Shown one piece after another: positions 1 through 64,000 of a stretch of 64,000 nucleotides of DNA. The position numbers were made by a program, and so were the translations under genes. Under the pieces are notes generated by a model that was given only the letters and a program-made list of their open reading frames with translations, did no database searches and was not told the DNA's origin. Numbering within the stretch: position 1 is the stretch's first letter; every line of letters begins with the position of its first letter. This DNA comes from Lachnospiraceae bacterium (GTDB lineage Bacteria; Bacillota; Clostridia; Lachnospirales; Lachnospiraceae), in assembly GCA_910574865.1 (NCBI GenBank), contig CAJTDN010000005.1, positions 248,001-312,000 on the forward strand. The letters run 5' to 3'.

Positions 1-1277
1 GTATACGTATTTAAATCAATCAGATAAGCCCCCGTCTGCTCTGCCACACGCGTCACAATGTCAATCACTTCATCCTGAATCACGTCCTTGTCAATGTCAT
101 ATACGACGACCCCGGTCTCCTTTTGCGGATACGCCACCGGCGGCCGCATCAGGTAAACCTGCCCGGACTCCGACAAAGCCTTATATTCATTTACAAACTC
201 CGTCAATTCCCGTTCGTACCGTTCTGCGTCCCAATTCTGCGGCTTTGAGTCATTTGTTCCCAGCATAATGATATAGATATCCGCGGCGACCTCTTTGGAA
301 AAACGATAATACTTCGTCTTTCGATATGGCGAGTCCGATTCATCCTGAACACACTTTCCGCTCAACCCACAGTTTATCACCTGATATTCTTCCTCTACCA
401 TCGTCTGTAAAAGAGCCGGGTAAGATTCCGTCTCACGGCTCTCCCTCACTCCGGATCCAAACGTGACACTGTCGCCGATGCATACGATATGCCGCCTTTC
501 CGGGTCTAGCTGCGGAGGCAATGGATGCTGTACATTATAATAAGCCATCCAGTTTTTTATGTCCTCATATAAAAACTTTGCAATCTCCTCATTGCCTTCG
601 GCATTCGGATGTACGCCGTTTGCGAACCACTTCTTCTGCTCTTGTGTAAAGCCATACAGATCCATATATTTCGCACCGGTCTCTTCCGCCACTTCCTTGA
701 TGACATCATACATTTCATCTCCGACAATGTCATCGGATATTCCGCCCTTCACCTTGCCGAACCAATTCTCCGGAAAGCACTTCGGCGGCTGAATCAAATA
801 TACGAACTCGGTTTCCGTAACGTCCTGGTACGTTTTCACAAGCTCCGTCAATTCCGTTTTGTAACGTTTGGCATCCCAGCTTTCCTCTTTCGCGTCATTT
901 GTCCCCAGCATAATCACATAAATGTCCGCATCCGCGTCGAGACTTTCCTGATATGCCTCCGTCTTCACATACGGATTTGCGCCGTCTTCCTGCAGCGTCG
1001 TCCCCGGCACGCCATAATTCAACACCTGGTAATCTTGTGTCTGCTCCTGGAAATACGCGGTGATAGATTCCTCTTGTCGATTATCCGCCACGGCCGTCCC
1101 GTAAAAAATGTCATCCCCTACAAAGGCGATATGATACATCCCATCCTTGACCTCGGGGGACTCCCATGTGAAACTGACATCCTCATCCTTTCCCCCGCAT
1201 GCTGAAAGCATGCAGATTCCCAATACCACGGCCAACATAAGCGCCACGTACTTTTTGTATCGCTTCCTATTTTTCAT
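1..1277 (-). CDS. Tandem SGNH/GDSL-hydrolase lipoprotein (C-terminus outside window)
   Basis: This is an exported lipoprotein: a Lys/Arg-rich N-terminus, a hydrophobic stretch and the lipobox LSAC with Cys27. Two SGNH-hydrolase domains follow, roughly residues 45-240 and 245 onward. Each has the block III motif MLGTND, and they align with each other throughout. Domain 2 has the expected block I, GDSVTFG. Domain 1 has GDDIFYG, so the nucleophilic Ser position is Asp, and its last block is NGVHPN where DGVHPN is usual. Domain 1 may therefore be non-catalytic. Family members deacetylate xylan or other glycans; that role is inferred here from the GH43 gene 82 bp upstream on the same strand. The frame is open to the window edge, so the protein exceeds 425 residues. 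Confidence 0.85.
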   Translation of the reverse strand, partial: MKNRKRYKKYVALMLAVVLGICMLSACGGKDEDVSFTWESPEVKDGMYHIAFVGDDIFYGTAVADNRQEESITAYFQEQTQDYQVLNYGVPGTTLQEDGANPYVKTEAYQESLDADADIYVIMLGTNDAKEESWDAKRYKTELTELVKTYQDVTETEFVYLIQPPKCFPENWFGKVKGGISDDIVGDEMYDVIKEVAEETGAKYMDLYGFTQEQKKWFANGVHPNAEGNEEIAKFLYEDIKNWMAYYNVQHPLPPQLDPERRHIVCIGDSVTFGSGVRESRETESYPALLQTMVEEEYQVINCGLSGKCVQDESDSPYRKTKYYRFSKEVAADIYIIMLGTNDSKPQNWDAERYERELTEFVNEYKALSESGQVYLMRPPVAYPQKETGVVVYDIDKDVIQDEVIDIVTRVAEQTGAYLIDLNTY

Positions 1278-1359
1278 CCTTTTCACCCCAACTCTCTTTC
1301 GTGGCATTCTCAGCCACAGAAATAAAACAAGTAACACTCACGTTTTGTCAACCTACAAC

Positions 1360-2934
1360 TTACAACGCAAAACCAACTTGTACCAAGTCAATCGCCCCGT
1401 CAAGATCCACTCCGGTAAAGAAAAGCGCGTGTACGCCATTTTCCATGTCAACGCTTCCTTTCACCTCCGTCCATGCGTCCGTATCCACCGACAAGTCGAT
1501 TTCACCCACAATGGCGGAAGTGTCGTTTTCCAAAGCCGCCTTCGGCTTGGTGCTCACTACGATTTTGCCGTTCGCCTTGCCGCGGACGTTTAAAATCACC
1601 GTGCCTACATTTTTACAATCAAAATATTTAAACCCAATCACGCTCTTATCTTTAAAATTCTTTACATACTGCACGGGGAAGTTTTCATCTTCCTTCGCGC
1701 TCTTTGGATACGGCACGCAGTCCGGTACGACGTCCTTGGCATCCTGCGTCAAATACGGGAACCGATCGCCCATCGCCATTGGATGGGAAAACGTGGCTTT
1801 CCCTCCCTGCGTCAAATGGCAACAGATATTTGCCGGATACATGCCTTCGGCCAGAAGAGGCCCGTCGTTTAATCCGCACGACGTGATCTCCACTTGTGAA
1901 ATGGAGCCGTCCGCCGCAAAGAAAATCTTCTCCGCACAAGCCTGGCGGCTGAAGCTGGTGCGGTTCGTCTGCCTATGGTAGAACACGTACCACTGCCCGT
2001 TGGCACACTCGATGCCCCCGTGATTGTTTCCTAATGCCATCACGCCTTCCGCTCTCTCGGGATCCCCCTCAAAAATGTCCCCGTTATCAACCAAAACGCC
2101 GCCAAACGTATACCCTTCATCCGGCTTGTCGCTGGTGGCATAACATAATTCATGTCCTTTCACGGAAGAATACACGAAGTAATATCGCCCGTTCCGCTTG
2201 CGTATGGAACTCGCCTCGAAAAACTCATGTCCCTCGTATCCGGTTCCCTCGCTGTTGCGGATATCCGGCATCAGCGCCTTTGGCTCCGTCTTAAGCGTCA
2301 GCATGTCTTCTTCCAACGTCATAACGGTAGAACCCTGGGGACCGGAGCCATATCCCAACTGAGCCGGGGCATTTCCAGAATAAAGATAAATCGTTCTATC
2401 CTCGTCAATAAAAATTCCCGGGTCAAACTGAATCAAGTCCCCTTCCTTCGCTCCCAGCGGCGTGCCGTCTGCATGACGCACCAATCCTAAAAATTTATAT
2501 GCCCCCGCCGGAGTGTCGCAAACGGCCACCCCGATTTCCGGTAAAAAGTCAAGACAATAATAAAGATAGTAACGTCCATCCAACCCTTGCACCACGTCCG
2601 GCGCCCACATGGCATGAACGCCCGGCGCGTTTAACTGCTCCGCAGGGTCGGTCACCACCGTGCCCGGAATGCTTGGTTCAAAATAGGTGGCGTCCGCCGG
2701 AATATCCTGGTTGCGGACATCCTGCTCCTTGCGGTAAATGACCCCCTCATAACGCCACTGGCTCATATCGTCCTGTGGTGCGGAATAGCATACATAGTCG
2801 TTTAAGCAAAATTCTCCTCCGTTAAAACGATCGTGACTTCCATACACGTAGATTCTGTCCCCAAACGCATGGGGCTCCCCGTCCGGCACGTACTCGTATG
2901 ACGGCATGTACGGATTGTAAACTTTTGATTTCAT
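1360..2934 (-). CDS. Glycoside hydrolase family 43 (beta-xylosidase/arabinofuranosidase type) with CBM6-like C-terminus
   Basis: A 524-aa, apparently cytoplasmic enzyme with no signal peptide. The five-bladed GH43 propeller covers about residues 1-310. Candidate catalytic residues are the base Asp in YVPDGEPHAF, the pKa-modulating Asp in QFDPGIFID and the acid Glu in EFFEASSIRKRNGRYYFVYS. The last ~130 residues form a beta-sandwich like a CBM6 module. Known relatives release xylose or arabinose from (arabino)xylan oligosaccharides; the exact substrate cannot be read from sequence. The ATG follows AGGAGG. The gene diverges from an AraC regulator and its promoter region contains six phased direct repeats, which suggests control by that regulator. 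The SGNH lipoprotein gene lies just downstream. Confidence 0.85.
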   Translation of the reverse strand: MKSKVYNPYMPSYEYVPDGEPHAFGDRIYVYGSHDRFNGGEFCLNDYVCYSAPQDDMSQWRYEGVIYRKEQDVRNQDIPADATYFEPSIPGTVVTDPAEQLNAPGVHAMWAPDVVQGLDGRYYLYYCLDFLPEIGVAVCDTPAGAYKFLGLVRHADGTPLGAKEGDLIQFDPGIFIDEDRTIYLYSGNAPAQLGYGSGPQGSTVMTLEEDMLTLKTEPKALMPDIRNSEGTGYEGHEFFEASSIRKRNGRYYFVYSSVKGHELCYATSDKPDEGYTFGGVLVDNGDIFEGDPERAEGVMALGNNHGGIECANGQWYVFYHRQTNRTSFSRQACAEKIFFAADGSISQVEITSCGLNDGPLLAEGMYPANICCHLTQGGKATFSHPMAMGDRFPYLTQDAKDVVPDCVPYPKSAKEDENFPVQYVKNFKDKSVIGFKYFDCKNVGTVILNVRGKANGKIVVSTKPKAALENDTSAIVGEIDLSVDTDAWTEVKGSVDMENGVHALFFTGVDLDGAIDLVQVGFAL

Positions 2935-2958
2935 AATAGAACCTCCTCATAAAATTAA

Positions 2959-3062
2959 TATTGAATGTTAAATTTGTATTGAAAACACTTTTTTGTATTA
3001 AAGGAACTTTTTTATATTAAAAGTACTTTTTTTGTATTAAAAGTACTTTTTTGTATTGAAAA
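2959..3062. repeat. Six phased ~19-bp direct repeats in a divergent promoter region
   Basis: The core TATTRAA recurs at about 2959, 2977, 2996, 3015, 3035 and 3054, a spacing of 18-20 bp. The last units share the longer form TGTATTAAAAGTACTTTT. The array lies between the divergent GH43 and AraC genes and would place sites about two helical turns apart. It may be a multi-site operator or an intrinsically bent A/T tract. Confidence 0.6.
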
Positions 3063-3161
3063 TCTCCGCCATTTTAGATATATTTACATCAGTACCCGCG
3101 GCATGGTCGTATATCCATCGTCCACCTCTTGCGGGAACAATTTCTGTATCGGAGTTTTATC

Positions 3162-4190
3162 ATGGACAATATTTTACATTTTTACTATCAGAGCATTGAC
3201 GAAGTCAAGCAACAACAGAATACCTATTCCGTGAACTACTTGACCAATCGCGACGTGGAGCGCAATTATTTTGCGCCGCTCTCCGTGGCCACCTCGTTTC
3301 ATGTCGATGACGAATATATTTTCAGCAATTATATGGACAGTATCTGCTACAGCATCCATACCCCTTACACTTCCAATTTATATACGGAAACGATGACGCA
3401 CAAGCACAGTTTTTTCGAGCTCATGTACGTCAAAAGGGGAACCGTCCACATGAAAATCGAAAACGACGATTTCACTTATGGTGCGGGCAGCCTCTGCCTT
3501 TTAAACAGAAACACCCGGCATATCGAGACCGACATTTCCGACACGGACATTTACTATGTCGGGATTGAACCGCAATTCATCACGAACTGGCCACAAACTA
3601 TCTCTCTGCCCTTTGGTAAAAAAAGTATTTTGAAAAACTTTTTCCGCAAAAACCTTGCCGAGCAAATGAAATATAAAAAGGATTATATTAATTTCACGCC
3701 CCTGACGGAGAGCGTTTCTCTCACGGTTATTCTTGAAGAAATCATTGCCGCCTATGCCCAAAAGCGCACCGGTTACCAGTTTGACATTTATTCTTCTCTT
3801 TGCCGCCTATTTGCCACGCTCGATGACGACGCCCTATACAAGGCCTCTTATATTTCCATGGCGGAAAATAGGCAGTGCCTTGTCGTGGAGCAGGCGAAAA
3901 AACTGATTGATGAAAAACACGGCTGTATCAAACGCTACGAATTGGCAGACCAACTCAGCTACAGCGACGAGTACCTCTCCCGCATCATCAAAAAATATAC
4001 CGGCTACACCTTGAAGGCTTACTGCCAGAGGATGCAAATGCTGGAAGCGGCGAGACTTTTAAAATCCACCTCGCTTCCCATCACCCAGATTGCATCCTCC
4101 CTGGGCTATGAAAACCGCACGCAGTTTTACCATAATTTCAAACACGAATTTCATATGACGCCCGCCCAGTACCGAACCTCCCATTCCTAG
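3162..4190 (+). CDS. AraC-family transcriptional regulator with cupin-like sensor domain
   Basis: A 342-aa regulator. The N-terminal half holds an AraC-type cupin region (HKHSFFELMYVKRG, residues ~85-100). The C-terminal ~100 residues form the double helix-turn-helix: first helix around YELADQLSYSDEYLSRIIKK, second ending SLGYENRTQFYHNFK followed by TPAQYR. An upstream in-frame TTG at 3129 is possible. The ATG at 3162 is preferred because GGAG lies 7 nt before it. It is divergent from GH43 and convergent with GH3 (stop codons 5 bp apart), so it is probably the local activator for xylan-derived sugars. Ligand unknown. Confidence 0.85.
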   Translation: MDNILHFYYQSIDEVKQQQNTYSVNYLTNRDVERNYFAPLSVATSFHVDDEYIFSNYMDSICYSIHTPYTSNLYTETMTHKHSFFELMYVKRGTVHMKIENDDFTYGAGSLCLLNRNTRHIETDISDTDIYYVGIEPQFITNWPQTISLPFGKKSILKNFFRKNLAEQMKYKKDYINFTPLTESVSLTVILEEIIAAYAQKRTGYQFDIYSSLCRLFATLDDDALYKASYISMAENRQCLVVEQAKKLIDEKHGCIKRYELADQLSYSDEYLSRIIKKYTGYTLKAYCQRMQMLEAARLLKSTSLPITQIASSLGYENRTQFYHNFKHEFHMTPAQYRTSHS

Positions 4191-4195
4191 CCTTG

Positions 4196-7156
4196 TCAGG
4201 ACTTTGCCTTACGGTATGCACGGATGGCCAACACCTCCCAAAGAACCAGGAGCAACAAGATGACCGCATCCGCGACATAGAAGGTGGTCACCCACGACGG
4301 AGTCTGGAAATTCCGCTCATTCATCGCATTGGAATTGGCAATGCTATACAAAATATTATGCGATGCATTTCGCAAGGCGTTTACCGTTCCCGCGTTCTCC
4401 GTATGGGTGGCTTGTGCCAGTTCGTCGCCAACGGCAAGCATCTTGTCGCCGCCCGTTCGAATGGCGGAATCGGCCAGCATGTAGCCGTCATAGGAACCAC
4501 TAAACCAGTCCGTCACGATGGAACCGCGAAATCCCCACTCGTCGCGCAGGACGGTCTCCTGCAAATCCGAATTGGCTCCCGCCCAAATATGGCCGATATA
4601 GTTAAAGGAAGACATGGCATTTATCGTGCCCCCGTCCTTTACCGCCATTTCAAATGGTTTCAGGTAAATCTCGCGCATGGATTGCTCGTCGCACCATGTG
4701 GCCAACAATTTACCACGATTCGTCTCCGAGTCATTCAAGGCAAAATGCTTCACATAGCACTGTACGCCATACTTTCTCGCCCCGACTACTTCGCAGGCAC
4801 CCATCCTGCCTGACAAAACGCCGTCCTCTGAATAGTATTCAAAATTCCGCCCGGAAAACGCGGTTCTATGAATGTTCATTGCCGGGCCGTACCAACCGGT
4901 CACGTTCATATCCTCGCATTGCTGCCCCATGGATTCTCCGCGCCGTGTCGCAAGCTCCTTGTTCCATGTCGCCGCAAGCATGACGGCGGCCGGGTAAGCC
5001 GTTCCCGCCTGGCCCGTATAGTTATTCTTGATGGCCGCCGGACCGTCACACTCGATCATGGCCGGCAAATGAATGGATTCAACTTTGGCGGATGCATAAC
5101 TTCCATTCCCCACCAGATTGACCATGTCGTCAACGGTCAACTGATCTAACAAGTCCTCCCACTTTTCATCCTCGTAGGCAAGCCCTTCCATGTCCCGAAT
5201 CGTCAATCCATTTTTTGCCCCCGTCACCGGCATCTCTGAATGCGTCTCATCATATTCTGACGGGTCATAATTGTTTTGGCAATAATACTTTTCCTGCAGT
5301 TCCTCACTCATGGAAAAATCCGTCGGAGCCGCCGTCGCCTCGTCATAATTGGCAAAATGATCCGCACGGCTTAAATATGTCACGTCCCCCGCCGCATAAT
5401 CAAACACGTTGACCGCCGTCTGTTCATCCGACTCGCGCTTGCCCTCATGTGCGTCATCATAAATAATATCTTTTTCCACGTCAAACGTCACGCTGTCCAG
5501 CACATGGTGGGAGTCGCTATTGATGGAAATCGTATATGTACCGGACTCCAGGACATAAGCCCCCGCCGTGCTCTTTACACAGCCATAATCGTAGGATGCC
5601 AACTCCTCCTTTTGAATCGTAAACGAAACAACCTGGGACTCTCCGGGCTCTAATACCTTTGTCTTTTCAAAATCAATCAGGTTGACCGCCGCCTTCTCAA
5701 TTCCACCATTATAATAAGGCGGTTCATAATACACCTCTACCACGTCCTTGCCTGCCACGGTGCCGGTATTTTTCACCGTCACGCTGAGCGCGACGTCATC
5801 GCCATTGTCCGTAACATCACTGATTTCCTGCTCGAAACTCGTGTAACTCAGCCCATATCCGAACGGGTACTGCACTACCTCGTCGTACGAAATCAACCCC
5901 TCCGCGGCGGCCGTTTCATAAAACTTATAGCCCACATAAATTCCCTCCACGTAATTATTAAAGGAAGCATACAGCCAATCCGCATTTTTGGTGGCCACCA
6001 ATGCATTTGACGTTTCAAAGTCATACTGGATGTCCCCCACATAGTGAATCGCCGGAATGTTCTGTAAGTCATACACGAAGGTATCCACCAGTTTTCCCGA
6101 CGGATTCACGCTCCCGTTCAAAATCCTTCCCAGGGATGCAAATCCCGTCTCACCCGGGCCAGCCATCCACAGCGCCGCCTTGATGGAGTCATATTCTTCG
6201 ACAAATCCCATTTCCATGGCATTGGCTCCATTGTATACCACGATGACATTGTCAAATTCCTTGCAGACACGATCCAACATCGCGCTTTCACGGTTACTCA
6301 ATTCCAGATAGGATTTCGATGGATCCAAATCATCGGCATAATCCGAATTTCCCTCCGTAATGCTAGTGGGAAGGTCGGCATTTTCTCCGCCAATTCTTGC
6401 CAGCACGACTACTGCCGTGTCAGAAAATGCTTTCGCATTTTCAAAAACTCCCGCCGCGTCATACTCCTCCATCGTCGGCTCCGGAATCGTCCAGTTTTGC
6501 TGTATGATATTGACTTCCGGACGCTTCGGAAGAAAATCACGGTAAAATTTTTCGATGTCGCCATTTAAGACAAATCCTGCGTCTTCCAGCCCTTTAAGCA
6601 AAGATAGGCAATCGTTTTCATCTACCGCTCCGGAACCGATGCCGCCGTAAACCGGACCTACACTGGACCAACCAAATACATTCAGCTTCATCTCCCCGTC
6701 AAGCGGCAACATTCCGTCCTCATTTTTCAACATCACGATTCCCTCGTCCGCAATGTCCTTTACCAACTGCTCGGAAGCCTTTACCGTGTCATCCGACAGA
6801 TAATAAGTCTTGGCAAATAAGTTGTTAATGATGCCGTACTCTGGTCCCATGCAGACCATGTTCACAATCACGACGACCGCCAGAACCGCCGCCACTCCTG
6901 CCTGGGTGCGTGCCAGGCTCCTCCTTGCCTTCGGAAGCTTCACCACCGCGATGGCCGCGACAGCACAAATTGCCAGAATCACGCCAAGTGCAATCAGATA
7001 ACCTGACAAAAAGTTCACGGTTGCCAAAACATCCGTCTTTGTCAACTGTACCGAGCGGCTTTCCAAATACTTCATCAGACTGACAGCCGCAATGGCAATC
7101 ACGGCCACGATAACACCAATCGTTATCACCGGTTTCCACCATTTTCTCTTTTTCAT
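4196..7156 (-). CDS. Membrane-anchored, domain-permuted GH3 beta-glycosidase
   Basis: A 986-aa GH3 enzyme with the domain order reversed from the usual. About three membrane segments lie in the first 105 residues. The alpha/beta sandwich that is normally C-terminal comes first (begins EGIVMLKNEDGMLPL). An FnIII-like domain follows at about 460-560. The TIM barrel is last, carrying KHFALND and the nucleophile motif SIVTDWF. A final hydrophobic helix ends in Arg/Lys. Permuted GH3 enzymes are known from rumen clostridia, for example Butyrivibrio and Ruminococcus albus. Membrane anchoring at both ends is less usual. The substrate is probably beta-glucosides or beta-xylosides. The start at 7156 follows AGAGGGAAAGGT; an 18-residue upstream extension has no good ribosome site. 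Confidence 0.88.
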   Translation of the reverse strand: MKKRKWWKPVITIGVIVAVIAIAAVSLMKYLESRSVQLTKTDVLATVNFLSGYLIALGVILAICAVAAIAVVKLPKARRSLARTQAGVAAVLAVVVIVNMVCMGPEYGIINNLFAKTYYLSDDTVKASEQLVKDIADEGIVMLKNEDGMLPLDGEMKLNVFGWSSVGPVYGGIGSGAVDENDCLSLLKGLEDAGFVLNGDIEKFYRDFLPKRPEVNIIQQNWTIPEPTMEEYDAAGVFENAKAFSDTAVVVLARIGGENADLPTSITEGNSDYADDLDPSKSYLELSNRESAMLDRVCKEFDNVIVVYNGANAMEMGFVEEYDSIKAALWMAGPGETGFASLGRILNGSVNPSGKLVDTFVYDLQNIPAIHYVGDIQYDFETSNALVATKNADWLYASFNNYVEGIYVGYKFYETAAAEGLISYDEVVQYPFGYGLSYTSFEQEISDVTDNGDDVALSVTVKNTGTVAGKDVVEVYYEPPYYNGGIEKAAVNLIDFEKTKVLEPGESQVVSFTIQKEELASYDYGCVKSTAGAYVLESGTYTISINSDSHHVLDSVTFDVEKDIIYDDAHEGKRESDEQTAVNVFDYAAGDVTYLSRADHFANYDEATAAPTDFSMSEELQEKYYCQNNYDPSEYDETHSEMPVTGAKNGLTIRDMEGLAYEDEKWEDLLDQLTVDDMVNLVGNGSYASAKVESIHLPAMIECDGPAAIKNNYTGQAGTAYPAAVMLAATWNKELATRRGESMGQQCEDMNVTGWYGPAMNIHRTAFSGRNFEYYSEDGVLSGRMGACEVVGARKYGVQCYVKHFALNDSETNRGKLLATWCDEQSMREIYLKPFEMAVKDGGTINAMSSFNYIGHIWAGANSDLQETVLRDEWGFRGSIVTDWFSGSYDGYMLADSAIRTGGDKMLAVGDELAQATHTENAGTVNALRNASHNILYSIANSNAMNERNFQTPSWVTTFYVADAVILLLLVLWEVLAIRAYRKAKS

Positions 7157-7458
7157 ACCTTTCCCTCTTTTCTTCTGAATTTTATAAGCAAATGCGGCAA
7201 ATTCAAACATTTGCTTTTTTCAAGCCAAGTGCCGTTTCATTCATTTGCCGCCTATAAATTCAGTATAAAATTCCCTCAAATAGAATACAATGTCAAACAC
7301 ATGCCAAACCCTTTTTAAGTGTATCGTTTTGTGACTTACGCAATTCATGACGAATCTCCTGACGGCAGTCGCAAAACGTGCATACAAGCCCTCCTCAAAG
7401 CCAGGCATCCGCCCAGACGCTTTTTATTATTAAGAAACGTGGTTCCCATAACAAATCA
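7157..7458. other. Non-coding leader/upstream region of the GH3 gene
   Basis: No coding frame with a ribosome binding site and no convincing structured RNA is visible. It holds the GH3 ribosome binding site and presumably its promoter. A leftover near-palindromic stretch lies next to the terminator at 7459-7503. Confidence 0.4.
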
Positions 7459-7503
7459 AAAGGCCAACCTGGTGGTTGTCAAAACCATACCAGATTGGCC
7501 TTT
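7459..7503 (-). terminator. Rho-independent terminator of the truncated aldo/keto reductase gene
   Basis: The arms AAAGGCCAACCTGGT (7459-7473) and ACCAGATTGGCCTTT (7489-7503) form a long stem. Read on the minus strand it is followed by TTTTGATTTG. It overlaps the reductase stop codon. Confidence 0.7.
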
Positions 7504-8062
7504 ATGAATCATAAATTATGATATGCCTCGTCATCCACCGGTCTTCTTGGAAGATCTCCTGCACCTTTCTAACGGCCGCAAACTCCTCATCCGACAACGG
7601 TTGAAACTCCTTCATAAAACTGATGTTATCCTGCATCTGCGCCATGTCGCTCATGCCGGAAAGCACCATCATGATGCCCTCAAATCCGGCAGCAAAACGG
7701 ATTGCGTAGCTGGCCGGGCTGCCTCCATGCAGTTCCTCCAAAATACTTTTCGCGTTTTGCGGCAGATTGACAAGATTGCCTCCCTTTACCGGCTCCATGA
7801 CAATCACGGGCTTTCCAAACTTACGACAGACCTCGTAGCACTTGCGGCTCTCGACTGCCGGGTCGTCATAATCGGCATAATTTAACTGAATCTGCACCAC
7901 CTCAATTTGCGGATACTCATTCAAAATCTGCTCCAACACTTCCGTCTTGTCGTGGAAGGAAATCCCAAAGTGGCGGAACTTCCCTTCCTCCATCAATTCC
8001 AATGCCGTTTCATACGCATGGCATTTTTTGAAAAAGGCAAAATTCTTCTTAATCCGTTCCAT
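7502..8062 (-). pseudogene. Aldo/keto reductase remnant lacking both ends
   Basis: The 186-residue frame matches only the middle of the ferredoxin-type aldo/keto reductases of Clostridia. Recognisable blocks include FRHFGISFHDKTEVLEQ, VQIQLNYADYDDP, VIVMEPVKGGNL and the AIRFAAG...VLSGMSDM block. The first ~130 residues, with the Asp/Tyr catalytic region, and the C-terminal 4Fe-4S part (~80 residues) are missing. The reading frame is still open and has a good ribosome site (AAAAGGAG) before the ATG at 8062, so a peptide could be made. It cannot be an active enzyme by family standards. It faces another gene fragment, a MATE transporter. Confidence 0.75.
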
Positions 8063-8226
8063 AACCACATCTCCTTTTTCCATTCTGTAAAATCGATTCA
8101 CTGCTACGAGGATATTTTATTTGTTATATAGGTTTTTCGTTTTAAAATCAATTGGACTTTCCCTGATTTTTCATAAGAGAAACTAATGTGAAAAATAATA
8201 AATAAATCTTTTCACAGGTCATCGCC

Positions 8227-9114
8227 ATGTTCGGCGGTACAGTAAACGCGGAAACGTTCCGGCATTCAAAGGAATATTTCTTTTACATTTCCCTCGGCAT
8301 CCCGTTTTATATGTTCGGGCAAGCGGCAAATCCGGTGATTCGTGCGGACGGAAGTCCCAAATTTGCCATGATTTCCACGCTTGCGGGTGCCGTTATCAAC
8401 ATTATATTGGATCCGATTTTTATTTTTATCTTTAAATGGGGAATGATGGGAGCCGCCGTCGCGACCGTGTTTGGCCAAGTTGTCACGGCGATCCTCGCCG
8501 TCTGGTATTTTATGCACACAAAAATCGTGCGACTGTCAACGTCCACCTTCCGGTTGAAATCTGACATCGTACGCCACTCTCTTACGCTGGGCATCTGCAG
8601 CTTCCTCTCACAGATATCCCTTGTGGCATCCATGGCGGCCATCAACAACATGATTCGCCAATACGGCGCAATGGACGCCGGATCAAAATCGCGGGTAAGC
8701 GAACTATTTACGAAACTTCTTGTCGGCGAGGCAATCGTCGGTGCGATTGCATTATTGATTGTGGAACTTTTGCCAAGACAACTGATTGCCATTTTCGGCG
8801 CGGCAAACGAAAGTGTTTATTACACGGATTTTGCAATAAAGGCCTTCCGCATTTACCTATGCATGATCGTCTTTGCCTGCGTAAACAAGGCGACCTTCAT
8901 CTTCTTACAAGCAATGGGAAAAGCGGCGGCTTCCACCGCCCTTTCAATGATTCGTGAAATCGTGTTCGGCGTGGGATTTGCCCTTTTGCTGCCGATTTAC
9001 TTCGGACTTGACGGCGTGCTATACTCCATGCCCGTGTCCGACATCCTGACGGCCATCGTCTCCGCCGTTATCATTGTTTTGACATATCGAGAACTAAGAC
9101 ATAGTGCCAGCTAA
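8227..9114 (+). pseudogene. MATE-family efflux transporter remnant with internal deletion
   Basis: The 295-residue frame corresponds to a MATE Na+- or H+-driven multidrug exporter, normally ~450 aa with 12 TM helices. The first ~110 residues are absent. The sequence also jumps from IRQYGAMD directly to AGSKSRVSELFTKLL, omitting the ~55 residues (about two helices) usually found there. The remainder (RQLIAIFGAANES, FLQAMGKA, GLDGVLYSMPVSD) is well preserved and in frame. No ribosome binding site precedes the first ATG. It is probably a recent pseudogene. A 24-bp stretch at 8784-8807 recurs at 23148-23171. Confidence 0.75.
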
Positions 9115-9136
9115 TTTGCTGGCACTATCCCTTCTG

Positions 9137-10129
9137 TCACTTTTTCACATACCTCTGATTTCTGCTATTTGGCTTATCGGGAATCGTCATCTGGACAAGT
9201 CCAAGTTCCATTGCCGGATTTATATAATTCTTCCGAAAGGTCTCTCTTGATTTAAGCTCCAGCATATCCATGATGGAAACCGCCGTATACGGCACATCGT
9301 ATTCCATAACCGAAAGCATTTTCTTTACATATTCACTCGCCTCGGCATCCGACCTCCCAAGTTGCACAATTACTTCATCTAAAATCTTATCAATCTGTTC
9401 TAACATAAATTCTATGAACAAGTCAGAACTTCCCCTTACATGGCACTGGGAAATCACACCGTAATACGCCTCCTGAAATTTCTCTATCTGACTTTCCAGC
9501 GGAATATAGGCAAAAACGCTCCGCCAGTTATATAAAAGCACCGTGTGCCACAATCTGGCCATGCGGCCGTTCCCGTCGGCAAAAGGATGTATAAACACAA
9601 ACTCATAGTGAAAGACAGCCGACAAAATCAACGGATGAACTTTGTCTTTATTATGTTTCATCCAATTAAATAGCTTATTCATAAGTTCAGAAACCATATG
9701 CGGAGGTGGTGCCACAAAAATACACTCATCTCCCGAAAAAACACCCTCATTGCCTCTTCGGAATTCTCCTGATTCCGTCATGGTTTTAAAGGTCATGATT
9801 CCATGAACCCGTTTTAAATCCGCCATGCTGTACGGCTTTATTTCTTCTATTTTTTCATAGGCGGCATATGCGTTCTTTACTTCTTGTATTTCCTTTTGAC
9901 TTCCTAATACAAGATGCCCGTCAATAACGTCTCTCACCTCCGATAAAGAAAGAGAGTTCGCTTCAATCTTTAGCGAAGAATGAATTGATTTTATTCGATT
10001 GTTTCTTCTAAGATGCGGTTTCGATTCCAGTTCCTTGCGGCTACTTATTTTCCCCACCTTTTCTGATATCAAGGCCACAAGTTCCAACATTTTATCAGTT
10101 ATTGTATAGGGCGGTCTATATTCTGGCAT
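9137..10129 (-). CDS. Fic-domain protein (AMPylase-type)
   Basis: A 330-aa protein. The Fic core motif HPFADGNGRMAR sits near residue 185 with all expected residues (H, D, GNGR). A class II-type inhibitory motif near the N-terminus, IHSSLKIEANSLSL, has Ala where Gly is usual after the Glu. The C-terminal ~80 residues look like a winged helix (SIMDMLELKSRETFRKN). The family transfers AMP to Ser/Thr/Tyr of target proteins and is held back by the inhibitory Glu. The gene stands alone, with no antitoxin-like neighbour, and the target is unknown. Confidence 0.85.
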   Translation of the reverse strand: MPEYRPPYTITDKMLELVALISEKVGKISSRKELESKPHLRRNNRIKSIHSSLKIEANSLSLSEVRDVIDGHLVLGSQKEIQEVKNAYAAYEKIEEIKPYSMADLKRVHGIMTFKTMTESGEFRRGNEGVFSGDECIFVAPPPHMVSELMNKLFNWMKHNKDKVHPLILSAVFHYEFVFIHPFADGNGRMARLWHTVLLYNWRSVFAYIPLESQIEKFQEAYYGVISQCHVRGSSDLFIEFMLEQIDKILDEVIVQLGRSDAEASEYVKKMLSVMEYDVPYTAVSIMDMLELKSRETFRKNYINPAMELGLVQMTIPDKPNSRNQRYVKK

Positions 10130-10224
10130 GGTATTCTCCCGACTTACTTATTATCTTGCTTATTATCTTACCATACTTATATCAAAAATAAAATCCCAAA
10201 ATAATTCTTTTCCCCCTTTTTGTC

Positions 10225-10253
10225 GTTACTTTTCCCTCCCCGTGAAAAGTAAC
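10225..10253 (-). terminator. Hairpin after the DUF2325 gene
   Basis: GTTACTTTTC (10225-10234) pairs with GAAAAGTAAC (10244-10253), immediately downstream of the DUF2325 stop. The related string CCCCGTGAAAAGTAAC recurs after the tatD stop at 48,28x, so this is also a dispersed intergenic motif. Confidence 0.5.
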
Positions 10254-10256
10254 TTT

Positions 10257-10535
10257 TTATCTGGCATGCTCCTCCAAAATATTTTTCAGCGCCGCAATCG
10301 AACTGGTATGGGAGCGCACTACCCGCACGTCGCGCCCCTTGGCATCATTCAGTGCGCAACGCACCATCTTGTGCGAAACCGTACCGGTGAAAAGTACAAG
10401 CAAGTCGGGATTTCCGATACTCCTCAATCCATTTAATGCCTTTGGGTACACTTTCGCCTTACAGTTATATTCACTGCACAAATCCTTATACTGACGAGCC
10501 ATACATTCATTTCCGCCTACGATTACCACGCTCAT
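10257..10535 (-). CDS. DUF2325 domain protein
   Basis: A 92-aa single-domain protein. It starts MSVVIVGGNECMARQYKDL, has a Rossmann-like alternation (VVIVGG, LLVLFTG, VRVVRSH) and a pair of Cys residues. That is the DUF2325 signature, a small family often adjacent to metal or redox genes and without a settled function. The ATG at 10535 has AAGGAAGG just upstream. No operon partner. Confidence 0.75.
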   Translation of the reverse strand: MSVVIVGGNECMARQYKDLCSEYNCKAKVYPKALNGLRSIGNPDLLVLFTGTVSHKMVRCALNDAKGRDVRVVRSHTSSIAALKNILEEHAR

Positions 10536-10740
10536 ATGTCCTTCCTTCCTGATTGCATTCAACTGCAGCCAACTGCTCGTGCCTCTATCTTTACGCCGTG
10601 GGCTAGTGCAAACTAACCTATATTCTTAATAAATGCGGCGGTTTGCATGTTAGCCGCCGCTAACTTCTTTTACAATATACTCGCATCCCCATCTTTTGTC
10701 AAGGTTTGAACGTAAAAAAGGTTCATCCACCCAAGGCACG

Positions 10741-11310
10741 TCAGATATGGGATGCCTGAAGGGAAGATTTTGGTAACAAGTCCGCTTTTGCCAGCGCGTG
10801 GCGAATCGTCTTCCCCAATGCAGTTGCAACCAGGATTTTCGCGATATCAACAAGAAGAAACGGAAACACACAAGTGGTCAAAGCATACCATACTTCACAC
10901 TGCATCTGCCAAACGAACCATACCGTACCAAACAAGTAGGCCGCCACCATGGATACCATCATGCCAAGAATCGTAGCGACCGCATGCGCATGGAATCGCT
11001 CCAATACCACGCCGGAAATCAACGCCGTGAGAATAAATCCCACCAGATACCCGCCCGTAGGCCCCGCCAGTTTTGCCAACCCTCCCTGATAACCGGAAAA
11101 AACCGGCAGTCCGACCGCACCCAGCAATAAATACACAAGGTAACTGATTGTGGCTCCCTTCACGCCGAGAAGGTAAACGGAAAGAAAAATCACAAAATTT
11201 GTAAAGGATACCGGAATCGGACCTATGGGAATGGACATGGGGCCGAGGATACACATCAAAGCCGCCATTAATGCGCAGGTAGTCAATTGATACATTTTTT
11301 GTTTTTTCAT
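10741..11310 (-). CDS. bioY: BioY biotin transporter, ECF-type substrate-binding (S) component
   Basis: A 189-aa integral membrane protein with about six TM helices. BioY hallmarks are SIPIGPIPVSFTNF and FSGYQGGLAKLAGPTGGYLVGF. It captures biotin and works with the shared ECF energizing module (EcfA/A'/T), not encoded here, although some BioY act alone. A strong BirA operator lies 57-89 bp upstream of the start, so expression should fall when biotin is plentiful. No bio biosynthesis genes are nearby, consistent with biotin scavenging. Confidence 0.92.
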   Translation of the reverse strand: MKKQKMYQLTTCALMAALMCILGPMSIPIGPIPVSFTNFVIFLSVYLLGVKGATISYLVYLLLGAVGLPVFSGYQGGLAKLAGPTGGYLVGFILTALISGVVLERFHAHAVATILGMMVSMVAAYLFGTVWFVWQMQCEVWYALTTCVFPFLLVDIAKILVATALGKTIRHALAKADLLPKSSLQASHI

Positions 11311-11366
11311 AAGGTGGTTCCTCCATCATAAGTTTTCTACACCTTACTATACCCATTTTTGGTTCA

Positions 11367-11399
11367 ATTGTCAACTTGTTTTTTATATCGGTTTACAAT
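11367..11399 (-). promoter_or_regulatory. BirA (biotin repressor) operator upstream of bioY
   Basis: On the minus strand this reads ATTGTAAAC, a 15-bp spacer, then GTTGACAAT: two 9-bp inverted half-sites at the spacing typical of Firmicutes BirA boxes. It lies just upstream of bioY. Confidence 0.85.
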
Positions 11400-11473
11400 C
11401 AAGCGAACATTTTAGTAGAAAAGCATTACCAAACCTGATATACTTGACGAAAGAACACTTGGAGGTATTCTGC

Positions 11474-11686
11474 ATGAACACGCAAACTTGCAATCCTTAT
11501 TTGGGGAAAGATGCCCAAACAGAATTTTCCAACCTCATCCATCAGATAGAGACAAGACCCGGAATGTACTTGGACGGTAACAGTCTCACCGCCTTACGTC
11601 ATTTCCTCGACGGCTATAAAATGGCCAAATTTCAATTTAGCATACAGCGACATGGTAACTTATTTCCTCTTGATTTTTGGTTTATG
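11474..11686 (+). pseudogene. 5' part of a small host gene split by the mobile element
   Basis: It starts MNTQTCNPYLGKDAQTEF after GGAGG and runs 71 codons to DFWFM. There the mobile element begins and quickly supplies a stop (11701). The frame resumes at 23005 on the far side of the element: FWFM joins NEFTTRLRPDF in phase, giving a ~137-aa protein. Its function is not recognised; it is a small cytoplasmic protein with an HFLDGYKMA segment. It is called interrupted because both halves join in frame at a shared ATGA. Confidence 0.7.
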
Positions 11687-11710
11687 AGTGAAACCAGATA
11701 AGGAGAAAAC
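11684..11710 (+). repeat. Left end of the mobile element (imperfect inverted repeat)
   Basis: It shares AAACCAGATA plus flanking GGA and AAAA with the reverse complement of 22977-23003, about 22 of 27 positions. The junction with host DNA is at the ATGA core. Confidence 0.7.
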
Positions 11711-11778
11711 TAAAAATTGTGTTTAAGATAACAGACACCATAATGTGGAGTGAATATCTTATTTGGAGGAAATAGAAA

Positions 11779-12149
11779 ATGGCAAAATTATTATTTGAGG
11801 AACTGGGCGGCAGATACGAAAGGCAAGGCGATTATTTAATACCGTGTTTGTCTGTACCCGCCGAAGAAGAACAGCCCATAGGCATATGGGGACAGCGGCA
11901 TATGAACTATCTGAAGCAGTACCATAAGGTTACATACACTAATCTTCTTACAAACGGTAGGCTCAACGCCTATCTTGTTGATGTAGACAGGCACAGGAAC
12001 GCTTTGAAAGGCTCATAGAGGGCATGAAGCAAACACAAGACATAACAGAACAGCTAAAGGCTGAAAATGCCTTAGAATGGACAGGAAAAATGAATAACAT
12101 AAGAGCTTGTGCGAGGAAGATTGTATATGATGAAATCATTTACGCATAG
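11779..12149 (+). pseudogene. tnpV: tnpV-like gene, frameshifted
   Basis: The first frame (11779-12018) encodes MAKLLFEELGGRYERQGDY followed by GQRHMNYLKQYH, typical of TnpV proteins (~120 aa) of Tn4451-like elements. At about 11988-12000 the similarity shifts to another frame, which continues QERFERLIEGMKQTQDITEQ, then LKAENALEWTGKMNNI, and stops at 12149. A one-base loss around GACAGGCACAGG explains it. TnpV function is not established. It is placed at the left end of the element, as in its relatives. Confidence 0.75.
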
Positions 12150-12230
12150 ACAGCAAGGCGACAGGGAAAAGCTCTGTCGCTTTTCTTTTCGGGAAGCATC
12201 TGATTTAATAGTGATTTTTTTCTGAATATA

Positions 12231-12259
12231 TTGACATGGCAGTAATGAGTTACTATGCT
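12231..12259 (+). promoter_or_regulatory. Promoter of the MarR-type gene with operator-like palindrome in the spacer
   Basis: TTGACA at 12231-12236, 17-bp spacer, TATGCT at 12254-12259. The spacer contains AGTAATGAGTTACT (12241-12254), a 5-bp dyad with a 4-bp centre, so a bound repressor would block the promoter. Confidence 0.65.
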
Positions 12260-12302
12260 ATTCGGCAGGAACTTGTTACTACTAAGTACAAAGGAAAAAT
12301 AG

Positions 12303-12785
12303 ATGAAAATGGATGAACTCTTTGAAGAATACGACTGTGATACCGAACACAGAGTACAAGCGATATTTTCAAGTATCTTTATACTACAAAATCGTATGCA
12401 GACAGCGGGTGAAAAACTTCAAACGGAAATATCCCTAAAGCAATGGTTATTACTTGCAATGACAGCTTGCTGTCCAGAGCCACGAACATTAATAAATATC
12501 GGAAACCTTATGGGCTGTTCCAGACAGAATATAAAAAAATTAGCTTTAACTCTTGAAAAGAAAGGATTTGTCCGTTTGCTATTAGAGGGAAATAATTCTG
12601 TCCGTATTGAGCTAACCGATAAAGCAGGTCAATATGCCGAAGAAATAGGAGAACGCCATTCACAGTTTTTGAAGTTGCTATTTACAGATTTCAACGAGGA
12701 CAAAATAGATTTGCTTTTCCATCTTTATGTAAAATTATTTGTCGGCATAGGAGAAATTAGGCTAATGAACATTGGGAATGGGTAA
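12303..12785 (+). CDS. MarR-family regulator
   Basis: A 160-aa winged-helix protein. Recognition-helix region is INIGNLMGCSRQNIKKLALTLEKKGFV and the wing/beta hairpin NNSVRIELTDKAGQY, in the normal MarR order with dimerisation helices at both ends. It is the first gene of the element's cargo and precedes the ABC exporter by 107 bp. The palindrome inside its own promoter suggests autoregulation, possibly control of the exporter too. MarR proteins usually release DNA on binding small phenolic or antimicrobial ligands; the ligand here is unknown. Confidence 0.82.
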   Translation: MKMDELFEEYDCDTEHRVQAIFSSIFILQNRMQTAGEKLQTEISLKQWLLLAMTACCPEPRTLINIGNLMGCSRQNIKKLALTLEKKGFVRLLLEGNNSVRIELTDKAGQYAEEIGERHSQFLKLLFTDFNEDKIDLLFHLYVKLFVGIGEIRLMNIGNG

Positions 12786-12892
12786 ACGTTTTTCATTATC
12801 ACCCATAATTTGATTGCCGCAAACCGATTTAAGGATTATTTAATAACTTCTATGCTACAATCGAATCACAAAGCGAAAGGAGCAATAAAAAA

Positions 12893-15280
12893 ATGTATTT
12901 ACGAATACTAAAAAAAGACCTAAAGCGCAAAAGGGCAATGAACGTGATATTGCTGGTGTTTATTATACTCGCGTCGATGTTCATGTCCTCAGGCGTGAGC
13001 AACATCATCACCGTGACGACTGCGCTGGACAGCTATTTTGAAATGGCGGACGTACCCGATTACTGGGCGATGAGCGAAAACAAATCCTCAGACAAGGACA
13101 TTTGCGGGACACTTGAAAACGCCTCCGCGATAGACGAGTTCCGTATCGAGGAGTACGTCCGTGTGTCCCAGTCCAATATTACGCGGGCCGGCGAACCGCT
13201 TAACGATTCCAACGCCAATCAGATATTTGTATTACAGAGCGACAGCGATATGGGGATGAATTATTTCCTGGACGACGAAAATATTCTTAAAAGCGTACCG
13301 AAAGGGGAAATTTACGCTACCCGTTTCATAGAGAAAAGCATGGGACTTAAGGTAGGCGACAAAATTACTGTCGAAATAGAGGGCGTAAGCCACGAATTTA
13401 CCTTTGCGGGCAGTTTCAAGGACGCTGTCTGCGGCACGGAATTGATGGGCATTAAAAGGTTTATCATGAACGGCGAGGAATTTGACGAATATATGTCCGA
13501 CGAAACGATGAAAAATATGTGCGGCGGGAAATTCTTATACATACACACCGCCAATCTTGACAAGACCCTGTCCCAGATAGCGGATATATCCGACAGCTTT
13601 ACCTTTGCGAGTGGCACGGATACACTGGGTCAAGCCTATATTTTTAACATGATAATCTTGGGTCTTATCCTTGCGGTGAGCCTTATTCTTATCATCATAT
13701 CCTTTGCGGTACTGCGGTTCACCATAGCCTTTACCCTCTCCGAAGAATTCCGCGAGATAGGCGTTATGAAAGCAATAGGCATACGGAACATAAAAATTCG
13801 GGGGCTGTACCTTACAAAATACTTCGCCATTTCCGTTGTCGGCGCAGCACTCGGCTTGATACTCAGCTACCCATTCGGGAAAATGCTTATTAGTTATTCC
13901 TCGGAGTCTATTATAATAGACAGCAGCAATAACGGATTTGTAAACATTGCCTGCGCGGTTCTGACAGCGGCTGTGATTCTCCTGTTCTGTCTCAGTTGTA
14001 CGGGCAGGGTGAGCAAAATGTCCCCTATCGACGCTGTAAGGAACGGGCAGACAGGGGAACGCTTCCGCAAAAAAGGCGTTATGAGCCTTGGAAAATCGCG
14101 GCTTGGCACGACGGCTTTCCTTGCCGCAAACGATATTGTAAGCAGTCCCAAACGCTACGCTGTCATTGCTTTTACGTTTTTTCTGTGTATGTCGCTGCTG
14201 ATAATGCTTTCCAATGTCACGGCGTCTCTTAAAAGCGGAAAGCTGCTGAAATATTTCGGGAATGCAGACTGCCACGCCGTTGCGGACATCGGCGACGAAG
14301 CTGTGAAATTTATGACCGTGGACGGACATGAAAAGGTTAAAAAATATCTTGATGATATGGAGCAGACCCTTGCGGAAAACGGTATGCCCGCGGAATGTAT
14401 GACGGAATATTATATTTATACGATGATAAGATACGGCGAATATGAAAGCAAGACAGCTATACTTCAGGGTACGGGAACAACAATGGATATGTACGAATAT
14501 TTAGAGGGTACTCCTCCCCAAAACAGCGACGAAATTGCGATGACAACCCTTTTGGCAAAAAAGCTGGGTGCGGAAATAGGCGATACCGTTACCTTGTCCT
14601 ACCCGACGGGCGAAACGGCGGAGTTCATCATAACCGCTCTGTATCAGGCAATGGTCAACCAGGGCATATCCGTAAGGGTTCATACCGACTGCGATATCAA
14701 CTATATCGCAGCAATCGGCTCCCCCGGTACGCAGATAAGATTTACCGACGACCCCGACGATAGGGAAGTATTAAGCAGAATTGAAAAAATCGAGGAGCTT
14801 TATCCTAAGTTTTCAAGCGTTAAAACAGCGGGCGAAACCGTAAAGGACACCACCGGAGTCGGCGATGCCATAGACGCGGTTAAAAAAATGTCCGCCGTCC
14901 TTACGGTAATTTTAGCCGCACTTATAACCGTGCTTATGGCGCGTTCCTTTATCGCAAAGGAGCAGGCGGAAATCGCCCTTTTGAAAGCCATCGGCATTAG
15001 GAACGCCAAAATATATGGACAGTACACATTAAGATTTTTCATTGCGGTGGCGGCGGCTGTACTTCTTGCGGAGTTTTTGGGTATGCCCCTTACAAAGCTT
15101 TGCTTTGACCCTATTTTCGGGACGATGGGGCTTGAAATGGGCGTAGAATATATGCAAAACCCTATGGAGATATACGCAGTATTCCCCGTTATCGTCCTTA
15201 CCGCCACAGCCGTAAGCGCGTTTTTGACCTCTTTGTACACAAGAAAAATCAAATCCTCCGATACAGCAAGCATTGAATAA
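12893..15280 (+). CDS. ABC transporter permease with two FtsX/MacB-type halves
   Basis: A 795-aa membrane protein. TM1 is near residues 15-37. A ~200-residue extracellular MacB-PCD-like domain follows, then three TM helices around 250-367. The plan then repeats: TM near 420-442, a second ~210-residue extracellular domain, three TM helices to the end. This double architecture fits mechanotransmission-type FtsX exporters, not an importer. Stretches such as FREIGVMKAIGIRNIKIRGLY and IALLKAIGIRNAKIYGQY, one per half, are the coupling-helix regions. The ATP-binding subunit is 18 bp downstream. Likely role: removal or sensing of antimicrobial peptides with the linked two-component system (inference). 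The ribosome site AAAGGAG supports the start. Confidence 0.88.
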   Translation: MYLRILKKDLKRKRAMNVILLVFIILASMFMSSGVSNIITVTTALDSYFEMADVPDYWAMSENKSSDKDICGTLENASAIDEFRIEEYVRVSQSNITRAGEPLNDSNANQIFVLQSDSDMGMNYFLDDENILKSVPKGEIYATRFIEKSMGLKVGDKITVEIEGVSHEFTFAGSFKDAVCGTELMGIKRFIMNGEEFDEYMSDETMKNMCGGKFLYIHTANLDKTLSQIADISDSFTFASGTDTLGQAYIFNMIILGLILAVSLILIIISFAVLRFTIAFTLSEEFREIGVMKAIGIRNIKIRGLYLTKYFAISVVGAALGLILSYPFGKMLISYSSESIIIDSSNNGFVNIACAVLTAAVILLFCLSCTGRVSKMSPIDAVRNGQTGERFRKKGVMSLGKSRLGTTAFLAANDIVSSPKRYAVIAFTFFLCMSLLIMLSNVTASLKSGKLLKYFGNADCHAVADIGDEAVKFMTVDGHEKVKKYLDDMEQTLAENGMPAECMTEYYIYTMIRYGEYESKTAILQGTGTTMDMYEYLEGTPPQNSDEIAMTTLLAKKLGAEIGDTVTLSYPTGETAEFIITALYQAMVNQGISVRVHTDCDINYIAAIGSPGTQIRFTDDPDDREVLSRIEKIEELYPKFSSVKTAGETVKDTTGVGDAIDAVKKMSAVLTVILAALITVLMARSFIAKEQAEIALLKAIGIRNAKIYGQYTLRFFIAVAAAVLLAEFLGMPLTKLCFDPIFGTMGLEMGVEYMQNPMEIYAVFPVIVLTATAVSAFLTSLYTRKIKSSDTASIE

Positions 15281-15298
15281 TGAAAGGAAGAATCAATT

Positions 15299-16057
15299 AT
15301 GAATATTCTCGAAGTAAAAGACCTCTGCAAAACGTATATCGTAAACAAGCGGCAGAACAACGTATTGAAAAATGTAAATTTCACGATTGGCGAGGGAGAA
15401 ATGGTCGCCGTTATGGGTCCGTCAGGTTCTGGAAAATCCACGCTGCTGTACGCAGTTTCGGGCATGGATAATTTTACCGCAGGAGAAGTGAGTTTCTGTG
15501 GGAAAAATATCGCAGGGATAGGAGAAAAAGAACTTGCAGCCCTGCGCCTTGACGAAATGGGTTTTATCTTTCAGCAAATGTATATGCTGAAAAACCTCAC
15601 CATATTGGATAATATCATACTTCCTGCAACGCAATCCAAAAAGCAGCGTGAACCCCGCAGGGAAACGGCGCGGCGCGGCCAAGATTTCATGCGCAGGCTC
15701 GGCATTATCGACATTGCCGACAACGACATCAATGAGGTTTCGGGCGGTCAGCTCCAGCGGGCGTGCATTTGCCGCAGTATGATAAACAACCCGAAAATGA
15801 TTTTTGCCGACGAGCCGACAGGGGCATTGAACCGCACTTCCTCCGACGAGGTAATGGAAGAACTTGTAAAATTAAATTCTGAGGGAACAACAATCATGCT
15901 CGTTACCCACAATGTTAAGGTCGCGGCAAAATGTACAAGGGTCATGTACATTGTTGACGGGAACATAAAGGGAGAGTACGACTTAAGCGACCGTTCCACA
16001 CAGATAAGAGAACGGGAGCGCGCATTGAATTACTGGCTTCTGGAATTAGGGTGGTAA
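15299..16057 (+). CDS. ABC transporter ATP-binding subunit (MacB/SalX/Bce class)
   Basis: A 252-aa ATPase with all motifs: Walker A GPSGSGKST, Q-loop FIFQQMYM, signature VSGGQLQRACI, Walker B MIFADEPTGAL and switch His in LVTHN. It is in the class that pairs with FtsX-type permeases and drives conformational work across the membrane. It sits between its permease and the response regulator, with 1 bp to the next start, so all four are co-translated. Confidence 0.92.
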   Translation: MNILEVKDLCKTYIVNKRQNNVLKNVNFTIGEGEMVAVMGPSGSGKSTLLYAVSGMDNFTAGEVSFCGKNIAGIGEKELAALRLDEMGFIFQQMYMLKNLTILDNIILPATQSKKQREPRRETARRGQDFMRRLGIIDIADNDINEVSGGQLQRACICRSMINNPKMIFADEPTGALNRTSSDEVMEELVKLNSEGTTIMLVTHNVKVAAKCTRVMYIVDGNIKGEYDLSDRSTQIRERERALNYWLLELGW

Positions 16058-16058
16058 T

Positions 16059-16724
16059 ATGGATATTCTCATTGTTGAGGACAACAAGGAGCTTGCCGAC
16101 CTGCTGTGTGATTTTCTCCGTGCGGAAAATTATACAGTATCGACGGTTCAAACAGCCGAAGAAGCCTTGCTGCTGTACAAAAGATACGGCGCAAGGCTTG
16201 TCGTGCTTGACATCATGCTGCCCGATAAGGACGGATTTTATGTTCTGGAAAAAATCCGCAGGTCGAGCAACACGCCCGTATTGATTGTAAGTGCGAAAAC
16301 GGAAAAGGATGACAAGCTGAACGGACTGAATCTCGGCGCAGACGATTATATAGAAAAGCCATATGATATTGATATTATGCTCGCAAAAATAGGCGGGATT
16401 TTTAAGCGACGATACGCTCTTGACGAAATTACTGACGGCAATATACGCATAAATAAGGCGAGCCGTGCCGTTTACAAAAATGAAAAAAAACTTGAAATGA
16501 CCACGAAGGAATTTGAGCTGCTTCTGCTTTTAATGGAGAATAAGGGCAGGGCTTTAAGCAAGGAATACATTTTTGAACAGGTCTGGGGCAGCGACAGCTT
16601 TTCAGAACAGCAGACACTGACGGTACACATAAAATGGCTGCGGCAGAAAATAGAGGACGCCCCCAAAAACCCTAAAAAAATAGTTACCGTATGGGGGGTG
16701 GGTTATAAATATGAAAGCGTTTAA
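16059..16724 (+). CDS. OmpR/PhoB-type response regulator
   Basis: 221 aa. The receiver domain has the acidic pair in LIVEDN, phospho-acceptor Asp in VVLDIMLPDKDGF and Lys in IEKPYD. The C-terminal winged helix ends HIKWLRQKIED...VWGVGYKYE, as in the OmpR family. The start is 1 nt after the ATPase stop and the end overlaps the kinase start by 14 nt, indicating translational coupling. It presumably controls the adjacent exporter operon. Confidence 0.92.
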   Translation: MDILIVEDNKELADLLCDFLRAENYTVSTVQTAEEALLLYKRYGARLVVLDIMLPDKDGFYVLEKIRRSSNTPVLIVSAKTEKDDKLNGLNLGADDYIEKPYDIDIMLAKIGGIFKRRYALDEITDGNIRINKASRAVYKNEKKLEMTTKEFELLLLLMENKGRALSKEYIFEQVWGSDSFSEQQTLTVHIKWLRQKIEDAPKNPKKIVTVWGVGYKYESV

Positions 16725-17934
16725 CAAAATTTTCTCCGTAGTTGCGATTGCCGTAATCCTGTTGTTTGTTGTAGTGAATATAATTCTTGCCGCCGACAGA
16801 ACCAATGGGAGCAGGCAATATCGAGTGGAGATAAACCGTCTTGTCCATGAAATAGAAACGAATGGTTCTGCCGACATTTCCGAATGTGTGTACGTTACAA
16901 ATATTGAACGATACGGAGAAAAATTTTACATCACGGACAGCGACTATGTTATCCGTGAAATAAACGGAGAACTTTATCGCTTTGATTACAATACTAACGG
17001 CTACTCCGACAAAACGCAGCTTACAGGAATTGTAAATGCTGTTCTCGGCGTTATGGCGATTTTAATCATAACGGTTTTGCTTTATATAAAATTCGCAATT
17101 CTTATGCCCTTTGAACGTCTGAGCGGTATCCCTTACGAGCTTTCAAAGGGTAATCTCGCCGCGCCGATAAAGGAAACGAAAAGCCGTTTTTTCGGAAAAT
17201 TTCTTTGGGGGATCAATATTCTCCGTGAAAATATAGAACAGCAAAAGCAGCGCGAACTGGAAATGCAGAAAGAAAAGAAAACACTGCTGCTATCGCTCTC
17301 GCACGATATTAAAACGCCGCTTTCCGCTATAAAATTGTACTCGACAGCACTGTCGAAAAATTTGTATTCGGACGCGGAAAAGCAGCACAAAATCGCTGAA
17401 AACATCAACGAAAAAGCGGAGGAGATCGAGGGCTATGTTTCACAGATTATAACGGCTTCAAGAGAAGATTTCTTCAGCTTTGAAGTGAATATGGGCGAGT
17501 TTTATCTTTCGGAACTTGTTGAAAAAATCGCGGGATATTACAAGGAAAAACTGGCACTTATCAAAACAGATTTTATTATCGGAAAATATAAAAACTGTCT
17601 GCTATCGGGGGATTTGAGCAGGAGCGTTGAAGTGATGCAAAACATTATGGAAAATGCCCTCAAATACGGCGATGGCAGACGTGTGGAATTGATTTTCCCC
17701 GAAGACGACGAATGCGTCCAAATTGCGATCATGAATGGCGGCTGTACGCTTGTGAAGGACGATTTGACGCATATTTTCGAGAGCTTTTGGCGCGGAGCAA
17801 ATGCGGGAAACATTGGTGGCAACGGACTGGGGCTTTACATTTGCAGACAGCTCATGCGCAAGATGAATGGCGAAATTTTTGCGAAGATCGACGATGACAT
17901 CATCACTGTCACCACAGTTTTCGCAAGAGCGTAA
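16711..17934 (+). CDS. Membrane sensor histidine kinase
   Basis: 407 aa. TM1 (~6-28), an extracytoplasmic segment of only ~75 residues, TM2 (~108-132), then a linker. The DHp helix has the phospho-accepting His in LSHDIKTPLSAIKLY. The ATPase domain has N-box NIMENALKYGDG and G2-box NGLGLYICRQLM. The small sensor loop and linkage to an FtsX-type exporter resemble kinases that sense flux through their transporter. That is an analogy, not shown here. It overlaps the response regulator gene. Confidence 0.9.
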   Translation: MKAFNKIFSVVAIAVILLFVVVNIILAADRTNGSRQYRVEINRLVHEIETNGSADISECVYVTNIERYGEKFYITDSDYVIREINGELYRFDYNTNGYSDKTQLTGIVNAVLGVMAILIITVLLYIKFAILMPFERLSGIPYELSKGNLAAPIKETKSRFFGKFLWGINILRENIEQQKQRELEMQKEKKTLLLSLSHDIKTPLSAIKLYSTALSKNLYSDAEKQHKIAENINEKAEEIEGYVSQIITASREDFFSFEVNMGEFYLSELVEKIAGYYKEKLALIKTDFIIGKYKNCLLSGDLSRSVEVMQNIMENALKYGDGRRVELIFPEDDECVQIAIMNGGCTLVKDDLTHIFESFWRGANAGNIGGNGLGLYICRQLMRKMNGEIFAKIDDDIITVTTVFARA

Positions 17935-18041
17935 ATGATTGAAAATTGAAAAAGCCATGCAAAGGATAGGTAAATATATGCGAATCAATCACACAAGAGA
18001 AATAGCTTATTATTCGAAAATAATAGAGAGGTATTTGAAAA

Positions 18042-18212
18042 ATGAAATTAGAATGGATACGCTGCCCCATCTGCAGTAGTAAAACTCGTGACAGAATTAG
18101 AGCGGATACGATTATGAAAAACTATCCGCTCTACTGTCCGAAATGTAAGCAGGAAACGTTGATTAATGAAAAAGAGTTACAAGTAACTGTCATCAAAGAG
18201 CCAGACGCTTAA
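18042..18212 (+). CDS. Small cysteine-rich KTR-type zinc-ribbon protein
   Basis: A 56-aa protein. Two CPxC knuckles (RCPICSSKTRDRIR and YCPKCKQETL) should bind one Zn ion. The KTRDRIRAD block is the hallmark of a short protein common in Firmicutes conjugative and mobilizable elements. Function unknown. Located just after the two-component genes; followed at 6 nt by a strong terminator. Confidence 0.8.
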   Translation: MKLEWIRCPICSSKTRDRIRADTIMKNYPLYCPKCKQETLINEKELQVTVIKEPDA

Positions 18213-18217
18213 GACGC

Positions 18218-18261
18218 AGAGCCGATGAACTTGTGAGTTTATATCATAGTTCGCTGGCTCT
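18218..18261 (+). terminator. Rho-independent terminator after the KTR gene
   Basis: AGAGCCGATGAACT and AGTTCGCTGGCTCT form an imperfect 14-bp stem, followed by ATTTTATTT. Confidence 0.75.
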
Positions 18262-18765
18262 ATTTTATTTCATAAGGTTTTAAGCCAAACGCCCACCAAA
18301 TAAAAAAACGGCGTATGGTGGGCGGTATTGCTATGCCCGAAAAGACTTAACAGACTCTCTCCAGACCTGTTTTTAAAGTTGGGGGAGATTTTTTATGTTC
18401 TTTTTTCGGGCAGTTACTTATTTGTCCATACAACGCAATGTTCATCCATACATAGCATATCGGGGACTGGCAGGAAGCCAGTTAAAAAAATCCCTGCATA
18501 TGTAAGGCTGCTTCTCGCCATGAAAACAGAAATAGAATCTCCCAATGGTAGAAGCTGCATTTCCTACAACCGTAAAGGTCACAGTACCTTTGCGGTTTTT
18601 ATTTTGTCAATTTTTATCGGAATACGCCGCAGGGCTTTTTCTGATGTTGGCTGCCGTTCGCCGCCTTTTCCATCTGCATTAGTTAAACAGCAATCTTCTT
18701 GACCTAATGGTCAAGAAGCATCGCAGGCAGAAGCCTGCTCAATTCAGATTGGAGGAAAAAGGAGA
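18262..18765. other. Non-coding interval of the element
   Basis: No convincing gene. A CGCCCACC...GGTGGGCG dyad lies at about 18290-18328 and a terminator at 18568-18604. A GCAGGC-AGAA-GCCTGC hairpin lies at about 18725 just before the next gene's leader. A 124-codon open frame spans it but contains the terminator and has no family resemblance. Confidence 0.5.
18568..18604 (+). terminator. Rho-independent terminator
   Basis: AACCGTAAAGGT pairs with ACCTTTGCGGTT across a 6-nt loop, followed by a T-run. Confidence 0.75.
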
Positions 18766-19191
18766 ATGGCATACAACAACGGACGTGAAGACAGGAAATG
18801 GCGTATCTGGAAAGAAGCCGAAGAAAAAATATTGCGGGAACATGGAGTTGATGAAACCACCACCCCGCAAATCCGCATAGACGACAGGGCAGACTTCAAT
18901 TCCAACAGGCGGTTTTACCACTGGTCAAGCAACTTCGGGGAATACCTTGAGGGAATGGCAGACAGGGAGAAGCAGGCGGAGGTAATGACCGTTGCCGATT
19001 TACTGGACGAAATTGAAAACGAAACCCTATATCGGGCATTGCTTACGGTGGATAGGCGTACCCTGCAAATCGTCCTGCTGAAAATGCAGGGCTATTCCAC
19101 AAAGGAGATTGCCCCGCTTGTTGGACTGACAGCGGGGGCTATTTATGCAAGGTTAAACCATCTGCGGAAAAAGCTGCGGAAAATTTTATAA
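18766..19191 (+). CDS. Sigma-70-like factor of the mobile element
   Basis: 141 aa with an excellent GGAGG site. The C-terminal half is a region-4 helix-turn-helix: TLQIVLLKMQGYSTKEIAPL, then VGLTAGAIYARLNHLRKKLRK. The N-terminal half (REDRKWRIWKEAEEKILREH, FYHWSSNFGEYLE) matches the short sigma-like proteins commonly found next to MobC and relaxase genes in clostridial integrative elements. No region 2 is evident, so it may be an accessory regulator and not a full sigma factor. It probably controls element genes downstream. Confidence 0.75.
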   Translation: MAYNNGREDRKWRIWKEAEEKILREHGVDETTTPQIRIDDRADFNSNRRFYHWSSNFGEYLEGMADREKQAEVMTVADLLDEIENETLYRALLTVDRRTLQIVLLKMQGYSTKEIAPLVGLTAGAIYARLNHLRKKLRKIL

Positions 19192-19315
19192 GCGTCTAAT
19201 ATTACCCGCTTTTCTATGGACTATTGGGTGAGGGATAAAATTCCCCCGCCCAATTTTAAAAACGGATGTATAAAAAGTTTGTCCACAGGGAATACTAAAA
19301 GTTTTGCCAAATTTC

Positions 19316-19345
19316 TTGACATGGGTGCAGCCGCTATGATATTCT
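19316..19345 (+). promoter_or_regulatory. Promoter-like sequence upstream of the mobilization genes
   Basis: TTGACA at 19316-19321, with TATTCT at an 18-bp spacing (19340-19345). It drives toward the mobC/relaxase block. Confidence 0.4.
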
Positions 19346-19394
19346 AAAATACCCACAAGGGAATTGGAAGATTGAAAATGAAATAAGCGCATAG

Positions 19395-19598
19395 ATTGCA
19401 GAATGGATTGTCAGCCAGCGGACAAAGCTGACCGCCGCCGAAAATAAACTTCTGTTTTCGGCTGATGAGTGGAATCATGGTTTTGAATTTCAAAGCCGTT
19501 ACATAGCATTGCGAATCCACGCCGCTTGTGGGCGTGGACTTACTCAGGGAACATCCCTGAATACCTTGTTAAAAATGAAATTCAAGACTGGAGGATAA
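19395..19598 (+). pseudogene. Coding-like fragment before mobC, interrupted by an amber codon
   Basis: A 67-codon open frame reads IAEWIVSQRTKLTAAENKLL, then FSADEWNHGFEFQSRYIALR and onward to KFKTGG and a TAA. It has no start codon. Its frame continues upstream across a TAG at 19392-19394 into GNWKIENEISA. The family is not recognised. The region also holds several hairpins (for example around TCCACGCC...GGGCGTGGA at 19516-19540) and may include the oriT, which usually lies just before mobC. Confidence 0.4.
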
Positions 19599-19603
19599 GA
19601 AAA

Positions 19604-19960
19604 ATGAGCAGAGAAAAATCAGAAAAGGACGCGCGGAATGTCCCGATTACCGTCCGATTGAACGAAGAAGAACATGAAAAATTAAAGCAGTGCGCCGCTG
19701 CCTGCGGTCTGTCCGTAGCCGAATTTATGCGCCAGTTATGCAAAGGAAACGCCCCACAGCCATAGCCTAAAACCGAGTTTTGGGAGCTGTTAAACAAACT
19801 CTATGAGGTGCATGACGCTTTCAAAAAGTGTGTTCCTTATTACCCTGCCGCCGCTGATACCTGTATGGAAATTTAGGATTTTATCTTAGAACTGCAACAG
19901 AAAACAACTCTCCCACAACGATTTAGCGTAGAAGAATTGACAGAACAGGGGGCAGTTTAA
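19604..19960 (+). pseudogene. mobC-like relaxosome accessory gene with two in-frame amber codons
   Basis: The ATG at 19604 follows GGAGG. The ribbon-helix-helix part NVPITVRLNEEEHEKLKQCA and LSVAEFMRQLCKGN is intact. The frame meets TAG at 19763, continues with typical MobC sequence (PKTEFWELLNKLYEVHDAF), meets a second TAG at 19874, then DFILELQQKTTLPQRFSVEE, and ends at TAA 19958-19960, 1 nt before the relaxase start. The full product would be ~118 aa; the truncated one is 53 aa and still contains the DNA-binding fold. It helps relaxase nick oriT in known systems. Confidence 0.75.
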
Positions 19961-19961
19961 T

Positions 19962-21326
19962 TTGGCAGTAACGAGCCTATGGCATGTCAAAGGGAGCATA
20001 AAAGACGTGATTGACTATATAGAAAACCCAGAAAAGACCGTGCCGAATCGGGAAATGCAGGATTTTTTTGACGTGTTCTCCTATGTGAAAAATCCGTTAA
20101 AAACAAATGAGGGCGAGTATGTTTCCGCAATCAACTGTCTGAAAGAAACAGCATTACAGCAGATGATTTTGACAAAAAAACAGTACCAAAAGACAGGCGG
20201 ATATATCGCTTGGCACGGCTACCAGAGCTTCAAGCCAGACGAGGTAACGCCCGAACAGTGCCATGAAATCGGGTTGAAGCTAGCAAGGGAGATGTGGGGC
20301 GACAAGTACCAGATAATCGTTGCCACCCACCTTGACAAAGGACATCTGCATAATCATTTCTGTTTTAACTCCGTTTCTTATCTGGAAGGGAGCAAATACA
20401 ATTACTCAAAATCGGAGCAGAAAAGGTTAAGGGAAGTGTCCGACCGCTTATGCCGAGAGTACGGATTATCGGTGATTGAAACCCCCAAGAAAGCCCCGTC
20501 AAGACCGCTTTATCTGGATGAAAAGGACGGAAAGCCGACACGCTACAACGTCTATCGGGAGGATTTAAGGGAGGCAATCAACGGGAGCAGGGATTTACAG
20601 CACATGATAAAATACCTTGCCGACAAGGGATATGAAATTGATTTTTCGGGCAGCCATTGGAAAATGAAGCTGCCGCAGTACAAGCATTTCACAAGGTTAG
20701 ACACGCTTGATGAGCGGCTGACTCCCGATTTCATACAGTCATGTTTAAAGGGAGCATACAAATTTGGGAACTACAAAGCAAGGATTTCCTACTCCCCGCA
20801 TATGCCAGAGCAGTACAAAAACGCATGGAAACCACACCCAAAAACCACGGGGATTTTAGCATTGTACTATTACTGGTGTTATCAGTTAGGGATATTCCCC
20901 AAAGGCACGGACTACAAGCCGACAAGCCCGCTGATGAAAGAGGAGCTTCGTAAACTGGACGAGATTACCGCACAGGTGCGGTATATGTCCAAGCATAACA
21001 TCTCCACCCTCTCTGACTTACACGCTGACAGGGAGCAAAACCAGAGTGAAATGAATAAACTTATCGACTACCGCCAGCACTTGCGGAACAAGGTACGCCG
21101 TGCTTTACCAGCCGAAAAAGAAACTCTCCGAACCGAAAAACAGGGCGTGACGGAGCAGATAACGGAGCTTAGGAAGCGGCTGAAATATGCAGACGGGATT
21201 GAGAAACGCTCTGCCCATATCGACAACTGCTTAGACCAAATCCACGACACGATGGAAAATCAGCGGTCAAATACAAACGCCAGAGCAGGCAGGGCAGACC
21301 GCAGGAGGGAGGAACCATTGCGATGA
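19962..21326 (+). CDS. MOBP-type relaxase
   Basis: 454 aa, beginning at TTG directly after the mobC stop (MAVTSLWHVKGSIKDVIDYI). The metal-binding HUH motif is THLDKGHLHNHFCFNSVS near residue 125-140, with all three His present. A catalytic Tyr is expected in the N-terminal ~30 residues. The C-terminal half is charged coiled coil (EEITELRKRL-like). It nicks oriT and carries the strand for transfer using a helper conjugation system. The frame is complete, unlike its neighbours. It overlaps tnpW by 4 nt. Confidence 0.88.
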   Translation: MAVTSLWHVKGSIKDVIDYIENPEKTVPNREMQDFFDVFSYVKNPLKTNEGEYVSAINCLKETALQQMILTKKQYQKTGGYIAWHGYQSFKPDEVTPEQCHEIGLKLAREMWGDKYQIIVATHLDKGHLHNHFCFNSVSYLEGSKYNYSKSEQKRLREVSDRLCREYGLSVIETPKKAPSRPLYLDEKDGKPTRYNVYREDLREAINGSRDLQHMIKYLADKGYEIDFSGSHWKMKLPQYKHFTRLDTLDERLTPDFIQSCLKGAYKFGNYKARISYSPHMPEQYKNAWKPHPKTTGILALYYYWCYQLGIFPKGTDYKPTSPLMKEELRKLDEITAQVRYMSKHNISTLSDLHADREQNQSEMNKLIDYRQHLRNKVRRALPAEKETLRTEKQGVTEQITELRKRLKYADGIEKRSAHIDNCLDQIHDTMENQRSNTNARAGRADRRREEPLR

Positions 21327-21625
21327 GCAGACTGTCCGAGGAAGAAATACAGGCAATTATGGAGGAATACAAGGACGCCCCTATGGTAAATCCCGACAAA
21401 ATATATCCCCCTCTGCCGCCTGTCCAGAACGTCACGCCCCTTGTCCGTATTCCAGAGCCGATGAGCCTCACCGAGAAAATCGGTGGCACGGAATACACTG
21501 TCAACGCCTATTTCCGAAAAGACGGGCGGGACTTGCTTGCAACGCTTACGGATATTTTTCGGCGTGGCGCACAGGGACATGGGTTTTTCAATGATGAGAA
21601 TTGGGGTGATGATGACGGGGAATAA
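21323..21625 (+). CDS. tnpW: TnpW-like transposon protein
   Basis: 100 aa: MSRLSEEEIQAIMEEYKDAP at the start, IGGTEYTVNAYFRKDGRDLL near the middle. This is the TnpW pattern found beside TnpX-type recombinases; its role is unknown. The start overlaps the relaxase end. Its own end is unusual: 5 nt past the stop the sequence is already the last piece of a recombinase catalytic domain, so a deletion appears to have removed everything between. Confidence 0.75.
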   Translation: MSRLSEEEIQAIMEEYKDAPMVNPDKIYPPLPPVQNVTPLVRIPEPMSLTEKIGGTEYTVNAYFRKDGRDLLATLTDIFRRGAQGHGFFNDENWGDDDGE

Positions 21626-21630
21626 CAGGC

Positions 21631-22928
21631 AGCCTTGAGAGCAACGAATTTGCCGCCTTTACCAACCTTTTCAACGAATGGTATCCAAAAGCACGAGCAA
21701 AAAGGTAAAGGAAGTCAAGAAAGCGAAAGGGCTTGCGGGGGAGCATCTGGGCGCACCGCCATACGGATATTTACAGAATCCAGATGATAAAACCCGTTGG
21801 CTTGTGGACGAGGAAGCAGCAGTAACCGTCCGCAGGATATTCTCACTCTGTATGCAGGGAAAAGGCGTGTCAGCCATTGCCACAGCCCTCTGGGAAGATA
21901 AAGTGCTAACCCCGTCAGCTTACAAAGTGTCAAAGGGAATCGGCGTTGCAAAAAAATCGGAATATCCCTATAACTGGGAGCCAGCCACGATTGCATCCAT
22001 TCTGGAAAATGTGGCATATATCGGCGTGACGGAGAGCTTTAAATCCACCCGTTTAGGCTTTAAGAGCAGGAAACGCATCCCCACCGCAAAGGACAGGCGG
22101 ACGTATATCGAGGATGCCCATACCCCCATTATTAACAGGGATATGTGGGAAAAAGTGCAGGTGATACGGGAGAACAAACGCAGACCGACCAAAAGCGGAA
22201 TGACAAGTATCTTTTCGGGGCTGCTCTATTGTGCCGACTGCGGGGCGAAACTCAGCCTAGCCACGGCAAACGGATATGCGCATTTCCGCTGTTCCATGTA
22301 TAAAAGGACGAGCAGGGCGAAGGAATGTACGCAGCACTATATCCGAGAGGACGCATTAAAACAGTTGGTCCTGAAACAGCTTCAGCATTTCCTCTCCTAT
22401 TTACAGCAGTTTGAGCGTGTGTTTATCCGACAGCAGATTGATGCCACCCTTGCGGAACGCAGATACGAATTGTCCGCAAAGCAGAAACAGATAGAAAAGG
22501 ACGAAAAGCGGATAAAGGAGCTTGACCGCCTGTTCCGTAAAATCTATGAGGATAATGTCAACGGAAAGCTGAATGACGAACGCTTTTACAAGCTGTCAGA
22601 CGGATATGAAGCCGAGCAGGAACAACTAAAGCAGGAAATCGAAGCCTTGACAGCCGAGGTCAGCGAAGCCGACACAGAAGCGACCAATGTCGCCAAACTG
22701 ATAGCCGTCACCAAGAAATACACCCGCATCGACGAGCTGACGCCCGAAACCCTAAACGCATTTGTGGATAAAATCGTAGTCCATGAGCGTGAGAAAAAGG
22801 ACGGGAAACGGACACAGCAAATCGACATCTACTATTCCTATGTCGGGATTGTGGACATCCCCACGGACGAAGAAATGCAGGAAATGGAACGGGAATATAT
22901 GCAGCGTACCAAACGTCAAACCGCCTAA
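21631..22928 (+). pseudogene. Large serine recombinase (TnpX-like) lacking its catalytic domain
   Basis: A remnant SLESNEFAAFTNLFNEWYPK (21631-21690) is the end of a resolvase catalytic domain. A frameshift around 21686-21691 follows, then 416 codons in frame. These hold the recombinase domain (GAPPYGYLQN, WEPATIASILENVAYIG), zinc-ribbon (LLYCADCGAKLSLA ... CSMYKRTSRAKEC), the coiled coil and the C-terminal tail. The first ~130 residues, with the nucleophilic Ser, are missing. A truncated DNA-binding protein could be made from the ATG at 21678 but cannot cut DNA. Confidence 0.85.
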
Positions 22929-22976
22929 ATATAGGAGTGGCAGGAGAAAATCTATGCTCCTGCCGATACATATCTA

Positions 22977-23003
22977 TTTTTATCCCTATCTGGTTTAACC
23001 CAT
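22977..23003 (-). repeat. Right end of the mobile element (imperfect inverted repeat)
   Basis: The reverse complement starts ATGGGTTAAACCAGATA and matches the left end at 11684-11710 in about 22 of 27 positions. Confidence 0.7.
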
Positions 23004-23004
23004 G

Positions 23005-23205
23005 AATGAATTCACAACCAGACTGCGGCCTGACTTCACCTCATGCATGGGATGGCACAATCACATTCTGTCCTTGTGTGACGGCGATGACGCAGAAGCC
23101 TTGCGCTTATTTTTTGATTTATATCATGAATTTTTCTTTTCACGCCAGATTGCCATTTTCGGCGCGGCAAATGATCTTCTGTCATCAGTTTCAGTTGCTT
23201 CTTGA
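23005..23205 (+). pseudogene. 3' part of the host gene split by the mobile element
   Basis: NEFTTRLRPDFTSCMGWHNH, then CDGDDAEALRLFFDLYHEFF, continues in phase from the fragment ending at 11686. The tail (RQIAIFGAAND...) is encoded by a 24-bp stretch identical to part of the MATE pseudogene at 8784-8807. The original 3' end may thus have been replaced before the element arrived. Confidence 0.6.
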
Positions 23206-23235
23206 TTTTGTCAAAAAAATATCCATAGTGTTACC

Positions 23236-25107
23236 TCACCATATACTGTCTTCATCCTTTATACTTGTAACTGCCTCGCAATGTTCGTCCATAAAGGCTG
23301 ACACTGCCTCTATAAATCTCTCGCCATATTTTTCATACTTAGCTTCGCCGACACCAGATACATTAAGCATGGCCGCCTTGTCCCTCGGCGCTTTAACGCT
23401 CATATCTATCAGCGTTTTATCATTGAAAACGATGTATGGCGGCATACCTTCTTCTCTGGCGATAGTAAGCCGAAGCTGACGAAGTGCCTCAAATAATTCG
23501 TATCCTGCTTTTGTAAGCGAATCCGTACTTTTCCTGCCACGTCTCTTCGGCCGGCCTTCAGGTTCTCTTCCTTCATATGTTCTAATCAGAATATGCGTAT
23601 TTGGATCTTTAAGCGGCTCTATATCCCCGATTCGAATCATACTGTATTTATCCGCAGTCTGGTAAAGATAGCCATCCAAAATAAGCTGGCCAATAAGCAG
23701 TCGGAGTTCTGATTCGGAGCGACTTTTAAGAGCTCCATAGGTCTTATATTTTATGGTTCCCACTTCTTTTAACCTGGCCCTGTTTGCACCAAGAAGCGTG
23801 CCGAGGATTATATTAAGACCATATCTGCCTTTTGTCTCCCAAACACAATTGATGACAAGCTTCGCATCCTCCGTCATATCAATCTCCGTATACTCTTTAT
23901 GACAATTTCCACAGCTGTCACACGGCTCATCCCGTTTCTCGCCAAAGTATTCGAGGATATAATTACGCAGGCATCCCGGTGTTTTGCAATATCCTTCCAT
24001 AACCTGAAGTCTTCTTGCATCCCGTTGTTTAATCAAATCTATATCTTCATCCGGGATATCCGTAAAATCCTTGTGTTCCAACAGGAACTTATTTATCATA
24101 ACATCCTGCGCCGAGAACAGAAGTATACATTGCGATGGTTCGCCATCCCTTCCGGCACGTCCTGCTTCCTGATAATAATTCTCCATGCTCTGCGGCATAT
24201 TATAATGAATGACAAATCTTACATTGGATTTATCAATCCCCATGCCAAATGCGTTCGTTGCAACAATTACCGATACTCTGTCATAAATGAAATCATTCTG
24301 GCTTCCTTTGCGCTCTTCATTATTCATTCCGGCATGATACCTGGCCGCCAAAACGCCCGCACCGGAAAGCAATTCATATAACGCATCAACATTTTTTCTT
24401 GTGGCACAATATATGATTCCACTGTCATTCGGATGCTTCTGTACGTATTCCAGCACATAGTCGTCCTTCTTCTTGACCGTCTCTACGTCGAAATAGAGAT
24501 TCTCACGATCAAAGCCAGTGACGACAATCTTCGGATCCACCAATTTTAGCACGCAGGATATGTCGTTTTTTACGTTTTCCGTAGCAGTCGCCGTAAATGC
24601 GCTTACAACGGGCCTCTTACGCAGACTATCTATAAAATCCACAATCTTCAGATAACTTGGCCTGAAGTCCTGCCCCCATTGAGATATACAATGTGCTTCA
24701 TCTACCGTTACCATCGAAATATCTATCTTGCTTACAAAATCAATAAACCCATAGTTTTCAAGTCTCTCCGGTGCAACATAAAGAATCTTAAACGCTCCCG
24801 AAATCGTCCTGGAATACACCTTCGATATCTGCGTTTCCGTCAAAGACGAATTGATGTATCCTGCATGGATGCCCGCCCCGTTCAGTGCTTTAACCTGATC
24901 CTGCATAAGAGATATAAGCGGCGATATAACAATCGTAATGCCCGGCAACAGCATGGCCGGCACTTGATAACAGACAGACTTACCCGCTCCCGTCGGCATA
25001 ATCGCCAACACGTCTTTTTCGGCAAGGATTGCGTCAATGATTTCCCTCTGCCCGAGCTTATAGGAGTCATATCCAAAATATACTTTTAATGCTTCTTTTG
25101 CGTCCAT
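23236..25107 (-). CDS. recQ: RecQ-family ATP-dependent DNA helicase
   Basis: 623 aa. Helicase motifs in order: GQREIIDAIL (motif 0), Walker A PTGAGKSVCYQ, DEAHCISQWGQDFRPSY (motif II plus aromatic loop), SAFTATAT (III), GIIYCATRKN (IV), VIVATNAFGMGIDK (V) and QEAGRAGRDGEPSQC (VI). The RecQ zinc site is GYCKTPGCLRNYILEYF with CDSCGNC. A winged helix and an HRDC domain (FEALRQLRLTIAREEGMPPY) close the protein. It unwinds DNA in repair and recombination. The start chosen (25107) has GAGGTTGG upstream; longer frames lack family sequence. It lies 40 bp after xylB and may be co-transcribed. Confidence 0.93.
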   Translation of the reverse strand: MDAKEALKVYFGYDSYKLGQREIIDAILAEKDVLAIMPTGAGKSVCYQVPAMLLPGITIVISPLISLMQDQVKALNGAGIHAGYINSSLTETQISKVYSRTISGAFKILYVAPERLENYGFIDFVSKIDISMVTVDEAHCISQWGQDFRPSYLKIVDFIDSLRKRPVVSAFTATATENVKNDISCVLKLVDPKIVVTGFDRENLYFDVETVKKKDDYVLEYVQKHPNDSGIIYCATRKNVDALYELLSGAGVLAARYHAGMNNEERKGSQNDFIYDRVSVIVATNAFGMGIDKSNVRFVIHYNMPQSMENYYQEAGRAGRDGEPSQCILLFSAQDVMINKFLLEHKDFTDIPDEDIDLIKQRDARRLQVMEGYCKTPGCLRNYILEYFGEKRDEPCDSCGNCHKEYTEIDMTEDAKLVINCVWETKGRYGLNIILGTLLGANRARLKEVGTIKYKTYGALKSRSESELRLLIGQLILDGYLYQTADKYSMIRIGDIEPLKDPNTHILIRTYEGREPEGRPKRRGRKSTDSLTKAGYELFEALRQLRLTIAREEGMPPYIVFNDKTLIDMSVKAPRDKAAMLNVSGVGEAKYEKYGERFIEAVSAFMDEHCEAVTSIKDEDSIW

Positions 25108-25147
25108 ATTCACCAACCTCGTATCCCCATTTCGGAGCCAAATGTCA

Positions 25148-26617
25148 CTACGCCAGTTCTTTGAACAAGTCCTTAACTGTCGGGTAAACCTTCTTAAACT
25201 GCTGGTATCTTGCCTCGTACTTTGCCACCAGCTCCGCATCCGGTTCCACCGTGTCAATCACCTTGACCAGCTTTTCGGCCGCCGCCTCGACGCTTTCATA
25301 CTCGCCGCAGCCGACCGCAGCCAAAATCGCGCCGCCGTAACCCGGGCCTTCCTCGCTCTCAATCACGTCCACCTTCAGGTTCATCACATTGGCAATGATT
25401 TTTTTCCAAAGCGGACTCTTCGCGCCGCCGCCGCAAATCTTCGTCCTTTCAATCTTGATGCCAAGGCTCCTCGCCACCTCCAACGAATCACGCAACCCGA
25501 ACGCCACGCCCTCTAACACCGCCTGCGTCATTTCCTCACGGGTCGTGTCCATCGTCATGCCGATGAACGTCGCCCTTGCCGCCGGGTCGTTGTGCGGAGA
25601 ACGCTCACCCATCAAATACGGCAGGTAATACACGTGATTCTCGCCCAGCTTGACGATTCCTTCCTGCTCCTTCGCGTACTCCTTTGTCTTTAAAATGTCA
25701 TCCATCCACCATTTGTTACAAGATGCCGCGCTCAGCATACAGCCCATCAAATGATAGCAGCCGTCCGCATGGTCAAACGAATGCAGCGCGTTGTTTTCAT
25801 CCACGCCAAACGACTTGCTGGAAATGAAAATCGTTCCCGACGTTCCCAACGAAATGTTGCACCGTCCGTCCCCGACCGTTCCCGTGCCGACCGCGGCCGC
25901 CGCATTGTCCCCGGCTCCCGCTATAACCTTCACGTCCTTAGAGAGCCCCAATGTCTCCGCCAACTCCGGCTTCAGCGTGCCGACCACCTCGTAGCTTTCA
26001 AACAGCTTCGGAAGCTGCTCCTCGCCCACGCCGCAGATGTCCATCATTTCCTTTGACCAGCACTTGTTCTTCACGTCCAAAAGCAACATGCCCGACGCGT
26101 CCGAATAGTCTGTACAATGAACGCCGCTCAAACGGTAAGCCAGGTAATCCTTCGGCAACATGATTTTCTTGATCCTGGCAAAATTTTCCGGCTCGTTTTC
26201 CTTCATCCAAAGAATCTTCGGCGCGGTAAATCCGGCAAATGCAATATTGGCCGTATATTCGGACAATTTGTCCTTTCCGATGACATTGTTCAGATAATCC
26301 GTCTCCTTCGTCGTCCTGCCGTCATTCCACAAGATTGCCGGGCGAATCACCTGGTCATTTTCATCAAGTACCACGAGTCCGTGCATCTGTCCGCCGAAAC
26401 TAATGCCCGCCACCTGGGTTTTGTCACAATCCTTCGTCAACTCGATAATTCCCGCCACCGACTGCGCGTACCAGTCCTCCGGCGCCTGCTCCGACCAGCC
26501 CGGATGTGGAAAGCTCAGATCATATTCCTTCGACACGATATTGTGAATCTTGCCCGCTTCGTCCATCAAAAGCAACTTCACCGCCGACGTGCCAAGATCG
26601 ACACCTATGTATAACAT
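25148..26617 (-). CDS. xylB: Xylulokinase
   Basis: 489 aa, FGGY kinase family. N-terminal GVDLGTSAVKLLLMD and substrate site SFGGQMHGLVVLD; the catalytic Asp lies in AGAGDNAAAAVGTG; C-terminal ATP site KICGGGAKSPLWKKI. It phosphorylates D-xylulose to D-xylulose 5-phosphate, feeding the pentose phosphate route. It follows an isomerase of the fucose/arabinose type and DUF4867. The window shows no classical XylA, so the ketose it uses in this operon could also come from that isomerase. Good site GGAGGAAG before the ATG. Confidence 0.92.
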   Translation of the reverse strand: MLYIGVDLGTSAVKLLLMDEAGKIHNIVSKEYDLSFPHPGWSEQAPEDWYAQSVAGIIELTKDCDKTQVAGISFGGQMHGLVVLDENDQVIRPAILWNDGRTTKETDYLNNVIGKDKLSEYTANIAFAGFTAPKILWMKENEPENFARIKKIMLPKDYLAYRLSGVHCTDYSDASGMLLLDVKNKCWSKEMMDICGVGEEQLPKLFESYEVVGTLKPELAETLGLSKDVKVIAGAGDNAAAAVGTGTVGDGRCNISLGTSGTIFISSKSFGVDENNALHSFDHADGCYHLMGCMLSAASCNKWWMDDILKTKEYAKEQEGIVKLGENHVYYLPYLMGERSPHNDPAARATFIGMTMDTTREEMTQAVLEGVAFGLRDSLEVARSLGIKIERTKICGGGAKSPLWKKIIANVMNLKVDVIESEEGPGYGGAILAAVGCGEYESVEAAAEKLVKVIDTVEPDAELVAKYEARYQQFKKVYPTVKDLFKELA

Positions 26618-26785
26618 AATTTTCTTCCTCCATAGTCATATTTCGCGTCCATGTGGCAATTACCCACCAACGGACGCGGCCACGTAAAATCGGCAAACAG
26701 ATTCATGAAATTTACTTATAAGAAACTGTCTGCCGATTTTCCCATGACCAATTCTCGTCACTTTACGTTATTTAGGAACCGTTCC

Positions 26786-28270
26786 TTACTTCCACGGATT
26801 CTCCGTCGGATATCTCACGCCGGCCGGCTGGTTGTAACCAATCTCCTCCACTGGAACTCCTACATATTTAAATACCTCAAACAATGCCTTTCCGAAATTG
26901 CCGAATGCCACCGCGCCATGATGCGGGAAATTCTTCTCAATCAATACATGACGGTAGAAGCGTCCCATCTCCGGAATCGCGAAAATGCCGATTGCGCCAA
27001 AGGAACGTGTGGCCACCGGAAGCACCTCACCCTGCGCGATGTAAGCGCGAAGCCTGCAGTCCGCCGTGCTCTGCAGACGGAAGAACGTGATGTCGCCCGG
27101 CTTGATGTCGCCCTCGAGCGTTCCCTGCGTCACTTCCTCCGGCAAAGAACGAGCCATAATCAACTGGTACTTCATCTCGCAGAAGGACAGCTTGCTCGAC
27201 GCGGTATTTCCACAGTGGAAGCCCATGAACGTATCCTTGTGCGCGTATGGGAACTTGCTCTCGATATCTTCCTTGTACATGTCCGCCGGTACGCTGTTGT
27301 TGATGTCAAGCAACGTCACGACGTCCTCACTGACAACGGTTCCGATGAACTCGCTAAGCGCTCCGTAAATGTCCACCTCGCAGGAAACCGGGATGCCCTG
27401 GGCGGCCAGACGGCTGTTTACATAGCAAGGCACGAAACCAAACTGGGTCTGGAATGCAGGCCAGCACTTTCCGGCGATGGTCACATACTTGCGGTAGCCT
27501 CTGTGCTCCTCCACCCAATCCTTGAGCGTCAGCTCGTACTGCGCCAGCTTGGACAGAATCTCCGGCTTCTTGTTGCCCGTCCCGAGCTCTTCTTCCATCT
27601 CTTTTACAAGTGCCGGAATCCTCTCGTCGCCCGCATGCTTGTTGAATGCCTCAAACAAGTCCAGCTCGGAGTTTTCCTCAATCTCCACGCCCAGGTTGTA
27701 AAGCTGCTGAATCGGCGCGTTACAAGCAAGGAAGTTGAGCGGTCTCGGTCCAAAGCTGATAATCTTCAAGCTGTTGAGTCCAACGATGGCTCTGGCAATC
27801 GGACGGAATTCATAAATCATGTCCGCACATTCCTCGGCGGTTCCCACCGGATACTCCGGAATGTAAGCCTTTACGCCGCGCAGCTTCAGGTTGTAGCTGG
27901 CATTGAGCATGCCGCAGTAAGCGTCTCCTCTTCCCTGAATCAGGTTGTTGCCGCTCTCTTCCGCAGCCGCCACGAACATCTTCGGTCCGTCAAAATGCTT
28001 TGCAAGCAATGTCTCGGAAATCTCCGGTCCAAAGTTTCCAAGGTATACGACCAAAGCGTTACATCCTGCCGCCTTGATGTCTTCCAACGCTTGTACCATG
28101 TGGATTTCGCTCTCCACGATACAAATCGGACACTCATAAATGCCCTCCTCGCCGTATTTTTCCTTGTACGCTTTCATCAAGGCCTCACGTCTGGAAACAG
28201 ACAAGCTCTCCGGGAAGCAGTCTCTGCTGACCGCCACGACTCCGATTTTCAATTCTGGCATGTTGTTCAT
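26786..28270 (-). CDS. L-fucose/L-arabinose isomerase-family protein
   Basis: 494 aa. Overall fold and motifs of the FucI/AraA superfamily. Likely Mn ligands are Glu in PVSCEVDIYGALSEF, Asp in VTLLDINNS and His in MGFHCGNTASS. The N-terminal part (KIGVVAVSRDCFPESLS) fits the family's first domain. It should interconvert an aldose and a ketose. The pairing with xylulokinase suggests a pentose, but the substrate is unassigned and could be a fucose-type sugar or D-arabinose. Preceded by DUF4867, whose genes often occur with such isomerases. The ATG follows AAAGGTGG. Confidence 0.8.
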   Translation of the reverse strand: MNNMPELKIGVVAVSRDCFPESLSVSRREALMKAYKEKYGEEGIYECPICIVESEIHMVQALEDIKAAGCNALVVYLGNFGPEISETLLAKHFDGPKMFVAAAEESGNNLIQGRGDAYCGMLNASYNLKLRGVKAYIPEYPVGTAEECADMIYEFRPIARAIVGLNSLKIISFGPRPLNFLACNAPIQQLYNLGVEIEENSELDLFEAFNKHAGDERIPALVKEMEEELGTGNKKPEILSKLAQYELTLKDWVEEHRGYRKYVTIAGKCWPAFQTQFGFVPCYVNSRLAAQGIPVSCEVDIYGALSEFIGTVVSEDVVTLLDINNSVPADMYKEDIESKFPYAHKDTFMGFHCGNTASSKLSFCEMKYQLIMARSLPEEVTQGTLEGDIKPGDITFFRLQSTADCRLRAYIAQGEVLPVATRSFGAIGIFAIPEMGRFYRHVLIEKNFPHHGAVAFGNFGKALFEVFKYVGVPVEEIGYNQPAGVRYPTENPWK

Positions 28271-28365
28271 GATTATGTACCACCTTTCTTTTTATTTACA
28301 TCATTTATAATATGCTCTTTTAGTTTACCAAAAAACTTCTCGGCAACGGCGAAACCACCCTCGCA

Positions 28366-28980
28366 TCATACACTCAGGTTCTCGCCCTTCAATCCGCAGA
28401 ACGCGCCCTCAATCTTCGCGTCCTCGTGCGCGATTAGCCATTTGTTTTTGGCGGTAATCAGACGATCCTCCCCGTCTTCGCCTGGCGCAAACGTCAATTC
28501 CGTGTTCGTCCCCGCCGGCAAAATCACCACGCAGCGGAATCCTCCTTCTGCCGCCGTGCACGGCGCATAGTGCAACGTCGTCGCATAAACCTCAATCGCC
28601 GTCCCCGCCGGAACCAAGAACGCCTCCACGCGGCCGGTATCGTAAGTGTAATCCGCCTCGATGTCCTGTTGCATGCCAATCAGCAAAATCATGTCTGTCA
28701 CCGCCACGTTGATTTCCGACGAACGATGGTACTCCAACGCATTTAACTTATGATTGTCACCGTTACAGTAACCAATCTGAATCGGCAGCCCGCCGTAAGC
28801 GCGTCTCTGGAAGTCCGCTGCCACCGGCAACGCCTCCAGCTCCTCTACGGACGGCACGTAAATCACGTCCTTCGGGAGCGGCGTGTGCTCCATCTCCTTC
28901 AACAGACGGCTTAAATCGTAACCTTCCAAAACCTTGCCGTACTTGCCAAACGAAGCGTCCGTTACCTTTTGAATGTCCAT
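28366..28980 (-). CDS. DUF4867 family protein
   Basis: 204 aa, cupin-like: repeated beta strands with EYHRSSEINVAVTDMILLIG, AFLVPAGTAIEVYATTLHYAP and GFRCVVILPAGTN. DUF4867 proteins are found with sugar isomerases and kinases in Clostridia, and may act on a sugar anomer or epimer. No reaction is established. It is the first gene of a leftward operon with the isomerase and xylB. The start at 28980 has AAAGGAGGAATTTGAA in front. The region upstream is repeat-rich. Confidence 0.75.
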   Translation of the reverse strand: MDIQKVTDASFGKYGKVLEGYDLSRLLKEMEHTPLPKDVIYVPSVEELEALPVAADFQRRAYGGLPIQIGYCNGDNHKLNALEYHRSSEINVAVTDMILLIGMQQDIEADYTYDTGRVEAFLVPAGTAIEVYATTLHYAPCTAAEGGFRCVVILPAGTNTELTFAPGEDGEDRLITAKNKWLIAHEDAKIEGAFCGLKGENLSV

Positions 28981-28999
28981 TTCAAATTCCTCCTTTCTC

Positions 29000-29117
29000 G
29001 CAATGAGCACTTAGCGTCCGTCATTTGGACGCTTACGTGCGATGCATGCCGTCGCCGTTAGCGAGGTCTTCCCGAGCTTACCAGACGGCGCGCAATGAGC
29101 ACTTGCAATGAGCACTT
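29000..29117. repeat. Three copies of a 13-bp repeat with hairpins
   Basis: GCAATGAGCACTT occurs at 29000-29012, 29092-29104 and 29105-29117. Between and after them are short hairpins (AGCGTCC...GGACGCT; GTGAGG...CCTCAC). They lie in the leader of the DUF4867 operon. Confidence 0.6.
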
Positions 29118-29745
29118 AGTGAGGTTCCTCACGAACTTAGTGCGAATGCACTCCTTGAACCTTAACGAGATTTATCGAGTTTAGTTTCGGTGTCTCCTCA
29201 TTTTGCCCTTATGTATTTTATCATAACACTTTTCTTTGTAAGAATCGTCCAAAATTTCAACCTATCAATGGCATTTTTTTGTCCTTTTTAAATCATCCAC
29301 CCCGCCAATTCCTAAATATATTGTTTTTTAAACAATCTTGATGAAGAATATTCCTATCGTGGAACGTCATTTGAAAGGATTCATTGATTCGGTCGGGAAA
29401 ATTTTGTGCAATATTCCAAATTGCATTTTAAAAACAACCGAATTATAATAAAGTCACTTCTCATTAAAGAAGATATCTTTGTTTCCTACATCGTGACAGC
29501 ACGGGGAAGCACATCATGCCGTACATGCTACGGCCACCCGAAAGGGTGTCAGGCGGTTCACCGAGTATTCGGCAATCCCCCAAGCAAAAAGACACACGAA
29601 AATCAGAAAACAGTGACACGAATAACATTTTCAAGGTAAAAACAGACTTTTTTCACGAACCAGAATATGTTATGATAAACATACGTCAAAAGAAGTTCTT
29701 CTTTTACCGGCACTGTATTCCCAGCTAAAACAAAAAGGAGAATTT
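29118..29745. other. Long intergenic gap without a recognisable gene
   Basis: A/T-rich with a few GC-rich palindromic patches around 29,500-29,590. Presumably it holds the promoter of the leftward DUF4867 operon. Open frames here have no ribosome binding site or family resemblance. Confidence 0.4.
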
Positions 29746-29940
29746 ATGACAAAACGAAAAAACAATTTTATCATGCTGCCCACGGTGGATTTCTGTTTCA
29801 AAGAACTGATGCAGAACCCCAAAGTAAGGAAGGGATTTATTGCGGCATTGCTAAATCTTCCTCCCGAAAAAATTGCCGACACGCTGCTAATGCCGACCAT
29901 ATTGCAGGAACAAAGAGTTTCGCTTGCGAAACTCTCGCGC
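29746..29940 (+). pseudogene. N-terminal fragment of an Rpn-family (PD-(D/E)XK) nuclease/transposase-like gene
   Basis: After AAAGGAG, the frame reads MTKRKNNFIMLPTVDFCFKE and LMQNPKVRKGFIAALLNLPP, the family start that is usually followed by ~250 residues. Similarity ends around residue 62 (ILQEQRVSL), where the sequence turns into palindromic intergenic DNA. Rpn proteins promote recombination or act as nucleases. A second broken family member lies at 45,920-46,494. Confidence 0.65.
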
Positions 29941-30403
29941 CGGAGCGCGGCTGCGTCAGCAGCCATTTTCCTTGGGCGCAAAGTGCGCATGTGTAGTGAA
30001 GCGGCTGTGAATCAATGTCATTTAGTTAAAGCGAGAAACGGAGAGGATAGAAGAAATTATACAGACACGCAGGCGGGCGAAGTTCCTATCGGGTCTGATT
30101 GGAAGGGTGTATCTTTCAATCAGACCCATGATATCCATCGCTGGTTCCCGGCGACTTAGCCGTAGGAAATCATGACAATTCTTGATTGCCATCGAATAAT
30201 TCACCTGGTAAACATGTTTTGTCTCGCGCTTCTTTACGGTTGCAAGGGCCGTGACCCAAAGTCATGCTTTTTCATGCGAGCATGAAGTGCACGGCTTTCG
30301 TCGCTTGGTTCGTTACCGTTCAGCCGCCCCCATTCGCAAAACGCGTCTGACGACGCTTTCCGCTGCATTCGCAGCTCTTTTTGCTCATGAGCGGGGGCTC
30401 CCT

Positions 30404-30463
30404 CAGACCTCTGACAGTCCGTCAAATTCATGCGAGCATGATTTGACGGACTGTCGCGGTCTG
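30404..30463 (-). terminator. Long hairpin after the flavin oxidoreductase gene
   Basis: CAGACC...GGTCTG forms the base. CAGTCCGTCAAAT (30415-30427) pairs perfectly with ATTTGACGGACTG (30441-30453) around CATGCGAGCATG. It lies 15 nt past the stop of the leftward gene. No T-run, so it may be a dispersed palindrome used as a terminator. Confidence 0.5.
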
Positions 30464-30477
30464 GCTGAACTGTAACA

Positions 30478-32538
30478 TCATATCTTCATCGCGGTCTCGT
30501 ACGCGCCCCAGATGACGCTTCTCAAATTTCCAATCTGGCGGCAGTCGCCCACCAGGTACACGTTCTTTTTCTTCTCGTCCACCTTAATCGGATTTGAGAT
30601 ATATCCCGCCGAGGATATCACGCTGTCACACTCGACGGTGACTTCCTTGCCGTTCTTGTCCGTACAGACGACGGCACCTTCCTTGACTTCCTTCAACGTC
30701 GTCTCCAAATATACCGAAACTTTATGTAGCGTGAACCACTCGCGCAGGTACGAGCTGTTCGCCAGACACACGCCCTTCTGGGAAACCAGGTCGTCCTTCA
30801 TCTCGATGATAATCGGGTCTTTCCCGAGCAATGCCAGCTCATAGGCAATCTCGCTTCCGGTCAGGCCGCCACCAATCACGGCCACCTTTTGTCCGACTTC
30901 CTTGCCGTTCAAGTACTCGCACGCCTCTATCATCCGCTCGTGGCCGGGAACGCTGCGCAGGATGCGCGGCACCGAACCCGTCGCGATGACGATTGGCTCC
31001 TCGCCGAAACGCGCCAGGTCGTTCACTTCCTCGTTCAGGTGTATCTCAATCTGGTGCTTATCCATCTGCCGCCGATACCACTCAAGAAGCTCGCGCAACT
31101 TGCCCTTGTAGGACTCGGCACTGGCCGGGATGAACGTCCCGCCCAGCACGTCGCCCTTCTCGTATATGACTGGCTTGTGGCCGCGCAGCTTCAACACGCG
31201 CGCCGCCTCCATGCCGCCGATGCCGCCGCCGATAACATGCACCCGCTTCGGGGTTGCCGCATGCTTGATTTTGTGCTTGTTCCACTGCATCGTCTCCGCG
31301 TTGACCGCGCAACGCGCCAGATGCAGGCTATCGCCCAGATCCTGATCGTTAGGAACGCCCTTGTAATGGCACATGTTGAAGCAGCCATTATGGCACAAGA
31401 TACACGGACGGATGTCCTCCTCACGCCCTTCCATCAGCTTGGTCACCCACTGCTGGTCAGCGAGGAACGGCCTCGCGAAACCGGCGCCGTCGAGCTTCCC
31501 TTCCTTGATGGAATCCGCCGCCGTGCCCGGATCCAAACGGCCCGCGCAAACCACCGGAATGTCCACGAACTTCTTAATGTGCTCCACGTCGGCCAGGTTA
31601 CAGTTCTCCGGCATGTATACCGGCGGATGCGCCCAGTACCATGCGTCATACGTTCCGTTGTCACAGTTGAGCATGTCATAGCCCGCGTCCTGCAAATATT
31701 TCGCCGCGCGCTCGGATTCTTCCATGTCGCGGCCGACTTCCGTGTAGTCCTCACCCGGAAGCGCGCCCTGGCGGAAGCCTTTTGTCTTCGAAATCACGCT
31801 GTAGCGCAAGGAAACCGGGAAATCGTCCCCACACTCCCACTTGATGGCCTTGACAATTTCCGTCGCAAACCGATAACGGTTTTCAAACGAGCCGCCATAT
31901 TGGTCGGAACGGTGGTTGACATATTTCAACGTGAACTGGTCAAGCAAATATCCCTCATGCACCGCGTGCACTTCCACGCCATCCACTCCCGCGTCCTTCA
32001 ACATCTTGGCGCTCTTCGCGAAAGCCTCCACGAACTCGTGGATCTCGTCCACCGTCATCTCACGGGAAGGCACCTTGTCCGACCAGCGGTTGGGGGACGG
32101 GCTGGCGGAGGCGGTAATTTTGTCCAGGTCCATGAACGGTTTGGAAAGCACCCGCAGGGCCGGATTCGTATACAACGTCTCCATCAGCTCGCTAATCGTG
32201 AATGAACGCCCGAAGCCCGCGGTAAGCTGGACGAAAAGCTTCGCCCCCGTCTTGTGGAACTGTGGCATCCATTTCTTCAAATCCTGGTACATCTTCTGAT
32301 TCTTGTGCAGCCACTGTCCAAACATCGGATTGTACACCGGCTGGCAGCCTGGTAATACTAACCCTGCGTTATTCTTCGCCACCTCCATGATAAAGCGGGC
32401 TCCCGCTTTGTCAAAATGATTCTTCTCCATCCATCCGAACAAGTCCGTGCCACCCATCGACGTAAGCACGATACGGTTCTTAATCTCGCAGTTCCCAATC
32501 TTCCACGGGGTAAACAACGGTTCCAGTCTTGCATCCAT
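30478..32538 (-). CDS. NADH:flavin oxidoreductase / 2,4-dienoyl-CoA reductase-like Fe-S flavoprotein
   Basis: 686 aa. An FMN TIM barrel covers residues ~1-375 (KNRIVLTSMGG, GVDGVEVHAVHEGYLLDQF, NHRSDQYGGSFENRYRF). A 4Fe-4S site lies in CILCHNGCFNMC plus a later Cys. FAD and NAD(P)H-binding folds follow with GGGIGGMEAARV and GGGLTGSEIAYE. This is the layout of DCR/trimethylamine dehydrogenase and BaiCD-type enene reductases of gut clostridia. The substrate cannot be read; an unsaturated acid or acyl-CoA is likely. It is divergent from the nickel/2-hydroxyacyl-CoA-dehydratase-like operon. The ATG has AAAAGGAGATG upstream. Confidence 0.85.
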   Translation of the reverse strand: MDARLEPLFTPWKIGNCEIKNRIVLTSMGGTDLFGWMEKNHFDKAGARFIMEVAKNNAGLVLPGCQPVYNPMFGQWLHKNQKMYQDLKKWMPQFHKTGAKLFVQLTAGFGRSFTISELMETLYTNPALRVLSKPFMDLDKITASASPSPNRWSDKVPSREMTVDEIHEFVEAFAKSAKMLKDAGVDGVEVHAVHEGYLLDQFTLKYVNHRSDQYGGSFENRYRFATEIVKAIKWECGDDFPVSLRYSVISKTKGFRQGALPGEDYTEVGRDMEESERAAKYLQDAGYDMLNCDNGTYDAWYWAHPPVYMPENCNLADVEHIKKFVDIPVVCAGRLDPGTAADSIKEGKLDGAGFARPFLADQQWVTKLMEGREEDIRPCILCHNGCFNMCHYKGVPNDQDLGDSLHLARCAVNAETMQWNKHKIKHAATPKRVHVIGGGIGGMEAARVLKLRGHKPVIYEKGDVLGGTFIPASAESYKGKLRELLEWYRRQMDKHQIEIHLNEEVNDLARFGEEPIVIATGSVPRILRSVPGHERMIEACEYLNGKEVGQKVAVIGGGLTGSEIAYELALLGKDPIIIEMKDDLVSQKGVCLANSSYLREWFTLHKVSVYLETTLKEVKEGAVVCTDKNGKEVTVECDSVISSAGYISNPIKVDEKKKNVYLVGDCRQIGNLRSVIWGAYETAMKI

Positions 32539-32720
32539 AAAACATCATCTCCTTTTCTTGATTTTCTTCAGGCCATGGCACGTTTCCAGGCCACGACACC
32601 TTTTTAATCCGTGACACGTCCCCCGCCGCAATGCCCCTCCAATTTGTGGCACCGGGTCATTTCATTTTTTGACTATGGTCTTGTTACTAATATAGCCATT
32701 ATAGCAATCTTTTGTTCAAC

Positions 32721-32761
32721 TTGCAACAAAATTTAAGTGATTGCGGAATATTTTGTTGCAA
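32721..32761. promoter_or_regulatory. Perfect 11-bp dyad overlapping a promoter upstream of the nickel-linked operon
   Basis: TTGCAACAAAA (32721-32731), 19-bp spacer, TTTTGTTGCAA (32751-32761). The right half overlaps a -35-like TTGCAA. It looks like an operator for an unknown regulator. Confidence 0.6.
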
Positions 32762-32784
32762 CATGCCGACGACTATGATAAAAT
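32756..32784 (+). promoter_or_regulatory. Candidate promoter of the cooC-like operon
   Basis: TTGCAA (32756-32761), 17-bp spacer, TAAAAT (32779-32784). The start codon is ~240 bp downstream, the gap being filled by a dispersed repeat. Confidence 0.45.
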
Positions 32785-32792
32785 ATTTTAAA

Positions 32793-32988
32793 GATGTTGG
32801 GGTCAAAATACATTTTGCCCCCATGATACCCACGAGTTGCTCCGCACTACGTGCGCCCGCAACTCTAAAACACCTCAAATCCACTCATTTTCCTACGGGA
32901 AATGGCTACTTTTCGGTGTTTTGCGGGTCTCAAAGTCATGTATTGACATGCAAGCATGTCATACATGACCTTTTGACCCTGGTATCAT
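32793..32988 (-). repeat. Dispersed non-coding repeat, copy 1 (~196 bp)
   Basis: On the minus strand it begins ATGATACCAGGGTCAAAAGG and ends near GGCAAAATGTATTTTGACC, CCAACATC. Internal palindrome CATGTATGACATGC. Copies or pieces occur at 60113-60242 and 43481-43545. Ends are loosely inverted (GGGTCAAAA). Confidence 0.65.
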
Positions 32989-33023
32989 TTAAATAAATAA
33001 AAAACGAAAGGGAGGCGGAGCCA

Positions 33024-33785
33024 TTGCGCGAAACAACAATCATTGCTGCCGCCGGCAAAGGTGGTGTCGGCAAAACGTCCATCTGTGCGGCCATTGTCCG
33101 TTTGTTGTGCCAACACCGCCCGGATGCCAGAATCCTGGCCATTGACGCGGATCCTGCAGTGGGACTGGCCGCCGGTCTGGGCGTGGAAGCGGACTCCACG
33201 TTGGACGACATCCGCAAGCGCATCGTGGCCAGCGTGGAACAAGGCGAGCCAAAAGAAGCCATCGAACTTTTGGGGGAGGCACGATTTCAGATTTTCGACA
33301 CCATGGTCGAGAAGGAAGGATTTTCCTTCCTGGCCATAGGCAGGCCCGAGAGCGCTGGATGCTACTGCAAGGTAAATGCTTATTTAAAGGAAGTCATTTC
33401 CTTGCTGGCACAAGATTTTGACTATGTGGTGATTGACGGTGAGGCAGGAATTGAACAAATCAACCGCCGGGTGATGGAACAGGTAACGCACCTGATCCTG
33501 GTCACCGATCCCAGCCGAAAGGGGGTACAGGTAGTCAAGACGATTCAAAAAGTGGCGCAGGAACTTGTCATGTACAAGCAGTGCGGGGCCATCGTCAACC
33601 GGGTAAACGACCCGTCCATGCTCGAACTGGTGGATCTCGCCCCGGTTGAAGTGCTGGCGAGCATTTCTGCCGACCCGCTTCATGCCGCCAACGAAGTGCG
33701 GGGCTTAAGCATATTCGAGCTCGACGATGACGCGGCCTTGCTTGAAGGGGTAAGCGAAGCCATGAAAAAATGGAAAATTTTATAA
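33024..33785 (+). CDS. CooC-like nickel-inserting ATPase (SIMIBI/MinD class)
   Basis: 253 aa. Deviant Walker A GKGGVGKT at residues 11-18, Asp-rich switch LAIDADPAVGLAAGLG, and a CxC motif at residues 113/115 (AGCYCKVN). CooC proteins of CO dehydrogenases use this CxC to bind Ni2+ at the dimer interface while ATP drives insertion. There is no CO dehydrogenase in the window, so the client is probably in this operon. TTG start at 33024 with GGAGG 8 nt upstream. First of a six-gene rightward operon: HgdB-like, HgdB-like, activase, TM peptide, ACS-like. Confidence 0.85.
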   Translation: MRETTIIAAAGKGGVGKTSICAAIVRLLCQHRPDARILAIDADPAVGLAAGLGVEADSTLDDIRKRIVASVEQGEPKEAIELLGEARFQIFDTMVEKEGFSFLAIGRPESAGCYCKVNAYLKEVISLLAQDFDYVVIDGEAGIEQINRRVMEQVTHLILVTDPSRKGVQVVKTIQKVAQELVMYKQCGAIVNRVNDPSMLELVDLAPVEVLASISADPLHAANEVRGLSIFELDDDAALLEGVSEAMKKWKIL

Positions 33786-33813
33786 AAAATAAAACCGAAA
33801 AGAGGTGTGACAC

Positions 33814-35016
33814 TTGAAAGACCTGAAGCATTTGATTTATTTTGAAGGCCTGCTGGAAAACGCGAACAATCCTTTGATTGAGCAGGCCAGGTCGGAGGGA
33901 AAGCTTGCCGTCGGCTATACCTGTTTCCACATGCCCGAGGTGCTTTTAAACCTTGACAATTGCTTTTCCGTCCGCTTACGGGCGCCAAACATGGGTTCCA
34001 TGGATATTGCTACATATTATATGTCCAACTATACTTGTGAGTTTTGCCGCGCGTTATTGGAGCGTTCCTTTGAAGGAGGTTTCAACTTCCTTGACGCCCT
34101 GGCGGGCGTGGACGCTTGTGCGGAGATGAACCGCTGCATGGAGAACATCGAGCTGCAAAACCTGATTCCCAACGAAAAGTTTTTCGTCACGCATGCAGAC
34201 ATCCCTTACAAGGTGGAGGACTTTACGATTGCCCACTACGTAAGGCAGATTAAGAACCGCGTGTTAAACCGCTTGAGCGAAGTTTACGGCGTGGACATTT
34301 CCGACGGGGCCATTCGCAAGGCGGTAAAGGAGCACAACGAGGTATGCCGGATTATCACGGAGATTGGAAATCTGCGTAAGCAGTCGAATCCCCCCATCAC
34401 CGGTTACGAATTCCACGTGCTCAACATGGTTACTTATTGCTGTCCCAAATACTTGATTCTCGACAAGTTAAAAGAAACCCTTACGGAAATCAAAAAGCGC
34501 AAGCCCGACTCGAAACCTTGGTATCGTGCCCGCGTCGCCCTGGTCGGCAGTGAGGTGGACGACTTGGGATTCACAAAGTTGATTGAGGATTCCGGCGCGT
34601 TCATCGTTGCGGACCGCTTCTGCTTTGGTTCCACCCCTGGACGCGAGGAAATCATCTTGAACGACGAGGAGGACGCGCTCATGCAGGTGTGCCGCCACTA
34701 TCTGGAAGTATCCGAGTGCCCGCGCTTCATGAGCAACGAAAAAATCAGCCAGCGCCGCGAGACGGCGGATCGGCTGGCGCGCGAATACGGCGCGGAAGGC
34801 ATTATTTTTGAACAAATCAAGTTCTGCGACTTCTGGGCTTTCGAAAGAGCCCTGGCCAGCCACGTGCAAGAGGTAGAATACGGTCATCCGGTGCTGTCCA
34901 TTGACCGTCCGTACAACGCCCGCTCTTCGGGACAGCTTCGCACCCGGATGCAGGCTTTCGTGGAGTCGCTGGAAATTAAACGTATCCAAAAGGGAGGAGG
35001 TAGCCCGCAATGCTGA
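33814..35016 (+). CDS. 2-hydroxyacyl-CoA dehydratase (HgdB/DCCP) superfamily protein, smaller subunit
   Basis: 400 aa. Family cysteines: GYTCFHMPEVLL near residue 38, NYTCEFCRALLE with GVDACAEMNRC, and IFEQIKFCDFWAFE near the C-terminus. These ligate a 4Fe-4S or double-cubane cluster in HgdB, BcrB/C and DCCP proteins. These proteins are reduced by an ATP-hydrolysing activase to very low potential. TTG start, weak site. It overlaps the next gene by 7 nt. The substrate is unknown: none of the usual acyl-CoA transferase or fermentation partners are present, and the nickel-related neighbours are unusual for this family. Confidence 0.82.
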   Translation: MKDLKHLIYFEGLLENANNPLIEQARSEGKLAVGYTCFHMPEVLLNLDNCFSVRLRAPNMGSMDIATYYMSNYTCEFCRALLERSFEGGFNFLDALAGVDACAEMNRCMENIELQNLIPNEKFFVTHADIPYKVEDFTIAHYVRQIKNRVLNRLSEVYGVDISDGAIRKAVKEHNEVCRIITEIGNLRKQSNPPITGYEFHVLNMVTYCCPKYLILDKLKETLTEIKKRKPDSKPWYRARVALVGSEVDDLGFTKLIEDSGAFIVADRFCFGSTPGREEIILNDEEDALMQVCRHYLEVSECPRFMSNEKISQRRETADRLAREYGAEGIIFEQIKFCDFWAFERALASHVQEVEYGHPVLSIDRPYNARSSGQLRTRMQAFVESLEIKRIQKGGGSPQC

Positions 35017-36749
35017 AAAACAATTTAAAATGGGCGAAGAAAAACATCCCCCAAGACTTGAAAATCTGGAAAGAACTGATTTCGGAAGTGGACTGGAAGG
35101 ACGTGGGGAAAAAGCTCAAGAAGGACTTCGAGGCCACGAAGGAACGGATTACGGACGAGGTAAAGGCCGTGGCCGCCATGTCCGTTTCCGAACGTGTTGA
35201 CTTGTTGGTAAACGGCGAAAAGCATCTGGGACGCTTGTACCAGACCGGGAAAATCGCCTTCACCAGGCGCGAATGGAAGGGCGTGGAAGGCACCGCCCGC
35301 GACTTCGTCGGCTGGCTGAAAATATGGGGCACGATGTCCGCCATGGTCATGAAAGATCCCATTTCCATCGCCGAGGGTCTGTTCGAATACCGATGGTTCA
35401 GTTCCTATTTGGCCCTTCCCGCCTTTGCCGACCGTAACAACCTCGGTCTGCGAGGCCCGCACGTGACCATGGCCAACGAACTGTTCCTGCCCATGTTCCG
35501 CTATGGGGCAGACGCGATTGCCACGTTGCTTAGGGCAGACGAAAGATTGGGAAACGACCCCAAAATCAGAGAAAAATTATTACTTTTTGACGAGATGACA
35601 ATGAGCCAGATGATGGCCGGCTTCCCGAACCTGGAAGGCATGCCCTATCAATTGATGCCGGTCTTCATGGTATCGGAAATTGACCAGTTGATTTGCATTC
35701 CTTATATTGACGCCGTGGAAAGCTTCGGGCTTCCTTCGGACACTTGCCCGGTACCCACCTCCGAATGTGGCGCCGCCATCATGGACGCGCTTCCGCACTG
35801 TGGCCTGGGATTCATTTCCACGTCCACCCCGTGTGACGGATCCGACATGGCGACCTCCTATCAGGACCGCCGCTTCAAGATGCCGACGTACCCGCTGACG
35901 CTGCCGGTTCGTTACGACGACGAGGACACGGTGGACTGCGGCGCCGAAGACATGAAGCGGTGCATCAAGTGGGTGGAAGACCTGACCGGTGAAAAATGGG
36001 ATTGGGACCACTATTTTGAAGTCATTCGCCGTTTCAACGAACAGACCAACTACGAGATGCATAAGTGGGAAATCAACAAGACGCCTTACCCGCAAGTCAT
36101 CGGGTCGGCTTACGAACTGTTCCGCAAATGGAGCTACGAGATGGACGGCGGCTTGTATCCCGGCACGCACAAGACATTCAAAAAGATTGACAAGATGATG
36201 GACCGCGCTTACGAAAAACGCATGCAGCCTTATCGCGCGCCGATTCGCCATCGCGCCATCGTATGGAGCTGCCCGGCACATTATTACGCCAACTTCTCCA
36301 ACTGGCTGCAAAACTGCTGGGGCATCGGCGTATTGGTTGAGATGGAGAGCCTGAACTTCACCAAGATGCTCAACACCGACGACAAGGAAGAGGCCATCCG
36401 CGACCTGGCCAGGCTGTACGAGCGCATGGTCATGCGCAAGCACACCAATGGCGGCCATGTCCACGTGCTGGAAGAATTGTGGAAGCAAGTGGAAGAGTTT
36501 AACGTGGAAATCGTAATCATGTACCAGCACGTATGTTGCAAGACCATGAGCGGCCTGCAGGGGCTGTTTGACGAGCAGGCACGTGAACGCGGCATCCACC
36601 TCATCTGGGTGGAGCACGACCTGATGGATCCACGTACGGTATCCCGCCGTGACATGCGCAGCAAGATTAACAACTATATGGTAAACGTATTCCAGGAAGA
36701 GCCGCTCGACCCGTCTCTGGTAGAATTTGAAGACGACGTGACCTGGTAA
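35010..36749 (+). CDS. 2-hydroxyacyl-CoA dehydratase superfamily protein, larger subunit
   Basis: 579 aa, about 150-180 residues longer than typical HgdA/B. The extra part is an N-terminal charged helical stretch (DWKDVGKKLKKDFEATKERI). Cys-rich positions are FGLPSDTCPVPTSECGA, LPHCGLGF, STPCDGSD, VWSCPAHYY and MYQHVCCKTMSG. Probably the partner of the preceding protein in a heterodimer reduced by the activase. The 7-nt overlap with the upstream gene indicates coupled translation and 1:1 stoichiometry. GGAGG lies within the end of that gene. Function unassigned. Confidence 0.8.
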   Translation: MLKNNLKWAKKNIPQDLKIWKELISEVDWKDVGKKLKKDFEATKERITDEVKAVAAMSVSERVDLLVNGEKHLGRLYQTGKIAFTRREWKGVEGTARDFVGWLKIWGTMSAMVMKDPISIAEGLFEYRWFSSYLALPAFADRNNLGLRGPHVTMANELFLPMFRYGADAIATLLRADERLGNDPKIREKLLLFDEMTMSQMMAGFPNLEGMPYQLMPVFMVSEIDQLICIPYIDAVESFGLPSDTCPVPTSECGAAIMDALPHCGLGFISTSTPCDGSDMATSYQDRRFKMPTYPLTLPVRYDDEDTVDCGAEDMKRCIKWVEDLTGEKWDWDHYFEVIRRFNEQTNYEMHKWEINKTPYPQVIGSAYELFRKWSYEMDGGLYPGTHKTFKKIDKMMDRAYEKRMQPYRAPIRHRAIVWSCPAHYYANFSNWLQNCWGIGVLVEMESLNFTKMLNTDDKEEAIRDLARLYERMVMRKHTNGGHVHVLEELWKQVEEFNVEIVIMYQHVCCKTMSGLQGLFDEQARERGIHLIWVEHDLMDPRTVSRRDMRSKINNYMVNVFQEEPLDPSLVEFEDDVTW

Positions 36750-36770
36750 AATAAGAAAGGAGAAAACGCT

Positions 36771-37568
36771 ATGAAATATTTTGGAGGATGTGACGTAGGT
36801 TCCACTTATACCAAGGCCGTCATCGTGGACGAAAACGGGAAAATAATGGCCCACACCACGATTCGCAGCAAGATTAATTCTGAAGTTTCCGCCCAGATTG
36901 CCATGGAAGAAGTCATATCGCAGATTCCGGAGCTTGACAACGCGCAGAATCTGGCGTATCTCATCGGTACCGGTTACGGCCGCAACAAAGTTCCTTTTGC
37001 CGATGAAAACATTTCCGAGATTTCCTGCCACGCGATGGGCGTGCACGTGACCGACCCGACGGTAAAGGCCATCATCGACATTGGCGGCCAGGACGTAAAA
37101 GGTATCAGCATCGACACGGACGGCACGGTGAAGAACTTCGCCATGAACGACAAGTGCGCCGCCGGAACCGGGCGTTTCTTCGAGGCGATGGCCAGGAGTT
37201 TCGAGATGTCCCTGACGGATTTCTCAAACCTGTCCCTGACCGCGAAGAACGTGATTCCGATTACCGCGCAATGTACGGTATTCGCCGAGAGCGAGGTCAT
37301 CACTTTGGTCGGCGAGGGCAAGCCGATGGACGAGATTGCCGCCGGCATCCAGATGGCCGTTGCGAAACGGTGCTTCGTCATGGCGAAAAAGGCCGGGGCG
37401 ACCACGGCCATTACCCTGACCGGCGGTTGTGCCAAGAACGCGGGCCTGAAAAACGCCATCGAACATGTATTGAAGCTGAAGGTCATTGACCTGCCTATCG
37501 ATCCTCAATTGATGGGGGCTCTTGGCGCGGCGGAATATGCCAGGCAGAAAGGGCAGGCCAAATCATAA
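36771..37568 (+). CDS. Acyl-CoA dehydratase activase (HgdC-type ATP-dependent reductase)
   Basis: 265 aa ASKHA-fold ATPase. Phosphate loop GCDVGSTYTKAVIVD, second motif IDIGGQDVKGIS, adenosine motif TGGCAKNAGL. The two Cys that bridge a 4Fe-4S between dimer halves are C129 (NDKCAAGTGRF) and C168 (TAQCTVFAESEV), at almost the HgdC positions. It uses ATP to shoot one electron into an HgdB-type partner. Here the partners are the two proteins encoded just upstream. Confidence 0.92.
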   Translation: MKYFGGCDVGSTYTKAVIVDENGKIMAHTTIRSKINSEVSAQIAMEEVISQIPELDNAQNLAYLIGTGYGRNKVPFADENISEISCHAMGVHVTDPTVKAIIDIGGQDVKGISIDTDGTVKNFAMNDKCAAGTGRFFEAMARSFEMSLTDFSNLSLTAKNVIPITAQCTVFAESEVITLVGEGKPMDEIAAGIQMAVAKRCFVMAKKAGATTAITLTGGCAKNAGLKNAIEHVLKLKVIDLPIDPQLMGALGAAEYARQKGQAKS

Positions 37569-37589
37569 AGCCGGGAAAAGGAGTTTGCC

Positions 37590-37754
37590 ATGAAAAAACT
37601 GCTAAAATTATTGATTAAGATTTCTTGTATCACGTTAGGGATACTATTTACGATTTACATGCTGAATCTGGATATGAAGGTCGTGGGCTTCATTTACACC
37701 TGGCTCAACAAGTTCCATGACAAGAAAGATTCACTGAGGGACATCCAGTTCTAG
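37590..37754 (+). CDS. 54-aa single-pass membrane peptide
   Basis: MKKLLKLLIKISCITLGILF begins one TM helix to about residue 25, followed by NLDMKVVGFIYTWLNKFHDK and a charged tail. It has its own GGAG site (AAAAGGAG 5 nt before the ATG). Its TAG stop overlaps the next gene's GTG as TAGTG. No family recognised. Its position inside the operon suggests it anchors or assembles the complex at the membrane. Confidence 0.7.
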   Translation: MKKLLKLLIKISCITLGILFTIYMLNLDMKVVGFIYTWLNKFHDKKDSLRDIQF

Positions 37755-38479
37755 TGAAGCTGTTTGACTCCGTCATTACCGCCACGCAAACGCAGCTGGG
37801 TTCCTTCGCGCCCCAGGTCTGGGACTATGAGGAACAAGGAGCCTGGCCGGACGCTGGCGCGAGCGAGCTGGTATTGCAGCGGGACGCGGCCTACGAGCTG
37901 GGAGGCGGCGGACATCCCGCGGTAAATTTCACCTGCGTGACAACAAACGAGGACTTGGTCGGGCAAAACCAAGTGGTCTTGTATGGTTCGGACTTGGGGC
38001 GTCTGAAAAAAGACGCCCCTTACGCCAGAATCGCCCTCCTGCAGACAACCCCTTTGGAAGGCGACGACGAGGCGGCCTACCGGGCCATCCGGGACATGGA
38101 GTACGTGAAATACCACGTGTTTCCCAAGGGATACATGTTCCGCATTTCTTCCGGGGACTTTCGTGAACAAGTGAGGGTAAGCAGGTCCGCCTTGCGCAAG
38201 GGGATTTCCTTCCGAAGCGTGGGCTTCGACTTCATCCGTCAATATTTGAAGAATCCGAACGTCCTGCGGGTAAAGCTGATTTTCGTCACGGAACCGGACG
38301 CCCCGTACAAGATGTTCCAGGACAGCGCGAAAAAGGCGAACGATATCACCAAGACGCTGACGCACATACTGGACGGGATGGCCACCGACTGCCGTTCCTG
38401 CAACCTGAAGCCCATCTGTGACGAGGTGGAAGGGATGCGCGAGCTGCATTTTAAGCAGGCGAAAGAAGACAAAAAGTAG
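37754..38479 (+). CDS. Short protein resembling the central domain of acetyl-CoA synthase (AcsB/CdhC)
   Basis: 241 aa, GTG start coupled to the upstream stop. Residues ~45-190 follow the pattern of the ACS beta-subunit middle domain (LGGGGHPAVNFTCVTTNEDL; VVLYGSDLGRL; then FRISSGDF, VSRSALRKGISFRSVGFDFI and VLRVKLIFVTE). The C-terminus has C213-x2-C216-x5-C222 (DCRSCNLKPICDE), reminiscent of the first A-cluster cysteines of ACS, but the rest of the A-cluster domain is missing. It may bind nickel and/or iron-sulfur. Similarity is by eye and remote. The CooC- and CooT-like neighbours support a nickel link. Confidence 0.6.
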   Translation: MKLFDSVITATQTQLGSFAPQVWDYEEQGAWPDAGASELVLQRDAAYELGGGGHPAVNFTCVTTNEDLVGQNQVVLYGSDLGRLKKDAPYARIALLQTTPLEGDDEAAYRAIRDMEYVKYHVFPKGYMFRISSGDFREQVRVSRSALRKGISFRSVGFDFIRQYLKNPNVLRVKLIFVTEPDAPYKMFQDSAKKANDITKTLTHILDGMATDCRSCNLKPICDEVEGMRELHFKQAKEDKK

Positions 38480-38521
38480 CACCGCAAACTACATGATTTT
38501 TTTCTTTTCATAGTTTCTATT

Positions 38522-38566
38522 CCGCAAGGAAGGTCGCAGCCCTCTTGGCTACGACCTTCCTTGCGG
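38522..38566. terminator. Bidirectional terminator between the convergent operons
   Basis: A ~20-bp stem CCGCAAGGAAGGTCGCAGCC / GGCTACGACCTTCCTTGCGG with a 5-nt loop. Its right arm also encodes the last residues of the CooT-like gene. Confidence 0.8.
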
Positions 38567-38749
38567 TTCTACCAATATCTTGTTTTCCATCAAATCCATG
38601 CTACGGAGACGCCCCTCGTACTCCGTACGAATCCCCATGATGTCGATGAACGTCAGCTTGCCTTGTTCAATCGAGACATTTGCCACGTTACGGCACAAGA
38701 GGTCTTCCTCCCCTTGCGGCCGCCGCACGTAAACGGCAGAAAGGCACAT
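38549..38749 (-). CDS. CooT-like nickel-binding protein
   Basis: 66 aa. It begins MCLSAVYV with the conserved Cys2 that binds Ni2+ in CooT, followed by the small SH3-like barrel (VANVSIEQGKLTFIDIMGIR, MENKILVE). CooT is a nickel chaperone for CO dehydrogenase; homologues occur also without it. It starts 4 nt after the His-rich gene ends, so the two form an operon facing the cooC-like operon. Its stop codon is inside the terminator hairpin. Confidence 0.8.
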   Translation of the reverse strand: MCLSAVYVRRPQGEEDLLCRNVANVSIEQGKLTFIDIMGIRTEYEGRLRSMDLMENKILVEPQGRS

Positions 38750-38753
38750 GTCC

Positions 38754-39044
38754 TCACTCTCCTTTCAATTCTGATACCACCCGCGCGATTTTTTCATTGC
38801 CCCGCGTGAAATCCTCCACCGCGGCACGAAGCAGTTCCGCCTCTTCCCGCCGAAGGCTCGCCGCCAGGCCATTTAATTCCTCGGCATGGTGCCTGTTATG
38901 TCCCAGCATGTATTCCAACATGGCCAACACTTCCTCGGAAGAAGCCGCCTGCTTGTTTGGGCTTCCATGGGAATGTCCATGCTCATGTTGGTGGTCATGC
39001 CCGTGACCATGTTCTTGTAAATGTTCTTGTTCATGTAAATGCAT
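38754..39044 (-). CDS. His-rich putative nickel-binding protein
   Basis: 96 aa. Eleven His in the first 26 residues (MHLHEQEHLQEHGHGHDHQH and on to HSHG), then a helical domain of about 60 residues (EEVLAMLEYMLGHNRHHAEE ... VEDFTRGNEKIARVV). The His tract is like CooJ or HypB tails that store Ni2+. No GTPase domain is present, so it is not HypB. Start at 39044 follows AAAGGAGG. Followed at 4 nt by the CooT-like gene. Confidence 0.75.
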   Translation of the reverse strand: MHLHEQEHLQEHGHGHDHQHEHGHSHGSPNKQAASSEEVLAMLEYMLGHNRHHAEELNGLAASLRREEAELLRAAVEDFTRGNEKIARVVSELKGE

Positions 39045-39362
39045 ACTCACATCCTCCTTTGCCCGCCGTGCCAACGCGTTGTTGGCTTCCTAACAGCAGG
39101 TCTTCAAATTCAATCAAATACTTTAGCGTTTTCTTTCCCCCTTTCTTGCAATCCCGCAAATCTTATGCCATGCCGGGCTGCCGACCATTTTCGAACAAAA
39201 ATATTATCACTTAAATTATACATGTTTTACAAAAAAAGTCGAGTATTATGAGAAAATTCATGTACTTTTTTTAAGTTAGCGTCGGTGTACAGAGCGCTTG
39301 TTTAATGATACTTCCCTTATCGTCCTAACGGTTAACCAATCACGCCAGGATGCCGCTCATCC

Positions 39363-40190
39363 TCATAAAACCGCGCCCTCCCGCCTATATTCACTCGGCA
39401 GCATCCCGTATTTCTTACGGAACGCCTTGGCAAAGGCCCTGCCATTTGGAAAGCCGTTATCTAAGGCAATTTCCCCAATTGGATGTTCCGTGTTCATCAA
39501 TTCCTTCGACGCATACTCCAGCCGCACGTCCTGCAAGTATGACTTGTAATTAATCCCGGCATATTTCTGGAACATCCGCGACAAATAAGCCGGGGCATAG
39601 CCAAATATTTCCGAAAGAGTTTCCAATGACAGTTCCTCCGTATAATGCTCCTTGATATAAGTCGTGATGGAAGACAACTTTGAAAGTTTTTTGTTTCTTT
39701 TGACCATCTCATCGTTTACTTCCAGCTCGCGGTATATCGTGACCATCATGTATAAAAGCATAAAATACTGGCTTTTTACTTTCATCTCATATCCGCACCG
39801 CTTTTCCATGTAAGACGCGAACATCTCCCCAATCAGCTTCGCCGCCTCCTTGTCATGCTCCTTGGAATGGTGCGCGAAGCGAACGAATTGCTCCCCGGTA
39901 AAATAATCCTCGAACGTCTTTAGCGGAATCTGCAGCACAATCGTCCGATTCGGCACTGGTGAATGAATCGAATGGATTTCATTGGAATTCACGATGATAA
40001 TATCGCCCTCGCGCAACGGGTGTTCCACCTCGTTGATAAAGAACTGCAAACCACCCTCAAGCACCGCGAAAATCTCAATGGAACGGTGCCAGTGCTTGTC
40101 ACGGTAATAATTGCCGTCACCACCCTCGAACAAAAACATCTTGAACGGCAAATCGTCGTTTGGCATCACCAATTCATGGGGAAACTGCAT
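39363..40190 (-). CDS. AraC-family regulator (second of a tandem pair)
   Basis: 275 aa from ATG 40190 (AGGGAGGGAG upstream); a start 11 codons earlier is possible but lies within a poorer site. N-terminal cupin (DKHWHRSIEIFAVLEGGLQF, LREGDIIIVNSNEIHSIHSP) and C-terminal double HTH (LSLETLSEIFGYAPAYLSRM; IGEIALDNGFPNGRAFAKAF; LPSEYRR). It lies 25 bp after another AraC gene, so both are in one transcript, divergent from GH31. Probably responds to a sugar derived from alpha-glucosides. Confidence 0.85.
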   Translation of the reverse strand: MQFPHELVMPNDDLPFKMFLFEGGDGNYYRDKHWHRSIEIFAVLEGGLQFFINEVEHPLREGDIIIVNSNEIHSIHSPVPNRTIVLQIPLKTFEDYFTGEQFVRFAHHSKEHDKEAAKLIGEMFASYMEKRCGYEMKVKSQYFMLLYMMVTIYRELEVNDEMVKRNKKLSKLSSITTYIKEHYTEELSLETLSEIFGYAPAYLSRMFQKYAGINYKSYLQDVRLEYASKELMNTEHPIGEIALDNGFPNGRAFAKAFRKKYGMLPSEYRREGAVL

Positions 40191-40215
40191 GATTTCTCCC
40201 TCCCTTTCTTTATTC

Positions 40216-41214
40216 TTATTCATGGCCTACGATCTGGTCTTCCCCATCCACGCACCGCCGTCCGGCTGGTTCCTTCGGTTCGTGCTCCTGGCATCGTCCG
40301 ACCTCCCTTTCCTCGCGCGCCCTGCTTTTGCCCCTATACTCCCGTGGCGTCACCCCTTCCTCTTTCTTGAACTGGCGGATAAAGTAACTGACATTGTCAA
40401 AACCGCAGTCCAGGCTGATTTCCAACACCGGCTTCGTCGTGTCGCGAAGCATTTCCTTCGCCCGCTCCAGCCGGTGCGAAATCAGATACTGTATCGGCGG
40501 GACTCCCGCGATTTCCTTAAAAAAATGGCACAAATACTGCGGGTTGCATTGCACCTGCCCCGCCATGTCGTCCAACGTCACCTTTTCCGCAAAATGCTCC
40601 TGCACGTATGTGACGATTCGCTTGTAACGGTCAATTTTCTCCTTCTCCGCCGCGCTGAGCACGCTTTCGGTAGAAAGGATTTTATTTCTTTTTTTTAATA
40701 AAAATAACAATCGGTAAAGATTCAGTTTCGTCTCCAGATAATCGACATCGTCAGGGTAATACTGAAAACGGCAAAGTTGCTCGAAAACATCCTTTATTTC
40801 CCCATAGCCATCCTCCCCCACCCGTACCATGTGCGGCAACGACTCCATTCCCGCCAAAATCGGTCCCGTCAGCTTGTCCTCTATCACGTCATGGTAGGCA
40901 AATTTCAAAATATATGGGTTAAAGATCACCGCGTCGTGCACCGTCCCCCGATGGCATCCTTCCAGCCTGTGCAGCTCCCCGCTGTTGACAAAGCAAAAGT
41001 CGCCCTCCCGTAAGATCATGTTTTCCAGGTTCAGTTCCATTCGGAACGTCCCCTTGCGAATATGCAGCAATTCCACCTCGTGGTGCCAGTGCCGTTCCAC
41101 AAAAAAACCATCGGCGTACTGCGGCGTGTGCTCCGGAGAAAAGTGCAGCCTCACCAGCGGCTTTTCCACCGTCCCATGCCACGCGTCCTCCTCTAAAGAA
41201 TGTTCCTTGTTCAT
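40216..41214 (-). CDS. AraC-family regulator (first of a tandem pair)
   Basis: 332 aa. Cupin region RHWHHEVELLHIRKGTFRME with LREGDFCFVNSGELHRLEG. HTH helices VTLDDMAGQVQCNPQYLCHF and ISLDCGFDNVSYFIRQFKKE, then TPREYRGK. The C-terminal ~35 residues after TPREYRGK are charged and atypical (GRCQEHEPKEPAGRR), possibly a read-through extension. ATG 41214 has AGGGAGGG upstream. Divergent from the GH31 gene 311 bp away, with a large palindrome between. Confidence 0.85.
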   Translation of the reverse strand: MNKEHSLEEDAWHGTVEKPLVRLHFSPEHTPQYADGFFVERHWHHEVELLHIRKGTFRMELNLENMILREGDFCFVNSGELHRLEGCHRGTVHDAVIFNPYILKFAYHDVIEDKLTGPILAGMESLPHMVRVGEDGYGEIKDVFEQLCRFQYYPDDVDYLETKLNLYRLLFLLKKRNKILSTESVLSAAEKEKIDRYKRIVTYVQEHFAEKVTLDDMAGQVQCNPQYLCHFFKEIAGVPPIQYLISHRLERAKEMLRDTTKPVLEISLDCGFDNVSYFIRQFKKEEGVTPREYRGKSRAREEREVGRCQEHEPKEPAGRRCVDGEDQIVGHE

Positions 41215-41336
41215 AGAGCCCTCCCTACGCTTTTCACGCGGCGACCCTTCGCAAGCTGCAAAACCATGCGCCATAGGCGCATGCCGCCCTTTGCAAGGGC
41301 TTTCGTTTCTCGCTTTCAGGCGGTCGCCCCTTTCAA

Positions 41337-41401
41337 GTTCGTAGATACGAAGCCTGTCGTTTTGCAAGCAAGCTTGCAACGCCGGTTTCATATCTACGAA
41401 C
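41337..41401. repeat. 65-bp palindrome upstream of GH31 / AraC
   Basis: GTTCGTAGATACGAA at the left pairs with TTTCATATCTACGAAC at the right, with inner TTGCAAGC/GCTTGCAA. Similar architecture (inner GCAAGCTT, outer complementary arms) occurs at 48224-48273. Confidence 0.55.
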
Positions 41402-41524
41402 CGTGAAAATCTGTCTTTTTCGCAAGATTGTGTTATTATTGTATGAAATAATGCAAGATATTTCAATCCTTTTATGTAAAAATAGTATAAAAATACGAAA
41501 TGTGAATCCAAGGAGGTTTTTATC

Positions 41525-43480
41525 ATGATTACAAAGTACACTTATGGCAACCCATTCGACACCGAGGCCATCATGACGCCAATTCCGGCCACGGGGGGCA
41601 CGCCCGTGCACGGCAGCGTTTCCCTTGATGGAGGATTTACCTTTTCTTATACAATGGCCGCCCATGACGTCGTGTATGGGCTTGGCGAGGCGATACGCGG
41701 CATTAACAAGCGCGGGCACCGCTATGTCAGCAACTGCTCCGACGTGCCGGACCATGTCGAAGACTTGCCATCCTTGTACGGTGCGCACAACTTTTTAATT
41801 GTCGACGGCAGGGAGACCTTCGGCTTGTTCTTTGATTATCCGGCGGCGATAACCTTTGACGTCGGCCACTCGCTACAAGACGAATTGACCGTTTCCTGCG
41901 AGGAGGCCGACCTCGACCTCTACGTCATTGAGGGGGAAAGTGCCTACGATATCGTAAGACAGTTCCGCAAAATCATCGGCCGTAGCTATATCCCGCCGAA
42001 ATTCGCTTTTGGCTTCGGCCAGAGCCGCTGGGGCTACACGACCGCCGAGGATTTCAAAAACGTCGTGAAACAATACCGCGAAAACCACATTCCTATGGAT
42101 TTACTTTACATGGACATTGATTACATGGAGGGCTACAAGGACTTTACCGTCAACGAGAAGAACTTCCCGGATTTCAAGGCGTTTGTCGAGGAGATGAAGG
42201 CTCAGGATATCCACCTCGTTCCCATTATCGACGCGGGCGTCAAAATCGAGGAAGGCTACGATGTCTACGAGGAAGGCGTGAAAAATAATTATTTTTGCAA
42301 ACGCGAGGACGGCAGTGATTTCGCGGCGGCGGTGTGGCCGGGGCGCACCCATTTTCCGGACATGCTGAACAAGGATGCCCGCGAATGGTTTGGCAGCAAA
42401 TATGAAATCCTGGTTTCACAAGGCATCGACGCGTTCTGGAACGACATGAACGAGCCCGCCATTTTCTATAGCGATGAGGGATTGGCCGAATACAAGGAAT
42501 TCTTACAAAAATACATGGATGACAAGGACGGCCAGATTCCGTTTTTCGCCGTCCAATACCTGCCAAAAATGTTGTCCAACAGCCCGAAGGATTACGAGCG
42601 GTTTTACCACAACGTGAACGGGAAAATGGTCCGCCATGACAAGGTGCACAACCTTTTTGGCTACAACATGACCCGCGCGGCGGGCGAGGCGTTTGAAAAG
42701 ATTAGCCCCGACAAGCGGATTCTCATGTTTTCCCGCTCCTCCTACATCGGAATGCACCGCTACGGCGGCATTTGGACGGGCGACAACAAGTCCTGGTGGT
42801 CGCACCTTTTGATGAACCTGAAAATGATGCCGTCGCTCAACATGTGCGGGTTCCTTTACTCGGGTGCCGACTTGGGCGGCTTCGGGGCCGACACGACCCG
42901 CGACCTTTTGCTCCGCTGGCTGGCACTCGGCATCTTTACCCCGCTGATGCGCAACCATGCGGCAATAAGGACGCGCGAACAAGAATTCTATCAATTTGAA
43001 AACGTGGAAGACTTCCGCCACGTGGTCGGCGTGCGCTACCGCCTAATTCCGTACCTTTACAGCGAATTCATGAAAGCCGCCTTAAATGACGACATGTATT
43101 TCAAGCCGTTGGCGTTCGACTATCCGGGGGACGAGATGGCCCGCGAGGTTGAAGACCAGTTGATGCTGGGCAATGAAATCATGATCGCGCCGGTATACAC
43201 GCAGAATGCGTCCGGACGCTACGTCTACCTGCCGGAGGAAATGAAATTCGTCAAGTTCATGCCGGACGGAAGCATTTATGAGGAAACATTGCCACAAGGG
43301 TCGCATTATGTAAAAATTGCCTTGAACGAAGTTTCCATGTTCATTCGCAAGGGCAAATGCGTGCCAGTCGTGGACGTGGCGGAGTCCGTGGACAAAATCG
43401 ACATGGACACGCTCAAATATATCGGCTACGAAGGTGCAACGTACGACTTGTACGAGGATGACGGCATCAGCCGGATTTGA
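41525..43480 (+). CDS. Glycoside hydrolase family 31 alpha-glucosidase
   Basis: 651 aa, cytoplasmic. The GH31 nucleophile lies in FWNDMNEPAIFY and the acid/base in WTGDNKSWWSHL. The N-terminal part (MITKYTYGNPFDTEAI, VYGLGEAIRGINKRG) and many blocks (YMDIDYMEGYKDFTVNEKNF, GAHNFLIVDG) are very close to the well-studied B. obeum enzyme, which prefers alpha-1,6 glucosides. The C-terminus stops at YEDDGISRI, about a dozen residues short of that relative. The gene is flanked by AraC regulators and AAGGAGG precedes its ATG. Likely role: hydrolysis of imported isomaltose-type or related oligosaccharides. Confidence 0.9.
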   Translation: MITKYTYGNPFDTEAIMTPIPATGGTPVHGSVSLDGGFTFSYTMAAHDVVYGLGEAIRGINKRGHRYVSNCSDVPDHVEDLPSLYGAHNFLIVDGRETFGLFFDYPAAITFDVGHSLQDELTVSCEEADLDLYVIEGESAYDIVRQFRKIIGRSYIPPKFAFGFGQSRWGYTTAEDFKNVVKQYRENHIPMDLLYMDIDYMEGYKDFTVNEKNFPDFKAFVEEMKAQDIHLVPIIDAGVKIEEGYDVYEEGVKNNYFCKREDGSDFAAAVWPGRTHFPDMLNKDAREWFGSKYEILVSQGIDAFWNDMNEPAIFYSDEGLAEYKEFLQKYMDDKDGQIPFFAVQYLPKMLSNSPKDYERFYHNVNGKMVRHDKVHNLFGYNMTRAAGEAFEKISPDKRILMFSRSSYIGMHRYGGIWTGDNKSWWSHLLMNLKMMPSLNMCGFLYSGADLGGFGADTTRDLLLRWLALGIFTPLMRNHAAIRTREQEFYQFENVEDFRHVVGVRYRLIPYLYSEFMKAALNDDMYFKPLAFDYPGDEMAREVEDQLMLGNEIMIAPVYTQNASGRYVYLPEEMKFVKFMPDGSIYEETLPQGSHYVKIALNEVSMFIRKGKCVPVVDVAESVDKIDMDTLKYIGYEGATYDLYEDDGISRI

Positions 43481-43545
43481 TATTACCGGAATCAAAAGGG
43501 CATGTATGACATGCTTGCGACGTCCGCGTGCCATACATGCCACGC
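43481..43545 (+). repeat. Dispersed non-coding repeat, copy 3 (partial)
   Basis: GATATTACCGGAATCAAAAG, then GGCATGTATGACATGCTTGC, matches the left part of the repeat at 32793-32988 (minus strand). It is followed by the inverted GTGCCATACATGCC. Confidence 0.5.
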
Positions 43546-43590
43546 CTCATAATCGGCGGCGGCATGCCCCGCGCGGGCAACCGTGGTAAA

Positions 43591-43625
43591 ACAAGGGGGC
43601 TGTCGGGTAATGACTGCCCCCTTGT
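43591..43625. terminator. Bidirectional terminator between GH31 and deoB
   Basis: ACAAGGGGGC pairs with GCCCCCTTGT over a 15-nt loop. It lies between two convergent stop codons. Confidence 0.75.
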
Positions 43626-43628
43626 TCA

Positions 43629-44822
43629 TTACTTCAACAAATTTAAAATGGAAGTTCCAATCGTCCCCTCCGGCATCCCCACGCCGAAATTGTCGCAGAC
43701 CGTCGCCCCGATTACCGCGAACCCATCCTGCACCGGCAGTGCCCCACCAAGCTCAAACCCCTTGGAATAGGCCAGAAATGGCACGTTTTCGCGCGTGTGG
43801 TCCGTTCCCCGGTACGTCGGGTCGTTCCCGTGGTCGGCGGTGAGAACCAGCAGGTCGTCCTCGCGCAACGCCTCCATCAAAATGCCCAGCTTCCCATCAA
43901 ACTTTTCGATTTCCCGCGCGTACCCGTGCGGATCCCTCCGATGTCCCCACTGCGTGTCAAAATCCACCAGGTTCACAAAGCACAACCCATGAAAATCCCG
44001 CGCCGCCAGTTCAATGGTCTGCTCCATCCCGTGCACCGAACTCTTCGACAATATTTTTTCCGTGATTCCCTCCCCCGCGAAAATGTCAAAAATCTTGCCG
44101 ACGCCAATCACGTCGTATCCGGCGTCCGCCAACGCGTCCAGTGCCGTGCGGCCAAACGGCGGAACCACATAGTCATGACGGTTTTTCGTCCGCACAAACT
44201 CGCCCCTGCGCTTCCCGACGTAGGGACGGGCAATCACGCGCCCCACCTTCCATTCCTCCCTCATCGTCAGTTCCCTGGCAATCCGGCAGCAGCGATATAA
44301 TTCTTCTAGCCCGAACGTCTCCTCGTTTCCGCAAATCTGCATGACGGAATCTGCCGACGTATAGACAATCATGTTCCCGGTGGCGATTTCCTCCTCCCCG
44401 TACTCGTCAATGACGGCCGTCCCGGCCGCGCTCTTGTTCCCGATTACCTTGTGTCCCGTCCGTGCCTCCAGTTCCGCGACCAGTTCCGGCGGAAAGCCAT
44501 TCTCCGTAAACGTGATAAATGGCTTCGAAGTTTCCAGTCCCATCATTTCCCAATGCCCGGTCATCGTGTCCTTCCCCCGGCTCCGCTCGCGAAGTTCACC
44601 AAAATACCCGAGCGGACGTGCCACGGGCGGCACCTGCCTTAGCCCGCGCAAATTGGCAAGTCCCAAACCCTGCAAATGAGGAATACAAAACTCATCCACG
44701 CTTTGCGAAATATGCCCCAGCGTGTCGGCTCCCTCGTCCCCGTATTCCGCCGCGTCCTTCGCGCAGCCAATTCCCAGAGAATCCAGCACGATTACGAACA
44801 CCCTGTTAAATCTTCCAGTCAA
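43629..44822 (-). CDS. deoB: Phosphopentomutase
   Basis: 397 aa. Alkaline-phosphatase superfamily. Metal and active-site blocks [45 protein letters not shown] and TADHGNDPT with [10 protein letters not shown]. It interconverts ribose/deoxyribose 1- and 5-phosphates in nucleoside salvage and pentose use. The start is placed at TTG 44822 (GGGAGTGGATGG upstream; product begins [14 protein letters not shown], like the family). A start 22 codons earlier has no good site. Stands alone at the end of the sugar region. Confidence 0.88.
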
Positions 44823-45028
44823 CTTCCATCCACTCCCTTTTCCATTTTTAGGCGAAACTTCCATATGAAACCATCGTGTAAATGACAATGCGTCATTCGC
44901 GCTTCACTATTTATGTAACACTACAAATACAGTATATTTCTTTTCGTCTGAAAAATCCAATAAAATTTTCTTTTTTTACAAATTTTATATTTCTAAAAAA
45001 AACTCTTTCTTTTTTTGCCAAACTGTAT

Positions 45029-45034
45029 TATAAT
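45029..45034 (+). promoter_or_regulatory. -10 element of the tRNA-Ala gene
   Basis: TATAAT ends 8 nt before the tRNA 5' end. No good -35 at 17 bp. Confidence 0.5.
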
Positions 45035-45042
45035 GGACACAT

Positions 45043-45115
45043 GGGGCATTAGCGCAGTTGGGAGCGCGCAACATTCGCATTGTTGAGGCCAGGGGTTCGA
45101 ATCCCCTATGCTCCA
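45043..45115 (+). tRNA. tRNA-Ala (anticodon CGC)
   Basis: Cloverleaf of 73 nt. Acceptor GGGGCAT / ATGCTCC (one G-U), D stem GCGC/GCGC, anticodon stem CAACA/TGTTG with loop TTCGCAT giving anticodon CGC (reads GCG Ala codons). T arm AGGGG-TTCGAAT-CCCCT. Discriminator A; CCA not encoded. Followed within 6 nt by a terminator. Confidence 0.93.
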
Positions 45116-45120
45116 CGTAC

Positions 45121-45150
45121 AATGGGATTTCCGATGGAAGTCCCATTTTT
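45121..45150 (+). terminator. Terminator after tRNA-Ala
   Basis: AATGGGA...TCCCATT stem followed by a six-T run. Confidence 0.75.
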
Positions 45151-45352
45151 TGTGTGATTAGAAGCTTCGCTCCTACCATGCAAAAACCTCCAGGGGATAC
45201 GCACCGACACGGGAAGAAATCTGCCTCTAAAACCGTGCCTGACATTCCTGCCCATTTCCAACACATTTTCCGCACATTTTCTCTCCATCCCCATATACTA
45301 TAAGTGAGAAATATTTTTTCCACGTCACTTGTGAGGATGGAAGGAGTCCAAA

Positions 45353-45604
45353 ATGAAAACGACCGTCGACATCTTATCAGACAAAAAAGAACCGCCAGGG
45401 AACAATTACCGCAAAGGCACTTGTAAACAAACCTATGTCACTTACGTGATTCAACCGGGCGACACCCTACAAGGGCTTGCCGAAAAATTTGACACTACCT
45501 GCCAGACCCTGCTCGCGCTGAACCGCCTCGCGGCACCGCCCCGCCTTTACCGCGGCAATACCCTGCGCATACCGGAAAACTGCGAAAAAATATTTTCTAA
45601 ATAG
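45353..45604 (+). CDS. Small LysM-domain protein
   Basis: 83 aa. One LysM module, residues ~30-78: VTYVIQPGDTLQGLAEKFDT, then TLLALNRL and YRGNTLRIP. It has no signal peptide, so it may be cytoplasmic or spore-associated, as short LysM proteins of spore-formers are. GGAAGGAG precedes the ATG. It is followed by a series of hairpins (45,691-45,863). Confidence 0.82.
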   Translation: MKTTVDILSDKKEPPGNNYRKGTCKQTYVTYVIQPGDTLQGLAEKFDTTCQTLLALNRLAAPPRLYRGNTLRIPENCEKIFSK

Positions 45605-45690
45605 GTTTTTAAGAGTTTCGTAATAAATTTTCGTCTTCTTTTAGAGAATCAACATATTTTGGACACATTTTGTGAGTATACTAAATGTCA

Positions 45691-45863
45691 GATAGTTGAT
45701 AAACAACTATCTCCCCCCTCATAAAGTTTAGACATCTTGAGGGAAACCTCAGGATGTCGCACTTTACTCTCATTCCTTTAGATAACTATAAACAAGAAAA
45801 GCCGCTGACCGAAAGGTTGGCGGTTTTTCTTTGTTGGCGCATCCAATTAACGTGCGCCAACAA
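45691..45863 (+). ncRNA. Chain of four stable hairpins, candidate structured RNA
   Basis: GATAGTTG/CAACTATC (45691-45711). ACATCTTGAGG-GAAA-CCTCAGGATGT (45732-45757). CCGCTGACC-GAAA-GGTTGGCGG with a T-run (45802-45828), which looks like a terminator. TTGTTGGCGCA/TGCGCCAACAA (45831-45863). Two share GAAA tetraloops. No riboswitch class is recognised. Confidence 0.35.
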
Positions 45864-45919
45864 AGAAATAACTCGATATTTATCTTGGCATCTCCTCCAT
45901 ATGTCAAAACCACGCCTTC

Positions 45920-46494
45920 TTACACGGTTTCTAACACGGGATTTTTTCCAGCAATAACGTCCTCAATATCCTTTTTGCTCTTACTGGTAGCGAGAGTTAT
46001 TTGTTCTAAAGTAAACCCGTTATTATACATGTTCAAAATGACTTGCGCCATCCCTTGCGCCATCCCTTGCGCCATCCCTTGCGCCATCCCTTGCGCCATC
46101 CCTTGCTCCCTGCTCTTCTTTTTGTCAATTTCAATTTCTTCTTTCATCAATTCCCTTAATGCTTCACACCTGACAGAATCCCTCCTTACTTGTTCGTATA
46201 GTTCAAAATTGGCATTGACGCTGACCTGGAGTACGGCTTCAATATTGCTTCGCTCTCTGACATCCGTCACCTTACCCGAATTCTTTAAAAACTCTTTAAT
46301 ATCTTCAATATCCTTTCCTGTTCGCTCTCTTTTATCACCAAAAGATCGATGCGAATAGGTTCCTTGCTCAAGTTATACTCCGATATCAAGTCAAGTTCCT
46401 TGATATTTTCCCGCAATTCTAATTCGGCAGCCGCACAAAATGCCGGACGCCACTGTATTTTGTCTGGTAATTCTCTCACCGTTTCGCCTCCCAT
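45920..46494 (-). pseudogene. Rpn-family (PD-(D/E)XK nuclease/transposase-like) gene with internal deletion
   Basis: N-terminal part 46494-46285: PDKIQWRPAFCAAAELELRE, then YNLSKEPIRIDLLVIK, then a stop. C-terminal part 46270-45920: ERSNIEAVLQVSVNANFELY and EALRELMKEEIE followed by a Q-rich repeat. The central ~130 residues with the nuclease core are gone and the two pieces are in different frames. The C-terminal piece contains (MAQG)5, a 12-bp tandem repeat. Related N-terminal fragment at 29746-29940. Confidence 0.7.
46045..46104 (-). repeat. 12-bp tandem repeat, five copies
   Basis: GCGCCATCCCTT repeated five times without change, encoding MAQG units in the Rpn remnant. Perfect copies suggest recent slippage. 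Confidence 0.85.
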
Positions 46495-46640
46495 ATTTTA
46501 TTGGGGGTGCACTCCCTGCCGTGGACATTTTCGCGACCATTTTTTGGTCACTTACATGCAACGGCTCCTCTATACTCTATTATAAATTTCAGCCTTTATT
46601 ACGTCAATATAGATAATCACATAATTTTCTTAATTATAAG

Positions 46641-46810
46641 GTTACGGTTACAGTTCAGTCCCCGGCCAATCACCACGCTGATTGGCCGAGAGGATGCACG
46701 TAAATCTGGCCGATGCATCACCCGCTTTGCCGTAGGCAAACTAAAAATGCGGGTGATGCCCGTTACAATTCGGACCCGCGCTGGCGCGGGGCTGAATTGT
46801 AACAGGTTAC
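46641..46810. repeat. 170-bp intergenic element with inverted ends
   Basis: GTTACGGTTACAGTTCAG at the left and CTGAATTGTAACAGGTTAC at the right are inverted copies. Inside are further stems (GGCCAATC/GATTGGCC, ATCACCCGC/GCGGGTGAT). The same end motif CTGAACTGTAAC lies at about 30464-30475. Nothing coding. Confidence 0.55.
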
Positions 46811-46904
46811 GTGTTACTCCCCGGTCATACTTAAAGCTCCTACCGATTCGGGACTTGCACCCTCTGGAGACGTGCACCGCCGGGCGCACCCCATAAAAGA
46901 AAAA

Positions 46905-46945
46905 CCGCCCCCGCGGGAATGCCTCGAACATTCCCGCGGGGACGG
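46905..46945 (-). terminator. Terminator of the YjfB-like gene
   Basis: CCGCCCCCGCGGGAATG pairs with CATTCCCGCGGGGACGG. On the minus strand it ends in TTTTTCTTTT. Confidence 0.8.
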
Positions 46946-46961
46946 CTTTTCTTCCACTCCC

Positions 46962-47141
46962 TTACGCCCTCACGTCTATGTACTGTCCCAATCCTGGTGT
47001 GCTGGGAAGCATCTCGAACAGCTGCTGTGCGGCCATTTCCTGAGTGTCCATGGTTTCCTTCGCGACCGACAAGCTAACATTCATCTGCAGCTTCGCCGCA
47101 CTCATTGCCATGCTGGTCAATGCGACATCTGAAACATCCAT
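46962..47141 (-). CDS. YjfB-like putative motility peptide
   Basis: 59 aa: MDVSDVALTSMAMSAAKLQM at the start and AQQLFEMLPSTPGLGQYIDV near the end. This is the YjfB_N family pattern, with an amphipathic N-terminal helix; members are linked to motility in Clostridia and Bacillus, role unclear. GGAAGGAGG lies upstream. Followed by a strong terminator. Confidence 0.75.
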   Translation of the reverse strand: MDVSDVALTSMAMSAAKLQMNVSLSVAKETMDTQEMAAQQLFEMLPSTPGLGQYIDVRA

Positions 47142-47281
47142 GCCGAAAACCTCCTTCCAGGGCGCGCCCTTTTCACGCGTCCGTCAAAATATACCCTTCC
47201 GGGCATACCACGTCAAATGCGCTTCGCGCCAGCGGACTCTTCGAGTCCGTCAAAGTATATATCGACACTTCCCGTGTTTTT

Positions 47282-48163
47282 CTAAACTATTTTTTTCATT
47301 TCCGCCAGACGGTTCGCCAGCATGGCAAATTCTTCCAACGTCAACGTTTCCCCCCGCACGCTCGCGCCCTTCCCAAGCGCGTCAATCGCCGACTCGACCT
47401 CCGCCTTGGAGAAATCCAGCTCCGGCGAATTTTTCAACCCGTTCGCCAATGTCTTCCTCCGCTGCCCGAACGACGCGCGAATGACACGAAACAACAGTCC
47501 CTCGTCCGCCACTCGAACCGGCGGGGTTTCGTGCCGCTCCAGACGGATGACCGCAGAACCAACCTTCGGCCTCGGCATAAAACAATTCGGCGGCACGTTT
47601 GCTGCCACATAAGGCCTCGCGTAATATTGCACCGCCAACGATAATGCCCCATAATCCTTCTTCCCCGGCTCCGCCTGCATCCGCTCCGCCACTTCCTTTT
47701 GTACCATGACGGTCACGCTTCTTAACGGCACATGGCTCTCAAACAATCCCATGATGATTGGCGTCGTAATATAATAAGGAAGGTTCGCCACCACCTTGAT
47801 TGGCCGCCCCCCGTTATCCTCCCGCACGAGCCCCGCAATATCCACCTTCAGCACGTCGTCATTGATAATCCGCACATTTTCATAGCCGGACAACGTGTCC
47901 TCAAGGACCGGTATCAAATTTCTGTCAATCTCCACCGCCACGACTTTTCCCGCCGAACACGCCAAATACTGCGTCATCGTGCCAATTCCGGGGCCGATTT
48001 CGAGCACCATGTCCTCCTTCGTGATATCCGCCGCGCGGATAATCTTGTCCAACACGCGCGTGTCAATCAAGAAATTCTGCCCGAACTTCTTCTGGAAACG
48101 AAACTGATATTTCTGTAAAACGGCAATCGTGTTCTGCGGATTGCCAAGCGTCGGCTCCTTCAT
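47282..48163 (-). CDS. rsmA: 16S rRNA dimethyladenosine transferase
   Basis: 293 aa. SAM-binding motif I LEIGPGIGTMTQYL, motif II VVAVEIDRNLIPVL, catalytic NLPYYITTPIIM, then VQKEVAERM and the C-terminal RASFGQRRKTLANGL. It dimethylates A1518 and A1519 of 16S rRNA (E. coli numbering) during 30S maturation. ATG 48163 has GGAGGTAGG upstream. It follows tatD in the same direction, as in many Firmicutes. Confidence 0.95.
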   Translation of the reverse strand: MKEPTLGNPQNTIAVLQKYQFRFQKKFGQNFLIDTRVLDKIIRAADITKEDMVLEIGPGIGTMTQYLACSAGKVVAVEIDRNLIPVLEDTLSGYENVRIINDDVLKVDIAGLVREDNGGRPIKVVANLPYYITTPIIMGLFESHVPLRSVTVMVQKEVAERMQAEPGKKDYGALSLAVQYYARPYVAANVPPNCFMPRPKVGSAVIRLERHETPPVRVADEGLLFRVIRASFGQRRKTLANGLKNSPELDFSKAEVESAIDALGKGASVRGETLTLEEFAMLANRLAEMKKIV

Positions 48164-48223
48164 TCCTACCTCCCCATGTTCCATGAAACCTGACCGTTCG
48201 GCGCCCTTTTCGGGTTGTGGGAG

Positions 48224-48273
48224 ACAAGGAACCTGGCGTTATGCAGGCAAGCTTACAACGCCTCATTCCTTGT
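48224..48273. repeat. 50-bp palindrome between tatD and rsmA
   Basis: ACAAGGAACCTGGCGTT / AACGCCTCATTCCTTGT arms around GCAGGCAAGCTTAC, similar in plan to 41337-41401. The adjoining GCCCCGTGAAAAGTAAC is shared with the DUF2325 terminator. Confidence 0.5.
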
Positions 48274-48300
48274 TTCCCCGCCCCGTGAAAAGTAACGAAC

Positions 48301-49062
48301 TTATATCCCATAAAACGCTTTCGCGTTTTCCTCCGTGACCCTTGTCACCTCTTCCTCGCCGATGCCTTTGATTTCCGCGATTGCACGCGCCACGTAAAGC
48401 AAATTCAAGGAAGAATTCCTCTGTCCCCGGTACGGTTCCGGCGCCAAATACGGGCAGTCCGTCTCCAGCACGATGTTCGAAAGCGGAACTGCCACCACCG
48501 TCTCCTTCAGCCGCTTCCCGTTTTTGAACGTCACCACGCCGCCCACCCCGATTAAATACCCCATCCGCACATACTCCTCGGCCATTTCCCGGGAATAAGA
48601 ATAGCAATGGATAATCGCCTTCATCCCCCGCCCATGCGCCTTCAAGATTTCCATCGTGTCGGCCGCCGCCTCTCGGCTGTGGATGTTGACCGGCATGTCA
48701 AGCTCCCTTGCCAGCCCAAGCTGTCGGACGAACCAATGTTTTTGCTCTTCATGGCTTTCCTTGTCCCAATAATAATCCAGGCCGATTTCCCCCACGGCCA
48801 CGATTTTCTCCCGTTGCAAAAGCCGCCCCATGCGGGCAAAATTTTCCTCGTTTAAGGCGCCCACCTCGTCCGGGTGCACGCCAATCATGCCATACACGCC
48901 AGAAAAGCGCTCCGCCAGCCCCAGCACCTTGTCCCATGACGCGACAGTCGCGCTGGCGTTGACAATCGTGCCAACGCCAGCGCGTTCCATGGAACCAAGC
49001 AATTCCTCCCTGTCCGCGTCAAATTGTTTGTCATCATAATGCGCGTGCGTGTCAAAAATCAT
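48301..49062 (-). CDS. tatD: TatD-family metal-dependent DNase
   Basis: 253 aa TIM barrel. Metal ligands: DTHAHYDD (H-x-H), GEIGLDYYW (Glu), VNIHSREA (His), AIIHCYSYS (His) and VLETDCPYLAPEPYRG (Asp). Known TatD proteins are 3'-5' exonucleases. AGGAGG precedes the ATG. Upstream of rsmA on the same strand, the order typical of Bacillota. Confidence 0.93.
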   Translation of the reverse strand: MIFDTHAHYDDKQFDADREELLGSMERAGVGTIVNASATVASWDKVLGLAERFSGVYGMIGVHPDEVGALNEENFARMGRLLQREKIVAVGEIGLDYYWDKESHEEQKHWFVRQLGLARELDMPVNIHSREAAADTMEILKAHGRGMKAIIHCYSYSREMAEEYVRMGYLIGVGGVVTFKNGKRLKETVVAVPLSNIVLETDCPYLAPEPYRGQRNSSLNLLYVARAIAEIKGIGEEEVTRVTEENAKAFYGI

Positions 49063-49084
49063 AGCCGCCTCCTAATTTCCGTGC

Positions 49085-51289
49085 CTACCGCCCGGCCGCC
49101 CCTAATACTATATCGTCAATCTTCTCAAAAGTCTTAAGCCTATACGACACGACCGTGTTTCCCGCCACCAAGTACAGACGCTCGCCGGCGTACAAGGCAC
49201 GGACGTCGCTGGATAGCCCCATCAAGTCGCGGCTAAACAAACACTCGAACCCATTTTCCCCATAAGCGAAAATATAATACCTCGCCCCGGCGCCAAACGC
49301 GTTGAGTCCAATCAGGTTCTTCTTCACGTCCACGAACGCCGCCTTGTAATTGTACGTGACATCCGTCGAATACGTCCCCTCCAACACGTACTTATGCGCC
49401 TCCGTGACGTTCGCCGGGTCGGAAATGTCGAACATGGACAGTTTCACGCCGTCCGTCGTCATGCCTTCCTCGTCCACCTCCATGCCGATTCCGAGAAGCT
49501 TCCCGTCACCATATGGATGCAAATAGTCGGAAAATCCGGGAATCTTCAGCTCACCTATGATTTTCGGCTTTTTCGGGTTGGACAAATCCACCGAAAACAA
49601 CGGATCCGTCTCGCGGAACGTCACGAAATACCCCGCGTCGCCCATGAACCTTGCGGAATACACCCGCTCGTCCTCAGCCAGCCCTTCAATCCTCGCCAGC
49701 TCCTTCAAATTTTCATCCAGCACGTAAAGGGAATTGCTGTCCTTTTCCTCCCGTACCATTTCCACGTCCTCCACGACCTGTGCCTTTTGCGTGGCGCGCG
49801 GCACGATGCCCTCCAGCCAGAGCGGCATAATTCCATCGTCATCGTAGGACACGCTTGGGCGCACCGTCGTCACCAGCCGCAGGTTCCCCTCGTACTCGTC
49901 AATACAGAACGAATCGTTAATCGTTCCTTCCACGTCCGCCTGGCCGACCGCCGTCAACTTGCCGTCCTTGTAGGCAATCTTGCGCATACTTGTCTGCGAC
50001 ACGCGCACCTCGCGGCCTTTGGACTCCTCCATGTCGGAAGATTTCTTCTCCGCATAAGAATTTTCGCAGACATAAATATTTTCGCCGCTCACATAACACA
50101 AGTCCGTGTCCCCAAAAATCGCCTTGTTATCCACCACCACGTCCGGTTCCTTCAATGAAAAGGACGAAACCACCAAATATTTCCGCGCCGTGTCAAGCAT
50201 CGGCAAATACACGTTCCCCGCTTCAATCTTCTGACCGTCGACCACCGGCACGAAACCGTCCTCGTACGACCGTGCCACCTCGTAGTCCGCATAATAATTG
50301 CTGAACAAATAGACATACCCGTCCTTTATCCGTGTCGTATAATAACGGCCGCTCTGGGCAATCTTCCCGACACTTTTCGGACTTGACGGATTGCCGACGT
50401 CAAATGTCTCCGCCACCGCATACGTCCGATAGGTGGCATACTCGCCCTCACCCTCCCGGCGGCTTTCCGTGTAAGTCACGACCAGGCGGTCGTCCTGCAG
50501 GTAAATTTCCTCCACTCCCACCTCGTCGTCGAGCACGATTACGCCCAGCTCCTTCATCTCGTCCTGCTCGATTCCGATAATTTCCACGCGCTGCCCATGA
50601 AGTATGAACAAATGCTTCCCGTCCGTCTTGACGATGTCCGCCTCGCCCACGTCCTCCTCACGGGTATTGGTGTCCGAATAATCAACTTCCCCGCCATCCC
50701 TCCGACCGGTTTCCTGACTGATGCCTTCAAAGGACGTGTTCCCGCCATCGGCCGACTTGGCATCCTCCATCACGGACTCCTCCGTGAATATTTCCGCACC
50801 GCCTGCCATTGCACCGTCTTCCGAGAATACGCCCCCAAGGAAGCCCGAATTCATTTCCAAATCCGTCCCGTAACTCTGTCGTGCTTCCTGCTCTGCCTTA
50901 ATATACCTATAAACCTCGTCATAATCCTCGGCCGTGCGAACCGCGTTTTCCGCCTCCGCTTTCGCTCCCGCCTCCTGTCCTTCGGCTCCCGCCCCGTTTT
51001 CACCACCGTCGGCCGCCTTTCCCTTCGTATCGGCATCGGCAACCACCCGTTCCGCGTCGCAATGCCCTGGGTTAAACACGTCATAGATTTTGCCGCCCGC
51101 GACTCCAATGACCAGGATAAAGCACGCCGCGGCCGCAATCCCCAAGTAATGTATGGGTTTCATTCCTTTTTTCTTCTTCGTCCCAGACAGCCTCTTTTCC
51201 ACCGCCTCCGGCATCAAAGATTCCGGCACTTCCAAATCCTTTGTCTGCTCCTGTATTTTATTCTTCAAATTAATTTCATCGAAACTCAT
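49085..51289 (-). CDS. Membrane-anchored beta-propeller domain protein
   Basis: 734 aa. A cytoplasmic N-terminus of ~48 residues, one TM helix (YLGIAAAACFILVIGVAGG, ~48-66), then an acidic, Ala/Gly-rich linker. From about residue 205 there is a ~500-residue extracytoplasmic propeller (REEDVGEADIVKTDGKHLFI; LYVLDENLKELARI; LFSVDLSNPKKPKIIGELKI). The propeller type (COG4880-like) is common in Clostridia next to an ECF sigma gene, as here (51399-51923), so it may act as the cognate regulator or sensor. It starts at ATG 51289 with AAAGGAG upstream. Confidence 0.8.
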   Translation of the reverse strand: MSFDEINLKNKIQEQTKDLEVPESLMPEAVEKRLSGTKKKKGMKPIHYLGIAAAACFILVIGVAGGKIYDVFNPGHCDAERVVADADTKGKAADGGENGAGAEGQEAGAKAEAENAVRTAEDYDEVYRYIKAEQEARQSYGTDLEMNSGFLGGVFSEDGAMAGGAEIFTEESVMEDAKSADGGNTSFEGISQETGRRDGGEVDYSDTNTREEDVGEADIVKTDGKHLFILHGQRVEIIGIEQDEMKELGVIVLDDEVGVEEIYLQDDRLVVTYTESRREGEGEYATYRTYAVAETFDVGNPSSPKSVGKIAQSGRYYTTRIKDGYVYLFSNYYADYEVARSYEDGFVPVVDGQKIEAGNVYLPMLDTARKYLVVSSFSLKEPDVVVDNKAIFGDTDLCYVSGENIYVCENSYAEKKSSDMEESKGREVRVSQTSMRKIAYKDGKLTAVGQADVEGTINDSFCIDEYEGNLRLVTTVRPSVSYDDDGIMPLWLEGIVPRATQKAQVVEDVEMVREEKDSNSLYVLDENLKELARIEGLAEDERVYSARFMGDAGYFVTFRETDPLFSVDLSNPKKPKIIGELKIPGFSDYLHPYGDGKLLGIGMEVDEEGMTTDGVKLSMFDISDPANVTEAHKYVLEGTYSTDVTYNYKAAFVDVKKNLIGLNAFGAGARYYIFAYGENGFECLFSRDLMGLSSDVRALYAGERLYLVAGNTVVSYRLKTFEKIDDIVLGAAGR

Positions 51290-51342
51290 AACATGCAACT
51301 CCTTTCCTCACGTCTTATATCCCTCCGCCAGATGCAGCCCGC

Positions 51343-51444
51343 CACGCCAGCATCTGCCTTGGCCGTCCCGGCGCGCGGCTCTTGCGCTTCCTCGCCCGTC
51401 ACGCCAGCATCTGCCTCAGCCGTCCCAGCGCGCGGCTCTTGCGC
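51343..51444. repeat. 45-bp tandem duplication around the 3' end of the sigma gene
   Basis: 51343-51387 and 51400-51444 match except for a few substitutions (CACGCCAGCATCTGCCT...CGGCTCTTGCGC). The second copy lies inside the sigma gene; the first lies past its stop codon. Confidence 0.7.
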
Positions 51445-51923
51445 GAACGCACGGTAGCCGCGTTCATGCCCAGCGCCTCGCTGATTTCGTCGCTCGAATA
51501 GCCTCCCAGCACCGACCACCCGACAATCAGGCGGTCCTTCGCCTCCAACGAAAGAAACGCCTCCCGCACGTCCTGCGTCCGTGCGAAATCCATTTCACCC
51601 GTCGTCAAGCCGGCCGTCAAGTCCTCCGACAATTCCTCGTTATACTCACGGCCACACAGTCTCCTGCGGCACTGGTTCGCCAATATCTTAAACATCCAGC
51701 TGCGGAAGGAATCGTCCTTCTTAAGCTTCCCGATGTTTTCAAAGGCGGCCACCACGGCGTCCCCGACCGCGTCCTCCGCGTCCTGCTGTTGCTTCATCAT
51801 ATAATAGGCAAACTTGTACAAATCCTTATAGATTTTCGCGTACAATTCTGAAAACGCTTTCGCGTCCCCCCTTTTTGCCCGTCGAATCAACACCAATTCC
51901 GATGTTCCCCCATATTCGTACAT
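51399..51923 (-). CDS. ECF-type RNA polymerase sigma factor
   Basis: 174 aa. Region 2 (FSELYAKIYKDLYKFAYYMM, DAEDAVGDAVVAAF, SFRSWMFKILANQ) and region 4 (DRLIVGWSVLGGYSSDEISE, LGMNAATVRSRKSRALGRLR). It directs polymerase to stress or envelope promoters. The gene stops 110 bp before the propeller gene; its 3' end is part of a tandem duplication, so a read-through product would carry a second copy of its last helix. The anti-sigma is probably the adjacent membrane propeller protein. Confidence 0.85.
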   Translation of the reverse strand: MYEYGGTSELVLIRRAKRGDAKAFSELYAKIYKDLYKFAYYMMKQQQDAEDAVGDAVVAAFENIGKLKKDDSFRSWMFKILANQCRRRLCGREYNEELSEDLTAGLTTGEMDFARTQDVREAFLSLEAKDRLIVGWSVLGGYSSDEISEALGMNAATVRSRKSRALGRLRQMLA

Positions 51924-52030
51924 CCGTGCTCACCACCTTTACGTATCCTTTCGAAGACCTTCTTGACTACTAGAGTCGCGACTTCATGATTTTGTTGCAT
52001 GTCATGTAGAAAAATTTTCAGCTGTGCGGT

Positions 52031-52062
52031 AGAAGAGGGAAAGATTTCTCTTTCCCTCTTCT
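52031..52062. terminator. Hairpin between the aconitase-like and sigma genes
   Basis: AGAAGAGGGAAAGA and TCTTTCCCTCTTCT are perfectly complementary (14 bp, TTTC loop). Placed 72 nt downstream of the hydratase stop. Confidence 0.6.
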
Positions 52063-52133
52063 TTCCTATGATAATCATCCCGCCACCTTTCCACGACCGT
52101 GCACCCAAGTGCACGCACGGGAAAGACGGCCAA

Positions 52134-54398
52134 TCATCCCCTATAATAATTAATCAGGCATCCTTTCAAGATAATCTCCCGCTCGGTATCGGTCATGTCC
52201 CCGAGCTGCAATTCGATTTCCGTCAGCCCTTCGCCGACCACGTATGCCTTCACGTCGCTTAGCTTGCCCTCCACGGCCTTGCGGACATCCGGCACGAAAA
52301 TATAGTCCCCGTTTTTAAACGGCAACGCCGTATGCCCCGCCTTTGTCAAAAACGGCAGCATGCCCCAGTTAATCAGGTTCGAACGATAACGCTTGGTCGC
52401 GTACTCATTGGCAATGTTCGCCCAGCCGCCCAGCACCTTCTGGCAAGAGGCCGCCTGCTCACGCGCCGAACCGTCACCCGGCTTCACCGCGAAAATCGTG
52501 CTGCCGACGCCCAGGTTGCCCTTGCCGACGTTTGGATACGTTTCTTGAATCGCCTCCATCACCGGCTTCAATTCCTCCAACGCGTCCAACGGGCAATTGC
52601 CCGCCTCGATGGCCTTCTGCGCCGCCTGCACTTCCTTCGCCCGCCCGACGTAGGCCGGATCCTTCCTGGAAAGGGCAAACTCCGCCAGCCCCAACGGGTT
52701 GGAACGGTAAGAGGACGTCTCGCCGGACGGAATCAGCTCGTCCGTCGTCGTCACCGGGTCGTGGATTTCGGAAACCACCTTGAGCACCAGGTTCTCCGGC
52801 AGCGCGCTCATCGCCGGCCAGTCCTTGATGTTCGGTCCAAACTGGATTTCCACTGACGAATCGGCCACGCCCTTGCTGTCAAAGACACGGTTCGCGTAAA
52901 TGCTGCCGTCAAAATGATACTTCTTGCCACTGTATTCCGCGTCCACCGCCGTCGCCGGCGTCAAAAATCCCTTGTTCGCCGCCGTCGCCGCGATGGAACG
53001 GGCGTCCATCAACGCCACGGACGAAATCTGGCCGCTCTGCAGCTTCGAGCCCTCGCGGTTCGGGAAGTTCCGGGTCGAATGACGAATCGAGAACGCATTG
53101 TTCGCCGGTGTGTCGCCCGCGCCGAAGCACGGCCCGCAAAATGCCGTCTTGACGATGGTTCCCGCCGCCAAAAGATCGGCCACCGCGCCATTTTTCACCA
53201 ATTCCAGGTAAATCGGGGTGCTCGCCGGGTATACGCTGAACGTAAACGCGTCCGCGCCAATGTACCTGCCCTTGATAATGTCGGCCGCCGCACAAATATT
53301 TTCAAAGCCGCCGCCCGCGCAGCCGGCGATAATCCCCTGCTCCACGTAGAACTTCCCGTCCACGACCTTGTCCTGCAGCGAATACTCCACCGCGCCGTCC
53401 AGGCTGACCAGCGCCTTCTGTTCCACGTCATGCAAAATGTCCTTCAAGTCCGCATTCAGTTCGTCAATCGTGTAAACATTTGACGGATGGAACGGCATCG
53501 CGATCATCGGCTTGATTTCGCTCAAGTCCACGTAAACCATCCCGTCATAATAAGCACATTGCCCCGGATTCAGTTCCTTGTAATCCTCCGCGCGCCCATG
53601 GATTTCGTAAAATTCCTTGATTTTCTCGTCCGTCTTCCAGATGGAGGACAGACACGTGGTCTCCGTCGTCATTACGTCGATGCCGATACGGAAGTCCGCA
53701 CTCAGCTTCTCCACGCCGGGGCCGACGAACTCCATCACCTTGTTGTTCACGTACCCGTTCTTGAACGTCGCCCCGATAATCGCCAACGCCACGTCCTGCG
53801 GCCCGACCCCTTTCATCGGCTCGCCGTCCAGGTAAATTGCAATCACGCCCGGCATCTTGATGTCGTAAGTCTTGTTCAAAAGCTGCTTCACCAGCTCCGG
53901 TCCGCCCTCGCCCATCGCCATCGTACCCAACGCGCCATAGCGGGTATGGCTGTCCGATCCCAGGATCATCCTGCCGCCGCCCGCAAGCATCTCCCGCGCG
54001 TACTGGTGGATGACGGCCTGGTGCGGGGGAACGTAAACACCGCCGTACCTTTTGGCGCACGTCAGGCCAAACATGTGGTCATCCTCGTTAATCGTTCCGC
54101 CCACGGCGCACAACGAATTGTGGCAGTTCGTCAACACGTAAGGAATCGGGAACTTCTCAAGCCCCGAGGCCCGCGCCGTCTGGATAATGCCCACGAACGT
54201 GATGTCGTGCGACGTCAGCTTGTCAAACTTGATCTGCAGCTTCTCCATGTCGCCGGACGTGTTGTGCGCCTCCAAAATGCCATACGCCATGGTGTTTTTG
54301 GCCGCCTCGTCCTTCCCAAGCGGCACCTGCGCACCACTCTCCTCCACGATTTGCGTGCCATTTAACAAATAAACGCCTTCTTCATATAATTTAATCAT
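52134..54398 (-). CDS. Aconitase-superfamily hydratase
   Basis: 754 aa. Fe-S cysteines: [22 protein letters not shown] (C-x2-C). Substrate loops: [20 protein letters not shown] and [14 protein letters not shown]. The C-terminal swivel domain carries [18 protein letters not shown]. This form is the YbhJ-like/clostridial aconitase branch, which may dehydrate citrate or a related tricarboxylic acid. The complete domain set argues for activity. Strong AAGGAGGAGG site. Not linked to other TCA genes here. Confidence 0.85.
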
Positions 54399-54416
54399 TA
54401 GATATCCTCCTCCTTA

Positions 54417-55124
54417 CTAGTCCCTTTCCCGCAGGATTTTCTCAACCTCGATCTGTGTCTCGCCAACCCTGATTACGTCCTCTTTCTGAAGCAAGACCGC
54501 GTCCGCCAAACGCTCCTCGTTCAAAAACGTCCCGTTCGTCGAACCCAAATCCTCCAAATACAACTTGCCGGCCTTATGTACGATTGCGCAATGATGCTTC
54601 GACATCTTCGGATCCCCTTCAATCGTCAGGAAATACTCGAACTCTGGATCGTCCTTCGCCCGCCCGATGCCGACCGTGTCAAAAAACTGGTACGTGTACC
54701 GCTCCCCGGTGCTTAAGTTCCCCAAAAGAATCCGCCACTGCCGCCGCACCGGCCTGATTACCTGTACCTGCTCCGACCCGTTGTCGTATTCGCCACGCCG
54801 CCTTCTTCCCGGCGATTCGTCGTACTCGTCATCGTAATCGTCTCCGCGCCGCCTTCTCCCCGGCGATTCGTCGTACTCGTCATCGTAATCGTCTCCGCGC
54901 CGCCTTCTCCCCGGCGATTCGTCGTACTCGTCATCATAATCGTCTCCGCGCCGCCTTCTCCCCGATGATTCCCGTCCATCTGGCACGCCTCTCCGCCGCG
55001 ACCGGCCATAATCGTCGGACTCGTACCCGCCGTCCCCGTACTCGTTCTTCACCGCCAACACGCACTGGAAAATCAAGAATGCCGAAATCGCCAGCAACAC
55101 AACCATAACAATCCAAATCAACAT
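54417..55124 (-). CDS. Membrane-anchored FHA-domain protein with 17-residue tandem repeats
   Basis: 235 aa. TM helix residues ~2-24 (MLIWIVMVVLLAISAFLIFQ). A linker is made of GRRRRGDDYDDEYDESP repeated about three times, plus partial units. The C-terminal FHA domain (~120-230) has VGIGRAKDDPEFEYFL, KMSKHHCAI and EDLGSTNGTFLNEERL, with the pThr-binding R, S, H and N residues. FHA domains read phosphothreonine from Ser/Thr kinases. ATG 55124 has AAGGAG upstream. The DNA repeat is 51 bp. It follows the hydratase gene by 18 bp but its partners are unknown. Confidence 0.85.
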   Translation of the reverse strand: MLIWIVMVVLLAISAFLIFQCVLAVKNEYGDGGYESDDYGRSRRRGVPDGRESSGRRRRGDDYDDEYDESPGRRRRGDDYDDEYDESPGRRRRGDDYDDEYDESPGRRRRGEYDNGSEQVQVIRPVRRQWRILLGNLSTGERYTYQFFDTVGIGRAKDDPEFEYFLTIEGDPKMSKHHCAIVHKAGKLYLEDLGSTNGTFLNEERLADAVLLQKEDVIRVGETQIEVEKILRERD

Positions 55125-55340
55125 AATCACTCCTTACGAAGCTTGTCCGCCAAGCCCTTTTATCTTACAAGAAAGCCCACCCGGCCAAATCCACCCTCTA
55201 CCCTGCGGGACTTACCCGTCCTGCAAAAGAATTTCCAACCGGATATCGAATTACAACCGCATAGGTGGAAACATTTTTTGACACTACATCATTTTATCAG
55301 ACATGCCACCAGATAACAACCCCAAAACACGAAAAAATGA

Positions 55341-55384
55341 CCCCATGCATCCTTTTTCATTACTTTTCTCTAGGATGCATGGGG
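55341..55384 (-). terminator. Terminator downstream of the pgi remnant
   Basis: CCCCATGCATCC and GGATGCATGGGG perfectly complementary (12 bp). On the minus strand followed by TCATTTTTTCG. Confidence 0.75.
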
Positions 55385-55418
55385 ATGTCCCTTATCAATC
55401 ACAACATATTTGCAGCCA

Positions 55419-56010
55419 TTACAAATATTTCAGAACCCCTTTGGTCGCCATCACGGACACTTTAGAAACTCCTTGCCGCCATTGCAGACGTTTCAGCAAT
55501 CCTTCCGGCTCCACCTCGTATCCCGGCTTGCCAGGCAATACGAACATGTTTTTTGCAGCTCCCCGCTCTTGTCTGGTGAACGGGTTCACGCCGAGCAAAC
55601 ACCCGCTCACGCCACACGCGATGGCCGGTTCCGTCATCGTTCCCGACTTGGAAATCATGGAGATGGAGAAGTCCCGCTCTCCTGCCACCTCGATTGAGTC
55701 CGTGATATACTTGTCGCTGATGCTGTTACCAACGTAATATATCTCCAAAGACTTTCCGATTTCCTTCGAAACGCAGTTTACAAAGGAATGTCCAAGAAAT
55801 TCCGTGGCCACCCTTGCCCCCCGGTAGGAGCCGCCAGTGTCGATTACGAACAGCACGTCCGAGTCCCTGCCGACTTTTGTAGCCGCCTTTTGAATTCACG
55901 CGAATTCTTCCTTGTCATACTCTACCGGCAAATCAATCCAGCCAAGGAAATCATTTCCCGCGCCACTCTTCGCCACCAGCTTCTCCTTTGCCTATACGGC
56001 AAACTCAAAA
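55419..56010 (-). pseudogene. pgi: Glucose-6-phosphate isomerase (pgi) remnant with ~250-residue internal deletion
   Basis: Frame [24 protein letters not shown], then TGA at about 55895 (CGA Arg expected), then IQKAATKVGRDSDVLFVID and TGGSYRGARVATEFLGHSF, to ISKSGTMTEPAIA. There it jumps to CGVSGCLLGVNPFTRQ and KNMFVLPGKPGYEVEPEGLL, the extreme C-terminus of PGI. Roughly 250 residues between the two blocks are missing and at least two stop codons occur upstream (a TAG before KEKLVAKSG). Family: PGI of glycolysis. An intact copy must be elsewhere if glycolysis is used. Confidence 0.75.
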
Positions 56011-56142
56011 CCTTCCTCTCTGATTCTTTTGTTCTCTTTTATTCAGCAATTTTCCTTATCGGACCAAATATCCACCCGCCCGCGCCGAGTGGTGTCCTTC
56101 GGTGCCGTACTACCCCTATGACGCCAAATTGCCGACCAATTA

Positions 56143-57222
56143 TTAAGCCAGAAATTCCTCCAATATCTGGCGTAACTGCTCTTCCCTCACGGAAGGCTGC
56201 TCTTCTTTATATGTGGGCCGATCCACGCGGTACAATTCGTCTCCCTCCCCACGGTAACCTTGGCGCGCCGTCTGGCTTTTCTTGTTCGCCTCCGCCTGGT
56301 AAGACCGTTGGGAGCTTACAACCCTTCCGGCGGTGTTCTCCGCCCCCTCGTCCTGCCTGGGCGCCGACCTCCCCTCGCCCGGAAGTTCCGTTTGTGCGGC
56401 CCTTCCCTTGGCGGCTTTCCGGAATACGGGGTTCATCGTCCCCCCCTTCACGCTCTTGCGCGGTTCTCCTTCTATATTAATAGAAAGTTCCGGTGCCGCC
56501 TCCTGGCCTGGCCCGTCCGCCAAAGCCATCTGCGTGGACCCGTTATTTGAAACGGCCTGGGAAAGCCCGCCATTCTTGGCGACTGCCGCAAACCCGTCAT
56601 TCCTGGCAACTTGCGAGGAACCATCACTTGAAGCCTTTTGCAAGGGAGCCTCGTTTCCAGCCGTACGAATCACGTCAATCTGCTCCCGCTCGTTCGAACG
56701 GTTCTTGCGATAACGCAGCATGCTGGTATTCTCCAGATAGTCCACCATGTAATTTTTCACGGCCTCAATCTTATAAGGCTCGTCCGACAGCTGGCTGATG
56801 ACGTATAACGCAATCATCTCCCCCGCGCCCACCATCAGGTACTGGTACACTTCCTCGCAAATCCCATTCGTGGCGTACCAGAAAACTGCCCCTATCACTG
56901 CCAGGATTCCAGCGAACCAGACCGACTGGAGCTGCAATTGCCTCCATGTATGGATGCGGAACAAAAAGCTGCGGTATTCATATATGTATTTCTCCACAAA
57001 GACCCGTGTATTTTCCACTTTATCATGCAGCATACAAGCATGCTCGTATTTTGCGCGCACCAGTTTTATCAATTTATGCGTACTCTTTGACATACTGGAC
57101 GCGGCCGTAAGAAGACGGCGCAGTGTAAGATGATTGGCCACTTTTGCCATCACGCCGATGACACCGACGGTTACCATCATATAGTAAACGATGTTGGTGC
57201 CAGTTACCACTTCTTGAATCAT
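56143..57222 (-). CDS. Two-TM membrane protein of unknown function
   Basis: 359 aa. Start ATG 57222 follows GAGGAGG. TM1 ~10-30 (NIVYYMMVTVGVIGVMAKVA), a helical loop (KLIKLVRAKYEHACMLHDKVENT), TM2/TM3 around 110-155 (WFAGILAVIGAVFWYATNG, YLMVGAGEMIALYVIS). The C-terminal half (from about 190) is low-complexity, Ala/Gly/Ser/Glu-rich (SNNGSTQMALADGPGQEAAP), likely disordered. No family recognised. The open frame extends 94 codons upstream but that part lacks a ribosome site and looks like intergenic DNA. Confidence 0.65.
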   Translation of the reverse strand: MIQEVVTGTNIVYYMMVTVGVIGVMAKVANHLTLRRLLTAASSMSKSTHKLIKLVRAKYEHACMLHDKVENTRVFVEKYIYEYRSFLFRIHTWRQLQLQSVWFAGILAVIGAVFWYATNGICEEVYQYLMVGAGEMIALYVISQLSDEPYKIEAVKNYMVDYLENTSMLRYRKNRSNEREQIDVIRTAGNEAPLQKASSDGSSQVARNDGFAAVAKNGGLSQAVSNNGSTQMALADGPGQEAAPELSINIEGEPRKSVKGGTMNPVFRKAAKGRAAQTELPGEGRSAPRQDEGAENTAGRVVSSQRSYQAEANKKSQTARQGYRGEGDELYRVDRPTYKEEQPSVREEQLRQILEEFLA

Positions 57223-57526
57223 AACGAAATCCTCCTCGCTTTGAGTTGTTACACAATAATCCGGATTGTGTTGAGCCCTATTATAGCCCAAACTTTGGCA
57301 AATGTCCTCAAAAACCGTTCTACAAATTTCTACAGCCGGGGCAAACGCGCCGCCCTCCCGCATAACCTGGAACCCCTTAAAATACCGCGTATTTTCAAGG
57401 TTTTCTCGCTCAACATAAAGTGCTGGAACCACTTCGGGACGCCTCGAAAAATCCTCCCTCCGACTTGTCAACTTGAAGGATTTTTTGTCGAAAACTTCCC
57501 GCATTAAAATGGCCGTTGCAATCCGG

Positions 57527-57556
57527 TTGACATCCTCCTCTCCGTTTTGCTATAAT
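57527..57556 (+). promoter_or_regulatory. Consensus promoter of the TSCPD gene
   Basis: TTGACA (57527-57532), 18 bp, TATAAT (57551-57556), both perfect. The ribosome site GAGGAGGAA lies at ~57571. Confidence 0.8.
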
Positions 57557-57587
57557 AATGCCATTAAAGTTGAGGAGGAATCATGAC

Positions 57588-57830
57588 ATGCAATACAAAC
57601 CAACGGGAGTTTGTTCCCAGATGATACAATTTGACATCGAAAACCACAAGGTAAGGAACGTCTCTTTTAATGGAGGTTGCAGCGGGAACACGCAAGGGCT
57701 TTCCCGCCTGATTGAAGGGATGGACGTGGACGAAGCGATTTCCCGTCTCGAAGGAATTCGTTGCGGCTTCAAGGCCTCCTCTTGTCCCGACCAACTTGCC
57801 CAAGCATTAAAACAAGCAGTCGGCGAATAA
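57588..57830 (+). CDS. TSCPD-domain protein (TIGR03905 type)
   Basis: 80 aa. MQYKPTGVCSQMIQFDIENH, then VSFNGGCSGNTQGLSRLIEG and the block TSCPD-like SSCPDQLAQAL. This domain also ends class II ribonucleotide reductases (a Zn/Fe-binding pocket of conserved Cys). Stand-alone versions may bind metal; role unknown. Strong own promoter and GAGGAGG site; monocistronic. Confidence 0.8.
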   Translation: MQYKPTGVCSQMIQFDIENHKVRNVSFNGGCSGNTQGLSRLIEGMDVDEAISRLEGIRCGFKASSCPDQLAQALKQAVGE

Positions 57831-57882
57831 CTTGCCGACTGCCCCCATTTTTCCATATTTAGTTGTCCGCGTTCTTCTCCGT

Positions 57883-58039
57883 CATGAGCAATGAAAGCAG
57901 CCACTGATATGTATTCAACATTGGTGGCGTTTCTTAGTGCAGGAATTTTCTCTTTAATATTTTTTATTGTTTATAGTTTCAATAACTTCATATTAAATTG
58001 TCGTTCCGCACAATATCAGTGGCTGCTTTCATTGCTCAT
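57883..58039. repeat. 157-bp locus with perfect 28-bp inverted ends
   Basis: Left arm 57883-57910 begins CATGAGCAATGAAAGCAGCC and right arm 58012-58039 is its exact reverse complement. The ~100-nt centre is A/T-rich and encodes part of a hydrophobic peptide. Could be a MITE-like unit or the fold-back mRNA of a small toxin. Confidence 0.75.
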
Positions 58040-58076
58040 GTTAAGAGCTTCTCAAGGTTCCCACTATTTTGCATAA
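57909..58076 (+). CDS. Possible 55-aa hydrophobic peptide within the inverted repeat
   Basis: MYSTLVAFLSAGIFSLIFFI is one TM helix, then VYSFNNFILNCRSAQ. The size and the start pattern resemble type I toxin peptides (TxpA/BsrG-like) but no ribosome site is clear. The start codon lies at the edge of the 28-bp left arm, so a fold-back would hide it. Coding status is uncertain. Confidence 0.3.
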   Translation: MYSTLVAFLSAGIFSLIFFIVYSFNNFILNCRSAQYQWLLSLLMLRASQGSHYFA

Positions 58077-58378
58077 AACGTTTCGCTGAGGGAAAACGCC
58101 GTTTCATAAGGATAATCGTCACCCGCCAAGTGTTCACAATGTATCCGATATGATTTACCACCCTCTATGGACATGATTTTTCTCCAGTCCAAATACTCCG
58201 TCTCGTATGTATCTTTTCTCCAGGCATCTACCGACTTCCAACGTCCAGTCTCTTCGTCATACTGTTCCACGTACGCGATGATTGATAAAAAATCAACCTT
58301 TCTCTCGGCTATCGTCATGCCATAGACGTAGATTCTTCCTGGCCCTGCCCCTGAAATCTTGCAAATTCCCTCAATCAT
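58064..58378 (-). CDS. Truncated DUF6147-like paralogue without signal peptide
   Basis: 104 aa. It aligns with the downstream half of the neighbouring gene (GRIYVYGMTIAERKVDFLSI with IYAYGATTANHKVDYVGLIV; YRIHCEHLAGDDYPYETAFS with YRVRCDHFAGNDVDFPYDTS) but lacks the ~60 residues that include the signal peptide. It lies 38 nt after the full gene and probably arose by duplication. Likely non-exported, possibly non-functional. Start ATG 58378; GGTAAGG upstream. Confidence 0.6.
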   Translation of the reverse strand: MIEGICKISGAGPGRIYVYGMTIAERKVDFLSIIAYVEQYDEETGRWKSVDAWRKDTYETEYLDWRKIMSIEGGKSYRIHCEHLAGDDYPYETAFSLSETFYAK

Positions 58379-58415
58379 TTGTAGCACCTTACCTCTTTTG
58401 CAATTTCTCAAAAAC

Positions 58416-58916
58416 TTAACCTATCCAAATACCATCGGTGAAAGTAGTAGATGTATCGTAAGGAAAATCTACATCATTTCCCGCAAAATGATCGCATCGC
58501 ACACGATAATAATATCCTCGTTCCACCACCAATGTCTTTCCTGATGAAACACCATACGCATCATGTTTCTCTACCGTCCACGTGGCTATTTGGTGCCAAT
58601 ACCCAGTCTGCGGATTAAAGCGATCTACATATACGATTAATCCTACATAGTCAACCTTATGATTCGCCGTTGTTGCTCCATATGCATAAATCTTTCCGGA
58701 CGCCGGACAACTGATGACACTATCCCCATCCATCAAATGCGTCCCTCGCTCCAATTCCGAAGAAGTACTTCTCGATGATTCTCTTTCCATTGTCAGGTAG
58801 GAACCATCCACACACTTCAATGAATCTTCAGCCGCTTTTACAACATCCGCTGTTCCAAAAACCATACCACACAACAATGCCAAGGAACAAACCACTGTCA
58901 AAAATTGCTTTTTCAT
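58416..58916 (-). CDS. Secreted DUF6147-like protein
   Basis: 166 aa. Signal peptide MKKQFLTVVCSLALLCGMVF ending about VKAAED, then a beta-rich domain with GTHLMDGDSVISCPASGKIY and YVGLIVYVDRFNPQTGYW. DUF6147 is a small exported family of Lachnospiraceae with no known role. ATG 58916 has AAAGGATTTTGG upstream. A truncated paralogue follows directly. Confidence 0.7.
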   Translation of the reverse strand: MKKQFLTVVCSLALLCGMVFGTADVVKAAEDSLKCVDGSYLTMERESSRSTSSELERGTHLMDGDSVISCPASGKIYAYGATTANHKVDYVGLIVYVDRFNPQTGYWHQIATWTVEKHDAYGVSSGKTLVVERGYYYRVRCDHFAGNDVDFPYDTSTTFTDGIWIG

Positions 58917-58997
58917 AACCAAAATCCTTTCTTTGTAACTTTATCTTATGTAGCCCTCTACTATATAGACAACTGAACTCCAAAAAACTTACGCATT

Positions 58998-60059
58998 TTA
59001 GCCAAAAAAGTGTAAATTTTTTAAAATTAGTTCAAAATCTGACTTATTCATGACTCCTTTTAACTGATAATGTACTCCCTTATAACTAAATTCTGCAACA
59101 CGTCGATATATTTTATAGCCTTCAACCTCATACTCCCTTATCGTAATAATCACATCATTTACAATAAGCTCATACTCATCTACTTTTTTATCTTCCTCAA
59201 GTTCTCCCCATGAAGAGTTGCTATCATTCAAATAAATGGTATATCTAATAATCTCATCTCCAAACCGATAAAACATTTTCGCCTGCTTCAAGACTTCTTC
59301 AATTTGATATTCCACCAAAACCATATTCTCAGGTCTTTCCTTTATCCTAACCGCATAAATCCCCAACTCTTCTCCGATTTTTTTATATACGGTTGCCTCA
59401 TCCCCATCATCTGACCCTATCGTATCCATATCTTCCACATTCAAAATCTTCATCGGATTCTCATCCTCGCCGGCAAATCGTTCCAACAGAATCTTCAGAT
59501 ACGACTTGCTCCCAATACTGGTCATGCTCATCCCCATCACCAACACGAGGATGGCCACCAACGCCACAAGCAGCGTCTTTTTCTTCTGTTTCCTACGATA
59601 CACCACCACCGGCTCCGCTCCGAAGCCGTTCGCACTGTTATAAAGAAAATGCGATTTCGAAGATACTGGTACCGATACCGCCACCTTCGCTTCTGCCGTT
59701 TCTTCGCCCGTTCGCCCCGCTTCCGATACTTCCCCATCCAGCCGTTCTGTTTCCGATGCTTCCCCGCACGGCCGTTTGACCCCTGCCACTTCCTCGTCCG
59801 ACCGTTCTACTTCTGATGTTTTCTCACTTAGCGGTTCTACCTCTGGTTCCACCTCTGGCATTTCCTCGATTAACCGCTTTGATTTCAGCTCTGCCTCCAG
59901 CGCACGGGCGCGCTCAAAAAACTTGGCATCCATTTCCTCGCTCACCTTCATCTGCGCAAGCTCAGGATGCCGCTCTATTTCTTCCTTTATTTCTTCCTTT
60001 ATCTCTTCCATTTCCCGCTTAAGCTCTTTTTGTAATGACAGTTTTATTATCTCTTTCAT
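58998..60059 (-). CDS. Membrane protein with DUF4367-like domain (anti-sigma candidate)
   Basis: 353 aa. The cytoplasmic N-terminus is highly charged (KELKREMEEIKEEIKEEIER) with an acidic, Glu-rich linker. One TM helix at about 164-190 (LVALVAILVLVMGMSMTSIG). The extracytoplasmic C-terminus has KIGEELGIYAVRIKERPENM, KAKMFYRFGDE-like and a YKGVHYQLKG ending, similar to DUF4367 tails of anti-sigma proteins. Start ATG 60059. Likely the partner of the sigma gene at 61674-62225, but murG lies between on the other strand. Confidence 0.6.
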   Translation of the reverse strand: MKEIIKLSLQKELKREMEEIKEEIKEEIERHPELAQMKVSEEMDAKFFERARALEAELKSKRLIEEMPEVEPEVEPLSEKTSEVERSDEEVAGVKRPCGEASETERLDGEVSEAGRTGEETAEAKVAVSVPVSSKSHFLYNSANGFGAEPVVVYRRKQKKKTLLVALVAILVLVMGMSMTSIGSKSYLKILLERFAGEDENPMKILNVEDMDTIGSDDGDEATVYKKIGEELGIYAVRIKERPENMVLVEYQIEEVLKQAKMFYRFGDEIIRYTIYLNDSNSSWGELEEDKKVDEYELIVNDVIITIREYEVEGYKIYRRVAEFSYKGVHYQLKGVMNKSDFELILKNLHFFG

Positions 60060-60112
60060 ACCATTGCCTCTCATTATGACTGTAAGCTTTTTTTCATGCG
60101 TAATTTAGTTTG

Positions 60113-60242
60113 ATGATACCAAGGCAAAAGGCCATGCGTTCCATGCTCACATGAAGAGGCATGACTTTTAGAATTGCGAGAGCACAACTTGCAAGGCAAT
60201 CCGTGGGTATCGTAGGGACAAAATGTCTTTTGGCCCCAACAT
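60113..60242 (+). repeat. Dispersed non-coding repeat, copy 2 (~130 bp)
   Basis: ATGATACCAAGGCAAAAGGC then, near the end, GTGGGTATCGTAGGGACAAA and TTTTGGCCCCAACAT. Matches 32793-32988 (minus strand) with an internal deletion. Confidence 0.65.
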
Positions 60243-60269
60243 TATAGTTTGTCGTTATTCACAATCATC

Positions 60270-60303
60270 ATGTTTGTTGCGCAGTGCAACTTGAAACAAA
60301 CAT
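60270..60303. promoter_or_regulatory. Dyad upstream of murG
   Basis: ATGTTTGTT, 16-bp spacer, AACAAACAT. It lies about 33 bp before the murG -35 element, so it may be an operator. Confidence 0.4.
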
Positions 60304-60335
60304 AATCCGCGTCGTCATTTGACGCTTTCTTGTTC

Positions 60336-60363
60336 TTGACATTTTCTAAAATTTGGTTATTAT
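60336..60363 (+). promoter_or_regulatory. Promoter of murG
   Basis: TTGACA (60336-60341), 16-bp spacer, TATTAT (60358-60363). Confidence 0.6.
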
Positions 60364-60398
60364 GTTCTTATGACTAATCATACTCGGAGGTTATCCTT

Positions 60399-61472
60399 AT
60401 GAAACGCATCATACTTACCGGCGGTGGATCCGCCGGACACGTTACCCCCAACATCGCCCTTATTCCGCAATTGAAGGAAAAAGGGTACGAAATTCACTAC
60501 GCGGGATCTTACCAAGGTATTGAGAAAGACCTCATCGAACCCTTTGGCATCCCATACCACGGAATTTCCTCCGGCAAGCTGCGCCGCTATTTCAGCCTCC
60601 AGAACTTTTCCGACCCGTTCCGGGTTCTCAAAGGCCTGGCACAAGCGCGTAAATTGATTCGCGACCTGAAACCGAACGTCATCTTTTCCAAAGGCGGCTT
60701 CGTTTCAGTCCCCATCGTACTTGCCGGGAAACAAAACCATGTCCCCGTCATCATCCATGAGTCCGACATGACACCCGGGCTGGCCAACAAAATCGCCATC
60801 CCCTGCGCCGATAAGGTTTGCTGCAACTTCCCCGAAACCTTAGAACACCTGCCAAAAGAAAAAGCGGTACTCACCGGCTCTCCCATTCGGCAGGAACTTT
60901 TATCAGGCAACAAGCTCGCCGCACTTAATTTTTGCGGTTTCACGCCAGACAAACCAGTCATCCTGGTCATCGGCGGAAGCCTTGGCGCCGTGGCGGTCAA
61001 CAACACGGTACGCGCCGCCTTGCCGAAGCTGCTTGAGAGCTTCCAGGTCATCCACCTTTGTGGAAAGGGCAAGATGGACGAAACCTTGGCGAATACGAAA
61101 GGCTACTGCCAATTCGAATACATCAAAGACGAGCTACGCGACCTTTTTGCATTGGCCGACCTTGTGATTTCCCGCGCCGGAGCCAACGCCATCTGTGAAT
61201 TGCTGGCACTCCGCAAGCCCAACCTGCTAATCCCGCTTTCGGCAAACGCCAGTCGTGGTGACCAGATTTTGAATGCCCGTTCTTTTGAACGCCAAAACTT
61301 CAGCATCGTACTGGAAGAGGAGGAAGCAAACAGCGAAACTCTTCTTGCGGCCGTCCAACAATTATATGAGCGGCGCGACACTTACATGAATGCCATGCGC
61401 GACTCCTCCATGCAAGACTCCATCGGTACGATTATTAACTTGATTGAGGAAACCGCATTAAAAACGAATTAA
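60399..61472 (+). CDS. murG: MurG: undecaprenyldiphospho-muramoylpentapeptide GlcNAc transferase
   Basis: 357 aa GT-B enzyme. First G-loop LTGGGSAGHVTPN, acceptor-side HGISSGKLRRYFS, IFSKGGFVSVP, HESDMTPGLAN, second G-loop IGGSLGAVAVN and UDP-GlcNAc site VISRAGANAICELLALRKPNLLIPL. It adds GlcNAc to lipid I, giving lipid II at the membrane face. It stands alone, outside the mur/dcw cluster, so this may be a second copy. GGAGG precedes the ATG; terminator downstream. Confidence 0.92.
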   Translation: MKRIILTGGGSAGHVTPNIALIPQLKEKGYEIHYAGSYQGIEKDLIEPFGIPYHGISSGKLRRYFSLQNFSDPFRVLKGLAQARKLIRDLKPNVIFSKGGFVSVPIVLAGKQNHVPVIIHESDMTPGLANKIAIPCADKVCCNFPETLEHLPKEKAVLTGSPIRQELLSGNKLAALNFCGFTPDKPVILVIGGSLGAVAVNNTVRAALPKLLESFQVIHLCGKGKMDETLANTKGYCQFEYIKDELRDLFALADLVISRAGANAICELLALRKPNLLIPLSANASRGDQILNARSFERQNFSIVLEEEEANSETLLAAVQQLYERRDTYMNAMRDSSMQDSIGTIINLIEETALKTN

Positions 61473-61484
61473 AATTTTTAATTG

Positions 61485-61520
61485 GGGTGAAAGTAACGAA
61501 AGTTTTTCTTTCACCCTTTT
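61485..61520 (+). terminator. Terminator of murG
   Basis: GGGTGAAAG (61485-61493) pairs with CTTTCACCC (61508-61516), then TTTT. Confidence 0.75.
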
Positions 61521-61673
61521 GTTTAACCTCTTTTTTGTTGCAAGGATGCCTAAAATGCGACGCATCTGGCAAACATTCCTATTATACAATACAAGACCTA
61601 TGTAAATCTACACTGTTTTCCCTAAATTTTCACCTTTTTTATGAGAAGTCTCCTATTTGCACCGTTGTCCGTG

Positions 61674-62225
61674 TCATTTTTTCTTCAATTCCTCGTACTC
61701 TACGCCAAATCTATCCCTAATCCATGCTCTCGCCCTATGCAGCATTACTTGATATGCGTTCAGACTAACTCCCATTACCTTGGCGGCTTCCTTATACGAA
61801 AGTCCCACATGGGCCGCAAGCAAAATAGCCTCGTACCATCGCTCGTTCTTTTCCCATAATGCAGACATGATACGGTCATGAAGATCCGCCCTCATTCTGT
61901 TCGCCTGCATTTCCAGATATTCGTCTTCCGTGCTTTCCCTGAAAAGCCCGCTACTTGGTGTCTCCGCTTCGTCTTCCTGAATGAGCGGCATTTCCGCTTT
62001 CATCCGTTTACGGTAATTGAGTGCCATGTTCCTTGCGGTTATGTAAAGCCACGACTCAATATTAACGGCTGGCTCCTCGCATTCCATCAACCGCAGAAGT
62101 TTCAGAAACGTCTCTTGCCTGATATCTTCTGCCATGTCCGAATCCTTCGCATACAAATATGCCGCATGCAGAACAGAGTTCTTGTACTTCTCATAAATCT
62201 CATTAAATTCATGATTCTCCGTCAC
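61674..62225 (-). CDS. ECF-type sigma-70 factor
   Basis: 183 aa. Region 2 is FNEIYEKYKNSVLHAAYLYA, DMAEDIRQETFLKLLR and NIESWLYITARNMALNYRKR; region 4 is EAILLAAHVGLSYKEAAKVM with GVSLNAYQVMLHRARAWIR. GTG start at 62225; the ribosome site is close and weak (CGGAGCT). It begins 17 nt after the HIT gene ends, on the same strand. The likely partner anti-sigma is the DUF4367-like gene at 58998-60059. Confidence 0.82.
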   Translation of the reverse strand: MTENHEFNEIYEKYKNSVLHAAYLYAKDSDMAEDIRQETFLKLLRLMECEEPAVNIESWLYITARNMALNYRKRMKAEMPLIQEDEAETPSSGLFRESTEDEYLEMQANRMRADLHDRIMSALWEKNERWYEAILLAAHVGLSYKEAAKVMGVSLNAYQVMLHRARAWIRDRFGVEYEELKKK

Positions 62226-62241
62226 AGCTCCGACCCCGGCT

Positions 62242-62649
62242 TCATTCTATCTTATCCAATAGTTCCTTTTTATCTTCTTCCGTCAACGTACCCATATGCC
62301 ATCCAAGACCTACATTGTCGTCTTTATACCGGGGTATCATGTGCATATGGAAATGAAACACGCTTTGCCCCGCCACCTCCTCGTTATTCTGTACAAGATT
62401 ATACCCGTCGCATCTTAACACGTCCTTCATCTTACATATCATCTTTTTGGCAAGCACCATGGTCTTAGCCGCCAAATCTTCATCCAAGTCGTACAAATTT
62501 CGGTAATGTTCCTTCGGCAAAATCAAGGCATGTCCCTTGGACGCGGGGTTCAAATCCAGAATTACCCTGAAGTCCTCGTCCTCGTACAATGTTGCCGATG
62601 GTACTTCTCCCGCCGCTATCCTGCAAAAAATACAGCTCTCGTTTTTCAT
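62242..62649 (-). CDS. HIT-family nucleotide hydrolase (HinT-like)
   Basis: 135 aa. It begins MKNESCIFCRIAAGEVPS and has the histidine triad in SVFHFHMHMIPRYKDDN. HinT-type enzymes hydrolyse purine nucleoside phosphoramidates. The CxxC at the N-terminus may bind Zn. Start ATG 62649 with AGAGGG upstream. Co-directional with the sigma gene that follows. Confidence 0.9.
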   Translation of the reverse strand: MKNESCIFCRIAAGEVPSATLYEDEDFRVILDLNPASKGHALILPKEHYRNLYDLDEDLAAKTMVLAKKMICKMKDVLRCDGYNLVQNNEEVAGQSVFHFHMHMIPRYKDDNVGLGWHMGTLTEEDKKELLDKIE

Positions 62650-62955
62650 GTCCAACAACCCTCTCCTATCTTTTTTACTTGTAACTGCCCCTAGTATATC
62701 CTACTTTTTGGAAAAAGAGAAGTTATTTTCCAAATTTTATTTACGCGCCCTACGCATATGGCTCTAAAATAATTATACATTGTTAGACATGAGTCCCTTA
62801 TATATTGGCCTTTTCTTACAACCTTATACCACAAAATTTGTCGAAAAAAAAATTTATATCGTTCTGATTTTTATTGAACCCCGCCCCTTTCCGTGTTAGA
62901 CTACATACACTAGCACAATAAAATCCATACATACCAAAGGGGGCAAGCCATTCCT

Positions 62956-63687
62956 ATGTTACGTAATATTGATACCCATAAAATGAACATCCTGATGGAG
63001 CAAAACGAAGAGGCAAGACAGATTATCAACCAACTCCTCGAAAACCACCAGACCATCGTCTCCTCAATTTCACACGAAATCCGCAATCCCCTCGCGCTGA
63101 TATCCTCTTCCCTACAGTTGGTAGAGACCCGGCACCCGAATGTAAAGAATTTTTACGGTTGGAAGCAGGCCATGGAAGACATCGATTTCATGCGCCAGCT
63201 TCTTGACGAACTTTCCCTATTCAATAACGGGAGCACCGTTCGTCCAGGCGTGTTTTCCATAGAACAGTTATTAAAAAACATTGCCATATCCTTTGCCATT
63301 TCAGTGAACGAACAAGATGCCAGTATTGAATTCTCCTCAAAAATCCCCACCGATTTGGGAGATTTTACCGGTGACCGCCTAAAGCTGGAGCAGGTCGTTC
63401 TCAATCTTCTTCGTAACGCGAAGGATGCCATTGGCGAATCTGGTTCTATCTCGCTGTCCGCCGCGCGGCACGCCGATGCTTTACATATAACCGTCAAGGA
63501 TACTGGTTGCGGAATCCCAGAAGACCGTCTGGAGTCCATCTTCGAACCATTCCGAACATACAAACCGGAAGGCACCGGACTGGGTCTGGCTTTGTCACGG
63601 CAGATTATCACCGCGCATAATGGTACGATTTCCGTAGAATCCAAGGAGGGGGAAGGCAGTACCTTTTCCATTGTTTTACCTATTTAA
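62956..63687 (+). CDS. Cytoplasmic sensor-less histidine kinase
   Basis: 243 aa. A short helical N-terminus (~40 residues), then the DHp region with the phospho-accepting His in SSISHEIRNPLALISSSLQL, then the HATPase domain: N-box QVVLNLLRNAKDAIGESG, G1 KDTGCGIPEDRLESIFEPF, G2 PEGTGLGLALSRQII. No membrane segment or PAS. It may be a sporulation-type or orphan kinase fed by another protein. No response regulator is adjacent in this window. AAAGGGGGC precedes the ATG. Confidence 0.85.
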   Translation: MLRNIDTHKMNILMEQNEEARQIINQLLENHQTIVSSISHEIRNPLALISSSLQLVETRHPNVKNFYGWKQAMEDIDFMRQLLDELSLFNNGSTVRPGVFSIEQLLKNIAISFAISVNEQDASIEFSSKIPTDLGDFTGDRLKLEQVVLNLLRNAKDAIGESGSISLSAARHADALHITVKDTGCGIPEDRLESIFEPFRTYKPEGTGLGLALSRQIITAHNGTISVESKEGEGSTFSIVLPI

Positions 63688-63706
63688 AACTCCCCCGTCC
63701 TTGTCA

Positions 63707-63741
63707 TTAGCCGGGGCGGCCCTCGCCATCCCCCCGGCTAA
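63707..63741. terminator. Hairpin between convergent genes at the right edge
   Basis: TTAGCCGGGG pairs with CCCCGGCTAA. It lies between the kinase stop and the stop of the leftward edge gene. Confidence 0.6.
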
Positions 63742-64000
63742 GGCCAATCACGTTCCATTGGGTTTTCCGATTCCAGAATCAAATCATCCCAATTCCCCCA
63801 ACGTCTGCCACGCAGCTTTTTTGCAGACATTTTTAGCGACCCCCACCAGTCATTCTCTTCACGAAGCACTTCTACCATGGAAACTCCGCGATACTTTACA
63901 TATTCATCGGCCATTTCCATATCTTGTTCTTCTTCATCCGTCAAGCAAAACACGTTGCCCAGTTCTTGTCCTCGACCCGTCGCTTCATCTTCTGCCGCCT
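63738..64000 (-). CDS. C-terminal part of an unrecognised protein, running off the window edge
   Basis: An open frame on the minus strand from the edge to TAA-type stop near 63738, 87 codons. It contains EDEATGRGQELGNVFCLTDE, then EEQDMEMADEYVKYRGVSMV and ENPMERDWP at the end. Acidic, no membrane segment. Internal GTG at 63953 is not needed if the gene starts outside the window. No family recognised. Confidence 0.55.
   Translation of the reverse strand, partial: AAEDEATGRGQELGNVFCLTDEEEQDMEMADEYVKYRGVSMVEVLREENDWWGSLKMSAKKLRGRRWGNWDDLILESENPMERDWP

Follow-up and report, generated by a model that had tools for sequence, protein, structure and literature searches.

The window, a 64,000-nucleotide stretch of DNA from a Lachnospiraceae bacterium, carries at positions 33024-39044 a locus in which relatives of the nickel-handling proteins of CO dehydrogenase (CODH) and acetyl-CoA synthase (ACS) stand together with relatives of ATP-driven reductases. 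This arrangement raises the question of what kind of enzyme the locus encodes and whether nickel is part of it. The original prediction was of an undescribed enzyme with a site containing nickel and Fe-S, at which an inert substrate would be reduced. Our analysis supports this interpretation overall, and reduction at such a site stays a prediction.

Gene content and conservation of the locus

Six plus-strand genes form a tight run. They encode a CooC-like P-loop ATPase of 253 amino acids (33024..33785), the double-cubane-type subunit HgdB1 (400 amino acids; 33814..35016), its partner subunit HgdB2 (579 amino acids; 35010..36749), an HgdC/BcrAD-type ATP-dependent activase (265 amino acids; 36771..37568), a membrane peptide of 54 amino acids with a single hydrophobic stretch (37590..37754), and an ACS-like protein (241 amino acids; 37754..38479). 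Facing this run on the minus strand is a convergent pair encoding a CooT-like protein (66 amino acids; 38549..38749) and a His-rich, CooJ-like protein (106 amino acids, including 14 His; 38754..39074, with an alternative ATG at 39044). The gene set noted originally was confirmed gene by gene. A terminator-like, bidirectional hairpin (38521..38566; predicted RNA folds of -36.0 and -42.3 kcal/mol, one per strand) separates the two convergent gene runs. The minus-strand segment 39052..39247 is probably what is left of a second HgdB1 gene, namely its 5' end with the region upstream of it, as suggested by its likeness to positions 14562-14764 of a related locus, L012 (69.9% identity over 209 aligned positions, E 8e-20). 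On the other side lies a divergent minus-strand gene for an OYE-type flavin/Fe-S oxidoreductase of 686 amino acids (30478..32538). An Rfam scan of the window and seven loci found no nickel riboswitch at gathering score and returned only Clostridiales-1 RNAs and tRNAs.

Conservation was assessed in 80 related loci with an ACS-like gene, 48 of which have at least 6 kb of upstream sequence. The ACS-like gene is accompanied by all five of its partners in 39 of these 48 loci, while the other nine miss at least one, and CooC lies within the locus in 44. All eight genes are found together and co-directional in three loci (L059, L061, and L069). The membrane-peptide family, with the consensus FtVYFFNLDMKL, occurs in 70 of the 80 loci. 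In 14 genomes the ACS-like gene either lacked an HgdB pair at the usual position or sat at a contig end; HgdB1 was found somewhere in 12 of these genomes and not found in two. The ACS-like gene stands alone in L017 and L022, with about 10 kb visible on each side. Collectively, these counts bear out the expected co-occurrence, and the ACS-like and CooC-like genes did not prove to be residents of unrelated contexts. The gene set occurs in some gut and rumen bacteria, and isolates carrying it include Clostridium gasigenes DSM 12272, Pseudobutyrivibrio sp. YE44, and Eubacterium sp. 14-2. No description of it was found in searches of the open-licence literature of PubMed Central.

The reductase subunits and their relatives

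The HGD-D domain (PF06050, cut-off 28.4 bits) is found in both large subunits, at 290.8 bits in HgdB1 and 132.7 bits in HgdB2, and the activase matches TIGR00241 (210.1 bits, cut-off 125.4). By their domain content, with HGD-D in both large subunits next to a BcrAD/BadFG-type activase, the proteins belong to the class I benzoyl-CoA reductase/2-hydroxyacyl-CoA dehydratase/DCCP superfamily. C129 and C168 of the activase, which we take to be the bridging Cys pair, are present in 59 of 59 rows, in agreement with the original expectation that both would be kept. HgdB1 carries six Cys (C37/75/102/270/302/338) that are invariant in 75 of 75 family rows and can be aligned to those of BzdN and DCCP. 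Their pattern is that of the [8Fe-9S] double-cubane ligands of BzdN, given as C36/73/100/263/293/327 in PMC11971306, with every ligand kept. HgdB1 has the six-Cys set of a BzdN/DCCP-type double-cubane subunit, and the cluster itself is predicted. HgdB2 retains three of the six Cys, in 79 of 79 rows, as one three-Cys cluster site. With all double-cubane ligands conserved, the proposed link to low-potential reduction appears stronger than before.

An HgdB pair with an activase is the classical set of radical 2-hydroxyacyl-CoA dehydratases and arene reductases, and the locus might encode an ordinary enzyme of this kind for amino-acid or aromatic fermentation, with CooC and the ACS-like protein serving as nickel-free Fe-S or CoA helpers. 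The fold of HgdB2, which is equally near BzdO and a dehydratase alpha subunit, agrees with this explanation, and so does the OYE-type neighbour with its resemblance to 2-enoate reductases, the enzymes that act after such dehydratases in Stickland pathways. However, the matches of HgdB1 to named enzymes in NCBIfam all fall far under their cut-offs, including its best model, the double-cubane NF040772 (129 bits, cut-off 350), bzdN (92/454), HadC (73/700), and a further equivalog (64 bits, cut-off 421). HgdB2 similarly stays under the cut-offs of the named-enzyme equivalogs, reaching 45.6 bits at most. Furthermore, the CxC of CooC is kept in 53 of 53 rows, and genes for CooT, the His-rich protein, HypA, and HypB recur in the same runs, which makes an ordinary dehydratase or arene reductase an unlikely answer.

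Compared to the class I benzoyl-CoA reductase BzdNO (8s02), the module would, from sequence and fold, likewise pair a six-Cys [8Fe-9S] subunit with a three-Cys cluster subunit in a heterodimer driven by an ATP-hydrolysing activase; the Cys positions of HgdB1 match those of BzdN and the fold of HgdB2 matches that of BzdO. It differs from BzdNO in that HgdB1 scores far under the bzd model, no His directly follows C275 of HgdB2 (BzdO has His131 near there), and the module adds an N-terminal helical region of HgdB2, the membrane peptide, CooC, and the ACS-like protein. DCCP/DCCP-R (6eno, 7yyl) shares a CDG motif with the module and provides both the nearest model for HgdB1 and the solved structure nearest to HgdB2 by sequence (E 3.2e-11). 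Unlike DCCP, a homodimer with a double cubane in each monomer according to PMC11971306, HgdB2 has just three of the six Cys, and HgdB1 remains below the 350-bit cut-off.

Some Clostridia contain up to nine HgdB1 genes per genome, and CooC adjoins one inspected pair in each. The neighbours of the extra pairs (21 of 22 copies, in three genomes) are diverse and gave no substrate hint; named by eye from their sequences rather than by library search, they include TetR- and GntR-like regulators and AlaX-, pyridoxamine-kinase-, NifS-, and molybdenum-cofactor-like genes. Family distances of HgdB1 and HgdB2 correlate at r = 0.95, and those of other family pairs at 0.69-0.79. These correlations, calculated from the best-scoring plus-strand copy per locus, carry little weight because shared ancestry is still contained in them.

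Putative nickel-handling genes and the ACS-like protein

The best solved relative of the CooC-like ATPase is CooC itself (3kje, E 2.1e-20), whose CYC aligns with the CxC at residues 113/115. This motif and the deviant Walker A sequence KGGVGK are invariant in 45 rows. The protein has the sequence features of the CooC/AcsF nickel-insertion ATPases, and nickel insertion is predicted for it. The CooT-like protein matches PF10133 with 62.8 bits (cut-off 27), and Cys2 is present in all ten copies listed. The His-rich gene occurs in exactly those nine of 80 loci that have CooT; its product has the His stretch at the N-terminus and no relevant library model above cut-off, whereas in CooJ the His-rich part is C-terminal, as stated in PMC6006190. 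CooT and the ACS-like gene share five genomes among 98 relatives (hypergeometric p = 0.0036), three of the five being congeners. We make no claim that CooT/His-rich and HypA/HypB are mutually exclusive nickel donors, as their zero overlap (9 versus 16 of 80 loci) gave p = 0.12. Taken together, the HypA, HypB, CooT, and His-rich partners suggest a stronger link to nickel than was first proposed.

The ACS-like protein corresponds to the ACS middle domain by both fold and homology, followed by a tail with CxxCx5C at 213/216/222, found in 78 of 78 rows, and no Cys motif beyond. The A-cluster ligand set (CxxC-x8-C-x9-C plus CGC), for which the full ACS of L096 with its complete pattern served as reference, is incomplete in this protein, and the dinickel CGC is absent. 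The structure model has pLDDT below 50 at residues 206-218, so that the tail is of low confidence. With three Cys and the rest of the A-cluster motif absent, the protein may carry no more than an Fe-S cluster there, if it binds anything at all.

In its CooC-like protein with CxC, its CooT with Cys2, its His-rich protein, and its ACS middle-domain relative, the locus resembles the CODH/ACS system. Unlike that system, it contains no CooS/CdhA, full ACS, or CGC motif among its genes. The host genome has one CooS, unlinked on another contig (C2) and with no CooC adjoining, and no match to the ACS C-domain or to CoFeSP (PF03599). CooS above cut-off was found in 6 of 32 and 4 of 48 genomes with the ACS-like gene, and was not found in 70 of 80, many of which are draft metagenome-assembled genomes. 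Full ACS occurred in 4 of 32 genomes and was not found in the other 28. These results agree with the original view that the locus has no CODH or full ACS, and they show that the set also occurs outside CODH/ACS operons.

As the host CooS has no adjacent CooC, part of the nickel set in the window could serve that CooS. In the extreme case, CooC, CooT, and the His-rich protein would belong entirely to this lone CODH and adjoin an unrelated reductase by chance, an idea favoured by the window CooC being the only CooC-like match above 25 bits in the genome. We regard it as the least probable of the explanations considered here, since CooC is kept in most loci although most of the genomes have no CooS above cut-off, and no CooS was found in the genomes in which all eight genes stand together.

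The homology to the ACS middle domain and the scarcity of CODH and full ACS in module genomes could also point to a non-canonical carbonyl branch that substitutes for CODH/ACS, in which CO2 or CO would be reduced by the double-cubane pair and the carbon then passed to CoA by the ACS-like subunit. A Lachnospiraceae acetogen without CODH/ACS, 'Ca. Galacturonibacter soehngenii', has been reported with its acetyl-CoA synthase unidentified (PMC7000372), which speaks for such a branch. However, strong CoFeSP matches were confined to the four full-ACS genomes among 33 searched, with two marginal matches elsewhere, and this keeps a Wood-Ljungdahl-branch reading at low probability. The missing dinickel CGC motif argues in the same direction, and multiplied HgdB pairs suit several substrates better than a single C1 reaction. 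We consider such a branch very improbable.

Flavoenzyme neighbours and the proposed reaction

The OYE-type neighbour matches the NCBIfam BaiCD and bilirubin reductase models with 336 and 338 bits, both under cut-off. It has relatives in 8 of 80 loci, in three of which they follow the ACS-like gene directly, and it is a possible pathway partner. IsrA-like genes occur in 20 of 80 loci, including that of C. gasigenes, to whose copy they show 44-49% identity, and are joined by HypA in 13 loci and by HypB in 5; the other 60 loci, some of them cut, show no IsrA-like gene. Of the 62 loci with 4 kb or more of downstream sequence, 18 have an IsrA-like gene in it on the same strand. IsrA, a putative isoprene reductase, is proposed to require nickel, and HypA/HypB associate with it independently (PMC10134865); HypA/HypB may serve IsrA. 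Such a neighbour could mean that HgdB1/HgdB2, CooC, and the ACS-like protein are an assembly or reactivation machine that builds or activates the Ni-Fe-S site of another enzyme, for example an IsrA- or OYE-type one, and the runs IsrA-HypA-HypB-HgdB1-HgdB2-TM in L156 and IsrA-HypA-HgdB1-HgdB2-TM in L174 would suit this role. Most loci show no IsrA-like gene, however, and up to nine HgdB pairs, one inspected pair per genome having CooC beside it, would be odd for a maturase. Moreover, near full-length IsrA-like genes are found in relatives without the ACS-like gene (e.g., G003, G007, G008, and G035). We judge an assembly machine to be rather unlikely, more so than an ordinary dehydratase. Compared to IsrA loci, the window has an OYE-type gene in place of an IsrA-like one at the module, and three near full-length IsrA-like genes elsewhere in its genome; the five-gene isr operon, as described in PMC10134865, contains none of the genes for CooC, HgdB, an activase, or an ACS-like protein. 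Co-occurrence of IsrA and the module in relatives was uninformative, as the query matches 97 of 98 genomes, with many of these matches due to its flavin part.

We favour, with moderate confidence, the explanation that the locus represents a novel branch within the class I benzoyl-CoA reductase/2-hydroxyacyl-CoA dehydratase/double-cubane family with dedicated nickel maturation. In the complex that we infer, the activase would receive electrons from ferredoxin or from a flavoprotein that uses NAD(P)H, and its ATP hydrolysis would drive them first to the double cubane ([8Fe-9S]) in HgdB1 and then through the open-site cluster of HgdB2 to the substrate, while the membrane peptide may hold the assembly at the membrane. 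By analogy to CooC/AcsF in CODH/ACS, the CooC-like ATPase would insert nickel, for which the three-Cys tail of the ACS-like protein is the most likely site. The metal would be supplied here by CooT and the His-rich protein, and by HypA/HypB in other species. The ACS-like subunit may also bind CoA or a thioester, given its homology to the ACS middle domain. As for the substrate class, the reaction probably yields an alkene or a dienoyl compound, which would be further reduced by an ene-reductase-type flavoenzyme (OYE/BaiCD-like here, IsrA-like elsewhere). More tentatively, the module may represent nickel enzymes of a hitherto unrecognized class, in which a double-cubane reductase driven by ATP has a Ni-Fe-S site on a truncated ACS-like subunit loaded by CooC. 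In some Clostridia this class would have diversified to as many as nine reductase pairs, presumably for different substrates.

PMC6006190 gives 111 CooT homologues and 85 CooT-containing proteomes with CODH; our results suggest that CooT and CooC genes could have a function in genomes that lack CODH. If the carbonyl-branch explanation were true, acetogenesis without CODH/ACS in some Lachnospiraceae would be explained. To our knowledge, the list of nickel enzymes is short, and few physiological substrates are known for double-cubane proteins driven by ATP. The conserved run that unites the two in gut and rumen bacteria, mostly in genomes where CODH was not found, points to chemistry that would go unnoticed under labels like 'dehydratase', 'CODH accessory', or 'ACS beta subunit', and the isolates that bear the module make the question directly testable.

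Organization and conservation of the gene run

The module is very likely an ATP-driven low-potential reductase, and nickel maturation likely belongs to it, as several nickel-associated families recur within the gene run. Searches of an open-licence library gave no description of this gene set. The locus proposed in the original prediction, six plus-strand genes faced by a CooT/His-rich pair, was found as described. The plus-strand run consists of the CooC-like gene (33024-33785), HgdB1, the double-cubane-type subunit (33814-35016), its partner HgdB2 (35010-36749), the activase (36771-37568), a 54-aa membrane (TM) peptide (37590-37754), and the ACS-like gene, encoding an ACS middle domain with a Cys tail (37754-38479), with successive gaps of 28, -7, 21, 21, and -1 bp. 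By itself, the ACS-like gene reached 17.3 bits, below the Pfam cut-off of 24, and its identity was confirmed through its family. CooT (38549-38749) and, beside it, the His-rich protein (38754-39074) are encoded on the minus strand, and a hairpin (38521-38566; predicted folding energies of -36.0 kcal/mol for one strand and -42.3 kcal/mol for the other) lies between the convergent runs.

A Clostridiales-1 RNA (RF01699; 114.8 bits, gathering 48) occupies 32824-32987 on the minus strand, within the gap that precedes the CooC-like gene, and another adjoins an OYE-type gene in the related locus L012 (2751-2906). Two AraC-type regulator genes (39363-41541, minus strand) adjoin the CooT/His-rich pair, the first with relatives at the equivalent place in L012 and L013; they may regulate either this gene run or the glycosidase nearby.

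Scanning GTDB genome contigs gave 128 confirmed loci, and the best 80 were kept for counts; these came from Lachnospiraceae, Oscillospiraceae, and other Clostridia, many of gut and rumen, together with Clostridium gasigenes and one Treponemataceae MAG. The ACS-like gene is sporadic, because it was present in 11 of 98 relatives searched (one a partial copy) and, of 50 genomes with matches in a phylum-wide even draw of 398, only the window's genome and one other (G289) had a match in a frame shorter than 280 aa; the remaining frames were 416-784 aa, mostly ACS-sized. Of the best 80 loci, 48 extend 6 kb or more upstream from the ACS-like gene; among these, CooC was found in 44, HgdB1 in 41, HgdB2 in 42 (including one fragment, L043), the activase in 42, and the TM peptide in 44, with 39 carrying all five. 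The exact order of the window, with genes within 7 kb, was kept in 35 of the best 80 loci. CooT and the His-rich gene always occurred together, in the identical 9 of these 80, and three loci (L059, L061, L069) carry a one-direction run HisR-HgdB1-HgdB2-Act-TM-CooT-CooC-ACSl, with CooT checked against Pfam in the first two.

The adjacency of CooC and the ACS-like gene survives in rearranged loci (L016, L020, L021, L041, L085), suggesting a role for CooC in servicing the ACS-like protein. L017 and L022 speak against such a role: there the ACS-like gene stands alone, with flanks of about 10 kb each, and a CooC-HgdB1-HgdB2 run was found elsewhere in their genomes (L157, L164). In genome G005 (L004/L043), an HgdB2 fragment adjoins a truncated ACS-like gene, a decayed module that suggests loss in a congener.

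CODH, ACS, and CoFeSP in module genomes

CooS exceeded the cut-off in 6 of 32 and 4 of 48 module genomes (10 of 80), many of which are MAGs, where absence is not absolute. Eight of the nine CooT-bearing loci lie in genomes without CooS over the cut-off. Full ACS was present in 4 of the 32, and the same four gave the strong CoFeSP matches among 33 genomes searched, with two more barely above cut-off (about 27 bits) in 816- and 841-aa frames. In G102, which has both systems, the CODH/ACS run carries two CooC-type genes of its own. A search of the window's genome gave no match to the ACS C-domain or to CoFeSP. Its single CooS (within L100, contig C2, 170000-187000) has adjoining ferredoxin-like and FAD-oxidoreductase-like genes, as read from the sequence, and no CooC beside it; the one clear CooC-like gene of this genome is that of the window, the next matches falling below 25 bits.

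Nickel partners and flavoenzymes

In 20 of the best 80 loci, the strand of the ACS-like gene also carries an IsrA-like gene downstream of it, as in 18 of the 62 that extend at least 4 kb in this direction; the L045 copy was used as query, and the other 19 share 44-49% identity with it. HypA was found in 13 and HypB in 5 of the best 80 loci, HypB lying directly upstream of CooC in four of its five; L084 reads HypB-CooC-HgdB1-HgdB2-Act-TM-ACSl-IsrA-HypA. HypA and HypB may act for IsrA instead of the module, since PMC10134865 proposes nickel in IsrA from the accompanying HypA/HypB. Three near full-length IsrA-like genes (48-52% identity) also occur apart from the module on three contigs of the window's genome (C14, C18, C28).

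An OYE/BaiCD-like flavoenzyme is encoded divergently in the window (30478-32538) and in eight other loci of the best 80, directly downstream, at the position of IsrA, in L023, L030, and L039. As both this family and IsrA are linked to C=C reduction, our guess is that the module's product is an unsaturated compound.

Probable loss and multiplication of HgdB pairs

Upstream of its HisR-CooT genes, locus L012 carries another HgdB1-HgdB2-TM set. This set was probably lost in the lineage of the window, judging from 196 bp (39052-39247) that resemble the second HgdB1 gene of L012 at its 5' end and in the sequence upstream (E 8e-20); a gain of the set in L012 is a possible alternative.

At least one HgdB1 was found in 12 of 14 genomes tested, and it is multiplied in several genomes where the ACS-like gene stands apart, G527 having nine copies, G531 seven, and G530 six. 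Across these three genomes, 21 pairs spread over 20 regions (L156-L175) were inspected, and 17 are HgdB1-HgdB2-TM cassettes; of the other four, one has the activase between, one lacks a visible TM peptide, and two run into a contig end. IsrA-like, HypA, and HypB genes directly precede HgdB1-HgdB2-TM in one direction in L156 (6336-13296), as do IsrA-like and HypA genes in L174 (4578-10678). CooC adjoins 3 of the 21 pairs, one in each genome, and the neighbours of the multiplied cassettes differ. If the helper genes (CooC, activase, ACS-like) are single in these genomes, many reductase pairs would share one set of helpers, a hint that the pairs differ in substrate.
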